A DNA stretch of 64,000 nt from Ceratobasidium sp. AG-K (taxonomy: Eukaryota > Basidiomycota > Agaricomycetes > Cantharellales > Ceratobasidiaceae): positions 1 through 64,000 of the forward strand of contig JAWNGF010000003.1 of assembly GCA_037039685.1 (NCBI GenBank), in the 5' to 3' direction. This document shows, in pieces, positions 1 to 64,000 of the stretch. The notes under the pieces are model-generated. The model searched no databases. It had not been told where the DNA came from and saw only the letters and a program-made list of their open reading frames with translations. A program made the translations under genes and the position numbers. Every line of letters starts with the position of its first letter. Position 1 is the first letter of the stretch.

Positions 1-102
1 TTGCCAAAAATGTTTTGAGAATTCATTTATCCTGAGTTGTAATCGGCATTAGTCTTGACTTGTGATTTGCGAGTTGCTGATGTTTAATGGGTTCCGAGTT
101 TT

Positions 103-236
103 GGGGGCGGCTGCCACCCGCAAGCGGGTCCCGTCAGCCTTATTATACACGTTAACACCCTCTAGTGGGTGGGTTTAGTTGGTGCGCTGGGTGCATAACC
201 TAACAACCTAACTTAACAACATAACCTAACTGCGTG
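103..236. repeat. Non-sub-repeat core block of the satellite unit (first copy)
   Basis: This block, present once per unit, differs from the rest of the AT-rich unit. It holds two short hairpins (CCCGC-AA-GCGGG and CACCC-TCTAGT-GGGTG) followed by a degenerate telomere-like stretch built on CCTAAC (ATAACCTAACAACCTAAC and onwards). CCTAAC is one permutation of the TTAGGG complement, but it is not a perfect telomere tract. It could be a binding site or a remnant of an inserted element; nothing in the sequence decides this. Confidence 0.6.
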
Positions 237-3200
237 TTTTGCTGATTCAGAGCTGTGTCGGAAGTTGATTAACACAAACTTTGTAATCAGCGTTAGTCCC
301 AAATTGTAATGGCCATTAGTATTTGGGAGTAATGGCTGAGTATTTATCCCTTGTAATTGTCATTTATACTTGGTTGGAATCTCAATTAGTCCCGACTTGT
401 AATGCGGGATTAGTGTCAACTTGTAATCAGAAGTATTAGTCCTGACTTGGAATTGCTCATTAGTGTCAGGGGTGTTGCGTTGCAAAGTTGGCAAAAATGT
501 TTGGAAGTCGGGATTAGTCTTGTGTTGTATTCTGGAGTAGACCTCATTAGTCCTGACTTGTAATTGGGATAAGTCGGAACTTGCAAATATCCATTGGTCT
601 TGACTTGTAATCAGCCATTAGCACTGGATTGTAATCTGGATTAGTCCTGACTTGTAGTCTGGATTGGTGCTGTTGCTTTGCAAAATTGCCAAAAATGTTT
701 TGACTTTTGCATTAGTCTTGCATTAGTCTGAGTTGTAATCACCATTAGTGATTGGTTCCAATGGCCCTCACTTCTATTTTCTAATGATCTATTGCTCTGG
801 AATTGTAATCTGGATTAGTGCTGACTTGTAATGCCTGATTAGTCCAAAGTTGTAATAAGCAACTACTTCTGACTTGTAATCAGCATTATTGATGGACTTG
901 TAATCCAGAGTGGTGCTATTGCGTTGCAAAATTGACAAAAATGTCTTGACTTTTCATTAGTATTGGGTAGAAGTAATGCGGATTGGTATTGGACTTGTAA
1001 TCGGAATAAGTGAGAACTTGTAATGGCTGATTAGTCTGGACTTGTAATCAGCTATTTGTTTCTGGGCATAATCTGGATTAGTTCTGACTTGTAATGAGCA
1101 TTAATCTGGACTTGTAATCTGGATTAGTGCTGTTGCTTTGCAAAATTGCCAAAAATGTTTTGAGAATTCATTTATCCTGAGTTGTAATCGGCATTAGTCT
1201 TGACTTGTGATTTGCGAGTTGCTGATGTTTAATGGGTTCCGAGTTTTGGGGGCGGGGGGCCACCCGCAAGCGGGTCCCGTCAGCCTTATTATACACGTTA
1301 ACACCCTCTAGTGGGTGGGTTTAGTTGGTGCGCTGGGTGCATAACCTAACAACCTAACTTAACAACATAACCTAACTGCGTGTTTTGCTGATTCAGAGCT
1401 GTGTCGGAAGTTGATTAACACAAACTTTGTAATCAGCGTTAGTCCCAAATTGTAATGGCCATTAGTATTTGGGAGTAATGGCTGAGTATTTATCCCTTGT
1501 AATTGTCATTTATACTTGGTTGGAATCTCAATTAGTCCCGACTTGTAATGCGGGATTAGTGTCAACTTGTAATCAGAAGTATTAGTCCTGACTTGGAATT
1601 GCTCATTAGTGTCAGGGGTGTTGCGTTGCAAAGTTGGCAAAAATGTTTGGAAGTCGGGATTAGTCTTGTGTTGTATTCTGGAGTAGACCTCATTAGTCCT
1701 GACTTGTAATTGGGATAAGTCGGAACTTGCAAATATCCATTGGTCTTGACTTGTAATCAGCCATTAGCACTGGATTGTAATCTGGATTAGTCCTGACTTG
1801 TAGTCTGGATTGGTGCTGTTGCTTTGCAAAATTGCCAAAAATGTTTTGACTTTTGCATTAGTCTTGCATTAGTCTGAGTTGTAATCACCATTAGTGATTG
1901 GTTCCAATGGCCCTCACTTCTATTTTCTAATGATCTATTGCTCTGGAATTGTAATCTGGATTAGTGCTGACTTGTAATGCCTGATTAGTCCAAAGTTGTA
2001 ATAAGCAACTACTTCTGACTTGTAATCAGCATTATTGATGGACTTGTAATCCAGAGTGGTGCTATTGCGTTGCAAAATTGACAAAAATGTCTTGACTTTT
2101 CATTAGTATTGGGTAGAAGTAATGCGGATTGGTATTGGACTTGTAATCGGAATAAGTGAGAACTTGTAATGGCTGATTAGTCTGGACTTGTAATCAGCTA
2201 TTTGTTTCTGGGCATAATCTGGATTAGTTCTGACTTGTAATGAGATTAATCTGGACTTGTAATCTGGATTAGTGCTGTTGCTTTGCAAAATTGCCAAAAA
2301 TGTTTTGAGAATTCATTTATCCTGAGTTGTAATCGGCATTAGTCTTGACTTGTGATTTGCGAGTTGCTGATGTTTAATGGGTTCCGAGTTTTGGGGGCGG
2401 CTGCCACCCGCAAGCGGGTCCCGTCAGCCTTATTATACACGTTAACACCCTCTAGTGGGTGGGTTTAGTTGGTGCGCTGGGTGCATAACCTAACAACCTA
2501 ACTTAACAACATAACCTAACTGCGTGTTTTGCTGATTCAGAGCTGTGTCGGAAGTTGATTAACACAAACTTTGTAATCAGCGTTAGTCCCAAATTGTAAT
2601 GGCCATTAGTATTTGGGAGTAATGGCTGAGTATTTATCCCTTGTAATTGTCATTTATACTTGGTTGGAATCTCAATTAGTCCCGACTTGTAATGCGGGAT
2701 TAGTGTCAACTTGTAATCAGAAGTATTAGTCCTGACTTGGAATTGCTCATTAGTGTCAGGGGTGTTGCGTTGCAAAGTTGGCAAAAATGTTTGGAAGTCG
2801 GGATTAGTCTTGTGTTGTATTCTGGAGTAGACCTCATTAGTCCTGACTTGTAATTGGGATAAGTCGGAACTTGCAAATATCCATTGGTCTTGACTTGTAA
2901 TCAGCCATTAGCACTGGATTGTAATCTGGATTAGTCCTGACTTGTAGTCTGGATTGGTGCTGTTGCTTTGCAAAATTGCCAAAAATGTTTTGACTTTTGC
3001 ATTAGTCTTGCATTAGTCTGAGTTGTAATCACCATTAGTGATTGGTTCCAATGGCCCTCACTTCTATTTTCTAATGATCTATTGCTCTGGAATTGTAATC
3101 TGGATTAGTGCTGACTTGTAATGCCTGATTAGTCCAAAGTTGTAATAAGCAACTACTTCTGACTTGTAATCAGCATTATTGATGGACTTGTAATCCAGAG

Positions 3201-6200
3201 TGGTGCTATTGCGTTGCAAAATTGACAAAAATGTCTTGACTTCATTAGTATTGGGTAGAAGTAATGCGGATTGGTATTGGACTTGTAATCGGAATAAGTG
3301 AGAACTTGTAATGGCTGATTAGTCTGGACTTGTAATCAGCTATTTGTTTCTGGGCATAATCTGGATTAGTTCTGACTTGTAATGAGCATTAATCTGGACT
3401 TGTAATCTGGATTAGTGCTGTTGCTTTGCAAAATTGCCAAAAATGTTTTGAGAATTCATTTATCCTGAGTTGTAATCGGCATTAGTCTTGACTTGTGATT
3501 TGCGAGTTGCTGATGTTTAATGGGTTCCGAGTTTTGGGGGCGGCTGCCACCCGCAAGCGGGTCCCGTCAGCCTTATTATACACGTTAACACCCTCTAGTG
3601 GGTGGGTTTAGTTGGTGCGCTGGGTGCATAACCTAACAACCTAACTTAACAACATAACCTAACTGCGTGTTTTGCTGATTCAGAGCTGTGTCGGAAGTTG
3701 ATTAACACAAACTTTGTAATCAGCGTTAGTCCAAATTGTAATGGCCATTAGTATTTGGGAGTAATGGCTGAGTATTTATCCCTTGTAATTGTCATTTATA
3801 CTTGGTTGGAATCTCAATTAGTCCCGACTTGTAATGCGGGATTAGTGTCAACTTGTAATCAGAAGTATTAGTCCTGACTTGGAATTGCTCATTAGTGTCA
3901 GGGGTGTTGCGTTGCAAAGTTGGCAAAAATGTTTGGAAGTCGGGATTAGTCTTGTGTTGTATTCTGGAGTAGACCTCATTAGTCCTGACTTGTAATTGGG
4001 ATAAGTCGGAACTTGCAAATATCCATTGGTCTTGACTTGTAATCAGCCATTAGCACTGGATTGTAATCTGGATTAGTCCTGACTTGTAGTCTGGATTGGT
4101 GCTGTTGCTTTGCAAAATTGCCAAAAATGTTTTGACTTTTGCATTAGTCTTGCATTAGTCTGAGTTGTAATCACCATTAGTGATTGGTTCCAATGGCCCT
4201 CACTTCTATTTTCTAATGATCTATTGCTCTGGAATTGTAATCTGGATTAGTGCTGACTTGTAATGCCTGATTAGTCCAAAGTTGTAATAAGCAACTACTT
4301 CTGACTTGTAATCAGCATTATTGATGGACTTGTAATCCAGAGTGGTGCTATTGCGTTGCAAAATTGACAAAAATGTCTTGACTTTTCATTAGTATTGGGT
4401 AGAAGTAATGCGGATTGGTATTGGACTTGTAATCGGAATAAGTGAGAACTTGTAATGGCTGATTAGTCTGGACTTGTAATCAGCTATTTGTTTCTGGGCA
4501 TAATCTGGATTAGTTCTGACTTGTAATGAGCATTAATCTGGACTTGTAATCTGGATTAGTGCTGTTGCTTTGCAAAATTGCCAAAAATGTTTTGAGAATT
4601 CATTTATCCTGAGTTGTAATCGGCATTAGTCTTGACTTGTGATTTGCGAGTTGCTGATGTTTAATGGGTTCCGAGTTTTGGGGGCGGCTGCCACCCGCAA
4701 GCGGGTCCCGTCAGCCTTATTATACACGTTAACACCCTCTAGTGGGTGGGTTTAGTTGGTGCGCTGGGTGCATAACCTAACAACCTAACTTAACAACATA
4801 ACCTAACTGCGTGTTTTGCTGATTCAGAGCTGTGTCGGAAGTTGATTAACACAAACTTTGTAATCAGCGTTAGTCCCAAATTGTAATGGCCATTAGTATT
4901 TGGGAGTAATGGCTGAGTATTTATCCCTTGTAATTGTCATTTATACTTGGTTGGAATCTCAATTAGTCCCGACTTGTAATGCGGGATTAGTGTCAACTTG
5001 TAATCAGAAGTATTAGTCCTGACTTGGAATTGCTCATTAGTGTCAGGGGTGTTGCGTTGCAAAGTTGGCAAAAATGTTTGGAAGTCGGGATTAGTCTTGT
5101 GTTGTATTCTGGAGTAGACCTCATTAGTCCTGACTTGTAATTGGGATAAGTCGGAACTTGCAAATATCCATTGGTCTTGACTTGTAATCAGCCATTAGCA
5201 CTGGATTGTAATCTGGATTAGTCCTGACTTGTAGTCTGGATTGGTGCTGTTGCTTTGCAAAATTGCCAAAAATGTTTTGACTTTTGCATTAGTCTTGCAT
5301 TAGTCTGAGTTGTAATCACCATTAGTGATTGGTTCCAATGGCCCTCACTTCTATTTTCTAATGATCTATTGCTCTGGAATTGTAATCTGGATTAGTGCTG
5401 ACTTGTAATGCCTGATTAGTCCAAAGTTGTAATAAGCAACTACTTCTGACTTGTAATCAGCATTATTGATGGACTTGTAATCCAGAGTGGTGCTATTGCG
5501 TTGCAAAATTGACAAAAATGTCTTGACTTTTCATTAGTATTGGGTAGAAGTAATGCGGATTGGTATTGGACTTGTAATCGGAATAAGTGAGAACTTGTAA
5601 TGGCTGATTAGTCTGGACTTGTAATCAGCTATTTGTTTCTGGGCATAATCTGGATTAGTTCTGACTTGTAATGAGCATTAATCTGGACTTGTAATCTGGA
5701 TTAGTGCTGTTGCTTTGCAAAATTGCAAAAATGTTTTGAGAATTCATTTATCCTGAGTTGTAATCGGCATTAGTCTTGACTTGTGATTTGCGAGTTGCTG
5801 ATGTTTAATGGGTTCCGAGTTTTGGGGGCGGCTGCCACCCGCAAGCGGGTCCCGTCAGCCTTATTATACACGTTAACACCCTCTAGTGGGTGGGTTTAGT
5901 TGGTGCGCTGGGTGCATAACCTAACAACCTAACTTAACAACATAACCTAACTGCGTGTTTTGCTGATTCAGAGCTGTGTCGGAAGTTGATTAACACAAAC
6001 TTTGTAATCAGCGTTAGTCCCAAATTGTAATGGCCATTAGTATTTGGGAGTAATGGCTGAGTATTTATCCCTTGTAATTGTCATTTATACTTGGTTGGAA
6101 TCTCAATTAGTCCCGACTTGTAATGCGGGATTAGTGTCAACTTGTAATCAGAAGTATTAGTCCTGACTTGGAATTGCTCATTAGTGTCAGGGGTGTTGCG

Positions 6201-9200
6201 TTGCAAAGTTGGCAAAAATGTTTGGAAGTCGGGATTAGTCTTGTGTTGTATTCTGGAGTAGACCTCATTAGTCCTGACTTGTAATTGGGATAAGTCGGAA
6301 CTTGCAAATATCCATTGGTCTTGACTTGTAATCAGCCATTAGCACTGGATTGTAATCTGGATTAGTCCTGACTTGTAGTCTGGATTGGTGCTGTTGCTTT
6401 GCAAAATTGCCAAAAATGTTTTGACTTTTGCATTAGTCTTGCATTAGTCTGAGTTGTAATCACCATTAGTGATTGGTTCCAATGGCCCTCACTTCTATTT
6501 TCTAATGATCTATTGCTCTGGAATTGTAATCTGGATTAGTGCTGACTTGTAATGCCTGATTAGTCCAAAGTTGTAATAAGCAACTACTTCTGACTTGTAA
6601 TCAGCATTATTGATGGACTTGTAATCCAGAGTGGTGCTATTGCGTTGCAAAATTGACAAAAATGTCTTGACTTTTCATTAGTATTGGGTAGAAGTAATGC
6701 GGATTGGTATTGGACTTGTAATCGGAATAAGTGAGAACTTGTAATGGCTGATTAGTCTGGACTTGTAATCAGCTATTTGTTTCTGGGCATAATCTGGATT
6801 AGTTCTGACTTGTAATGAGCATTAATCTGGACTTGTAATCTGGATTAGTGCTGTTGCTTTGCAAAATTGCCAAAAATGTTTTGAGAATTCATTTATCCTG
6901 AGTTGTAATCGGCATTAGTCTTGACTTGTGATTTGCGAGTTGCTGATGTTTAATGGGTTCCGAGTTTTGGGGGCGGCTGCCACCCGCAAGCGGGTCCCGT
7001 CAGCCTTATTATACACGTTAACACCCTCTAGTGGGTGGGTTTAGTTGGTGCGCTGGGTGCATAACCTAACAACCTAACTTAACAACATAACCTAACTGCG
7101 TGTTTTGCTGATTCAGAGCTGTGTCGGAAGTTGATTAACACAAACTTTGTAATCAGCGTTAGTCCCAAATTGTAATGGCCATTAGTATTTGGGAGTAATG
7201 GCTGAGTATTTATCCCTTGTAATTGTCATTTATACTTGGTTGGAATCTCAATTAGTCCCGACTTGTAATGCGGGATTAGTGTCAACTTGTAATCAGAAGT
7301 ATTAGTCCTGACTTGGAATTGCTCATTAGTGTCAGGGGTGTTGCGTTGCAAAGTTGGCAAAAATGTTTGGAAGTCGGGATTAGTCTTGTGTTGTATTCTG
7401 GAGTAGACCTCATTAGTCCTGACTTGTAATTGGGATAAGTCGGAACTTGCAAATATCCATTGGTCTTGACTTGTAATCAGCCATTAGCACTGGATTGTAA
7501 TCTGGATTAGTCCTGACTTGTAGTCTGGATTGGTGCTGTTGCTTTGCAAAATTGCCAAAAATGTTTTGACTTTTGCATTAGTCTTGCATTAGTCTGAGTT
7601 GTAATCACCATTAGTGATTGGTTCCAATGGCCCTCACTTCTATTTTCTAATGATCTATTGCTCTGGAATTGTAATCTGGATTAGTGCTGACTTGTAATGC
7701 CTGATTAGTCCAAAGTTGTAATAAGCAACTACTTCTGACTTGTAATCAGCATTATTGATGGACTTGTAATCCAGAGTGGTGCTATTGCGTTGCAAAATTG
7801 ACAAAAATGTCTTGACTTTTCATTAGTATTGGGTAGAAGTAATGCGGATTGGTATTGGACTTGTAATCGGAATAAGTGAGAACTTGTAATGGCTGATTAG
7901 TCTGGACTTGTAATCAGCTATTTGTTTCTGGGCATAATCTGGATTAGTTCTGACTTGTAATGAGCATTAATCTGGACTTGTAATCTGGATTAGTGCTGTT
8001 GCTTTGCAAAATTGCCAAAAATGTTTTGAGAATTCATTTATCCTGAGTTGTAATCGGCATTAGTCTTGACTTGTGATTTGCGAGTTGCTGATGTTTAATG
8101 GGTTCCGAGTTTTGGGGGCGGCTGCCACCCGCAAGCGGGTCCCGTCAGCCTTATTATACACGTTAACACCCTCTAGTGGGTGGGTTTAGTTGGTGCGCTG
8201 GGTGCATAACCTAACAACCTAACTTAACAACATAACCTAACTGCGTGTTTTGCTGATTCAGAGCTGTGTCGGAAGTTGATTAACACAAACTTTGTAATCA
8301 GCGTTAGTCCCAAATTGTAATGGCCATTAGTATTTGGGAGTAATGGCTGAGTATTTATCCCTTGTAATTGTCATTTATACTTGGTTGGAATCTCAATTAG
8401 TCCCGACTTGTAATGCGGGATTAGTGTCAACTTGTAATCAGAAGTATTAGTCCTGACTTGGAATTGCTCATTAGTGTCAGGGGTGTTGCGTTGCAAAGTT
8501 GGCAAAAATGTTTGGAAGTCGGGATTAGTCTTGTGTTGTATTCTGGAGTAGACCTCATTAGTCCTGACTTGTAATTGGGATAAGTCGGAACTTGCAAATA
8601 TCCATTGGTCTTGACTTGTAATCAGCCATTAGCACTGGATTGTAATCTGGATTAGTCCTGACTTGTAGTCTGGATTGGTGCTGTTGCTTTGCAAAATTGC
8701 CAAAAATGTTTTGACTTTTGCATTAGTCTTGCATTAGTCTGAGTTGTAATCACCATTAGTGATTGGTTCCAATGGCCCTCACTTCTATTTTCTAATGATC
8801 TATTGCTCTGGAATTGTAATCTGGATTAGTGCTGACTTGTAATGCCTGATTAGTCCAAAGTTGTAATAAGCAACTACTTCTGACTTGTAATCAGCATTAT
8901 TGATGGACTTGTAATCCAGAGTGGTGCTATTGCGTTGCAAAATTGACAAAAATGTCTTGACTTTTCATTAGTATTGGGTAGAAGTAATGCGGATTGGTAT
9001 TGGACTTGTAATCGGAATAAGTGAGAACTTGTAATGGCTGATTAGTCTGGACTTGTAATCAGCTATTTGTTTCTGGGCATAATCTGGATTAGTTCTGACT
9101 TGTAATGAGCATTAATCTGGACTTGTAATCTGGATTAGTGCTGTTGCTTTGCAAAATTGCCAAAAATGTTTTGAGAATTCATTTATCCTGAGTTGTAATC

Positions 9201-10300
9201 GGCATTAGTCTTGACTTGTGATTTGCGAGTTGCTGATGTTTAATGGGTTCCGAGTTTTGGGGGCGGCTGCCACCCGCAAGCGGGTCCCGTCAGCCTTATT
9301 ATACACGTTAACACCCTCTAGTGGGTGGGTTTAGTTGGTGCGCTGGGTGCATAACCTAACAACCTAACTTAACAACATAACCTAACTGCGTGTTTTGCTG
9401 ATTCAGAGCTGTGTCGGAAGTTGATTAACACAAACTTTGTAATCAGCGTTAGTCCCAAATTGTAATGGCCATTAGTATTTGGGAGTAATGGCTGAGTATT
9501 TATCCCTTGTAATTGTCATTTATACTTGGTTGGAATCTCAATTAGTCCCGACTTGTAATGCGGGATTAGTGTCAACTTGTAATCAGAAGTATTAGTCCTG
9601 ACTTGGAATTGCTCATTAGTGTCAGGGGTGTTGCGTTGCAAAGTTGGCAAAAATGTTTGGAAGTCGGGATTAGTCTTGTGTTGTATTCTGGAGTAGACCT
9701 CATTAGTCCTGACTTGTAATTGGGATAAGTCGGAACTTGCAAATATCCATTGGTCTTGACTTGTAATCAGCCATTAGCACTGGATTGTAATCTGGATTAG
9801 TCCTGACTTGTAGTCTGGATTGGTGCTGTTGCTTTGCAAAATTGCCAAAAATGTTTTGACTTTTGCATTAGTCTTGCATTAGTCTGAGTTGTAATCACCA
9901 TTAGTGATTGGTTCCAATGGCCCTCACTTCTATTTTCTAATGATCTATTGCTCTGGAATTGTAATCTGGATTAGTGCTGACTTGTAATGCCTGATTAGTC
10001 CAAAGTTGTAATAAGCAACTACTTCTGACTTGTAATCAGCATTATTGATGGACTTGTAATCCAGAGTGGTGCTATTGCGTTGCAAAATTGACAAAAATGT
10101 CTTGACTTTTCATTAGTATTGGGTAGAAGTAATGCGGATTGGTATTGGACTTGTAATCGGAATAAGTGAGAACTTGTAATGGCTGATTAGTCTGGACTTG
10201 TAATCAGCTATTTTTTTCTGGCATAATCTGGATTAGTTCTGACTTGTAATGAGCATTAATCTGGACTTGTAATCTGGATTAGTGCTGTTGCTTTGCAAAA

Positions 10301-10746
10301 TTGCCAAAAATGTTTTGAGAATTCATTTATCCTGAGTTGTAATCGGCATTAGTCTTGACTTGTGATTTGCGAGTTGCTGATGTTTAATGGGTTCCGAGTT
10401 TTGGGGGCGGCTGCCACCCGCAAGCGGGTCCCGTCAGCCTTTTTACACGTTAACACCCCTAGTGGGTGGGCTTTGCGCTGGGTGCATAACCCCCTAACTT
10501 AACAACATAACCTAACTCGTGTTTTGCTGATTCAGAGCTGTGTCGGAATTGATTAACACAAACTTTGTAATCAGCGTTAGTCCCAAATTGTAATGGCCAT
10601 TAGTATTTGGGAGTAATGGCTGAGTATTTATCCCTGTAATAGTGTCATTTATACTTGGTTGGAATCTCAATTAGTCCCGACTTGTAATGCGGGATTAGTG
10701 TCAACTTGTAATCAGAAGTATTAGTCCTGACTTGGAATTGCTCATT
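10301..10746. repeat. Truncated, decayed terminal satellite copy
   Basis: The last copy stops at about 445 bp, inside the phrase CTTGGAATTGCTCATT. It carries many small deletions not seen in inner copies, for example loss of bases around AGCCTTTTTACACG and CATAACCCCCTAAC. The end of the preceding unit (10,210-10,220) is also altered. Edge copies of tandem arrays usually escape homogenisation, which fits. Confidence 0.9.
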
Positions 10747-10907
10747 CAGAATATGGAGCCCAGATTTTTGTTGCACCCACTTTGAACTCACCGGATCTCT
10801 ACTATGCTAAGCTGGGTGACAATCATCGGACTTGAAGATCCAGTCAAGCCTCTCCTTGACTGCAAATATCCTTGGAAATAGCCCACACCCACCACTCACC
10901 GGACACT
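10747..10907. other. Array/gene A junction with a short direct duplication
   Basis: Unique sequence begins here. A phrase starting ACTCACCGGA, then CTATGCTAAGCT, GAAGATCCAG and CTTGGAAATA, appears at about 10,787-10,880 and again at about 10,895-10,958. The second copy is read through in gene A. It looks like a local rearrangement of the 5' part of gene A where the satellite joined it. Confidence 0.5.
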
Positions 10908-13604
10908 ATGCTAAGCTTGGTGCATCTGAAGATCCAGCCCCAAACCTTGGAAATACCTGCCTATCGTCTTGCAAAGCATTGTGATGTGGATTCAGCAATT
11001 GGCTTTGTCTATGAGGACGACACCTTCCCTTTGCTCCCAGGGCACACAGTTTTCCACCAGGTTCTCAACAATTTTGATTACACCCTGAGAGCCACCCTCC
11101 ACCTTCCTCCATGCAGCATTCCCCCTTCAGGTGGTCAAGGAGATGACACTGTGAGTCATTGCAGTCAATTGAATTGTTTTGACTCAGCCAACCATCACTG
11201 TCTCTGAACCCAAACCTTTTGGCAGTGGATTGATCATGGCACATGCCTAATGCATCCATGGCCTTCATCAGTGGTGCCAATGTCCAGAAAATCCAAATCC
11301 GATACATGTTTCCATCAGCAGTCCACTACCGACAGCCCGGCAGAGGGAACACTATTAGCCATGACCGTATGGCCCATTTCTATGATCTTGGTGTCCGACC
11401 TTCTGTCCTTGAGGTTCTTCCTCTTACTTCACATGGTGACTGGCCCATTGATCATCAAGATGAGGTGTTCCGTGCCACTCGTTCTAATGGGCAAATTGTC
11501 TACACACCACGTTCCATTCCCTCAACCCACATGAGTGCATTCTTGAAAGCACTGCATAAGCATGTGCGGGCTTCTGATGAGCTCAGTTGGGCAGTGGATT
11601 TTTTTCTTCAGATTCAGATTCAAGGCTGCAAACAAGGGACCAAGCATCAACCTCCTCCTCCAGTTTCTGCTGACATCGATGCTGAAGCTAGCCTTGAGAC
11701 AGAGGATGCATTTGACCAGATGCGTGGTGGTGCCGTCATGGATGCACTTGCACTTCATCCATTGAATGCCCTGGAATTGGTTCCTGACAACTGGTGGATT
11801 GATATTGCAACAACAGTCCACCTTTCAGACCGTGGATATAGCCTACTCATTTCAGCCACGCAGCACGACTGGCTCATTGGTGAGCTGACTGGAGAATCAG
11901 TGGTGGAAGCAGCTGCACGTATCAGGCGCGGCAAAGCTAGCGGTTATTTTCTTGATGAGACAGCACACCTTGGATCTGTAGCTGGCTTTCGACTGCGCTC
12001 CGAAGGAAATCACCCAAACCCCAACGGAGTGACGTATATACAAGCTTACACAACTGAGAAAAGCTTGACGGCGCTCAAGGATGGGGGCTACTTCGCAAAG
12101 CATCTCGAACCAAAAGCAATATTCAGGGATTACAAACAGGCACTTAACAACCACCTCATGAAGTTGGAGAATGTCTTTCGAGAGGCTAGGGGTGTTGCAC
12201 ATTCGGTAGACGTGCGACTGGAGTCTCGAGTGTCATACTGGGATGCATACAAAGCTCACCGGTACATCTCCAACAACCTCCTAACGTCGTGTCTTGTAAT
12301 GGTGAAATCCAAGGACTTCTGGTAAGTGGCAATCGACCGGCGGTCGATTTGTGAAACACAGGAGGAGCTGACACATGCACAGGCAATGGAAGATTACACG
12401 AGTGGAAGCAATTATAGCAGCCCTTTCTGAGCTCCACCCAAAACTCCCGCAGGTTCCTGCACAGAAACTTGGTGCACCAGCAACTCTGGCTATCGCACTC
12501 TGCTGGCTCACCAATGCCATGGTTAACCGACCTGAGCAGGGCAGCGACTTTGACGTACTCGCGGATACGATCAGTGTGCACGAAGAGCGTCGCAGCGTAC
12601 TCACACCCATCCGACCGCTAAACGCATGCTTCCTCCACTCCCTCATCAACGAGCCATACCTTCGCATCTCCTCCCACAGGTGTCTCGATATTGCCTACAT
12701 TGCTCGGCTATGTGGGATCAAAGGAGGGGCACCAGAGGGAGAACTCCGTACGTTGGTCTTACGCCAGGTGCGGACCCTCGATGCGCTCTGGGGGAAGCCG
12801 CTTCCACAGTGGGGGGACAATCCAGGAAGTGCGAGTGGTAGTCAGGCCGTTGCCAAACGCCCAGCAGGTGTCGGAAAAGTCAGTCGTGCTAAACGGTTGA
12901 GGCTCCATGTGTCGGCGGACAACGAGGCGGTGATTGGCTCAGACGAAGAAGGAGTACCAGAAGGACAGCCAGTAGCTGGTTACGCATCCGAAGAGGAAGA
13001 CCCCGAAGTTGCTGCAGTTGGCATCGGATACCGGGAGTCACTCGAAAGCATTTTCCGTCGGATGGCGGGCGAGATGATGCTCAAGGTCCCAAGCAACAAG
13101 CAGCACGGGAGTTGGAGGCTTGCAGGGGATGGCCAGTGCTCGCAGCTGACATTCAAGACACTGTGTGATTCAAAGGAGCTCCCCCAGCTATTTACAACGT
13201 GGCGACAGGTATCATCAGTGACCCAATGGAACAACACGGTCGAGAAGTTGTTCCCGACACCAACTCAATTTCTTCACGTATCTACGGACCGCGACGGCCA
13301 GCCAAAGGGCACCTACTTACAAGGGCTTGCACAATGCTCGTGGTTTCAGAGCTGGACCACACTTATTGGTACAGTGGATGCACCGAAACAGGATGTTGAT
13401 GCACTGGTTAACTTCACACGCAAGAAAATACACAGCCAGGTTCAATGGTTACCGCTCGGAAAATGTGACCGCTTGTGGGCGGCAGATGGGTCAGCACGGG
13501 GGGTAACTGTGCACGGAGACAGCACGGGGGGCAGATTAGGGGTGATTATTGTCCTCAACCCTGTACACTGTACAAATGTAGATATACCCGGAGGCAAGTT
13601 GTAG
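10908..13604 (+). pseudogene. Gene A: 5'-damaged paralogue of gene B, function unknown
   Basis: Three blocks match gene B in order: about 10,908-11,140 (DVDSAIGFVY, FDYTL, LHLPP), 11,243-12,321, and 12,383-13,604. The last intron (12,322-12,382, GTAAGT..CAG) sits exactly where B has one, joining DFW to the next exon. Shared landmarks include FYDL, DF(F/W)LQ(I/L)Q(I/V)QG, TALKDG, SEEEDPE, RQVSS, QWLPLG and VVLNP. Two faults suggest a pseudogene. The ~70 N-terminal residues of B are missing where the satellite begins, and at the first exon junction the frame that continues into FISGANVQKI meets a TGA immediately upstream with no AG left to serve as acceptor. A shorter protein starting at 11,243 is possible. 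I recognise no known domain. Confidence 0.7.
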
Positions 13605-13759
13605 AGTTTCTTATCAATGTTTATTTTGGTACTGTCTTAATTAGTTCTGAAAGCGTGTATCATACTCCACGGCTCAAGTCATTTGGGTTGGCACACTTTC
13701 ATCAACACGGTTAAGTTATCTCACAGCCAAGGGATTATTCACCAATCACCACTTATTGC

Positions 13760-14780
13760 AGCCTGGAGGTTGTAAGCTGCCGTTTCTGAGCATGGGCGGA
13801 GTGTCTCACAATGGGTCGCAAGGTGCACAATGCGAACGGCGGTCGGGAGCTGGTCTCAATCTCAGATGAACAATGAGTAGGGCATAGCGCCCTCAGGCAA
13901 TCACCATGCGCATCACACGAACTGCGGTCGAGAGATGCCTTATGGGTAGAACCGCTCCAGCTGGAGTACAATATGCGACCAAGGGCATCAGATGTACAAT
14001 GGGTTACTGCGGTCGAGAGGTGCTTGCAGGCAAACCCACCCCAGCAGGAGTGGAAGATGTATCCTGAGGTGCCTGGCGCGCAATGCGTACCGCGGCCGAA
14101 GCATGCGTGTGGGAACGCTTCCCGCATCAGGGACAAAACGGCTACCATAGACATATAACGCATAGTGCATATCGTGGTTAAGAGGTGCTTGCAGCCGACC
14201 GCATCCTTACGCACCAGGCGCACAGTGCGTACTGCGGTCGCAGCATATGTGTGGGAACGCTTGCCGCATCAGAGACAAACCAGCTACCATAGACATATAA
14301 TGCATCGTACATATAGTTGTTGTGAGGTGCTCGCATGCAGACACATTCGTGGGCACCGGGTGCACATTGCGTACGGCGGTCGCAGCATGCCTGTAGGGAC
14401 TCTTGCCGCATCAGAGACGAAACGGCTACCACAGATATGTAATGCATTGTCCATACATTGGTTCAGGGGTGCTTGCAGGCACACACGTCTTTAGGCACCG
14501 GGCGCACATTGCGTACTGCGGTCGCAGCATGCATGTAGGAATGCTTGCCGCCTCAGAGACAAAACGGCAAACATAGCCATATAACGCATGGTACATATCG
14601 TGGTTGAGAGGTGCTCGCAAGCAGTCCTACCTAGACAACCATGGACTGTGCTTCACTACAAACTAGGCGGATAAAGCGAACTGCAATCGGGGAATGCTCG
14701 CGACCCTTCTTTTGCAGCTCCGTCATAGGAGCTCCAATAAACAAGACATGTGATGCGAACTGCGGTCGGGACCTGCTTGC
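13760..14780. repeat. Diverged 142 bp tandem repeats carrying GCGTACTGCGGTCGCA
   Basis: The motif GCGTAC(T/C/G)GCGG(T/C)CG recurs at 14,085, 14,227, 14,369 and 14,511, exactly 142 bp apart each time. Between motifs the units share GGAACGCTTGCCGCATCAG, GACAAAACGGCTACC and GAGGTGCTTGCAGGC. Further degenerate copies of the motif (GAACTGCGGTCG, TTACTGCGGTCG) flank the array on both sides at irregular spacing. Several open frames cross the repeats on both strands, but only because the unit lacks stops; I do not regard them as genes. Confidence 0.85.
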
Positions 14781-15539
14781 GGGCAACGAACGGTCCCCGA
14801 TGAAGAACTAGATGAGGCATTACTCTAGGAGAAGGTTGCATTCGACATATGGTGGCCGTGAGATGCAACACGGTTCAACTCTGTTCTAAGGCTTACCCAA
14901 GAGCTGAATGTACACAATGATATATGTCTACTAACTGCGGTGTTTGTTTCACGTATCTATATAATCCCCTCAGTCTTAGAAGGACTCCTCCCGACCCCCT
15001 CCATCACTTTTAAATGCTTTATTTGTAGCCAGCGGCAAATGGCTCTCTGCTCGGCTGATACCCGAGTACTTTATATATATAGTGAATGCGTGCAGCAAAC
15101 TCTTCGTTGATACATACAATCCACCGTCTATTCACTCGTGTGATTATATACATTGTTTTGCCACAGCATGTTTGGTAACGGGAGCTTTGCAATCAATCAT
15201 CTTCCTCTCGAGCAGCTGCAGTACCGAATTATGCAGGGCACAAGCGTTGGGCTTTGCATTCTGGCTTATCTTCGGCCAGGGCTAGATAGCAGCCTAGGAA
15301 TAACTGATTGGGGCGCTTTTGCGGGTTGTGCACATCACCTACCTGACGGTGATAAATGTATATGTGGCGTCGCTCCGACGATGCGGTCAGCCTTTGGACA
15401 CGCATATAGTCGCCATTCATACCAGGAACCCAGCTCCCTAATTGTCAAATATGATTCGGCGGCTTTCTTGTATTGTTGATCAGCCAGAAGCGTCCATGGG
15501 AACTCGAGCCCTGATTCCGGCTCCCGAATGGAAAGCTCA
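14781..15539. other. Intergenic, no gene seen
   Basis: AT-rich spacer with a TTTATATATATAG stretch near 15,070. Short open frames overlap one another on both strands and have no recognisable content. Confidence 0.5.
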
Positions 15540-17090
15540 AGATGCCGCTATCGTTAGCGATGAGTCGAATTAACAACGAAGAAGAAACCCACCCTGTGCC
15601 AGGGTCGGTCAGGACCATTTTTCGACTCAGTTACAGCCTACCGAGCACTGAGTCAAGCGATGATACACCCTTCACGCATGAGCCGAGTACGATACCACCA
15701 TGCCAGCTACACTACCATTGTCCAATACATAGTTTGAACACCTGAAATGGACTTACAAAGCCCGTCCGAGCGCTCGAGCGCGATGCTGAGACCCCCGCGG
15801 GAATTGTCGCACGACAGCCCTGTAAGAGCCCAAAGAGACGCACTCTGACTCGGCAGAATAGATTGTGAATGCTGAAGGCTGACCTGAGTGGACTATGTCC
15901 TTGCCCGACGTGGACTCAAGTTTGATAAAGCCAAATTGTTTGCAAAGCGACCCAACGATCTGAAAGTGAAGGCATCGAACCCAACGGGTTAATATGCGAG
16001 CTCGATGACAGCTAAGCGTTCAGCGACAACCAATACGGGGACGTGCTAAGGTACTTACGAGACGGAACATATAGTCCCGAGGTGCCGGGGCAGGCATCAG
16101 GAGCCACCATCGGGTCCTAGACAAACCCCTCGTGTGATCCTCAAGGAAACCGACGACGAGAACGACAATAACTCGGCGACTCGGTTCCTTCCCAACAGTG
16201 ATCTGAGACCAGTAAGAGCGCTACACCTTCGGGCAAGGGTAAAAAAGGCAACACATCCAAGAAATCGAAGTAACAATCAAGTAAAAACGTACCAAAAACG
16301 TACCCGAGCCAGGCACGGAGCCCTCGAGGCAACCTGATAGACACCGCCAGGCCCCAAGAGCGGCGGGTACCTCGAGCTATTAATAGACGGCAAGAACGCT
16401 CGTCTTGCGAGTATGCCTACCGCGAGAGGACGGATCTGAACACTCACTGTCCGAATCCCAGGAAATAGCCGCCAATACTTACTAACCTCGTCAATGGCAA
16501 CATCAGCCAGATTTCGATGTGATTCGCAAACGGATCGAGCAATTTGACGATGGATGTAGGCGGAGCAAACTTAAAACACCCCAGTCACTGGTTGAATAAT
16601 CGCCGAGAGCAAGCCCGTCGCAACATGAGTTTGGACAGTCTAAACGAATTTTCGGGTGGTGGTCAAAGCGGTAAGCACGGCCGTGATCGAGCAGAGGGAC
16701 AACGCACTTCCAGGAAGTTGGGTCGGGGTCAGAAAGAGCTGAAGGCGCAGCGGCCAGGTTAAGACTGACCCTGTTGACTGCACGTCAACAGGTACTAATT
16801 CGAGCCCAGACTCAGAACGAGCCCGTTGCAATCAGGGTTCAGACAGTTGGAACAAGTTGTTGAATGGTCCAAGCAGCAAGTGCAGTCGCAATCGAGCAGA
16901 GAAATTGCGCAATTCCAGGGAAACAGACTCGCAGCTCAAACGAAGCCAAGAATGCTAAGCAACGAGATGATTACCGAGTCGAAGTGAGAGCTGCCAAGTT
17001 GGGACCCGAAGAGAAGGTCCAAGTATTGTTAGTAGTTGTAGTGTGGCGCATCAGTAGGGGATTGTTTAAGACCGAAGCTGTGCTAAGGCG
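15540..17090 (+). pseudogene. Decayed low-complexity gene related to the one at 59.3-60.7 kb
   Basis: At 16,105-16,275 the plus strand reads RQTPRVILKETDDEND and then, after a frame change, SETSKSATPSGKGKKG followed by a lysine/serine run. The gene at 59.3-60.7 kb reads RRTPRVTVEETDDEDD and SSETERSVTPVGKGKG at the matching place. Here the frame is broken by shifts and stops. Downstream pieces (16,540-17,090) translate to Gln/Arg/Ala-rich fragments in several frames, consistent with a decayed coiled-coil region. The left limit is uncertain. Confidence 0.55.
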
Positions 17091-18004
17091 CTAGCGAATA
17101 ATGACACCGTATCTGATTGAGTGACACGTGCCATATCTCTTCTCCGAATCGATCACGAGCCGACATTGGGCCAGGTATGGCAGGCTTCTACATATACTGG
17201 AACATGGCAGCAGTAGCAGGCTCCTCCCTGTTTGCACAGAATCTGTATATATTAGTATCGAAGATATACATATTGCATTTTGTATAGAAGGAATTGTGCA
17301 GAATTACTCGAAACGACGAAGTCTGTATATAAATGGTAATACAAGCAGAAGGGTGTGACGCGGCCGGGTGACCCCGAAGCGCCAAGCAGTTGGATACTAA
17401 GTGCTTGCACCCACTCGTGTGTCCCGTACGCCGTATGCAAGACCACTCTGTGATCATCGGCCGGACCTTGACCAACAGCTCAACGCCCTATACGTAAGAA
17501 GCCTCATGCAGGCATCAAACATGCACAATCAATCGGGCAAGCCATTGCTTTTTGAGCCTCCTCGAGTGGATGTATGCGTGATGTTTAGCGAGGTTGTAAC
17601 CTCCCCTGTTGACGATCTGGGGTAAGATCAGGTCGCGTACAACAGTCTAGAATTGGTGTGTGACGTTGACGACTCACGGTGAAAGTCGCTGCGAGAAGCC
17701 GCGTGAGTTTAGCTACGCTGTGCCTAGCTCGTGAGCTCCACGACTTGGGCAGCGTGTCTTTTCAATAAAACTTTTGTATGCTAATAGTTCGGCGTACGAT
17801 CTAAGGCATTACACGCTGCACGGAGTGGGCTTCTCGAGCGAGAATTGATCAATACGTATGAAGGCCATCTAACTTGCATCGGAGACGTCCAAATCGGGGA
17901 TTGGCCTCCCATAGATACTTTTCCCCGTGAGCGAGCTTGGTGGTTTAAAGAGGGAAAATCCTCTCTCGCAAGCTTGTTTCGACATCCCCTTCTGTGTCGA
18001 CTTA
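17091..18004. other. Spacer upstream of H1
   Basis: No gene seen. A CGTACGCCGTATGC site of the recurrent motif family lies near 17,427. The 200 bp before the H1 start contain no clear TATA box; a TTCAATAAAAC stretch lies near 17,762. An in-frame extension upstream of the chosen H1 start exists but is not conserved in H2. Confidence 0.5.
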
Positions 18005-21000
18005 ATGGCGCCGGTTAACCTCACGTTTGCGACACTGGTACATCGCTTTGCGGAACACGAAGTACCCCCCGACGACCAGCCATGGAACTTCTTTCCATTC
18101 TCCAACCCCGTCTTTTGTGAGAACGCCGGTATTCCCTCCGTGGAGATTGGCCTGTCGCAACCTCCTAGCGGCAAATTTGGTAGCTTAGTCGGTCCTGCTG
18201 TGCGTCGGCAATGGCCAAAGAGAGTTGAAGGCGCGCTGGAGTTCCTTAGACATTGCGATGAACAACGGCGCCGAATGAAGCAGGCGAACAAGAAGTTTTC
18301 GATGGAGTCATTTCAGATCATTATGAGGAGAGCACCGAGGGTAGACGACTGGAACTGGCTCGCCACGCAATTTTTTAGCGTACCGGGCGGTCTATATGCG
18401 AAGCTCAAAGACCTCATGCGGGACCATGGATGCGATGCGGAGGAAGCATATCGGGCAATTCGAGAGGACAAGGTGGGTATAATTTCAAACAAATCTTCCA
18501 ATAGCTTACATTCTACAAAATTACTACTAAGATATATCGATTGGGGGACAAATTTAAAGAGTCTGATGTGAAAGAAACTACAAAATACGACGACGTGTTC
18601 CTGGCGGCTCGGGAGCCGCTCGGTCGTTCGCTGTTGGGTGATATGAACGGCAATGGGCGTCTTCCGGTTAGGTGAGTGAGCTGGTAACGCGACACTGTTT
18701 GAGCACTAACTCCTTGCCGTCCGCCCGAGCAGAGCGTTCCCTTGTTCGTGCGCTGACATTCAGGTTCTTTGAGACTGGGTCCCGGACCTTGAGGGGTAAC
18801 CTCGGCAAGCTCAAAGAGTTTGAAACGATGCTTGTCCAATGCTATGCCGGTGAGTAAACCCAAAATAGCACGGCGATGATGGGCTCACAGATTCCAGACG
18901 CGCAAGCTAAGCCAGGCTACCGGATACTGCAGAAGGCGATAGGCTTGTTCGGCAAGGTCGTCAGCCTGCAACGTGTGATGGGTATCACCGAGAAAGAAGA
19001 AGAGGAGGTAGTGTGGCGCCTCAAGCTTGACACGCTGATGGAGACCTTGGGTCGAAAACGAGAGGGGAATAGAAGTGAGTATGGTCGCGTTAACCTACAT
19101 ACCAAAGCTGAGCGACCTTACCAGCGGTGCGAACCAAGGCGACACACCCACTGGCACGTCTGGTCTCAGAAGAAGACCTAGATAAGGCGTGGAAGTTTTA
19201 TCGCGAGCAGATTTGGCGACCGAGCGATCCGACATTAACCGAATCGCAGGTGGATGCCTGCACTGACGATCTGTTCGAAGGGCCGCTCAAGGGAATGAAC
19301 GACTTCCCGCTCAATGCTGGAGTGGAAAAGTGGTCCAGCAGGTCGCCGGCCGAGATCAAGACAATGCTTGGAATCCCCGAAGAGGGATTGCCGGGCTGCG
19401 CTCGTGGACCAGATGGGAAGTTGGCAAGGGAGCCGATGGGGCACCAGTGGGCTGCTGTCCTTGAATTGGTCAACCGATCGTTTACCGAGGATGGTGGGGA
19501 AGGCGATCCGACGGTGTTGGCGGACGAGGTCGGTATGGGGAAAACGGTCCAAGTGATTGTATTCATCCAGGTGCTTTGGCATCTAAAGTCGCTCCAGCGG
19601 CTGGACAAGGAGCAGCCGCTCGAGGTGGGAACCCGATGGCCGGCATTCCTAGGTAAGTGATCCCCCGGGATGAGGAGCATATCGTGCTGACAGAGATTGT
19701 CACTTGCCTAACCACAACTCGCGTACTCCGGTCGCATCTCTCACACGGAACACCGGTTTAACCTGTTTGGCCACGCATATACCCCCTCCAACTGCACACC
19801 ATCGTCACAACCTTTGTACTCCGGTCGCAACCCTGGTGTCAAATATATCCGTCCAACTGGTTCTGCTCGGCATACTGACGCTTTGGCGTGGTATCAAATT
19901 TACTCACACATAACTGCCGTACTCCGGTCGCAAACGACGCAATTGGCCATGGCATTGTCTGTGGACAGGCTCCCGCACGTCGTTCATGGGCCGAGGTGCT
20001 ATTCCCGCCCTTCCGACGCTAATTGTCGTACCCCAGACCTTGCGTGTCCAGTGGACGTCCGAGCTCGATACCTGGCTCTCCCCGACAGCCTGCCATATCC
20101 TCAACTATCGCGGTAATGACACTGAACGCAAGATCTTTTTCGAGCCTCGATCCCTGTATGCTCAAGCAATGGAGCGAGACCATTCCGAGAGGACAATAAT
20201 TCTCGCCGAAGCCCCAGTAAGTACGTCCCTTGTTCAAACGGCAGAGCGCTGACTGGCCATCCAGTCGGTGCAATTCGAGGGTCGCTCGCTTCTGCTGCAA
20301 AACGGCAACCGAGCACGGGCAGAGCCAAGTACGGGCCCCCGCAACTTGATCACGAAAACGATCTTTGCCCACAACTACTTGCTTGGAGTGTTGGACGAAG
20401 CACATATGTACCGAAACTGGGGGTTCAATTACCGTTCTATGCTGACACTCATGTCTCGATGTCGCCAGCGTATGTTACTCACTGCAACGCCGCTATTCAC
20501 GCAGCCGCGGGTAAGTAAACTTCAGTTTTGACTCGGGATGTTGATAATTATGCAGCTTCAACTAACCATACTATATGCGTAGGATCTCCTCCACCTCGGC
20601 CGCATCGCGAGAGCTCGACGCTTCATTGGCTCCGCCGGCGAGGAGCTCACCAAGGCCGTCGAGAAGCAGTTCAAAGAGAGCGGGAAGCAGTGGGAGACAG
20701 AGGAGGAGCAGGGAACCCTTCGCGAATTTCTTCAGTCACTCCGAGGGTCGACCGCCTCCGATTCTGAGTCCGACGCCTCAATAGTTGACATAGACGTGGC
20801 GGGCCTCGACTTGCAAACTTACCGGGCGTTCTGGGCCACCCGAAATGGCTTGATTCTGCTTCGCTCGGCTTTACAGGACTATGTCATTCGGCGCGACGAT
20901 CGATCCAAGGACTGGGAGGGCAAGCCGCTACTGGGGCTGCAGCCGAAGGTCGACATTATGTCTCCAATCAAGTTGACCGAGAGTACCCAGGCGGCCGTCA

Positions 21001-23574
21001 GCCGTGAAACAGATACAAAAGAGAAAAGGTACGATCCCCACCTGAGTCTAACACACTGTAATGGTTCCTGACTTTCCCAATTAATTCAGGAAGTCTGCTC
21101 GCATGGATATGAGTGTGAGTTCATTTGCATACGCCCTTGTTATCAGCTAATTGTCCTCGCAGGGCTTTTTCACGCGGCTCAAGAAAATCCTTGTGCATCC
21201 TGCGCTGGCAAAACAACGGCCGTCCCACGTTTCGCCCGAAGAGCACGTCCAGAACCTATTCCCGACGTTGGAGGATTATAAGGCGGACCCTTCTGCCAAG
21301 ATCGACCGGCTCCTATGCATCCTACAGCATCATCTCGGCGAATCGCAGGCCGATGAACCCCCGCTGGCTTGGGACGAGGAAGGCAACGAGGTTCCCTCCC
21401 CGGTGTTACCCCAGGCCGGCCCGAAGCCGACGGCACCGTCCCAACGCCGCAAAGCTGTAGTGTACTGTCATCTCTCATCGAGCTGGGTTCTCGTGGCGCA
21501 TGTAAGTTTATGTTCGCAACCTGATCAGTGTGGAGCTAATACAATAACCGGGCATAGATACTGAAACTACAAGGCATCCCAAGCGTTCGAGTAAACGGAT
21601 CGATGGACGCCAATCAGCGAGCCGCTGCAGTTGAAGAGTTTCAGTTCGACGATGGTCCTGATGTTATAATGCTGAGTGATGTCGGGGCTACGGGGTTGAA
21701 CCTCCAGAGAGGTTCGATTGTTGTGTATGTGGTAAGTGTAAATTTACTTTCATTCATAGGCTATATGCGTCATATTACAAGCTTATAACTGACTACAATC
21801 TGACAGGACCACCCCTGGTCTGCCTCCGAGGCGCAGCAAATCGAGGGCCGAGTCCAGCGTCGCGGACAGCTGCGCCAGGTTTACGTGTACCGAATCATGG
21901 CCCCGGGTACGCCCGACGAGTATCTCCTGGGCTATGCCAGCGGCAAGAAGATGATGATGGAGATCTTCACGAAACACCTGGAGACGGAGGGGATGCCAGG
22001 CTTTGAGTTCGAACTTGATGAGGTCGGGTTAGGAGATTGCCTGGATCTCGAAGCAGAAGAGGCACCTGCACGCCGGTCAAGAGTCGAGGGCCGCCCATCG
22101 AAAGCCGAGACAACTGATGACGAGGGGACAGTTGTTCCAAGCTCCGACGACGAGGAACCGACGCTGAAGCAAACGCAAAGGCCAAAGCCAAAACCAAAAC
22201 CAAAGCCGGAGCCGGAGCGAGAGCCGAAGGCCATCAAGACCAGGGCGAGCGGCAAGGCAGCAGCAGAGATCGACCCCGAGTTCCCGGAGCTAGGTAGACG
22301 TCCTGGGGAGGGCACGAAGTCGCGCGTGAAGTGGGATGCAAAGCGCGAGAGGCTCAAGGAGAAGAAAGCCGCCGAGGAAGCTGTTCAAGAGCGCGAAGAG
22401 GTCAAACAACAGCGCCTGAAAGAGCGGGAACTTCGGACGGAGCGCAGCCAGCGCCTCCGAGACCAGCCGCCGTCCGAGTCCCGGCCGAAGGTCCAGCAGC
22501 AAGAAGGGGAAGTGGCATCGGCATCAGTGAAAGTCCAAGGCGCGAGCAAGGACAAGGCCAAGGGCAAAGCCAAGGCGACAGACCCAGCACCCATGACGCC
22601 TGCGGAACCCGCAGAGACCCCTCAAGCGTCCGAACTGGTCAGGCCAATGCATGATATCATGCTGGCAATGATAGCGGAAGGCCGATTGGACGTCGAGACC
22701 GCACAAGGTATGCTCGCGCAAAGTGGGCAGGCGCCGCTCGATCCCTCGCTCCTCCCTTCTGCGAATGCGGCTTCTTCGTCTGCTGGGCTGTCTAGATCTG
22801 GGGTGCAGAATGAGGAACCCACCGGTACGTGGCACAACGCTCACTGGTATGATCGCACTACTAATTTTGAGTTGGGCGATGATAGATACAACGGCTGCTC
22901 TTGACCCAGACGTCGAGATGTTCTGGTCGGATTCCCCTCCATCGATTCGTTCCCCCCCACTGAAGCGTCCACGTCGTGAAGACGATGGACCTGCCAGTGG
23001 ACTCAAATTACCTCATTCTCACGAATCGTTCATAACGCCACCCCCACACCAAGCGTCAACCCCTCGCCAAGAACCGACTGTCACGAGCTCGCAGATAGCG
23101 GAACCCGGCCATCTCTACGCCCCGAGTACGCAGGGAGGCGATGTCGACCTTCCACCGTCGTCACCAGTCCCGCTCACGCAGGGCACAAATCCTCCCTCGA
23201 CGCAACCGGAGTTCAATATCGGGTTCTTGCAGGGCGACAGCGATGGCCAGACCGACACATGGTCCCCGCAGTTGCAGGTTCTGCCGTCGGAGATAGCGGG
23301 CCGGGACCACGTCCTGGACAGTGTCGGCAGCCTTTCGATTACCCCCCGAGGCAGTGCTCCAGCACCGACGGCTAAAAAACGTCGACATCCCACAAATTCG
23401 AGCCCCTCGAATCAGCAGCCGCCATCGGAGGGAGATGACGTTCAGCAGACGGATGAGGAGCCCGTCGTCGAGCTCACGGCCGCAGACATACGTGCTGCCC
23501 AGGCACGAGCATTGAAGGCAAGTTTGAATCGTGGCGGGGGAAAGGGCCGAAAAGGACCAACGAAGCGACGATAG
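18005..23574 (+). CDS. H1: SNF2-family DNA-dependent ATPase/helicase, intact
   Basis: A protein of about 1,500 residues in 13-14 exons. The start at 18,005 (MAPVNLTFATLVHRF) aligns with MPAVNVPFAILVHRY in paralogue H2. Exons run about 18,005-18,472, 18,532-18,671, 18,733-18,849, 18,890-19,073, 19,131-19,652, 19,979-20,216, 20,265-20,510, 20,583-21,028, 21,090-21,114, 21,164-21,501, 21,558-21,731, 21,807-22,824 and 22,910-23,574. Visible SF2 motifs: Walker A as LADEVGMGKT, Ia region TLIVVPQTLRVQW, DEAH box in GVLDEAHMYRN, motif III as LTATP, motif V as ATGLNLQRG and motif VI as QIEGRVQRRGQ. Such enzymes use ATP to translocate on DNA and remodel chromatin or repair complexes in the nucleus. The C-terminal third is charged and low in complexity (KPKPKPKPEPE, then KKRR and a Gly/Lys/Arg end). 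The exact SNF2 subfamily is not certain. Confidence 0.88.
19653..19978. repeat. Expanded H1 intron holding CCGGTCGC motif repeats
   Basis: The intron (GTAAGT..ACAG) is 326 nt; its counterpart in H2 is about 128 nt (42,047-42,174). The extra sequence carries GTACTCCGGTCGCA three times (near 19,735, 19,817 and 19,919), each 80-100 bp apart, matching the motif in the 25.4-27.5 kb repeat complex. It looks like insertion of a short motif-bearing repeat into an intron. Confidence 0.75.
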
Positions 23575-24016
23575 GGTCATGGAGATGTCTGAGAGCATAC
23601 GGACCTGAATACTGTACATAGATTGTGAATAAGTAGTACACTCAATGTCCTCATTCACTCTCGCCTGACTGCCGAACGTGGCCTTCGTACGGCGTACGCG
23701 ACCAACGAGTGAAGGCCTGTATGCACCATGAGCTTGATGCATACCGCTTCTGACCGCTTGCTTTGCCAAGTACTCGAACCCCTGATGTTACCTGCTTCTG
23801 ACGGCCCTTCATGATCCACACAGATCTATATTCTAACTCACGGCCGGAGTACGTGCAAGCCGGCTCGAGCCCAACGGCATATTAGCACTTACACATCCCG
23901 TCGCGAAAGCCAGAAATCTCAGTCACGTGACTCGTTACATTACCGCTACCAATCTCACACGCTAATTCAGAACTTCAACCACCCGTTTCAAACACTGCGA
24001 CCCTTGCCTCATCCCT
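23575..24016. other. Spacer between H1 and the next gene
   Basis: Contains the motif-family palindrome GTACGGCGTACGCGACC near 23,687 and probably the H1 terminator and the next promoter. Nothing else recognised. Confidence 0.4.
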
Positions 24017-24606
24017 ATGGCTGCGATCCCACCCTTCGTCCTCGCTATCGAAAACTCTGCCCCTTCCTTTGATGACTACGTGCGTCGAGTACTTGAGATG
24101 AATCCTGACCTCCCAGCCAACCAGCTGCCCCCGATCTGGGCTCTTCAGCCCATAATCACGCAATGGCACGAAGAGCGTGTTCGGGAGATTCGTCGCGGGG
24201 GATATCTTGCGTATCGCAGGACCAGCTTCTGCCTTGGCTACGCTATACACTGTGTGTCCGGAGAGCTCTTCCGCAACGGCAACGAGGCGAACGAGATGTA
24301 CGACTTGGCGTATGCACGCGCCGTCCAGCTGATGCCCTTCTTCCGGGCTCGTATCGACCAGGATATCGAGCAAGCAATCGTACGCGAGGTTCGGCGATTC
24401 GAGATTGATTGTAAGTATCTTGTCAGCTTCTCTTGCCGCCGTTTTGCGTGATTGAAACCAATGATTCGTTAGTACTCGTCGCGCAAACCCTCTGCGAAGA
24501 TACTAACGATGAACTGACCGATGACATGGAGTCTGTCTACACTAATGAGTCGACTGCTGTCTCTGAGTCCCTCGACAGCAACGATACGATTAGCGATGTC
24601 GATTGA
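24017..24606 (+). CDS. Small hypothetical protein, two exons
   Basis: The ATG at 24,017 opens a 175-residue protein. An intron at 24,411-24,472 (GTAAGT..TAG) joins EID to LLVAQTLCED, and the exon lengths (394 + 134) sum to a multiple of three. The first ~130 residues look globular and helical (FDDYVRRVLEMN, DLAYARAVQLMPFF, EQAIVREVRRFE). The last ~40 are acidic and Ser/Thr-rich and end in SNDTISDVD. There is no signal peptide or membrane segment, and I do not recognise a family. It follows H1 on the same strand after 440 bp. Confidence 0.65.
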
Positions 24607-25450
24607 TTTGGTAGGCTATTTTTTTTTGGCTCTCGCGTATACTTTTGACTAATTTTTTTGCGGTTCAGTCTTACTGCCTTGGCCTTTGCTTTGCTGGTCC
24701 CAACGGACAAGTACTCGTTTTTGTATATAGTATTTACGCTGTTGTTCATTGCCCTGATGTATATAATACCGTTTTAGCAAGTCTACCGATCGGATCAATC
24801 ATTCCGTATCATCGACTGCTGTTGACTCTCAATCGGTCAGTCGGGCTGCTCCACCTCCTCATCATCCAAAAAAATTAAACAATCAAGAGAGTGCGTTGAT
24901 AACACTACAAAAGCTGGGAAATTCCCCCTCATTACCAAAGATTTTGTTCACGTTACGATGTTCTTTATGATGTTGGATCAATTACTGCCAATACATACAT
25001 GTGTGACTAGGCTCTCCCTGACATGTGTGTATGCGTGCCTGCTAGATCCTACTGTGCTTGATTGCTCACCTCCGAGTGGTAGCGTATAGCCTGTATATAC
25101 TGGTTTTTGATGCTACTATACATTTTGCACGTATTTATTTATGTATCTACACATGTCTCCTGCATAATTCATTACTCGCTCCGTCTGTCACGTTGGTCGA
25201 GCACGATATCCACTCCTTTGCTTGTCGAGGAGTTCTCCTGATTGTTTTGGATTTGTTTTAGGCGCATATATGCGTGTATCCTTGCAACTTTACTCCACTA
25301 GGATGTACGTGCGCATATTGGCCATTTCTCAATTCCAGTTGCTATATTGTTTTCTTGGCCACTAAAAACCGTTATGGAGCAGACCTGCTCCGGGATTGTT
25401 GGGTAATACGCACTGGGCGCCAGCACAGCTGGTAAGCTCCGCTTTTGGGC
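24607..25450. other. AT-rich spacer, no gene seen
   Basis: Poly-T runs and TATATA stretches, with only short incoherent open frames. Confidence 0.5.
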
Positions 25451-25570
25451 ACGCCTCGTCGAGTCGTGCCAGAGGCTGCGACCGGAGTATGCAACGGGTG
25501 AGTGGTTGGTACAATGGTACACTACACGAATGAGTGTGTGAGTCGGGCCAGGATTGCCTAGAAGTCCGCT

Positions 25571-26705
25571 TACTCCGGTCGCAAGCCATCTGAGGAGGAG
25601 GGGCGGTACGGCCACTGGCTGGTGGAGTGCTACAGCTGGCGACCGGAGTACGCGAGTTGTACATGGGGCAGTAGCCAACAGATGGTGTGAAGACACACAC
25701 ATGTGTGTTCTGCTGTCAGAGCCAGCAAGATGACCTTCAGACACGCCTGGTCCAGCCGTGGTGGAGGATGCGACCGGAGTACGCAAGGGGCAAGTGGTCG
25801 GCACAAGGGCCCACCACAGAGATGACTGGCTTAGTTTGGCCAGCGGCTATGCAGCTGTCTGCATACTCCGGTCGCAAGCCAGCAAAGGGGGAGAGCGGCA
25901 GAGCAACCGGCAGGTGGGTTGCTGCAGCGGGCGTACGGAGTACGCGAGTTGCCCAGGTGGCATTGGCCGATGGATGTGTGCAGACACACACATAGATAGA
26001 GTCTTACATGTACTTAGTAAATAAATAACTGACGATGCACGTTAGACATTGTATATGCGTGAGAAGTAGATGCTTAGAGGCATGGACCAGTCTGCGTCGT
26101 CCGGACATAAGCTGTAGGACCCACACGCATGCGCGTGTGCCGAATGCTGAGTTCCAACCTACAGCTTATGTCCGGACGACGCAGACTGGTCCATGCCTCT
26201 AAGCATCTACTTCTCACGCATATACAATGTCTAACGTGCATCGTCAGTTATTTATTTACTAAGTACATGTAAGACTCTATCTATGTGTGTGTCTGCACAC
26301 ATCCATCGGCCAATGCCACCTGGGCAACTCGCGTACTCCGTACGCCCGCTGCAGCAACCCACCTGCCGGTTGCTCTGCCGCTCTCCCCCTTTGCTGGCTT
26401 GCGACCGGAGTATGCAGACAGCTGCATAGCCGCTGGCCAAACTAAGCCAGTCATCTCTGTGGTGGGCCCTTGTGCCGACCACTTGCCCCTTGCGTACTCC
26501 GGTCGCATCCTCCACCACGGCTGGACCAGGCGTGTCTGAAGGTCATCTTGCTGGCTCTGACAGCAGAACACACATGTGTGTGTCTTCACACCATCTGTTG
26601 GCTACTGCCCCATGTACAACTCGCGTACTCCGGTCGCCAGCTGTAGCACTCCACCAGCCAGTGGCCGTACCGCCCCTCCTCCTCAGATGGCTTGCGACCG
26701 GAGTA
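25571..26705. repeat. Long near-perfect palindrome (two ~548 bp arms, 39 bp spacer)
   Basis: Bases 25,571-26,118 are the reverse complement of 26,158-26,705, centred on 26,138; I saw no mismatch. The spacer 26,119-26,157 contains its own small hairpin (CACACGC-ATGC-GCGTGTG). Near-identity stops at both outer ends at the phrase TACTCCGGTCGCAAGCC. Beyond that point the flanks still resemble each other, but with many differences. Confidence 0.93.
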
Positions 26706-26918
26706 CGTGGACTGTTTGACACTCCCGGACCCGACTAAACCCACTCATGTATGTGTTGGACCCTTGCACCGATCACTCGCCCCTTGCGTACTCTGGTCGC
26801 ATCCTCCACCACAGCCGGACCATGCGTGTCCGAAGGTGATCTTGCGAGCTCCCACTACAGAACACGCATACATGTGTCTGCAAACGTCCATTGGCTAATG
26901 GCGCTTGGGCAACCCATG

Positions 26919-27483
26919 TCCTCCGGTCGCAGGCTACTGCTGGGCAAAGGACGGTAATGCAACAGCATTGCAATGTACTGCAGCGTGCGACCGGAGTACG
27001 CGGATTAGCCAAGCGTCACTTAGCTAATGGATATCCGCAGACACATGCACACATGTAGTATCATACAGGCATCTAGCACATATATGCATGTTGATGTACA
27101 TCATATACTCTACATGTGTGAGAGATGCAAGGTTGTTTGAGCCTTGCCCCGGCCTGCGTACTCCGTACGCAAGCTGCAACATGGTACGGCCAAACTGTAT
27201 AGGTTGTTGGTGCCCATCTACAGCTTGCGTACGGAGTACGCAGACTGGTGCAAGGCTCAAACTACCTTACACCTCTCACACATGTAGAGTATATGATGTA
27301 CTTCAACATGCATATATTTGCTAGATGCATGTATGATACTACATGTGTGCATGTGTCTGTGGATATCCATTAGTTAAGTGATGCTTGGCTAATCCGCGCA
27401 CTCCAGTCGCCACGCTGCTGCCCTGTGCAATGGCTGTTGCATTGCTGTCTTTTGCCCGCCAGCAGCTTGCGACCGGAGTACGC
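26919..27483. repeat. Second, older inverted repeat (~255 bp arms)
   Basis: Left arm 26,919-27,176 pairs imperfectly with right arm 27,231-27,483, centred near 27,203. Shared phrases include ATCATATACTCTACATGTGTGA and TGCATGT near the middle and TAATGGATATCCGCAGACACATG further out (right arm reversed). Both inner ends carry CTCCGTACGCAAGCTG and both outer ends carry the CCGGTCGC motif. Confidence 0.88.
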
Positions 27484-27654
27484 AGACTGCGGCACAACTC
27501 CTGGCGTGCTTACCCGGACATCACAGCCCTGTCACGCTGACCACTTGCCCCCTGCTCAACCTTGGCTTGCATACTCCAGTTGCATGCTGCAGCATGGAAG
27601 GGACAAGGTGGGCAGATGAAGTTTGTTCAGTGTAAGTAGTATGATAGTTAGGGT

Positions 27655-28745
27655 AGGTCTCAGCACATACCACACAACCTGACAGTGTAATCATGCCAGC
27701 TATGTAGCAGGTACTTAGCTGCTAGGAGTACAGCAATAACAATTCCTTACCTGTACGTTAGGTTTGGTATTTGTCTGTTTCCGTAGGCAAAGTAGAATAG
27801 ACAATAAAATAGAGAGTTTGACAAGAGGATAGTATAGACAATAGAATGGGTGGGATAAATCAGTAGACATGGATAGAAAAATATGCTATAGCCAAATGAC
27901 TGTCCTACCCATGTTGGTGGGGAGTTTTATGGTATGAAATGATATGGTTGAGACAAATTATGAACTCCTTGGTGTTATGGCTCTTACACTATATGCATAT
28001 ATGTTGGGTTTTTGGAGATTTCATATATGTTGGTCTAAATACATGGTTGTATGCTGTGTTTCAGGGCTATGTATGTAAACCATCTGTATGTATTAGCTGT
28101 GATATCCCACTGTCATTTAGCCAAAACCTGGGACCTAGTAGGGCTCATACACCTGGCCACCGAGCAGGTACAAGTGTACAAATCACTGAAGACATTTTCT
28201 CCAGGTGGTGAGCCTTGCCCCAGTCTGCGTACTCTGTATGCAAGCTGCAGCTTACCTACAGAGTATGCAGACTGGGGTAAGACTCAGGCCATTTTGCAGA
28301 GGATCACGGCTGGGGTAGGACTCGGGGCACAGCATACAACCTGGACCAACAACCACACTGATTATGTAGCAGGTGCTTGGCCAGTGGTACTGGAGCCAGG
28401 ATCATTGAGCCCATATACTAAATAATGGTCTTTCAGTGTATATAGAATAGAATAGGGGTCAGGATGAGTAGGATACAATCTGAGACCTAGATGTAATCCT
28501 ATGCCATGGCCCAATGATCAAACAACCGGTATTGGTGATGTGTGTTAGGGTGTTAAGTGATCTGGCTGAGACAAGCTGTGGACTTCTTGGTGTTCTGCCT
28601 GTTACATTATGCATATATGCAGTGATTTTGATGATTGTATATATCTGTGTCTAAGTACATGATTGTATGCTGGGTTGCAAAGCTATGTGTGTCCCCTACC
28701 CATATCTGTAGACTGTGGTATCCTGGTGCTGGTGTTCCCAACCTG
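27655..28745. repeat. Diverged direct duplication (~500-600 bp units)
   Basis: Landmarks recur in the same order about 620-660 bp apart. ATGTAGCAGGTACTTAGC near 27,700 matches ATGTAGCAGGTGCTTGGC near 28,365. GGTTGAGACAAATTATGAAC near 27,946 matches GGCTGAGACAAGCTGTGGAC near 28,564. TATATGCATATATG and GTTGTATGCTG also recur. The second unit lacks some sequence. No coding content. Confidence 0.7.
28210..28289. repeat. Short hairpin with CGTACTCTGTATGC motif
   Basis: GCCTTGCCCCAGTCTGCGTA in the left arm pairs with TGCAGACTGGGGTAAGACTC in the right arm around CAAGCTGCAGCTT. It resembles the inner part of the 26.9-27.5 kb inverted repeat. Confidence 0.75.
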
Positions 28746-29315
28746 GACTTGAGTGGGTGACCTAGGGCCTAGGTTGGGCAACCTGGGACCTAGGTTGGAC
28801 CACCTGGAGCTCAACCTAGCCCAACCTAGTAGGCCTTATAACCTGCCCACAAGCATGAACAAAGCTCATACAGCCACCTTGAACTTTAGTAATGGGACAT
28901 CAGCTTCCAGCCTCTGCGGGCTTGCCCTCCAAGAGAAAGTAAAAACAACAACAACAACAATAACACAATAACAATAACAACTGTGCCCACTCCACATGTG
29001 CACAAATGGCTGCAGGCAATTGCATCAGCACAATGGTTTGTTTACCTCTAAGCTGCCAGCCACACTTGTCATTAGATGATCATTAGCTACAGAGTCCTTG
29101 ACAGCTTGGCAATATCTCACAATTCAACAGTTGCTTGGCATCATTGCATGTCAGCTTTGTAATCAGTTAGACATTTGGTGTTTGACAACCCAACCTAATT
29201 CTTCCTTTCAAAATGACCTTGGCATGGCAGTGTACAAGGGTTATAAAGCTTGAAACCTTCCACAAAGTCAATTAACTCCCCCTTTCTCATCCCCACTTCT
29301 CACCCCAGCCAGACA
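28746..29315. other. Spacer upstream of gene B
   Basis: 28,755-28,835 contains CCTAGGTTGG and its inverse several times and could fold into a hairpin (CTAGGTTGGGC with GCCCAACCTAG). A CAA/AATAAC microsatellite lies at 28,945-28,980. A TTATAAAG stretch at 29,241, 75 bp before the start codon, is a candidate TATA box for gene B. Confidence 0.5.
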
Positions 29316-32168
29316 ATGCCTCAGATTATCCACAATCCAAACTCAGCCCCCATCAAGCCCTTGATTGACCAGGGTCTACCATCCATTGTGAATGGAACAC
29401 TGGGAACATTTGTAAACACATACTACAATGAGGCACACCAGGCCAGCCTTGAGACAAGTCTACTAGGCCCCCACACAAAGTTTGCTCTCACTGGACATTT
29501 CACAAATGCTCAAGGTCAAGCACGTCGAATGCGTCTAATGCCTGCCAAGGTGGAGCCAAGACTCCTTGATCAGGTGGCAGATGTGGACTCGGCCATTGGT
29601 TTTGTATTTGCAAATGACCCATTCCCACTTCACATTGGCCACTCCATGTTCTATCAGATGCTGAACAGCACTGATTACACCCTGAGCAAGAGTCTCCATT
29701 TACCTCCATACACTACCAGGGATCAAGATGGTAACATTGTTGAGGTGAGCCCTCTTGTTTCCTATTTTCTGTTGGCATGAACACCAGGTTAGCACAACAA
29801 CAACACTTACCACCTGCACCTAGAGCTTTCAGTATCACAGTGTCCCAAATGCCCTGCTAGGACACATTGGAGGAGCCAACGTTGCCCGAATCCTTGTCAG
29901 GATCATGTTCCCAAAGCTCAGGGGCATGCGCTGTAGCCACAACAGTAACCATGTTGAGTTCCACAAGCTGGAGCTGTTCTATGATCTAGCCATCCGATAT
30001 GCCGTTGAACATGCTATCCCGCTGGAGTCCCATGAAGCATGGCCTGGCAAATACTCCCATGAGTTGCTGCGTGCTCAGCGTGAAAATGGAACTCTGGTGT
30101 ACTCTACTCGAACTATTCCCTCCGAATGTATGGACCAATTCCTACGATGTCTGCGGCAAGCCATCAGTCAGCACCAAGACCTTGCTTGGGCCCAGGACTT
30201 CTGGTTGCAGCTTCAGGTGCAAGGGACCAAGTATGCTGCTCAACACACACCTGGCCCAGCTGAGAAGCCAGAAGAACCTTGTTCAGCTGAAAGAGATGCA
30301 TTTGAAATGGCTCGGATTAATGCTGTGATTACTGCGGTCTATCCAATCAACCTTGACCTGGTCAAGGAGGACTTCTGGTTTGTTGACATTGCCACAACCA
30401 TCCATTCCAGGGATCCAGCAAACGGTTTCTTGCCTAGGGACTCAAAACATGGTTTGCTGCTTAGCTTGGTGACTGGATTACCCCGATATGATGCTAGCAA
30501 ACAACTCGTAAATGCCAAACACCTGTACCATGTGGATGAGTCATCCCACCTAGGATATGCATCTGGCTTTCGTCTCACACTGACAAACCCACCACCATCT
30601 GGAGCATGCTACATCCAGGTATACACTTCGGACAAGCACCTTACCGCACTGAAAGACGGATGGAGCAATGCCAAGCACCTCAAGCCCCGCAAGGTCCTGG
30701 ACAAGTTCGAATCAGCTGACCGGTACCTCGACAGGATTATGAGTCTGTACAGGGATGCCATGGCCGAAGGGGAGGCCGGGAGACGGATCAGTGTCAGGAT
30801 TGAGTCAAGGGTACACCTTGCTCGGGTCATGGACTCGCACCACTGGCTGCCCGAGCAGGAGCTTGCTCAGTGCATCACCTTGACTTCGAACCGCATGTTC
30901 TGGTATGTCTCATGTGCTCCTCATACGCCGTCTGACCGCGACCCGACTGAGCTGACTGTGGCCCCAGGTTCTTCAAAATGATTCGGATTCAGTCCGTCCG
31001 AGCAGCCCTCCAGGCCATAGATCGCAACCGCTTGGCCATTGTTGACGACATGAGCCGAGCATTGCCAACCATGACTTTGATTGCAGGACTGTGCTACATG
31101 GCAAATGCACTCAACAATCGGCCGGATGACAGTACAAGCTACCAAATCTTGCGCGACACACTTTGCATCCACAAAGTCCAGGATGATCACACAGTGGCCA
31201 TCCGTCCGCTGAACGTATTTTTTTGTCACTCGCTCAGGCTTGAGCCGCATCCCCGTTGTTCCAGCCACCGAGTCCTCCCCGGGCAGAGCATGTACGACAT
31301 CTTCCACTTTAAAAACAGAACATCGGCCCAACTCGATCTCCAAGGTGTGCTCACCGCCTCCAGACAGAGTGAAGCACCACTAGCTCGAGGTGGTAATGGT
31401 GGCCAGGATTCCGAGGACAACCAACAGGAAGAACGGGATGATGCGGAGCCCAAGAGCAAAGTCAGCCGGGCGGCACGTATGGTGGTCTTTGTGCCAGAAG
31501 AAGCTGAGGATGTCATCACAGACGATGAGCTGCGCAGGTTGCCCCAGCTGAGGGCCGCCGGGCCTGGCCAAGGCTACGAGTCCGAGGAGGAAGACCCCGA
31601 GCCAAGGGAAGTCATGGAGACCCTCGGAGAGATGATGAACGGCATTTTCAAGGAGATCCCCATCTCCATCATGAAGAAGGTGTCCGAGACTGGTGGAAAA
31701 TCCTGGAGGAAGATTGACGACAATCTTTGCAGCCAGCAGACATGGAGGAATTGCCTATGTGATGCTACCCAACTCCCCGAGCTGCTGGTTGCCTTCAGGC
31801 AAGTGTCCAGCCAAGAGCAATGGGAAGGGGTGGTGAAAAGGATCTTCCCGACCCAAGAGGAACAAGCTGTCCTGAAGTCCAAGGGGTTGCAAGGGTGGAA
31901 GCAATCTCCTTTCTGGATAAGATGGGAGCAGCTACTTGCCATTCCAAGCTGGACAAAAGCTGACAGGCGGAAGATTGTTGAGTTTGCTAGAAGGAAGATG
32001 AGGGAAGAGGCACAGTGGTTGCCACTTGGGGCTGCTGATAGAATGTGGACAGATAAAGGGCCCAGAGGCTTGACAATCTATGGGCGAGCCATGGCAGGCA
32101 AGCTTGGGATGGTTGTGGTGCTCAACCCCAAGTTTGCAAATGACATGAAGAAGCCAGGGGGACATTGA
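29316..32168 (+). CDS. Gene B: large uncharacterised protein, intact member of the A/B family
   Basis: Exons 29,316-29,744, 29,833-30,902 and 30,968-32,168 sum to 2,700 nt and encode 899 residues. Introns are GTGAGC..TTTCAG and GTATGT..CCCCAG; the second falls inside DFW|FFKM and is shared with gene A. The first two exons contain mixed alpha/beta-like sequence with many conserved aromatics (VDSAIGFVF, LFYDLAIRY, WAQDFWLQLQVQG, TALKDGWSNAKHLKP). The C-terminal half has a charged linker (SKVSRAARMVVFVPEEAED, YESEEEDPE) and a closing domain with RQVSS, EEAQWLPLG and VVVLNP. There is no signal peptide or transmembrane span. I cannot name a family. The presence of two copies in 20 kb suggests a lineage-specific multicopy gene, possibly transposon- or subtelomere-linked. 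Confidence 0.85.
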
Positions 32169-33385
32169 TCGTTTGCGTTTTGGCCAAGCTTTTGCAGTTG
32201 TGTATTCTTTTCTGAGTTGGTGTTTGTGATTTTTCTGTAGTGTGTGGCCGGGCCAATAAGCAAATATGATGATTGTATCTAGTTTACAAACAGTGGGCAG
32301 CTCTTTCAGCGTCATCGTGAGAAGAGCCTGCAGCAAACCGGTCTACCAGAGGATGAGGCTTTGGGCAAATCAGCTTCGGCATGCGAGCGTCATACGGTGT
32401 ATGACCGCGGTCCTGTAAGCGAGGAGGCGCATTCTACGAGTTGAATGACCTGGGTGAGGAGGTGTGGGCCAGGTGACACGTGTTGAGCCCAGCAGACGCG
32501 AATACAAGCTGCTGAGCAAAGCCGACCGCACTCAACCACGAGCGGAACTGACTCTTCACCCATCCTGGGTCGTACAACGGTCTGACTCCCGCGGGTGCAA
32601 GAGCAGTAGTCAAAGCGTGTTTGAACCGCCCACAACCACACAAAGCGCAGGCTTGCCTCGACCGTTCTAAGATGTCGGCTGTTTGAGGTGCTGGCCGCCG
32701 GCCCTTCCCCGTGCGCAAGTCGTACGACGTCTGAGCGTTCGGCAGGCAAGCCCCCCTTCGCAGGGCAGGTTTATCTACGCTTCAGCCGCTGGCCAGCAAG
32801 TTTTTCCCATCAAACCGGTCATACGCCGTCTGAGTCGCTGGCGGCCAAGGCTCTCCCGCGGGGTGGTTTGAGCACTGCTTAAGCCACTTGCCGGCAAGCC
32901 TCTCCAAGCAAACAAATCATACGCCGTCCGACTTGCAGGCGGGCAAGTCCCTCTCGGCGGGAAGCGAGTTGTACATGGTCAAAGCTGCGCATGGGGAAGC
33001 CTCCCCCGCGTCGCAAGTCATACGCCGTCTGAGCTATACACGCCCAAGGCCCTCCACCCCGCTTCCATTCACTACCTGGTTTGAACCCGGACAGGCTTTT
33101 TGTTTCATGATGTAAGCAAAGGATGAACGGTGATTACGTTGAGTCTTGGCGCACACTGTGGGATGTGAGGATAATGATGATGCATACGTTTATGTACCAA
33201 GGCAATTTGACTGTAGACGTAAGAAAAAGGAACAAAAAATATACACATGTAGGGCAAGGTACAAAACTGGGCAATGAATAAGATGGACGCAATCGGAAAA
33301 AGGTATCAACAAAAAGATACAAGATAACAAGATCAAAAGATAAAGACGATACACTCCGTCCGATCGCGGTCAACTCAAGACGCAA
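32169..33385. other. Spacer with TCATACGCCGTCTGA motif cluster
   Basis: No gene seen. The phrase GTC(A/G)TACGCCGTCTGA or a close variant occurs near 32,388, 32,571, 32,718, 32,818, 32,917 and 33,016, usually about 100 bp apart and all in one orientation. The same phrase occurs in the last intron of gene B. 33,115-33,385 is AT-rich with no signal recognised and lies downstream of the severed H2 3' end. Confidence 0.65.
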
Positions 33386-33615
33386 TCACTCCGATCCTTC
33401 GTCAATCGGCTCACCATCTGGGCTCGGTTCGGAATACTCAACGTCAACAGTGCTGGCACTCGACGACGCTGCACGCGAGGGCCGTGGGGCTGGACCTGCG
33501 CTGGTAGAAGAAAGAGCGCCCGCGGGGGATGCAGGAGGCCCGCCAACCGACGGAGCCCCGGATCCACGATTGCGACGCGACGCATTAGCAAGCCGGTCGC
33601 GAAGCGCTGAAGTGT
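33386..33615 (-). pseudogene. Severed 3' end of H2
   Basis: On the minus strand, just outside the Tc1-like element, an open frame reads ALRDRLANASRRNRGSG followed by a Pro/Ala/Ser-rich stretch and an acidic end (DGEPIDEGSE, stop at 33,386-33,388). It resembles the H1 C-terminus (ARALKASLNRGGGKG). Conceptually removing the element places this segment directly after the H2 C-terminal region, though the frames differ by one base at the junction, so an intron or a small indel is implied. Confidence 0.6.
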
Positions 33616-33617
33616 TA

Positions 33618-34175
33618 CAGCCGTTTGCAATGCACTTTGCACTCGGCGCTTTTGATGATCAAAAGTCGACCGTGGGGGCTTCGTTCGTTGGTCGACGATA
33701 ACTTTGTATATACACGTTTTAAAAATGAAAAGAAATTACCCACGCAATTTTGAGATGCCGCCGCAGGTGCTCAAAAAAGAAAAAAGCCGAAATCTGGCGA
33801 ACTCGCTTCACAGCGAGCGGGGAGATCGGGACCTCGGGGGAGCACTTGATCGACTGTTGCTCCCCCAATTTTGAGTGTTTCGATAAGCGAGTTATACTAA
33901 AATAATCGCAGAGCTGAGGCGCAGGTGCAAGTACTTACCGCATATCCGTATCGTAAAAACTCAGCGAGATAGACCGGAATGTGTATTTCGGTCATTCTGA
34001 GCTCAAATCTGGGCGGATTTTTTTTTTTTTTTGACCGCTGGGTTCGTAGAGTGATTTCGCAGGTGCAAACATTTTTTTCTAAGCGACGCGGTGACATTTG
34101 GAGAGGGCAATGGCCCAGACCCTGACGTTATTTGTTTTTCGAGGCAGATTGACTCGATTGATCGCGTTTTCTTAC
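33618..34175 (+). repeat. Left TIR of the Tc1-like element
   Basis: Reads CAGCCGTTTGCAATGCACTT inward and ends at about TTGATCGCGTTTTCTTACCA, just before the transposase ATG. It must contain the transposase promoter. It contains GTTTCGATAAGCGAG, GCAGGTGCAA phrases and a T-run at 34,019-34,032. Confidence 0.92.
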
Positions 34176-34179
34176 CACC

Positions 34180-35386
34180 ATGGCCCCAAGAACACTGCCC
34201 TATTCACAGGATGCTCGGGACATAGTCATACGAATGTCTGCCTTTTTCAAACGTACTGAGATTGCTCTCTATACTGGCGTTAGTTTGCGCACTGTCCAAT
34301 CCATTCTTGGTCATTTTCATCGAACTGGGTTACGGAGTCGTCCCAATTCCAAGCAGCGGCGTGGACGGACAAGAATGCTTACAAACATTGACATCCAAGT
34401 GTGTGACCACTGTATTTCAGTTCATATGTTAGCTCACACTACTATCTCAGTTTCTTCTGGGTGCAGTTCGTCAACGACCAGATATTTATCTGGATGAGCT
34501 CCGATGTATGCTCCGGGACCGGCGAGGGATTGATGTATCACTCAGTACAATTTGGCGGAGCCTAAAGCGTGCTGGTTTGTCACTGAAGAAAGTGAGCCTG
34601 AACAACTCTTTTTTTGATGTGCGTACTCAACTTTGCAGGTCACCAAGCAAGCTGCTGAACGCAATGAGCGGAAACGGCTACAGTACATGACAAGGATTGG
34701 AAAGTATCAGCCTGATCAGCTTGTGTGTGTTGATGAGTCAGCGGTGGACCGTCGCACCTCTTATCGAGGCTTTGCCTGGAGTATCAGTGGGAGAGCAGCA
34801 TTTTGCTCTGCATTTTTTATCCGGGGGACAAGGTACGTTTGGTTTGCTTGCTTGGGAATCTCATGGATTGGGGGCTGTATTGACAATGTAATAGGTTTTC
34901 AATTCTTCCTGCATTGGCGCAAGAAGGATTTATCCATGTTGCAATCAAAGAAGGCTCATTTACCTCAGCATCATTTTACGACTTTATTGAAGGTTTACTC
35001 AGTGTCATGAACCCTTATCCTGGGCCCAAATCAGTAATTGTCATGGATAATTGTCAGATTCATAAGGCTCAGAGGACGTTGGATCTGATTGTTGAGCGGT
35101 AAGTGATCTGGTGTTGTCTCCCTTTTTGGAGCTGTTGTTCACTTGACTCCATAGTGGGATGCGCTATGAATTTCTTCCACCATACTCTCCAGATCTCAAC
35201 CCAATCGAACTCTCTTTCTCTGCGACCAAGGCATATATTCGTCGGCATGGTGAAGAGGCACGGGAGATAATGTGCAATGGAAACCCTGAATTTACATATG
35301 AGTGTGAGATGTTTCTGACCAAGGCAGTATTCAATGCCACTGGTGAAGATGCAGAAGGGTGGTTCAAATCATGTGGCTATTTTTAG
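34180..35386 (+). CDS. Tc1-type transposase (DD34E)
   Basis: Five exons (34,180-34,398, 34,451-34,591, 34,639-34,832, 34,895-35,098, 35,155-35,386) sum to 990 nt and encode 329 residues. The N-terminus has helix-turn-helix character (RTEIALYTGVSLRTVQSIL, then RRGRTRML, then a second unit LDELRCMLRDRRGIDVSLST). The catalytic triad is visible: D in VCVDESAVDRR, D in VIVMDNCQIHKA, and E in PPYSPDLNPIE. With the last intron removed there are 34 residues between the second D and the E, the Tc1 spacing. The enzyme would bind the TIRs and cut and paste the element into TA. All splice sites are canonical and I see no lesion. Confidence 0.92.
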
Positions 35387-35420
35387 CAGTCTTTCCAATC
35401 CTTGTATTCAAATGTTCATC

Positions 35421-37059
35421 CTACTTATACATGTCACGAAACTCTTGGCATGCCTTCCTGCTGAGTCGCAAGAATGCTGACGCATCAACAAAACGCATTC
35501 CCATAACCCGAACCAAGATCTCCACTGAGAGATCAGGATTCTCAACATCAGACAGCTGGAGCACACCTTCAGCTTCCAACTTGTCTATGTACTCCCCGAG
35601 CTCTGGACGCACATCCCGGATCGACCAGAGCCAATCCCGCAATGAAGGAAACCCCATTCCAGCAGGATCAGGGAGTGCAGGTGCAGGAGCATGTGGCGCG
35701 ATCAAAGGAGGCACCCCTGGTGCAGGTGCTCCAGAGTCCCGGGACATACCAGATACCACTGCTGTAAACAGCTTCAACAGATCCCCAGTCATGTTTCCCC
35801 CACCCTGCTCCGAAGTACTTGACTCAGTGTCCAACTTGCGCTTCACACCCCGCGGCTTGACAGGGCGGTTGAACAACTTCAACTCTGGTGGTGGCTCGTC
35901 GAGAGTAGCTTTGTGATGAAACTAGAGGGATAAAACCATGAAATATCAAGCCAAGTACAATTGAAACACATCACTTACAATGACGGTTGCCCAAGTACTC
36001 AAATCACCATGCGATAGCAGATAATGGGTGCCATCATTCAACAAATAGCAAGGAGTTCCTGGATGATCTGCGCAAGTCGACCACTTAGCTCGCAACTCTC
36101 CCACAATCCGCCATAGAGGTGTCCGCCCATCGCCCCCCCCAGCATCCACCCCTGAATCTTCAGAGTCAGATTTGGCATGACGAAGGGGATGTTTCCCCTT
36201 GCCCTTGTCCTTAGCCTTGGGCTGCAAAGAGCATAAGAAATAAATCACCAGTATGTCTTACTAATACTCACCTTGTCTTTCTCCTCACTCTCAAGCTGCA
36301 CTCGCACTGTGAGTGGAGTCGCTGAGTTGGCACGCCGGGGCTTATTCAGCTCGTAGGTAATGGTTGCATTGAGCTCGTTCCATTTGTCATAAGACTCAAG
36401 TGCGCACCAGGGGTCCCCAGACTTTGCATTGCTGAGTCGGTAACGAAGTGAGAGGCCAGCTTGGTCAGTACAGAGGGTTTGGGCAGCAAGACGGCGGAAG
36501 TGGGGCCAGCCGGTGCTGTTGAGCACCTTTATGGACTTGCAGGTGTTGCTAGCACCCATGGGCACCAAGAAGTTGACATGCCAAGCTGTGAAGAGAGTGA
36601 GCAAATTGTAAACAGGAAATCGGAAAAAATCGCATCAGTGAACATACCTTCTGGCATTGGAGACCCCCTTGGGCTATCCTCAGCTCCCATCCTCTCCTGA
36701 TCTTCCTCTCCCTCTCCCCTCTCCTTTCCCCCTTCCTCCTTGTCACTCTCCAGTTCATCCACCTCTTCCTCCCCCTCCTCTTCCTCTCCCCCCTCTCCCT
36801 CTCCCTCTTCCTCCTCCTCCTCCTCCTTATCCTCAGAGTCAGAGGACCCAATGGCTATATCCACATCTATGATCCACAGTAAGCCCCTCTCAGCAAGTAC
36901 TGGCCCAGAGTACTTACCTTCCTCTTCCTCGGGTTTGGGTTTCTTCTTCTGGGAAATAGATTGGGTCTTCTTGGCCTTCTTGATGACTGGAAGGACCCTC
37001 ACGGAGGCATTCTTGGCCTGCTTGTCATGTCTCCGAGTCCGAGCGCGTGTGTTTCCCAT
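35421..37059 (-). CDS. Accessory protein of the Tc1-like element, SAM-like C-terminus
   Basis: Starts at 37,059 (MGNTRARTRRHDKQ), close to the right TIR, and runs toward the transposase gene. Open blocks at about 37,059-36,650, 36,604-36,270, 36,240-35,980 and 35,882-35,421 are separated by short introns (boundaries approximate). In order: a basic N-terminus, a long Glu/Asp-rich tract, a compact domain with GWPHFRRLAAQTLC, LSLRYRLS and WNELNATI (ubiquitin- or PB1-like spacing, tentative), a basic KDKGKGKHPLR linker, and a C-terminal segment LRDWLWSI..LGEYIDKLEAEGVLQLSDV..VEILVRVMGMRFVDASAFLRL that follows the SAM-domain pattern. Family knowledge suggests protein interaction or oligomerisation; any role in transposition is inference. 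Confidence 0.7.
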
Positions 37060-37092
37060 GATGTACCAGTGAATCCAAGGGTTTGTGCAATG

Positions 37093-37655
37093 GTGGCGAG
37101 AAAAACGCGATCAATCGAGTCAATCTGCCTCGAAAAACAAATAACGTCAGGGTCTGGGCCATTGCCCTCTCCAAATGTCACCGCGTCGCTTAGAAAAAAA
37201 TGTTTGCACCTGCGAAATCACTCTACGAACCCAGCGGTCAAAAAAAAAAAGAAAATCCGCCCAGATTTGAGCTCAGAATGACCGAAATACACATTCCGGT
37301 CTATCTCGCTGAGTTTTTACGATACGGATATGCGGTAAGTACTTGCACCTGCGCCTCAGCTCTGCGATTATTTTAGTATAACTCGCTTATCGAAACACTC
37401 AAAATTGGGGGAGCAACAGTCGATCAAGTGCTCCCCCGAGGTCCCGATCTCCCCGCTCGCTGTGAAGCGAGTTCGCCAGATTTCGGCTTTTTTCTTTTTT
37501 GAGCACCTGCGGCGGCATCTCAAAATTGCGTGGGTAATTTCTTTTCATTTTTAAAACGTGTATATACAAAGTTATCGTCGACCAACGAACGAAGCCCCCA
37601 CGGTCGACTTTTGATCATCAAAAGCGCCGAGTGCAAAGTGCATTGCAAACGGCTG
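37093..37655 (-). repeat. Right TIR of the Tc1-like element
   Basis: Inverted copy of the left TIR, nearly identical over its whole length, with an A-run at 37,239-37,249 matching the T-run of the left copy. The accessory gene starts ~35 bp inside it. On the minus strand it also supplies a new in-frame end for H2: the H2 frame runs into the TIR and stops at 37,572. Confidence 0.92.
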
Positions 37656-40600
37656 TAAAGCCATTTGCTCATTGGTCCCCGAGGAATCGCGGCGTCGACG
37701 AGTCGAAGCCCGCTGCGTCTCGGGAGACCTGCTTTCGGGCCGGTCTCGCTTCCTGCCGACGTCTTCTGGGCGCTGGGTAAACGGCGGGATAACCGCATCG
37801 CGGGTCCGATCTGCGAGGCCGAGATCGTCGAGCTCTTGGGAAAGCCGTTCCTGAGCATAGGCACTTGGGTCGTACTGCGAATGCTCCGTCGTTTGAGCGC
37901 TGGTCGTTGCCTGTGACGCGCCGGTACCAAACGGGATCTCGCCACGCCACGAGTCAACACGCCTGCCCGTCTCCTCGTTCGACTGAGTGTCACGGACAAG
38001 CACTTCGTGCTCAAGCTGACTGGACGTCGTATCCCCGATCGGGTGGTCTGCCTGCGCTGCGATGACGTCTAGCACAGGTACACCGAGAGGCGGCATCGTC
38101 TGTGGCTCACCAGGGCTGGGAGAGCTCCTTGGCATGTAAGTCGAGCCGCTGCCCTGCGTGGGGGATACGAGGAGTAGCCGAGGAACGGCGTGCTCCCGCC
38201 GGCTTGGGGGGGGCTGGAGGGGGCATCAGGCCGACGGAGCGAGGCGAGCCTTGGATTCGGGGGGTGGGTGTCGGCGGAGCGCTGGCTGCGTCAGCAACAC
38301 TGGCAGCGGGAGGCTTCGCAGGTGGCGCAGTGCGCGCGTCATCCTCGGATCGTGTGGCAGTTGGCGCTTGGATTGCCGAGGTAGCCGTCCCGGTGCGGTC
38401 GTGCTCGGACAACCGGAGGCCGGTGCTGGGCCTCGGCCTGGCCTTCGGTTTGGGCTTCGGCTTGGAGTCCGAAGGCGGTGTCGATGTCTTGGCGCTCGCC
38501 GATGGCAGATCGATATACGGCTGTGGACGCTTCTTGGGTGACAGCTTGGCCGGAGTGGACGCCGAGGTAGTCGCTTGGACCGCGGGAGCTACCGGGAGCG
38601 AAGAGTGGTCTCTCAGCGACTGAGCACCCAAGGTGGGACGGACAACTCACCAGTGCCTGACCCAGACGGCGCGCCACCCGTAGAGCTTGGGTTAAGGTAG
38701 TCAGGCAAAGGGCGCTCGTTGAGGGCCACGAGCATCCCTTGGGCTGCCTCCCAGGTAATCTCGCCCTCCCCCGTCCCGATTCGCCCGAGAACAGTCGCTT
38801 GGATTGGGGACAGCATGTCCGGCTGGGTGTCAATATCCATCGACTCTGGCTCGGGTTCCGAGCCAGAATCGTCTTCAATCGGCAGCTCGGTTGCCTTGCC
38901 CTTGCCTTTGCCCGTGGTGGCGCCCTTACCCTTACCCCTTGCCTTGTCTGCCTCCTCGGGCTCGTCCTCCCAGTTCTCGAGAATGTGGGTGACCTGGGGT
39001 GATGGCACCAGAGGGCGAGTTGCCTGCTCGTCCCGAGCCCTGAGCCGAACCATGATCGCCGCTTGCTTCGCGTGCCGCTCCTCGTTCGTCCGGACACTGT
39101 CCTGGTACTCGGCCCGTGCTTTCTCTGAGGCGGCCTGTTTGGCGGACTTGCGAGGTTTCGGTGCCGGCGGGCCGGCATCATCGGTCTGTTGGTCCGAGGG
39201 GGTCTTTCTACTCTTGCGACGCTTTTTGACGGGCGGGGCAGCGGGATCCTGGTCTTCGTCTTCGGCCTCGGGATCATCGGTCTGGTCCTTGGCCTCGAGC
39301 TGGCGTTCGCGCGACTTCTTTGGTCTGGACTCGGTCGTCGACGACGCTGTCGGCTGCTGACCGCCGTTCGATGGCTCTCGACCAGTGGATGTATTCGTCT
39401 TGGCTGTACCCTTGCTCGTCAAGGCGCGGGAGTGGGCCGGAGGTATGCGGACCCCAGTTGCTCTCTTGGCCGGCTTGTCGGCGGTGGTCTGAGCGACGTC
39501 GGTATCCTCGATTTTTGTCTTGGATCTCGACTTGGCCTTGGCCTTGGACTTGGACTTGGGCTCGGTCTTCGCCTTGCCGCCTCCACCCGCCCGGGGTTTC
39601 GCTTTCGACTTGCGTGCCGGCTTGCCGCTCTGGTCGTCGTCGTCGTCGCCGCCGTCAACGCCGTCGTCATCCGTGCCATCCGAGTCATCCGAGTTACCCC
39701 AGTCGTCGTCGTCAAAGCCGGGCAGACCCCTCGTGACGCACTCGAGCGTGAAACACTGCATCATCAGTTTCTTCCCGCTGGCGTAGGTGAGTAGATATTG
39801 GTCGCAGGTGTTCCGGGTAATAATCCTGTAGACAAAAACCCGACGAGTCTGACCGCGACGTTGCGCCCGACCTTCGATTTGCTGCACCTCAGAGTCCGAC
39901 CAGGGATGATCCTGCGACGGGATGGTTTGTCGCATTGAATGAATCCCACGCGCAGCCCAAGAGTGCACGGCCGGAGCGTTCGGTTCGTCCGAGGTCGGAC
40001 CCCGTATGACGAATTTGACGCGCAGGAGGGCCCGTACCACGGCGAGTGATTAGCCGACAATCGGGCCGTCAAACCGGTTGTGTCGAACGCCGGATGATAC
40101 GGAAGCACCGAGCACGTGATGGGGCACGGTCAGCGTGTTGAGGGCAATGTTATCATGTGCCGTTGTGTTAATGGCATATGAGATACATATGTGATATAGT
40201 ATATCATATAGACCGTTTAATCAGATGGTGCTCTGGATGTCGGGGTATATGACGCCGCTCACCAAGAAGATTACAACTGAACCTCGTTGGAGGTTTAGTC
40301 CCTGGCCACCGACGTCGCTCAGCAAAAGGACGTCGGTATCGTCGTCCGTCTGGAACTCCTTCACTACCACGTCGCGATCCTCCGGTTCCATTTGGCCGTT
40401 GATCTGCGCGCTTTTGATGCCGTGCAGATCAAGAACCTGTGCGCGTTGCATCCGGTCAGTCATGGCTATCTCGCCGGAAGCATACCCTCACATGAGCAGC
40501 CAGAGTCCAGCTCACGGACAAGTGACAATAGACGATGATTTTGCGTTTCGGAGTCTTTACACCCGGTGTCTTTCTGGGGGAAGGAAACTCCTCCGGCGCG

Positions 40601-43600
40601 GGGATTTCTTCGCCATCCTCGTTCCAGTAGAGCGGCCCCTTTTCGGCGTTCTCCTCTCCTCGGTGATGCCCGATGATTCGGATCAGACGATCGAGCTTGG
40701 CCGAGGGATTCTTTTTGTAGGCCTCCCTGTCCGGGAAGTTTTTCTCCCACCATTCCCGCATCGACGCATTCTTAGGAGGCTTCTCCTTTAGTATCGGATG
40801 CACGAGAATCTTCTTCATTCTCGTGAAAAATCCCTGAAATTCGCAGTCAGTCAGCATCATGCCATGCAAGTTGAGAACTTGCAAGCACACCTCCAGATTG
40901 ACCGATTTGCCACTGTGCGGAGAGCGTCACTCGTCCGTCAGTCCATCCGATAATAGCTTAACAACAACTCACCGGCGACGTCCTTGCGCAGTTTCCGCGC
41001 CCAGAAGCTCATTCGTCTTGTCGTCGAGCTTGATCCAAGACATACTCTCGACCTTGGGCTTGAGATCGAGAACCCGCACGCCGTTGTTGTCGAGCGAACG
41101 ATGGTCACGCCGTATGATTACTCCATGCAAGGACGACCGAAGTGGCCTGAGAATCCTTCGGGACACCCAGAAGGCGCGAAACTCGTTTTCGCTGTCCTGG
41201 TTTGCCACAAAGTCCGAGATTCGCAGACGCTCCTGGCTGCTCGCCTGAGAACCCGCCTCACCCGACTGCGCGAGGAACTCCCGCAGCTCCTCCTGCGTCA
41301 CCTCGCTTTCCCATTCTCTCGCACCCGCGCTCAGCGCAGATGTGATTCCCTTTGTCAGCTTGACTCCCCGACCATCGACGAAGAGCCTGGCCCGGAGTAG
41401 GCGGCCAAGAACGAGCAAATTCTGCAAAACTGGCGTGATCAGCATCTCACGGACTCGTGCGCTAGACCGTACTGACCCGTGGGTGCGTGAACACCGGAGT
41501 TGCGGTAAGAGCAATGCGCTGAGTGCAACGCGAGAGCAACGTGAGCATCACGCGATAGTTGAAGCCGACATTCCGGTAGGTATGCGCCTCCTCGAGTATG
41601 CCGAGCAGAAAGTTGCGGCTGAAAATTCGCTCTTGCTGCTTGTAACGGGGCCTCACGGTGGGCACGACGGCGCGGTTCGTCTCCTCGGCAGTGTAACCTT
41701 GTTTCTTCATCGCGACGACACCTTCCTTGATGAGCGACTGGGGGACAAGTAAGCAAAGAGCCGGTCGTTGGACACGCAGCGGGATAACGGCTTACCGGGG
41801 CCTCCACCAGTATGATCGTGCGAATTGGGTGGGACGACCTCATGGCAGCCGCGTAACCACTCGCCTCGCCCTGAAACCAGCGCTCTCGCTCTGCTTCACC
41901 GCCCCTGTAGACCAGGACGTGACAGTTGTTCGGGTCGATCCAACGCGAGATTTCGGAACGCCATTGACCGATCAAGGACGTCGAGCAGATGATAATGGTC
42001 GGCTGATCGGGGATTGTCGCATGACCCATGAAGCACTTCCGGCGGCCTGGCGGAACCCGGGCATCAGGTTGGTCGAACCGCGTTCGAGCATTGCCGGTTG
42101 CAGAGTGTTCGTGCGACGTTGCGAAGGAAACAATTATCAGCGGGACGTCATGACCCAGGGGCACCTGTACTCACCCAGCATGGTCGGCCACTCACGCGTG
42201 GATTTCGTCGTTGGCCAGGCGGGATTCGAATCCTGGAGCGTCTTCAGGTGCCAGATGACCTGCAGGTAGCCGATGACCTGGGCCGTTTTTCCGAAGCCGA
42301 CGTCGTCAGCAAGCAGCGTTGGCTGACCGGGCTGGCCCAACTCCACCGTAAAGGAGCGATCGACCATCTCCATGATGCTGATCCACTGGTGCCAGGCGAG
42401 CTCGAGGGATTTGCCGTCCGGGTCGACCTTCCGTCCAGGTAGCGCCCCGTCTCGGATTCCGAGGCGCTGCCAGACCTCCTCGACAGTCAGCTTCCCGTGC
42501 TGAGCAACCCCGGCGTCGACGGTGAACTCCTTCATCATCTCCGCGCCCAGCTCTTTCGACCCTTCCTCCCCCTCGCTGTCGTCCTCGCCCAGTGGATTAT
42601 CCTCCGCTTGGCTGGGCCGCCAGATCATGCTTTGGTATTCGAACCAAGCGGCGACAAGATCGGGCTCCTCAACGATGTGCGCGGCGCGCGACTTTTCCCG
42701 GACAACTGCAACGGGTGAGTCCTAGACGTGTCTCCTGGCAATGTGTACTCACTTCTGCCGTTTGCTCCCCGCACACCCTTGCCGACGGTGAGCATCAGCT
42801 CGTCGATCCGTTTGCGCACCGGCATTTGCTCCTCGTCACGCTCCGTTGCGCCCATCGCTCGATAGGTCTCGACAACCTTTTTGGCGAGACGGATGCCTTT
42901 CTGCAAAGCTCGGGCAGAACGCTTCCCGCCAGCCTTGGCGGCTGGCGACGGGAACGGCAAGAACGTGCATAAGTCAGTGTGTTCTTTCCTTGGGAACGCG
43001 TAGCGCTGTTACTCACCGTCCAGTGCTTCCGAGAGCTCCACCTCGGTTGCCTCCAGCTTCTTCACGTTGTTGCTGAGGGTTTTAGCGCCGTTCTCGAATA
43101 GCCGGTAGGTGAGGGCCCGCAAGAGCGGGTAGTAGTCGGGATCCGCACGTCCATCCGATAGACAGCATGAGTTACCGAAGACCGCTCGAGCGAACGGCTC
43201 GCGGCAGTCCGGCCAGACGTCGTCGTACTTCGTCCCACCGGTAACCATCGACTCCTTGAAGTCGGCCTCGTGCGCGGCGCACTTCTTGATCTACTCCCCG
43301 GTACGTAATTAGCTCGGTCTTGTTTTTGTTGCTCACCGGGGGCAGACTGCTTACCGTCTTCTCTCGTAATCGCCGATAGGCTGCCTCCTCGCTACACCCG
43401 ATGTCCTTCATGAGGGCCTTAAGCCTGTATCGAAGACCCGCACGCGTGCCGAAGAAGTTTTTCACGATCCAATACCAGTCCTCGCGACCATCTTCAACGG
43501 TGAGCAAGACGCTCGACTGGAAGACGTCGAAGGCGGTCGAGCCGCCTGAGGACCGTCGCCAATGATCGTCGCACGTGCGGAGATAGCGCTCCGCCCCCGC

Positions 43601-43825
43601 AACGTGCTCGGGCCACTCGTCAATAATCGTTTGCGGGAGACCGTCTCGTGCGCGCCCGATGGGAGGGCGGGAAAGCCCAACCTCGGCGGACTCAATGCCG
43701 GCGAGGTCGCGAAACTCGGGACTCGTCAGCGGGAAAAAGTCCCATACCGATTGGTCGGGCTTGGGCGGGGGGCCTTCGGAGTACCGGTGGACAAGAATAG
43801 CAAATGGCACGTTGACGGCGGGCAT
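37572..43825 (-). CDS. H2: SNF2-family ATPase paralogue, 3' end replaced by transposon
   Basis: Minus-strand gene starting at 43,825 (MPAVNVPFAILVHRY) and collinear with H1 throughout. Motifs: LADDVGFGKT (Walker A), TIIICSTSLIGQW, GILEEAHTYRN, LTATP, GQGLNLQRG and QIEGRAQRRGQ. The Walker B/DEAH box reads EEAH, Asp replaced by Glu through a single base change (GAG), whereas H1 has DEAH. The linker is very acidic (DDDDWGNSDDSDG) and then Lys-rich (KSKAKAKSRSK). Native coding stops at 37,658, where the Tc1-like element begins; the frame continues about 28 codons into its TIR to a stop at 37,572. The remainder of the gene lies at 33,386-33,615. A frame change near 38,130 may be an intron or an indel. 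The core may still be made, but activity is doubtful. Confidence 0.82.
39912..40262. other. Expanded H2 intron with motif-family site
   Basis: The intron after VVIFL (GTGAGC..CGCAG, minus strand) is 351 nt, against 75 nt at the matching place in H1. It contains, on the minus strand, CGTCATACGGGGTCCGACC (39,992-40,010), close to CTCATACGCCGTCTGACC in the gene B intron. Confidence 0.6.
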
Positions 43826-44817
43826 GTTGTCGACCTCGTCGGCAGGATGTGGGGGAAACGGGGGGAGAGGGGAACAAGAAGGGTGAGTCACGTCACGCCG
43901 GTATTCTCTTTTGCGTCCCATTGGTCAACTGACTCATGGCCTCGTGACGTAATTGTCAGGGTTCCCGCCCTTGTAGTCGACTCCGAGACCAGTGCACCTT
44001 GTGTTCTGTCTAGATACAGTCCCGGCGCACCTCTCACAGACTCCCGTACATAGTCCCGAATAGATTTCATGATAGGCATCTATCGTTATCGTTTTATCGT
44101 TTGTATCGTTTACAGTTTAGTCGTAATTGCTCTCGTCTCACGCGCTAGCACTTATCGCGCGCAAGCGGCCCCAAAGACCGCGAGCTTTTCCTCAACGGCC
44201 CTAAGCGCACGCTGTGGCATGGGCTTGCCCTGTGCCCGTAGGCCAAAGCAGCAACCTTCGGGCGCATTGCGAGTCGGCCGCGGCACGGTTGGCCAAGGAC
44301 GGCGAGTGACGCCCCGCACGTGCTGCCGCTCAGTCGTCCGCCGTATGAATGGGCGCGTCCCTGTGCTGGTCTCAACCGCGTGACCGACGTCCCGTGGGAC
44401 CCTGGATACCGTCCGGAGTGCCACTACTCGCTTCCGTTGCTGACAAACCGTTACTCATCCGATAACTGATCCGAGCAAGATCCGAAAGGTCACGTTCTGC
44501 CAGCGAGTTCGGAAAGCACGTGTCCAACGGTCTGCTCACGCCGCGGTCGTTGCTTCTCACGCCGTCCGACTGCTGCGGCTCGCCTGTTTGTGTGCCGCGG
44601 AATCCCGACTCCGGTCCGCTCTTTGTGTCTTCAGACGCCGTTTAACTCCGCTCTCCCTCGCCCACTCTTCTTGTTTTTTTGCTCGGCACCCTTGGCACTT
44701 GCCCACTCGCACGCCGTCCGACCAGTCTGTCCCTGCCCCCACACTCTTCTCCTGCCGTGAGTCACTTGCGCCCTTACCCGGCTTATTTTGGCGCTTGCGC
44801 TAACCCGGTCGGCAGTC
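43826..44817. other. Spacer between divergent H2 and the Ser-rich gene
   Basis: Probably holds both promoters. A pyrimidine-rich stretch with CACGCCGTCCGAC sites (near 44,557 and 44,710) lies upstream of 44,818. No gene recognised; overlapping open frames in the GC-rich part are incoherent. Confidence 0.5.
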
Positions 44818-45669
44818 ATGCCGCCCGATTTTCTTTCTGACTATTGGTCGCCACTTTCCTCCTCGCCTCCAACCTCCGTCTCTCTCGGGGTTTGGATCTC
44901 CGATCCCTCGCCCCTGCATGACTCGAACCCCCCCACCGGCAACTCGCCCGCTCTGTCGCCGTCGTACGCCGCTGCTCCCTCCGCCACGAGCTCGGTTTCT
45001 CTCGGCATCTGGATGTCCGACTCGGCTCCCGCGAACGGCGCGGACTCGACGTTTACCGAGCTGTCCCCGTCTTCGCCGCTTCTGTCCTCCCCGGCGCTGT
45101 CGTACGCCGCTGCTCCCTCCGTTGCCAGCTCGGTTTCTCTCGGTGGCTGGACGACTGGCTGGGCTCCCGCGAACGGCACAAACTCGGCGTTGACAGAGCT
45201 GCCCCCGTCCTCGCTCCTGCTGTCTTCAGCCGGCGATGCGTCTCTATCGACTGCCGACTCGGTCTCCCTCGGTGAGTCCGTAGCCAACCCCGTCCGCTCG
45301 TCCTCGCTTGAGTCGGTCGCTGGATCGACCTGGTCCCGAAGTTCACCCTCCCTCGGCGCTTGGATCTCGGACCGCTCTAGGTCCGTCCGTCACTCGTTCT
45401 TGGGCTCGAACTCGGACTCGGAACCTCCTTCCCCTGCCGCTTCGCCTCGCTCGTGGATTTCGAGCTCGGTCATCGGCGAAGACTTTGCCCACGCACGGGA
45501 GATCTGGCCCGATCTCTCCGCCGCCCTCTCCGATGAAGGTCGCCGTCATGCCGACGCCATCGCTGACCTGTTCACTCGCCGCGGGTTTATTCCCCATCTG
45601 TCGCTCGACGCCGAGTGGAATGACTTACTTGCGGATCACATTGAGCGTGTGAATGTGATTCAATGGTAA
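44818..45669 (+). CDS. Ser/Pro-rich repeat protein
   Basis: The ATG at 44,818 (MPPDFLSDYW) opens 283 codons to a TAA at 45,667; alternatively a GTAAGT at 45,666 may open a 48 nt intron that adds four residues and ends at 45,726. The protein has a 37-50 residue repeat: (S)SVSLG(V/I/G)W(I/M)SD..AP..NG, then TEL(S/P)PSS, then ALSYAAAPS, in three clear copies plus shorter echoes. The last ~70 residues change character (DFAHAREIWPDLSAAL, HADAIADLFTRRGF, WNDLLADHIERV) and could be a small helical domain. There is no signal peptide. Family unknown. The GC-rich repeats make this region open on both strands; the plus frame is preferred because of the repeat regularity and the globular end. Confidence 0.6.
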   Translation: MPPDFLSDYWSPLSSSPPTSVSLGVWISDPSPLHDSNPPTGNSPALSPSYAAAPSATSSVSLGIWMSDSAPANGADSTFTELSPSSPLLSSPALSYAAAPSVASSVSLGGWTTGWAPANGTNSALTELPPSSLLLSSAGDASLSTADSVSLGESVANPVRSSSLESVAGSTWSRSSPSLGAWISDRSRSVRHSFLGSNSDSEPPSPAASPRSWISSSVIGEDFAHAREIWPDLSAALSDEGRRHADAIADLFTRRGFIPHLSLDAEWNDLLADHIERVNVIQW

Positions 45670-45726
45670 GTGACTTGTATTTACGCGATACTCGGTAGCT
45701 AATTATCGCGTAGTGTGTTTGAGTGA

Positions 45727-46256
45727 TCCAGGGCTCCGTGGCCTTTATGTATGCATGTAGATATATGACACCTTTGTACTATAAAAACAATTGGATTACT
45801 TTTCAGACCCCCGAAGTAGCCACACATCATTATTAGCCCCGTTGAGGTGCGCACAATTGTTCGTATGTACCGCAGGCTCGCAATATCCACAGCAAAATTA
45901 CTCAAACCTAGTATGCTTTGCTCTCGGCTGTTGTTAACCATCATCTGGTCGAGCCCGGACTGCTGCCTTACATGCTATGAGTCCAGGCACATCGGCATAC
46001 GCCGGTCTGAAGACTCAGGCTCCGCGCGGTCATACGTGGTTTGAGGCTATGCATTCACGCGCTCACCCTTATTCCATTGGCTGCTGCATCCCTGTTGAGT
46101 CATACGTCGTATGGGTCTCCACATTGGTCCACCATTCTAGACCAGCTGACATCACGTGATGCACCTCACCTCGGGATGTCCAAGGATTGATGGTCTCCGT
46201 CCGACGATCCTAGCTCATCCTACGTGAGCCTATAACCTAAACATAACTAAGAACTA
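45727..46256. other. Spacer with motif-family sites
   Basis: GCATACGCCGGTCTGAAG near 45,989, GTCATACGTGGTTTGAGG near 46,029 and GTCATACGTCGTATGGG near 46,100 are diverged copies of the TCATACGCCGTCTGA motif. No gene seen. Confidence 0.6.
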
Positions 46257-46312
46257 GGCCGCCGTGCCGCTTAGCGTGGGAGTTCCTTGGCCCCCAGCAG
46301 ATATATAAACAA

Positions 46313-46387
46313 GGGGATGAGCACTGATGAGGTGTCATACCGAAAGCGCTAGTTCACGTTGTGTGCTAGCCCTTTGCTTTCATCCCC
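46313..46387 (+). ncRNA. Type I hammerhead ribozyme, copy 1
   Basis: Stem I: GGGGATGA..GCA pairs with TGC..TCATCCCC around a TT bulge. Core CTGATGA, then stem II GGTG/TACC with loop TCA, then GAAA. Stem III: GCGCTAG with CTAGCCC (one C-C mismatch), extended by CAC/GTG. The predicted cleavage follows CUU, after 46,374. All invariant core bases are present. Confidence 0.87.
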
Positions 46388-46450
46388 ACTTCGCTCGTGC
46401 TCGCTGCGCTTTGCACTCGCTCCGTTCCATCCCGTTTCTAACCTAACCTA

Positions 46451-46738
46451 AAAACTTGGTAGGGCTCGACGTGGACAAAGGGTCTCGACCCTTGGTTCTG
46501 TCGGTCCGACTACTCCGAAGCCCGAACTCCCCGGCTCAGTTCCCCGCACTTGTTGGCGGGTCGAACTCTGGGGTCGAGGCTATAAGCGTCCTGTTACAGG
46601 CCGGGCCGGCGTCGCTGTGTCTTCCTGCTGCGCTTAGCGCCGGGGATTCGCAGGTGCCTGTTGTCAGGTGCCTAAGTGACGTGGAACAATTTAGCATACG
46701 TGGGCTCGCTTAGGCGGACACGTGTAGCCGAGGAGTGA
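46451..46738. other. Extra segment between ribozyme copies 1 and 2
   Basis: After CTAACCTAAC the first unit continues into ~290 bp of sequence (CTTGGTAGGGCTCGACGTGG onwards) absent from the other units, then rejoins at GGCCGGCTGCCAAGGATTCG. It accounts for most of the 627 bp spacing. It may be an insertion, or the remains of a longer form of the element. Confidence 0.6.
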
Positions 46739-46797
46739 CGTGGCCGGCTGCCAAGGATTCGTTCCTTTGTACCGTGCCGAGTGGCGTGGTCTTGGCT

Positions 46798-46813
46798 GTT
46801 GACACGTGTCAAC
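46798..46813. promoter_or_regulatory. 16 bp perfect palindrome GTTGACACGTGTCAAC, first of three
   Basis: Repeats at 47,109-47,124 and 47,420-47,435, once per unit. Its centre CACGTG is the E-box recognised by bHLH factors in fungi. A regulatory role is inference. Confidence 0.4.
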
Positions 46814-46927
46814 TTCGGCCGCCGAGATCCATGTTGTCATACTATCATTCGCTGATAGGTTATCTCGCTTAAATCACCAAGCCGGCCGCCGTGCCGCTTA
46901 GCGTGGGAGTTCCTTGGCTCCCAGCAG

Positions 46928-46936
46928 ATATATAAA
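46928..46936 (+). promoter_or_regulatory. TATATAAA just upstream of the ribozyme (copy 2; also in copies 1 and 3)
   Basis: A TATA-like ATATATAAAC precedes each hammerhead by a few bases. If it were a TATA box, transcription would start about 20 bp into or beyond the ribozyme, so tandem copies would be needed to yield a full monomer. It may be coincidental. Confidence 0.25.
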
Positions 46937-46939
46937 CAA

Positions 46940-47014
46940 GGGGATGAGCACTGATGAGGTGTCATACCGAAAGCGCTAGTTCACGCTGTGTGCTAGCCCT
47001 TTGCTTTCATCCCC
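46940..47014 (+). ncRNA. Type I hammerhead ribozyme, copy 2
   Basis: Same fold as copy 1: stem I 46,940-46,950 with 47,002-47,014, CTGATGA 46,951-46,957, stem II 46,958-46,968, GAAA 46,969-46,972, stem III 46,973-46,999. Predicted cleavage is after 47,001. The stem III apical loop is GCT instead of GTT, which does not affect pairing. Confidence 0.88.
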
Positions 47015-47250
47015 ACTTTGCACTCGCTCCGTTCCATCCCGTTTCTAACCTAACCCGGCTGCCAAGGATTCGTTCCTTTGTACCGTGCCGAGTGGTGTGG
47101 TCTCGGCTGTTGACACGTGTCAACTTTGGCCGCCGAGATCCATGTTGTCATACTATCATTCGCTGATAGGTTATCTCGCTTAAATCACCAAGCCGGCCGC
47201 CGTGCCGCTTAGCGTGGGAGTTCCTTGGCTCCCAGCAGATATATAAACAA

Positions 47251-47325
47251 GGGGATGAGCACTGATGAGGTGTCATACCGAAAGCGCTAGTTCACGCTGT
47301 GTGCTAGCCCTTTGCTTTCATCCCC
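47251..47325 (+). ncRNA. Type I hammerhead ribozyme, copy 3
   Basis: Identical to copy 2 over all 75 nt. Predicted cleavage is after 47,312, so cleavage at copies 2 and 3 would release a 311 nt monomer with 5'-OH and 2',3'-cyclic phosphate ends, as is known for hammerheads. Confidence 0.88.
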
Positions 47326-47561
47326 ACTTCGCACTCGCTCCGTTCCATCCCGTTTCTAACCTAACCCGGCTGCCAAGGATTCGTTCCTTTGTACCGTGCC
47401 GAGTGGTGTGGTCTCGGCTGTTGACACGTGTCAACTTTGGCCGCCGAGATCCATGTTGTCATACTATCATTCGCTGATAGGTTATCTCGCTTAACTCGCC
47501 AAGCCGGCCGCTGTGCCGCTTAGCGTGGGAGTTCCTTGGCTCCCAGCAGATATATATACAA

Positions 47562-47636
47562 GGGGATGAGCACTGATGAGGTGTCATACCAAAAGCGCTA
47601 GTATACGTTGTGTGCTAGCCCTTTGCTTTCATCCCC
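47562..47636 (+). ncRNA. Hammerhead ribozyme, copy 4, probably inactive
   Basis: Same layout, but the core reads ACCAAAAGCG where the others read ACCGAAAGCG, so G12, the general-base guanine, has become A. The stem III apex is TATAC/GTGTG instead of TTCAC/GTGTG, and still pairs. It is the last unit of the array, followed by unrelated sequence. Confidence 0.82.
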
Positions 47637-47697
47637 ACTTCGCTCGTGCTCGCTGCGCTTCGCACTCGCTCCGTTCCATCCCGTTCCTAACCTAAAC

Positions 47698-48065
47698 TGA
47701 GTGTCATGTAGATGCAAGTCCAGAGTAAAATGGTGGCTGGAGGGAAAAAAACATGGGCATGTGACCAAAATTGCAGCATGCCAAGGATGGCAGGGTGAAA
47801 TTTTCGATATTTGGGGAATAGCTCAACAACCTACTAGACAACTTGCCTTGAAATTTTAACTGAAAGATCTGATAGCTATGACATATCGTATTGATGACCG
47901 CGATTCTTCGATTCCCATCATGAAAAATATTACATAGCAATATTTCTCCACCACCCTGTAGGTGTTGAATCTACTATGCTTATCAATCACACTACGGAGC
48001 ATTATCCTACAGTTCAAGACACGAAATTCATACCAAAGAATAAAACAACGTTGCCCCTTGCAGCA
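47698..48065. other. AT-rich spacer, no gene seen
   Basis: Region between the ribozyme array and the 3' end of the F-box gene. No signal recognised. Confidence 0.45.
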
Positions 48066-49845
48066 CTAAGGCCAGGCCACCTCAGTGAGATGACATCGCC
48101 GCTTGCTCTCCGCTGATATGTGCATCTGCAATTGTTGCAATCGTACAACATCGCGCATGTAGTCGTGCGTCATCCGCGGCGTCGTGCTTGGCCTTATCAT
48201 CACAAGGTCTACGCTGCCCCATAAAGCGGTGAGGTACCTGGTACAAGCGTTTCAGTCGGTCATTGCTGTAGCAACCAATCAATGATTGACTCACATTGCA
48301 AACAAACGTATCTGTATCCTGTCAACCTTACCAAGCACGAAAGTACCTTCAAAGAGTAGCGTTTGACGTGATACTGGGCGTTCGAGCACTTCTCGCTGAA
48401 GGCCGACATAGACCGAACTGTCTTCGAGAGGGTACAACGCTACGCCTAGCGTGTGTAGCAAAGGACGGTCTCTAGCGAACAGTAGCAGGTCACGCATCGT
48501 TGCGCGCTGTTGATGCAACACCAGTGTGTGCAGCCCCTGGAGTCTACCATGGAAAACTGCGCAGTCGTCTGCACCTGCGATGTTGAAGGCATTAAATACG
48601 AGACGCTTCAGTGGCAGGCGCACGATTTTATACAGGCTTTCGGCCCTTAACGAAAAGACACCAGGCGCATCAGGATACGTGAAGCTGAGGTCGACGAGGT
48701 GTGTCGCATTGGTGCCAAGGAGCTCTAAGCACCGCTCGAGACGGGTGACCTCACGACCAGCGGGGTCATTCAACACCGGTGCCATAACGACATTAAACAA
48801 CTTGACGTTGCACACGAGTGGACCACAGGTGAGAGTCTCGATGATTTGACAGGGCGTCGGATTTAGCAAGTAAAGGGATTCGAGGGAAGGAAAGGGATCG
48901 CTACGTCGGAAGGCGAATGTCGTTTTGTTGCGATAAGCCTCCGGGAAGTCACTGTGCCTGAACACAAAATCAATCGTGAAGCTTCTCAAACGCCCAAGGT
49001 TGCCTATGGTGCCAACCATGACATCGTCAATGACCGTACAGCTGAGGGCGAGATCTGTAAGTCCTGCGAAACTATCGGTCGAGAAGGCAGTGCGGATAGA
49101 GATAAGAGGATTGTGACCGGGGTAATGGCGGGTGCCCCTGCCAAATATCTTCAGCGTCGTTGGCGATGCTTCTGTCGTGCAAAGGCATTGCAGGATAGTG
49201 GCCACGTCGGTGAGAGAGACGTACGGTACACCATACGCACTCGGTGAGTCGGTCTGGAAGACGAGAGATTGGAGCGTTGGGCCAATCAACCAGCGTAACC
49301 AGTTGACGATACTACGGTCGACGGTGCCGTCGGGCCCGTACGACGAGAAACAAGTGCCCGGCTGCTTGCGCGTGACCGTCAATGATCGCAATTGTGGGAG
49401 CGGGGAGGGCATATTGGCGAACGAGGCGGCTTGGCCAGACCACGCATACCTGACAACTGGATCGGCATATAGCTCCATGGCCATGCAATGTCTGCCGAAA
49501 CGGTTCTCGAAAGCTTTGATAACCTCTTTAGATATATCTGGGGTAATGACCTTGACGTCGTAGTTACCGTTAGCACAACAATCGATACCAGCTCACGCGT
49601 GAATGACGCACCGGCACAATAGGATGCCTACCCGACAGTGGCCGCGAAGGTAGTCGAGGGAGGGGATGTTCGATTATGCTGGCCAACAATGCGCATACGG
49701 AAGGAAATCTCTTCCAGAGGACGGGGCTGAGAATCTCGTGCATCTCTCTGCTGACACGGGTAAAGTTGGCGAGATCCTTCAAATCAATGTATGATACGAT
49801 GATCAGAAAAACATCGGGCATCGTAATAACGGATGTAGACAACAT
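48066..49845 (-). CDS. F-box/LRR-like protein 1
   Basis: Exons 49,632-49,845, 48,295-49,537 and 48,066-48,237 (minus strand) sum to 1,629 nt and encode 542 residues, one more than F-box protein 2. The N-terminus is an F-box-like segment (MPDVFLIIVSYIDLKDLANFTRVSREMHEI..WKRFPSV). The body has leucine-rich segments typical of fungal F-box proteins (LPQLRSLTV, FAGLTDLALS, LGRLRSFTIDF, FPSLESLYLL, LHTLVLHQ). The last exon (HDYMRDVVRLQQLQMHIS) matches the last exon of protein 2. F-box proteins recruit substrates to SCF ubiquitin ligases through Skp1; the substrate is unknown. The gene is divergent from protein 2, with 454 bp between starts. Confidence 0.85.
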
Positions 49846-50299
49846 GTCGGAGCAAAGTATGCCACAGATATCGGAAATTTGGCAAGAATAACGGGCGAGA
49901 GCGTGAATAATGGCAAGAGCAGTAGTACCTTGCTTTTAACTAAAGTAGTGCTGCCAAGTGGCTTCCGCCCGTATGGTCTGTTTTGACGCGTGCCGCATGG
50001 AGGTGTTCTTGGGCCATTGAACAATAAATATGGTCCAAGTGATGTGGAGGTCCTCCTTATCGTACATGACATCTTTCCGCGGGCACATTCGATTGGCTAT
50101 TATTCATTGTCTTGGCCACTATGATTTGGCTCACACTACAAACCACTTGTGTGACGACGGCCCTATTGATTAAAGTGTGGTCACGGAGATTCTTATAATC
50201 GCGTTGTGTTCTCTTAAAATCCCCCTCCCGGCCACCGTCCTACCCGCACGTGCCGCCCACCTCCCGCCACACCAATACTAGTCTACTCGACAAATAATC
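49846..50299. other. Shared promoter region of F-box genes 1 and 2
   Basis: Divergent intergenic segment. No clear TATA box; a pyrimidine-rich tract precedes 50,300. Confidence 0.4.
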
Positions 50300-52091
50300 A
50301 TGAATATCGCTCGTGTGTTCAAGGATGCATCATTCATCCATCAGCTCTCGCTTAACTGCTCCTACAACGACCAATGCGCACTGTCTCAGGTCAACACTGT
50401 CGCTTGGGATGTACTACGGTTGTGTGTCGGTCGCCGCGTTTCTGGCATCGAGCATGTGCTCCGTGCGCTGTACGAAACATCGTTACCACCGTTGGAAAAT
50501 GCAGGCGTCCCGGTAAGTCATCCCATCACTTTTATCGAACGTTCAATACGCTTACAGTCACATCAACTCTCAGGTGCACTTGCTCTCAAGCGTACCCACG
50601 AATATTTTCAACTCCTTTCGCAACAATGAAGCACCATACATTCTTGAGCTAAAGTATTACTCTCACTCCTGTCACTGGTACCAATACACGACCGATCCCT
50701 GGAACAACAGTCTATTTTCTTCGCCGTTGTTACCCAATCTCGAGACCTTGAACTTTACTCGCAGCTCGCATCGTATTCACAACCTCGATACTGGCGAGCT
50801 CGATAACGATCCATCGATCGCGGGCGCAATCCGGGCGTTGGCCGGCCGTCGGCTACGCTGTCTTTTGATCGACGGTCCGATTAACGGAAGTCGTGCTTTC
50901 CTATCCTTGACGCAGGCGCTCGACGTGCTCGACGCCATACATCCCAGAGCACGTCTGACCGATCTGGAGCTACTCGCTCACCGGACGATATGCGACTCTA
51001 TGGATGGCAGGACTCCTGACGGAGCGATCGCGGCCATCCGTTCTAAATTTGCCACGTCAAGGTCGCTCGCGCATATAACCAATCTGTGCCTGTGCTCAAC
51101 GTCGATAAGCTACGACCTGCTGTTGACGATCGGCCGACTATCCGCACTCACTTCCTTCACGATCAAGTTCCCACACTGTTCCAGCCGCTCGTTTCGCGAC
51201 TTTGTACCTTGCGAGCTTGATGACCAGATCCGTCGCGAATATTTCTGCTCACTTAAAAGCATACATCTCGAGGACGTACCCGGCCACCTGCTCATTCGGC
51301 TCCTCCAATGCGGTATCCCAGTTTTCAATGCTGCTTCGGCCGATTTTGTTATGCGCACCTCTTTCTCGTACGATCAATACGACCCGATATCTCTTTGCTG
51401 GCGAAAAAAGCCAGTGACACCCTCGAGGATTTCACGTTCACGTTCCCTCGCGTTATGCTAGATGGTGTATCCTCGTGCTACCAGATGTCGACCGAATCGC
51501 TAAAGAGTCTTGCAGCGCTGCCACTGAAGCGCCTGCGCTTGAACAACGTGCAGTTCAAAGGATATACGAGCTTAGCCCCTCTTCGCGGACTGTTCGGTGG
51601 ACTGGTAGAGCTCCATTGTCGGCAGCAGCGTGCGTCGATGGAGGATATAATAACCATCGCACGCGAGCGCAAATCGCTTCGCGTCCTCGCCGTCACGCTA
51701 CCCCTACTCTCGCCGTCACTAGAGCTGCCCATCTGGCACGGCGAACGCTCTTCAACGTCTCTTCGTTGCGAGGCGAACTTTAGGTTTCAAGGCGTGACGC
51801 ATGAGTGGGTTCGTCGCTTTTCACGGTAAGTCCATGCTCCCGATGCCGGCTTGTATGTACTGAATTGATTTCACAAACATCAGCTGGCTGTTGGCCATGT
51901 TTCCGCACTTTGAGCCGGTCGCAACAGCGAACTTGAACCTGCCGACAACAAATGACGCGCCGTCAAGGGAGACGGTCGATGACCTCCGGAGCATGGCTGC
52001 GTTGCAATACATGATTATATTCATCTCTCACACGACCGACGTGGTTGTTTCCGACGATTCCTTGGCCTTTGCTTGCTCTGTCAATCGATAA
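50300..52091 (+). CDS. F-box/LRR-like protein 2
   Basis: Exons 50,300-50,512, 50,574-51,367, 51,415-51,825 and 51,884-52,091 sum to 1,626 nt and encode 541 residues. The 47 nt second intron (GTACGA..CCAG) is inferred to repair a frame change, and the total then stays in frame. The N-terminus (VFKDASFIHQLSL..DQCALSQVNTVAWDVL) is a weak F-box-like helix set. Leucine-rich segments follow (LLPNLETLNFT, LTDLELLAH, ISYDLLLTIGRLSALTSF, LKSLAALPLKRLRL, GLVELHCRQQRASMEDI). Phrases such as HLVDLSFTYP in protein 1 and TLEDFTFTFP here confirm homology. Likely an SCF substrate adaptor; the substrate is unknown. Confidence 0.83.
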
Positions 52092-52566
52092 GAGTGTACA
52101 TAGGAATAGTCTATACATTGATAATTCGAAGTATGTGCCAACTGTATCCTTACACCTACTAGACAGCAAAGTTTTCGACGACAGGCGGGTGGCATGGGTC
52201 AGCTTTGAATTTGAATTATAAAGTGGGCGGGCCGTCACAAAAAACCCGCCGGGAGTAAGTAGCGCTGATTGGCGCCAACTAGCACGTTAGCGCAAGTATC
52301 AACCCGGGCCCTTGTTACTAGCCGTGTTCCAAGCAAATTAGAAGCCAGTTACAGCATGGGATCCAAATCCGCGTACATCGATCTAAGTAGGACCTCGTAT
52401 ATCTCCCGTGCAATAACTAACAGAGGGTAAGTGTCAATTGGCGTCGGTTCAGGCACGATTTTTGGCCAGCTGGCTCTCGGCCACTCTGTGCTTTGCAATC
52501 CTTGTAGCATGGAAATTCAATCATATTTACTTGATATAATCATGTCTGCACATAGAGGTTTTGACA
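52092..52566. other. Spacer, no gene seen
   Basis: Ends at the left edge of the MITE-like element. No signal recognised. Confidence 0.45.
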
Positions 52567-52952
52567 ACTCAAGCAAATCCGTCGGTTCTCTTTTGGGCTC
52601 GTGAGCACCGATTTGCTTGTGCGTGCTCGCTTAGGTGGCATCTATAAAACTGGATTTTTACTACTGGGAAGAGGGAAGTGGACGGAGCGCTCCCGAGTCC
52701 TCCCAACTCCTCCCAAGTTTACATAACATCTCCCGAGCTCCTTGGGAGAAGTCACGTGAATCAGGGAGGGCTTGGGAGGACTCGGGAGCGCTCCCTCCAC
52801 ATCCCCCTTCCAGGTAGGAAAACCCAGTTTTATAGATGCGTATAGGAGCACCAATTGCACAGCACCACTCGGGTGCTCCTGAGTGCTCCTTTACCCAAGC
52901 GAGCACGTATGAGCAAACCGGCGCTCGTTAGCGTCAGAGGATTTTAGTGACG
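52567..52952. mobile_element. MITE-A copy 1, interrupted by MITE-B
   Basis: ACTCAAGCAAATCCGTCGG to GTCAGAGG..GTGACG matches the copy at 60,768-60,946 almost base for base, but is split at GCTCGCTTAGGT by a 202 bp insert. The element is itself a fold-back: TTTGCTTGTGCGTGCTCGCT pairs with AGCGAGCACGTATGAGCAAA. It has no coding capacity. Confidence 0.85.
52638..52839. mobile_element. MITE-B, 202 bp fold-back nested in MITE-A
   Basis: Ends GCATCTATAAAACTGG and CCAGTTTTATAGATGC are exact inverses. The arms stay complementary inward (GGAGCGCTCCCGAGTCCTCCC with its inverse), so nearly the whole element folds back. Insertion into MITE-A shows it moved later. The target duplication is unclear: GTG on the left, GTA on the right. 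Confidence 0.85.
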
Positions 52953-54183
52953 AATCAAAAGCACAATCAGCGTCATTCACGAGATTCGCCAGAGCAGCCA
53001 CGTTCTGCCGACAACACTTGCACTCAGTATGAATCCATGGAGCAGATCTGAGGCTCTCTTACCCTATAACAACGCGGCCGTGCGCAGGACTTGAATTTCG
53101 CCACTAAACGTGCATGTTAGCATTTTTAAAAGCGGGGTGCGTGCAGGTAAACACACCAGGAGGCTGTGGCTTATTGAATTCTTAACAGAGTTAGTAACTG
53201 AAGCGCGGGGGTGAGGATATGTCTTACTGCGGAGGGGATCGATTGGCACTGGTGATTGGGGACGTTGAATACCAGTCCCCGAGGGGTGATGCTTTAAGCG
53301 GCCTGCGGTAGCTGGCCCGTGCGCATCAGACCCATGGAGCGTCCAGCGTCTCCCGAGGAGTCATCGGCCACATGGCGGCTTGGTCGTGAGAGACTTAGTC
53401 GAATGACCCAACGCTTATCTTCGAATTCCCCTGCCCTCCGAGCTCGCCTGGGAAGATACGGGGCCTTTTGCTGTCACAACGGTAACTTGAATATGCGTGA
53501 ACACATCGAACAGGCCACAGTGAGTGCTCCCTATTGACGCACACTTGTTGTTTCTCAGCGAAAACCGCAGTGCTAATTGAGACTCACAAGGGCTCGTTTA
53601 CGCAAACGAGCCCTTACTAGCACGTGCGGTTTTTGCTGAGTTGGCTGATGCGATCAAATTAGATTCCCTTTTGCGAACACGACGCCGATTAGCACCATCC
53701 TAGCACGAGACCCTGTTGGTTAGGCCGAATTTGTTGTCGAGAATTTACCGTGCTAAGTTAGCACTTGACATATTTGTGACGTCACCTGTGTGAGTACCTT
53801 TGTGCATCGTGCACTAACCACGGCCCCTTGTGTATTTAGCTTTGCTTCGAATGCGCCTCGTTCCGTCCGCTGTACAGTTGGCCAATCGTTTACATTGAGC
53901 CAAGGTCGGTCCCGAAACACAGCTTTGAACGGGAGTTAAGATAATGTTCATAGCCCGCGCGTGTCTAGCAGTGACACGGTAAATCACTTACACTCGCACT
54001 TGCAGCTTTGCTTGCAATGACAAACGCACCTTGACCCCTCACGTCCCTGCACGCATGCATTTGTGATAATATAACCGCTAAAAAAAGTGCCAGCGTTCTC
54101 AATTACCTACAGCAAGGACTGAGAGAACTATATACTGTAGCTCGACATACAAGGACTACTGCCCGATACATAGTGCGGGTGTG
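52953..54183. other. Spacer, one hairpin element, no gene seen
   Basis: Apart from the hairpin at 53,554-53,640 there are only short open frames. One at 53,319-53,537 encodes Arg/Ser-rich sequence without recognisable content. Confidence 0.45.
53554..53640. repeat. 87 bp hairpin element
   Basis: CTCAGCGAAAACCGCAGTGCTA pairs with TAGCACGTGCGGTTTTTGCTGAG, and at the apex AAGGGCTCGTTT pairs perfectly with AAACGAGCCCTT around ACGC. It resembles a tiny MITE or a strong RNA hairpin. Confidence 0.8.
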
Positions 54184-55583
54184 TTACATATTAAACGGTG
54201 TCAAAAAGGCATCGAACGGATTGCTAGGTGGTGCAGGATGATGTGGCCATCGAAGTACCTTGAGGTCGTTGGGCACGCCGTTGGGTGTCGCACAGTGGTC
54301 GTCGCCCTTGTGTTTTACGTTGACAAGTGTCATGTTGATACGTGGTGCACGCTTAAGATAATCAAAACAGCTATCATCGAGCGGATACGGTGTGCATGCA
54401 AGGGGATAGCCAAACCACAGGTGCACGAGCCGTGATAGCTGCGGTTCCACCAGGCGCCGAAATAGTATCGGGAGCCTAAGGTTGGCCTGCAGGTCAGTAC
54501 CCAAATCGATGCGTGCTTCCTCGAGACGTGTCGCTAAACCCGGGTACCCAAGCAGGTTGGTGACATACACCGGTGACGCGTTGCTAAGTTCAATCTTGCG
54601 CACGGACGGGAAGGGAGTATCGTAATCATGAGAAACAGTGGCGAGGTCGTCGAGCGCGTAATCCTGTTTCGCCAATGGAAAGTGAAGAATGAGATGACGG
54701 AGAGCAGGCAAGGTCGCAATGGCTTTAATGGTGTTGACGTTGATCATGTTGAAACCAAGGCCCAAGGTCGTTAGCGTGCGCAACGCCACCTTGGCGCGCA
54801 GGTGATGAGCCAAGGCATGCAACTGGCTTTGACGTCTGGCACTACGAGGGTCGTCAAAGTCGTCGTCAAAGTCGTAACCAAAGACTTGAAGTGTTCTTCG
54901 CTCATGATTCCCCGTGCAAAATACCGCAATGGCTGCCACCGCGCTGTCAAAAGCGAGCCAAGGAACATCATCCTGCCCTGAGCCACTAAACACGAGGTGC
55001 TGTAACCCGGTGCCGGCCAATGCCTTTACCCAGATCGGTATCGATTCGTCCATAGACAACGTGCCGAGTTCGTCGACGCTCTGAAAAGCCAAAGTATGGA
55101 GGTTGGGGAGCACTCCACGAAGCAACTCAGGTAAAGGCGATGTTGCCGTGCTGGTAGAGTGGTAATTGCGATGGGGTAAAAGGGGTACCTCAACAATCCG
55201 GATTTGTTGACCAAAAAAAAGCAGACGTTGTCGTATGCGTGCCATCTCTAGTTGAGTCGTGTTGAAGGGCCGAGGAATATTTATCTGCGTCATTGTACGA
55301 TCATTAATCACGCGATAGCCTATAGGATGCGTTAACACCCGAAACTTACCAGTGGCTGATGGCTGTCGAACAGTGGAAGTTGGTATTGTAAACCAAGCTG
55401 TACAAGTTTGTCAAAGCCTCTCACGCGATCATGGGTTATACCGGCGAGCGCCCTGTAAAAGACTTTACAAATACGTAAAAGTACGAGGCGAGTTGGTAGG
55501 TCACTGTAGTCAAGGATGAGGGCGAGGAGCTCAGGAGGCCAAGTGAGCAAGCTGCAGGCTGACTTATTCATTGCGATTAACAT
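54184..55583 (-). CDS. F-box/LRR-like protein 3
   Basis: Exons 55,350-55,583 and 54,184-55,284 (minus strand; intron GTAAGT..CGCAG, 65 nt) sum to 1,335 nt and encode 444 residues. A canonical F-box-like N-terminus is visible: LTWPPELLALILDYSDLPTRLVLLRICKVFYRAL. Leucine-rich segments follow (LPNLHTLAF, LRTLTTLGLGFNMI, LPALRHLILHFP, FPSVRKIELS, LSRLVHLWFGYP). The short acidic run DFDDDFDDP lies mid-protein. It is more distant from proteins 1 and 2 than they are from each other. Probable SCF adaptor; substrate unknown. Confidence 0.85.
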
Positions 55584-57322
55584 AAGCGGGAGTTGGTTAA
55601 GGAAGTAAGCGATTTTGGCGTATTAAGTATAAGCAATACATGGGTCGCAGATGTCTTAAACTCTTCGCATAACAAAGACCTTGGTCAAATAGAAGCTGCC
55701 CCTGGCCACAGTCGCAAACGAAACAATAGCAATGTGGCCAACAAGGGCAAAAGGTCCAACCGGAGCAAGTGGCCCAAACCACAAATGACTATGAGGAAGC
55801 GAACAACTGGTGCGCGCAGGCAACCACCGCAGCCACGCAGCCTTCCCATGCACTAGTAAGACTGTGTGCGCTTTTCCTGTTTTATAATCATATATCCGTC
55901 GACCACATTATTCTTATTCTTATATATGACCGATTGGCCTTGCACCAGACGAGCCAACCAAAGTGGAAGACTGCCAAGGAGCATACAGGCACAGGCAAAG
56001 ATGTAAAAAGAAAGAAGGAAAAAACAGGAAGAAAAAAGGTAAGTGGGATTCCTAAGCGCGCGCAAGTGGCTCATATCTGATTTGGATTGCCTCACCCACG
56101 ACTATCCAACTCCGCGCTCGACATAACTAGCACCTCGTTTTGTCCTTCGCCTGCTTCGTCTCACTCTCGTCTTATTTCGCTTTCCCCTTCTTTCTATCAC
56201 TGAAAGCTTATTTATATACTTATCTTATCAATCCTTCACGTGACCGGTCGACGACTCAAACGCGCGCTCGAACAACAAGGCGATATACTCATCGGCACCA
56301 TGCCTTTTTTGTTTTCAAAAAAAAACAAAAAACAAAAAGAAAACGAATATCATGACCCCGGGATTGCTCGAGAGCACTCCCCAGCCGTGGAGCGCCGGCC
56401 CATTTTGCAGACAGGGACGTGTGATACATATTTAGACCAGGAACCCGTCACCTTCGGCCTGTGTTACGTAAAACGCATGGTGGCCGTAGTTTGATATTCT
56501 CGACCATTGCGACCACCACGACCATGACCATGACCGCGACCACGACCACGATGCGATCGTTCCCTCACGAAGTCGTCAAAACCCTTCGCGCCCACAGTCG
56601 CGCATTCCCGTGCTTGAATAGTAAAAGTTCCCGCAACGACGTGGTCGTGCGTCGACGGGCCTTTATTCGAATGGTTGCATCACTCATCCATCAGGGCTAC
56701 CCAGAGGTAGCGACAGATCTTCCCTCGCAGACGCAAAACCGCTTAGATATTGAAAAGGTACGTCATGTGTCGCTTGCAGACAAGGCCACGATCACGATCA
56801 TGACCACGACCACACTCACCATAATCACCAACCATGTAGCGCGTCCTGAACTGGTTCAATAATAATAATAGCCACGATCGGCGGTGCCGGCGCTCAGGTG
56901 TAAGTATTACACCCCAGATGTCCCATCATTTACTCAAAGCTTCGCCATACGCAGCTCCGTGGATATATTCCAAAAAAGTCTCATCAGACGCGGGCTGTCG
57001 TGGCAAACCGCTCACGCCCGCTATCACGCGTGTCGGGCAACAATCTTCAGATGAGGGCTAAATTGGCAAGCACAAGAATATACCTTGTGCTTAGATCAAC
57101 AATATCTAACGTCTGCTACAGGTGATGATTGTTGAGATTCCGGTACACAGCAAGATGCGTGAACCCGGCGTTGCAAAGTGAAGGGAGGGTACTTGAATGT
57201 TTTATACTGGTGCATCAGATGAATATATACAACTCAGCTTCGTCTTTGTGATCCAGGCAAGTATTTACGTCGACTGGTTCGTTGTAATGGTGGCATACAG
57301 AGCGTCCTGTGAGACACGCTCT
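55584..57322. other. Spacer with short simple repeats, no gene supported
   Basis: Contains a CCACGA/CCATGA 6 bp microsatellite at 56,508-56,552 with a weaker echo at 56,785-56,830, and an AAAACAAAAAAC run near 56,320. Open frames here mostly reflect these repeats. Confidence 0.5.
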
Positions 57323-57545
57323 ACAAAAAGCCCAAAATCTCGTTCGTCTCGTGGGGTCTCGGGATTCAGGGGAGGTGCGCGTCAGGCTCCCAAGCGCTCG
57401 TGATGTCTCGTGAGCCCTCGCGAGATAAGCGCACATTTCGCTATTGATTGCTCGCGAGCCCTCAGGAGCGCTTGGGAGCTGCCACGAGCTCGACGAGCAC
57501 CTCCCATTGATCTCGAGACCACACGAGATTCTTGGGTTTTGCTGA
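57323..57545. mobile_element. MITE-C copy 1 (diverged fold-back)
   Basis: The left end CTACAAAAAGCCCAAAATCTCGT pairs with the right end ACGAGATTCTTGGGTTTTGCTG, and inner phrases CTCCCAAGCGCTC and GAGCGCTTGGGAG are inverses. TCTCG/CTCGTGAG sub-motifs recur throughout. No coding content. Confidence 0.65.
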
Positions 57546-57870
57546 CGCGTTGCGGAACTCTAATTGAACAGTCGCATGTGATTTTTCTTTTTTTGCTTAC
57601 CTCGAAGAAGGTGGATCCTGACCGGCATTAGTGTAGGTGGACTTGTGCTTGACTGCGACATACAAATAACAAGCCAAACGCATAAGTGCATGCCAATTGC
57701 CCCTATACGCGAAGTTTTCACCTCTATCGTTCAGCAACACTTACCGCGATTGATGTACGTACCTTACCATGTGAAAAAATGCAATGGACCAATGCCAAGG
57801 CCGCAGACAGCATAAATATATATAATGCAAGAGGGTGGGTTCGAGTGTCTCGTCTACATAATGGTCGTCA

Positions 57871-58110
57871 GCAAAAACCTGGGATCTCGTATGGTCTCGG
57901 GATCGGGGGACCTTTCTCGTCGAGCTCGTGACAGCTCGTGAGCGCTCACCAGCGGTTATGAGCGGTTACAAGCAGTTAGGAGAAAAATCGGTGCTTATCT
58001 CTTGGGTGCTCATGAGAGGTCACAAGAACTTGGGAGACCAACGAGAAAGGTCCCCGAATCCCGAAGCGTCACGAGCCCGACGAGATTATCGAATTTTTGT
58101 AGAGTGTACT
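57871..58110. mobile_element. MITE-C copy 2 (diverged fold-back)
   Basis: The left end GCAAAAACCTGGGATCTCGT and GGGGGACCTTTCTCGTC pair with GACGAGAAAGG-like sequence and GACGAGATTATCGAATTTTTGTAG on the right. The right end, inverted (CTACAAAAATTCG..ATCTCGT), matches the left end of copy 1, so both belong to one family. Confidence 0.65.
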
Positions 58111-59337
58111 ACACTGCTTGTACTAGTCGTGTCTGTGAGAACACACAACCATATGACAGGAATACAATGTTGTTTGCCCAGGCGGGCCGGGGGCGGCCGT
58201 CAGGATCCGTACGACAAGGTCGAAGCAATGATCAAAGGATTGTGCAAGAAAGCCGTGTGTGGTACATCGGCAGGCGGAGCAATGAAAGAAACAGTACGCA
58301 CAAAAGACGATTGCCGCAGCAACGATCGGGAAAAAGGATACTTGTGGCACACACTAATTCAGCGTTCATTGGGCGTAGATGAACTTTGCGTGTCAGTCAC
58401 TTGAGAATCGAATCAAATAGTCACTACGCTTACCTTGGGTTATTTGAATCGAATCGCTTGGGTAGTTCAAGTGCAGGCGATTTTGCTTAGTGTGAAAGGG
58501 GGCACACCAAAGCGCGGGTTGCAAGGAAATCGTGAATTGACCAAGGTTTGTGGAGGCAAGGGACAAGAGACAGGCAAGAGCTTGAACGAGCGCATATTGC
58601 CAGAGAACAATCGCAAAGATGGCCAGCCACTGACATTGTGACTCACTCGGTGACTGTTCAGGGCCGGCCAAACCTGTCGACCACTTAATAGCCTCACCAC
58701 GGCTGATTTCGTTCCCATTTCTCCGCTCAACCGCCATTGTACACCGCTTGCCATCTGACAACACTGTGCGACTTCCTATCGCTCTTCGCCAGCAGGAGCA
58801 ATCGTCGTAAGTTCTCCCTGTTTAATAACATCTCAATGCTCACCCCGAGTCACACCTTGTGGCTGGCACTGCTGCCCATTCACGCCCGTGTCCACCTCAC
58901 CGTTGCTCCAGGCCCTATTTGGATACTTCGGCATGATTGTAAGTACGCCTCGCCTTGGCTGTACTTGTTCCAGACCTCTTTGATACATCTCTCAATCTAG
59001 GTGGGAGCGGGTTTTGTACAGTAACTTTATGGTAGTATCTCGTTCTTCATGTGTATGGTTATTCTCTTTCGTGTCAGATTGCATGTATATTACGGGATAG
59101 ATACAAATATACAATATTCAATTCGTGCCATCAGATATCCACGCAGACCCGGATAAGAGCCTGCAATCAATTGCGTGCCTCAGCACAAGGGCCACATCTC
59201 TTCCTGCTCGCGATCAAACGCCCCTTCTCCTCGTGCGCTAGCAATCAAACGCCACATTTCGGGAGGGCTCACTGAAGGGGGACTTGGGTTCTGAGCTTGT
59301 CGTGCTCCAGAGCGCTTCGAAGCACTCCGAAGAAAGT
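58111..59337. other. Spacer, no gene supported
   Basis: Open frames at 58,111-58,404 and 58,737-59,000 lack repeats, domains or convincing splice structure. A short hydrophobic peptide frame near 58,836-58,960, ending in a GTAAGT-like site, is noted only as a possibility. Confidence 0.4.
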
Positions 59338-60681
59338 TCAATTTTTGCTGAGATCCGCCGCTCCTAAACCCCTGCGGCGTCTGCTCATGTTTCGACGCGT
59401 CGAATCCCCCGCTCTGGCGCCTACCAGCCTGTCTTGGTTGTTCGGAGCCTCGGAGCCCAGCTCGATAATCTTACCGGTTCGTTTCTTCTTCTTCTTCGAC
59501 GCTTTACCCTTACCCTTGCCAACCGGGGTTACACTCCTCTCGGTTTCAGACGACTCTTGACGCGCGATCCAGTCCTCGTCGTCCTCGTCGTCAGTTTCCT
59601 CGACAGTTACTCGTGGAGTTCGTCTGCGGGCAGATAGGCCAGCTCCAGATGTCTGGCTTTGCTGTCCAGGACCGTATGTCTCGTCCCGTAAGTGCCTTAG
59701 TACTCCCCCGTATTGATTGTCGCTGCATACTTAATTCGCATCGACCTCGTAAATCAATGCGTTCAGCTCGACGTTCTCAGACCCCTGGGCGTGTGTACGT
59801 TCGGTCTCAGTATCCGGGCCTGACAGATAGTCGCTGCGCGACCAGTTCAGGTTGGTCCAGCTAGGGTCAATGTCTGGGAGCGACATCGCTCGACCAGGTG
59901 AGCCTTCAGCTCTCATAACCTCGTCGGCACAGCGCAATGTACGGCTGACTCGTCTAACCCTCGCTGGGCTGTTATGAGACGATGTCAAGGGTTGTTTCTT
60001 AATAGGTGCCTTGCGTTCGGACGGGCTAGGTGGGTCGCCGTCTGCGTTTTCAACTATGTATTGAGGGAAGCTAACTGCACTCTCATCATCGCCCCGTACA
60101 CGACTAGTGCGAGCGGCCAAGAACGGAGGATTGTTGTCGTCCGGCTCCTCATGTTCTCCTCGGGTCTGCCCTTGAGGCGTCGAGGTAGGTTGAGGCGCAT
60201 CAATTGCAGCCGGCGCACTGTAGGCAGCAACCGAGTCGGGAGCTAACCCCAACCTTAGCGCACTGTAGGTAGCCTCTTGATCCCTAGTCGACTCTTCGTT
60301 GACTTGAGCAGCATCTCGCTGTGCGTAGGTAATAGCGAAGGCTTTGATGCTCGCTCTCGGGCGCCGCACTGGGGATCGAATAGGCGGCGGTCGACCGTAC
60401 ACCTTCTGGTACATCGACAGGGTCAGCCTTACCCTGACTGCGGCACCTTGGACTCAGCCTGACCCCATCCCAACTACTTCGACAGTCGGGGGAACTTCCG
60501 GGAAATTTTCAGATGGGTTAACGGACCCAAAGGTAAGATTGTTCTTCCTCGATACCACTGCTAGCTTAACCTCAATTAGTTCTTCAGTGTCCTTGTCCTT
60601 GCTTTTGCGAGCTCGGCACTTGGTAACACTCGGTATCTTGAGGGGGTCATACCAACGACCGCTACGGAGTTCACGACTCAT
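59338..60681 (-). CDS. Low-complexity, basic/acidic protein, function unknown
   Basis: Minus-strand gene starting at 60,681 (MSRELRSGRWYDP). Open blocks at about 60,681-60,480, 60,410-59,735 and 59,700-59,338 are joined by short introns (boundaries approximate), giving roughly 400 residues. Order of features: a basic N-terminus with KDKDTEELIEVKLAV; a Pro/Ala/Ser-rich middle (RPPPIRSPVRRP, QPTSTPQGQTRGE, PPSPSERKAPIKK); then RRTPRVTVEETDDEDDEDW, SSETERSVTPVGKGKGKA and a lysine run, ending GLGAADLSKN. The whole looks disordered, like a retroelement gag or a chromatin-associated tail. A decayed relative lies at 15.5-17.1 kb and a similar gene starts beyond 64.0 kb. No enzyme motif is visible. 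Confidence 0.55.
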
Positions 60682-60767
60682 AATGTGTATATAGAGGGGA
60701 TAAAACGATCGTTAACAGGTAGAGGATGTGCGAACGGAGGCCAACCTGTTGCATGAGGTATTCGGAG

Positions 60768-60946
60768 ACTCAAGCAAATCCGTCGGTTCTCTTTTGGGCT
60801 CGTGAGCGCCAATTTGCTTGTGCGTGCTCGCTTGGGTATAAGAGCACCAATTGCACGGCCACTCGGGTGCTCCTGAGTGCTCCTTTACCCAAGCGAGCAC
60901 GTATGAGCAAACCGGCGCTCGTTAGCGTCAGAGGTTTTTGGTGACG
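60768..60946. mobile_element. MITE-A copy 2, uninterrupted
   Basis: 179 bp, nearly identical to the outer parts of the copy at 52.6-52.95 kb, and gives the empty site for MITE-B (GCTCGCTTGGGTATAAGAGC). Internal inverted arms TGCTCGCTTGGGTA and TACCCAAGCGAGCA are exact. Confidence 0.88.
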
Positions 60947-61452
60947 GAGATAAAAGATAAAATTTAGTGAGTTTGACTCACTGACGGTAGGTGTATGGGG
61001 GTGTCAAAAAATGTTAGGTTCTCGTCACCGATGTATCTTAGTTAGCCAAGGCAACGTAGTCGTCGTTAATGAAAAGCCCTAACGCAATCAATTTGGTAGT
61101 ATGAACGAGAACAGGGGAAGAGGCGGAAACCCGGGTCCTCTAAAGGACACCGGGCCGATGCAAGCGCATACAAGGAAACAAGTCGCCACGCCACGCGTGG
61201 CACCTCCACTCCATCTCGTAACCGTTACAGTCCACTCTTACATAGTTGCGAGTAGTATTTATTGTTAGCGTCTCTTACCTTACGCGCTGAGTCGTCAGTT
61301 TTGTAGTGTTTTGGTTCTCTCTCTTCTCGCACCATGTACTAGTACAGATGTTATCGCATAGAGCTAGCCCCCACATCAACTATATACACTTGATTCAAAA
61401 AGAAAAAAACAAAGCCGCCACCCACTAAGTCGACGGCGCTCGTCATCTCGGA
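60947..61452. other. Spacer, possibly 3' flank of the LINE fragment
   Basis: No gene seen. It contains CCCGGGTCCTCTAAAGGACACCGGG, a short hairpin, near 61,131. Confidence 0.4.
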
Positions 61453-61840
61453 TCACTCTTCCTCTCCCTCTTCTTCTTTGTCTTCTTCGTCGTCTTCGTC
61501 GTCCTCGTCTTGATCTTCGTCTTTGTCTTCGGGAAGCTGAGCAAAGAAGTGTTCCGACGTATAGTTGATGTTCTTTAAGAAAAGACGTAGCGCTTCGCTG
61601 CCAACCTCGTCTGTCATCAAAAACTTTAGGTTGAAGAACTTCTTTTGGCGGTGGATTCCTAGGTAAGCACCGCGACGCCAATTGTACCGCGGGCACTCCA
61701 GAACCACATGCTCAAAGGTCGCTTCCTGCGGCGCTACAAGAGCGTTGCACAGATCGCATCTTGGACGCGGCCAAGGCTCAGCGGTGATCGCGGCGACCCG
61801 TGCATGATAGCGACGGCTGGATGGCTGAGGCTGCGGGTCA
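61453..61840 (-). pseudogene. LINE-type reverse transcriptase 3' fragment
   Basis: On the minus strand the frame reads RRYHARVAAITAEPWPRPRCDLCNAL, then HVVLECPRYNWRR and a tail ending in a long Asp/Glu run (stop at 61,453). The pattern P.CxxC..H..L.CP.Y...R is the zinc-binding C-terminus found after the RT/RNase H region of many non-LTR retrotransposons. Nothing upstream (61,840-62,450) gives an RT or a complete RNase H domain in any frame, so this is a 5'-truncated copy, the usual fate of LINE insertions. The acidic tail is unusual. Confidence 0.55.
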
Positions 61841-62759
61841 TCATAGTGAGCAACATATATGGACGATACGTTGACTGGTGGGAACTCACCGGCGTGGCCT
61901 TTTCTTTGCTGCCCTTGGCCCCCCTCACTCTATCGGGTCTGGATCGTTTGGTGTCGCGTCGCTCTCCCTGGTCGCCGTTGGCGTACGCGCTGGGCTGGCC
62001 TACAGTCAGCCTGGCTCCGCTACCACTTCAGACACTCGGTACGTACCACAGAATCATGGGCTCGCGGTCGTTTGGACTCGTTCCTCTTTGGTGGCGCTGT
62101 CACACCGTGGTTGTCGTCGATGTCGACGCCATTGTCAATGGTCTATTCTGGCGTTAGTTCAAGGTGTTGGTGTCTGAAACGGCGTACGTACCTTTCCAAG
62201 ACGAGTATCAGTTGCCTCTGAGCATTCCTGCCACTTCTCTCCGTCAGCACCGGGAGTTGTCTCGTTGGCGTGCATCATATCGGTCGGTACGTCGGGTTGT
62301 CTGGAGAGGAAGGAGAAGTGAGGTGCCAGCTTATAAGGTGGAGCTATAGCGAGTGGTTGAATACGACTGTTTGGGCCAAGGACAACGAGGGCGCAAAATG
62401 GACCACAGGAACCCAGGACAAACCGATGTTCACAGGTCCAAACGGGGGCCAATTGATCAAAGCGGATGTCTCACAATAGCATTCATAGGTCTATCGAAGG
62501 TAGAGCCTCAGAAATGGTTTGAGCTTGTTTAGGTTTCGGGTAGATGTCTTTCCGTCTTTCCTAATGCGTACTGTGTCACCATTGTATGCACATGAACAGG
62601 CCCACGCGTTGATTTGACCACACCAGACCCCGGCGGGATCCGCCCATCTGGCTTCGTAAGCACCTAGGTCCCAGAGGCATCCGCTCACCTCGTTGTTCGT
62701 TGCTCCGGGCTCGAGTCTCACTGTAGCGAGTGCTGGTACTTAACCTAAGTGTCAGGGAT
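61841..62759. other. Spacer or decayed retroelement sequence, no gene supported
   Basis: GC-moderate, with overlapping open frames on both strands; none shows a recognisable domain. A minus-strand stretch near 61,900-62,000 reads RRDTKRSRPDRVRGAKG and may be part of the LINE remnant. Confidence 0.4.
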
Positions 62760-63050
62760 GGGCCTTCTAGTATGTACTCGGACGCCTTTTGAGAGGTGCC
62801 AAAATTGACGTATTTGAAATTCGTATGGGCATTCTCAGATGTACCAAACTATCGTATAAGTACCACTATCGGCCATCGGGTAAGTACTCGGGTAAGTACT
62901 CAGTACCACATGCTGACTAATCATATTATCTACGGCGTACTTTAGCGGTACTTGGCGTACTTTTGGAAGAGTACTCTGCGTACACCTGTCGGGTTCCTAT
63001 GGTACTTTTGAGAAGTCCGCACGGTACTTTGGTAGGGGTATGATATTCTG
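62760..63050. repeat. GTACT/AGTAC-dense segment
   Basis: The pentamer GTACT or its inverse AGTAC occurs about 11 times in under 300 bp (e.g. GGTACTTGGCGTACTTTTGG, GTAAGTACTCGGGTAAGTACTC). The ends are loosely inverted (GTACTCGGACGCCTTTTGAG against CTTCTCAAAAGTACC), so it may be an old MITE. Confidence 0.5.
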
Positions 63051-63252
63051 AATTTCGGCTAGCGCCAGGATAATAGTATGTACATGAATATGTATTAAGA
63101 GATGTAACGAGAGCCAAAAACACAATTAGTCGTAAAAAGCACACGCCCGTTCTTTTCCCGCCTCCTAACGGTACCTCACAACTGGCCTAATAGTTCGAGT
63201 CGGTCGCTTATTCTCGTTGGTGGGAATCGATGGCTGTTATGTAGTAGTTTTG

Positions 63253-64000
63253 TCAGTAAATTAACGAACAAGTCGCGTATGCACGTACTAGGACTTTCTT
63301 GTTGACGACGGGCTCTTTTACGGGCTTGGGCTTAACCGACCGACTGGTGAGTAACTATAGAAGTTGTCGAATGATATACTAGGCTCACCGGCTGTTTCTT
63401 TCCTGCGTTTCCCTTCCCCTTTGGCTTGGCTACTGGCTGGCTGGCCCCCTCATCCTCCGATTCGATTGGGAGGTTCTCGGAAGAGGATATCTCACTCAGG
63501 TCGGAATCCCAGCCCGTGATCTTGGACTGGGCCTCTCGCTCCGGTTCCGTGACTCGGGTTGGCCCACGTCTATTACTCTGGCGTTGCGTGGGGCTTGGCA
63601 CAACGTCGGTGGTTTCGGCTGGGGGGGGGGGCAATTGGGCGCGGCCTGACTACTTGCCGTTTTTGGATTGGGATTGAAGGTGCATCAGCACTCGTCTCAC
63701 AACCAGCAGCTGGCGCACGAGCATGGGTTGCGCCATCGTCGAGAGTGGTGGTGTTGCGAGGTGTGTCTGGAGCGAGAGCCGAAGCCGAAGTCAAAGTCGA
63801 AGCCAAAGCCGAAGCCGGGGTCAAGGTCGAAGTCGGGGCCAAGGTCGAAGCCGAAGCCAAAGTCAGAGCTGGAGCTGGAGCTGGGGGTGGAGAGGGACGA
63901 ACACGAGTAGCGGCAACAGAAACAGGGGCTGGGATGGGGGTAATGACAGCGGTGGGGGTTGGGGTGGGAGTGCAAGTAGCGGCACCTGGGGGAGCAGCGG
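63253..64000 (-). CDS. Partial low-complexity gene, continues past the window
   Basis: Minus strand, 5' end outside the window. From right to left: an Ala/Ser/Thr/Leu-rich repeat (STLTPASALASTLTSASALA), then GCETSADAPSIPIQKR, a proline run, TTDVVPSPTQRQSNRRG, GWDSDLSEISSSENLPIESEDE, KPKGKGNAGKKQP, a GTGAGC..CAG intron at about 63,345-63,388, and RSVKPKPVKEPVVNKK before the stop at 63,253. The proline run lies on an 11-base C tract (G tract at 63,621-63,631 on the plus strand) where the two flanking frames do not agree, so either the gene is frameshifted or the homopolymer length is misread. The composition resembles the 59.3-60.7 kb gene. Confidence 0.5.
63775..63890. repeat. GAAGCC/AAAGTC minisatellite
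   Basis: A degenerate 6/18 bp repeat (GAAGCCGAAGTCAAAGTC and variants) encodes the Ala/Ser/Thr/Leu repeats of the partial gene. Confidence 0.8.

Follow-up and report, generated by a model that had tools for sequence, protein, structure and literature searches.

A tandem hammerhead array in Ceratobasidium sp. AG-K very likely consists of truncated copies of a telomere-attaching PLE

The window analyzed here, a stretch of 64,000 nucleotides from the genome of Ceratobasidium sp. AG-K, contains between positions 46257 and 47697 a short array of tandem units carrying hammerhead-like motifs. The locus raises the question of whether these units form an element of their own, as an earlier note made from the letters had proposed, or belong to another one. 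Our analysis argues strongly for the latter: the array very likely represents four 5'-truncated copies of the 3' terminal repeat (pLTR) of a fungal, telomere-attaching Penelope-like element (PLE) devoid of endonuclease.

All four 75-nt segments reported for the array were confirmed at the positions given below, with spacings of 627, 311 and 311, and TRF yielded a 311-bp array with 97% matches. The 8-bp outer stem, the GCA/TGC inner stem, CTGATGA, the 3-bp stem II and a U-U at the cut point were also recovered in the segments. Stem III was present as described, except that it includes one C-C mismatch, whereas the statement that each segment carries GAAA failed for copy 4, which reads AAAA.

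46313..46387 (+): hammerhead 1, intact core, predicted cut after 46374
46940..47014 (+): hammerhead 2, intact core, predicted cut after 47001
47251..47325 (+): hammerhead 3, intact core, predicted cut after 47312
47562..47636 (+): hammerhead 4, carrying A instead of G12 at 47591, predicted inactive, missed by the hammerhead descriptor

When a hammerhead descriptor was run over both strands of the 64 kb, exactly three sites were obtained, corresponding to copies 1 to 3, while dinucleotide shuffles gave one match in 60. These three of the four window copies satisfied the type I core (CTGANGA, GAAA, UH, three stems and an open stem I). The covariance-model check proposed in the earlier note gave no significant match to the Rfam hammerhead in the window, which is the first of the outcomes listed there as speaking against the proposal. 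The Rfam scan of the window returned nothing at gathering level, that of 1,601 bases around the array returned nothing at E values of ≤10, and RF00163 gave no match above the cut-off across the genome. Similarly, Rfam yielded no hammerhead in two of the genomic copies (L047 and L049), and a search for the ribozyme core in viral_contigs gave 0 matches. In a 91-base scan, RAGATH-1 (RF03152) ranked first of 4,227 families and aligned the window core correctly; however, the score of 17.7 bits (E = 0.44), compared with a gathering score of 56.3, makes the motif a nonmember of that family under the Rfam rule.

The 76-nt stretches folded better than their own shuffles (z from −3.5 to −4.6). The minimum-energy fold was not the hammerhead, forcing the latter cost approximately 3 kcal/mol for copy 1 and 3.5 to 4.4 kcal/mol for two variants, and the hammerhead-compatible part of the ensemble amounted to 0.35%. 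In the RNAalifold consensus, stem III was retained and the core was paired otherwise than in a hammerhead. These folding energies were weighed lightly because tertiary contacts are left out of them.

To the motif in the window, dispersed copies could be added, whose existence the earlier note had raised: a 171-base query gave at least 42 matches in the 53.6-Mb genome. Forty copies that include the ribozyme's 5' half were collected, and six of them, lying in a near-identical block of contig C3, were left out, giving 34 distinct copies. CTGATGA was kept in 32 of these, GAAA in 26, and both in 25, with the G12-to-A change present in 7 copies at a site that sits in a CpG. Within subfamily A (27 copies), variation was 0 to 0.7% in stems I and II, 4.1% in stem III plus its loop and 4.9% in the 3' flank; taken as a whole, the ribozyme (2.0%) was no better conserved than the sequence upstream of it (2.5% and 1.4%), while G12 alone varied by 18.5%. 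A second subfamily (C1:104932, C10:160255, C4:296138 and C17:188.8k) has a different upstream hairpin and a different stem III. The diverged subfamily retains the ribozyme core, and four stem III pairs are altered on both sides with pairing maintained (3 of 13 aligned rows). Copy L049 carries another stem III variant, with a C at the cleavage position.

In the alignment of 13 copies, 92% of the stem III cells pair, versus 37 to 60% in slid registers, and three measures beat every one of 500 shuffles. The controls were not exceeded in the count of altered pairs (61 of 500) or in that of pair types (493 of 500). Since the stem III changes are essentially a single split between subfamilies, they were counted as about one event. 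The type I identity claimed for the motif is backed by the conserved core and the compensatory stem III changes, although neither Rfam nor energy folding supports it. On balance, we consider it very probable that the window motif is a type I hammerhead, for which self-cleavage is predicted from the sequence.

An alternative reading of this conservation is that the hammerhead fold has been preserved because the reverse transcriptase (RT) recognizes it as a structural 3' element, with catalysis weak or unused. The genomic 5' ends are in agreement with it. A 74-base query starting just past the cut gave 42 candidates, of which 40 matches were scored, and none of them begins at the cut site, as element sequence is found 5' of the cut at each locus examined. 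One additional 5' joint, at L054, lies downstream of the cut. The U at the cleavage position and the copies that have lost G12 also point to a structural role, in accordance with the anole PLE, for which insertion in vitro is described as unaffected by ribozyme mutants (PMC11167929). However, CTGATGA and GAAA, which are catalytic rather than pairing residues, are the motifs kept together in most of the copies, and loss of G12 within a CpG fits the decay of old copies. A purely structural role is thus considered unlikely.

The layout of the array was established by BLAST with a single genomic copy of the element as the template, giving the following features, each copy being read as a 5'-truncated PLE 3' end.

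46257..46452 (+): copy 1, probable 5'-truncated PLE 3' end, starting at template position 4039
46301..46310 (+): TATA-like word read in the sequence directly 5' of hammerhead 1; others at 46928, 47239 and 47550
46438..46452 (+): 3' tail CTAACCTAACCTAA, reverse complement of the (TTAGG)n telomere repeat; likewise at 47045-47055, 47356-47366 and 47687-47696
46455..47055 (+): copy 2, probable 5'-truncated PLE 3' end, the longest of the four, starting at template position 3611
46905..46922 (+): GGGAG/CTCCC hairpin located 5' of the TATA-like word of copy 2; present too in copies 3 and 4, and with one base altered in copy 1
47055..47366 (+): copy 3, probable 5'-truncated PLE 3' end, starting at template position 3899
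47366..47696 (+): copy 4, probable 5'-truncated PLE 3' end, with the truncation point of copy 3 (template position 3899)

The four units are joined head-to-tail at CTAACC, and the TATA-like words may be used as promoters. Unit 3 shows 4 mismatches in 311 with respect to unit 2, whereas the comparison of units 2 and 4 gives 13 base differences and 21 gap columns. Copy 1 has a duplicate at C3:289.8k. In a search of the genome, the 311-bp junction common to copies 3 and 4 occurred at only four places, two in the array and two in its duplicate at C3:290.5k. This confinement fits the tandem duplication of a single truncated copy, which is the most likely origin of the exact 311-bp repetition.

These results bear on the proposal of an independent fungal non-LTR retrozyme, whose 311-nt monomers would be excised, circularized and reinserted with the help of a PLE. 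The tandem noncoding units of approximately 300 bp with type I hammerheads do resemble the animal non-LTR retrozymes described in PMC7229834, and one 311-nt interval is flanked by intact ribozymes. Nevertheless, the junction search revealed no dispersed nonautonomous family with the same unit, such as a retrozyme would have; copy 4 lacks G12, leaving 47002-47312 as the only 311-nt interval between two intact cores; and the remaining copies are independent PLE truncations. Unlike those of animal retrozymes, the array units are 3' end fragments of an autonomous element rather than a dispersed family. An independent retrozyme is accordingly very improbable, and the description of the locus as a separate, undescribed retrozyme-like array is not supported, the units being read instead as truncated PLE ends.

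The 311-bp tandem could also have been formed by reverse transcription round a circular 311-nt RNA instead of by DNA duplication. Rolling copying would give one junction common to units 2 to 4, as observed, but the divergence of unit 4 from unit 2 and the lack of dispersal of the junction make this origin very improbable. The array might also be a nascent retrozyme, in which the tandem truncated PLE ends yield a ribozyme-cut circular RNA of 311 nt (47002-47312) that is copied by the parent RT at chromosome ends. We regard this as a distant prospect; if true, it would show how retrozymes split from PLEs and would bring retrozymes to fungi.

The reading of the units as truncated, telomere-attached PLE ends draws on the junctions of the genomic copies. 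Contig C1 ends in (TTAGG)16 set on a 5'-truncated copy, and at the start of contig C5 stands the complement of this repeat, whereas (TTAGGG)4 was absent. Rhizoctonia scaffold ends are also given as (TTAGG)n, though the methods of that report name TTAGGG (PMC7884421). Eleven of the 34 copies follow a preceding copy head-to-tail, and the 23 other (free) copies show 22 different 5' ends. A telomere-type word was found at the 5' junction, counted from 16 bases ahead of the joint to 6 beyond it, in 20 of the 23 free copies, compared with an expectation of 3.9% of 22-base windows, and within 40 bases of the joint in 22 of them. The three free ends without telomere words at the junction include window copy 1, which has TAACC approximately 20 bases upstream. 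At the 3' end, CTAACC was seen by eye in 33 of the 34 copies. As for their location, 24 of the 34 copies, which are not independent of one another, are found no more than 500 kb from a contig end, a zone that makes up 28% of the length of the ten contigs in question, and 19 of 34 are oriented toward contig ends, with no clear bias over chance.

The flanks at L045, L026, L041, L030 and L040 have common words ending in TTAACC or TATAACC, which suggests that this genome contains further repeats of telomere-attached or subtelomeric type.

Short, noncoding, dispersed units with a TATA-like box could also be solo LTRs or TRIMs of Helenus-like nonautonomous LTR elements; the LTRs of Helenus are described as tRNA-like, and its target duplications as 5 bp long (PMC10886601). 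This candidate, to which we attach a negligible probability, was rejected because the 5' ends vary and the tails are telomere-like. The telomerase-like fold predicted for the RT also argues against it.

The RT in question is encoded by the long copies, which have a common upstream reading frame; a 600-amino-acid piece of it matched six places in the genome, and at three places the frame spans 1,109 amino acids from the first M. It contains Pfam RVT_1 at its cut-off. The GIY-YIG domain, sought with Pfam, was absent from the 1,109-amino-acid frame and present in homologues P0079 and P0080, the former (RT plus GIY-YIG) showing 26% identity to the frame. A protein search with the RT scored 7,993 candidates, 81 of which matched at E values of ≤1e-5; the organism names listed were fungal, and of the named matches, that from Ceratobasidium sp. 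AG-Ba had the highest identity (65%, covering 30% of the query). The AlphaFold model of the RT had a mean pLDDT of 83. Telomerase TERT ranked first with this model in both Foldseek and VIA-align, with somewhat lower Z values for other RTs and for viral polymerases, and a sequence search of solved structures gave a best E value of 0.14. The RT thus appears akin to those of telomerase and PLEs, its predicted fold fitting telomerase best.

One of the three long frames is flanked by hammerhead-bearing pLTRs at locus L059, located at a contig end, where the order is (CCTAA)16, pLTR with hammerhead, ORF, 3' untranslated region and pLTR with hammerhead. A distance of 4,230 bp separates the two hammerheads, and the pLTRs match each other at 99.5% over 222 bp. 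The dependence of the array on another element, anticipated in the earlier note, is supported, with this candidate autonomous element and its 1,109-amino-acid RT present in the same genome.

In the mechanism that we favor, the RNA tail CCUAACC would pair with an exposed (TTAGG)n chromosome end, where the telomerase-like RT would copy the RNA, usually stopping early. The truncated end would then receive (TTAGG)n repeats, and repeated attachment would build head-to-tail stacks of copies. Annealing and copying at chromosome ends have been proposed for Terminons (PMC6431247) and for endonuclease-deficient PLEs (PMC3846280). For its part, the hammerhead would cut multimeric or read-through transcripts to element-length RNA. 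Because copy 4 is predicted not to cut, the array could yield only one RNA of 627 nt (46375-47001) and, possibly, a single one of 311 nt (47002-47312).

The element resembles endonuclease-deficient telomeric PLEs and Terminons, such as Athena of rotifers, in the lack of an endonuclease domain, the 5' truncation with telomere repeats, the head-to-tail stacks and the reverse-complement telomere repeats 3' of a hammerhead, as described in PMC6431247 and PMC3846280. It differs from them in its fungal host, its (TTAGG)n telomeres, its small 4.2-kb unit and the approximately 50 bases from ribozyme to tail. Coprina, a fungal group of endonuclease-deficient telomeric PLEs, would share the features listed above. 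The hammerheads, like those of PLE pLTRs, are of type I and located in pLTRs, but they have a long stem III, whereas the published ones are described as mostly minimal, without helix III (PMC6155905, PMC7761336 and PMC11167929). The pLTR hammerheads of PLEs, telomere-attached PLEs with hammerheads (in rotifers) and endonuclease-less fungal PLEs are all in print (PMC6431247, PMC6155905, PMC7761336 and PMC3846280). The element is therefore a further, clear example of an already known type, a telomeric PLE carrying a hammerhead. Our literature search found no paper on fungal PLE hammerheads, from which absence from print is not claimed; a 2014 abstract by Cervera and de la Pena reportedly mentions monomer-stable hammerheads in fungal PLEs.

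What part hammerheads play in PLEs has been called unknown (PMC7761336). Here, one fungal unit of 4.2 kb, with near-identical copies, combines a telomerase-like RT, telomere attachment and a ribozyme, and the natural G12 variants, the diverged subfamily with compensatory stem changes and the telomere-capped copy bring that part within reach of a test.

Other repeats were also observed in the window. Positions 1-10600 contain a tandem satellite of approximately 1,144 bp, with nine full, near-identical copies and a GC content of 0.40, below that of the rest, and TRF yielded tandem units of 142 bp at 14061-14624 and of 294 bp at 26283-26900. The stretches 30000-30600 and 46257-47697 appear again, near-identical, approximately 243 to 244 kb away on C3 (C3:274476, 289.8k and 368-370k), as do C3:125k and 368k, reflecting either a large segmental duplication or an assembly artefact. 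On the minus strand, an ORF at 38613-40040 includes a QxxGRxxRxGQ-like stretch that presumably recalls a helicase C-terminal domain.
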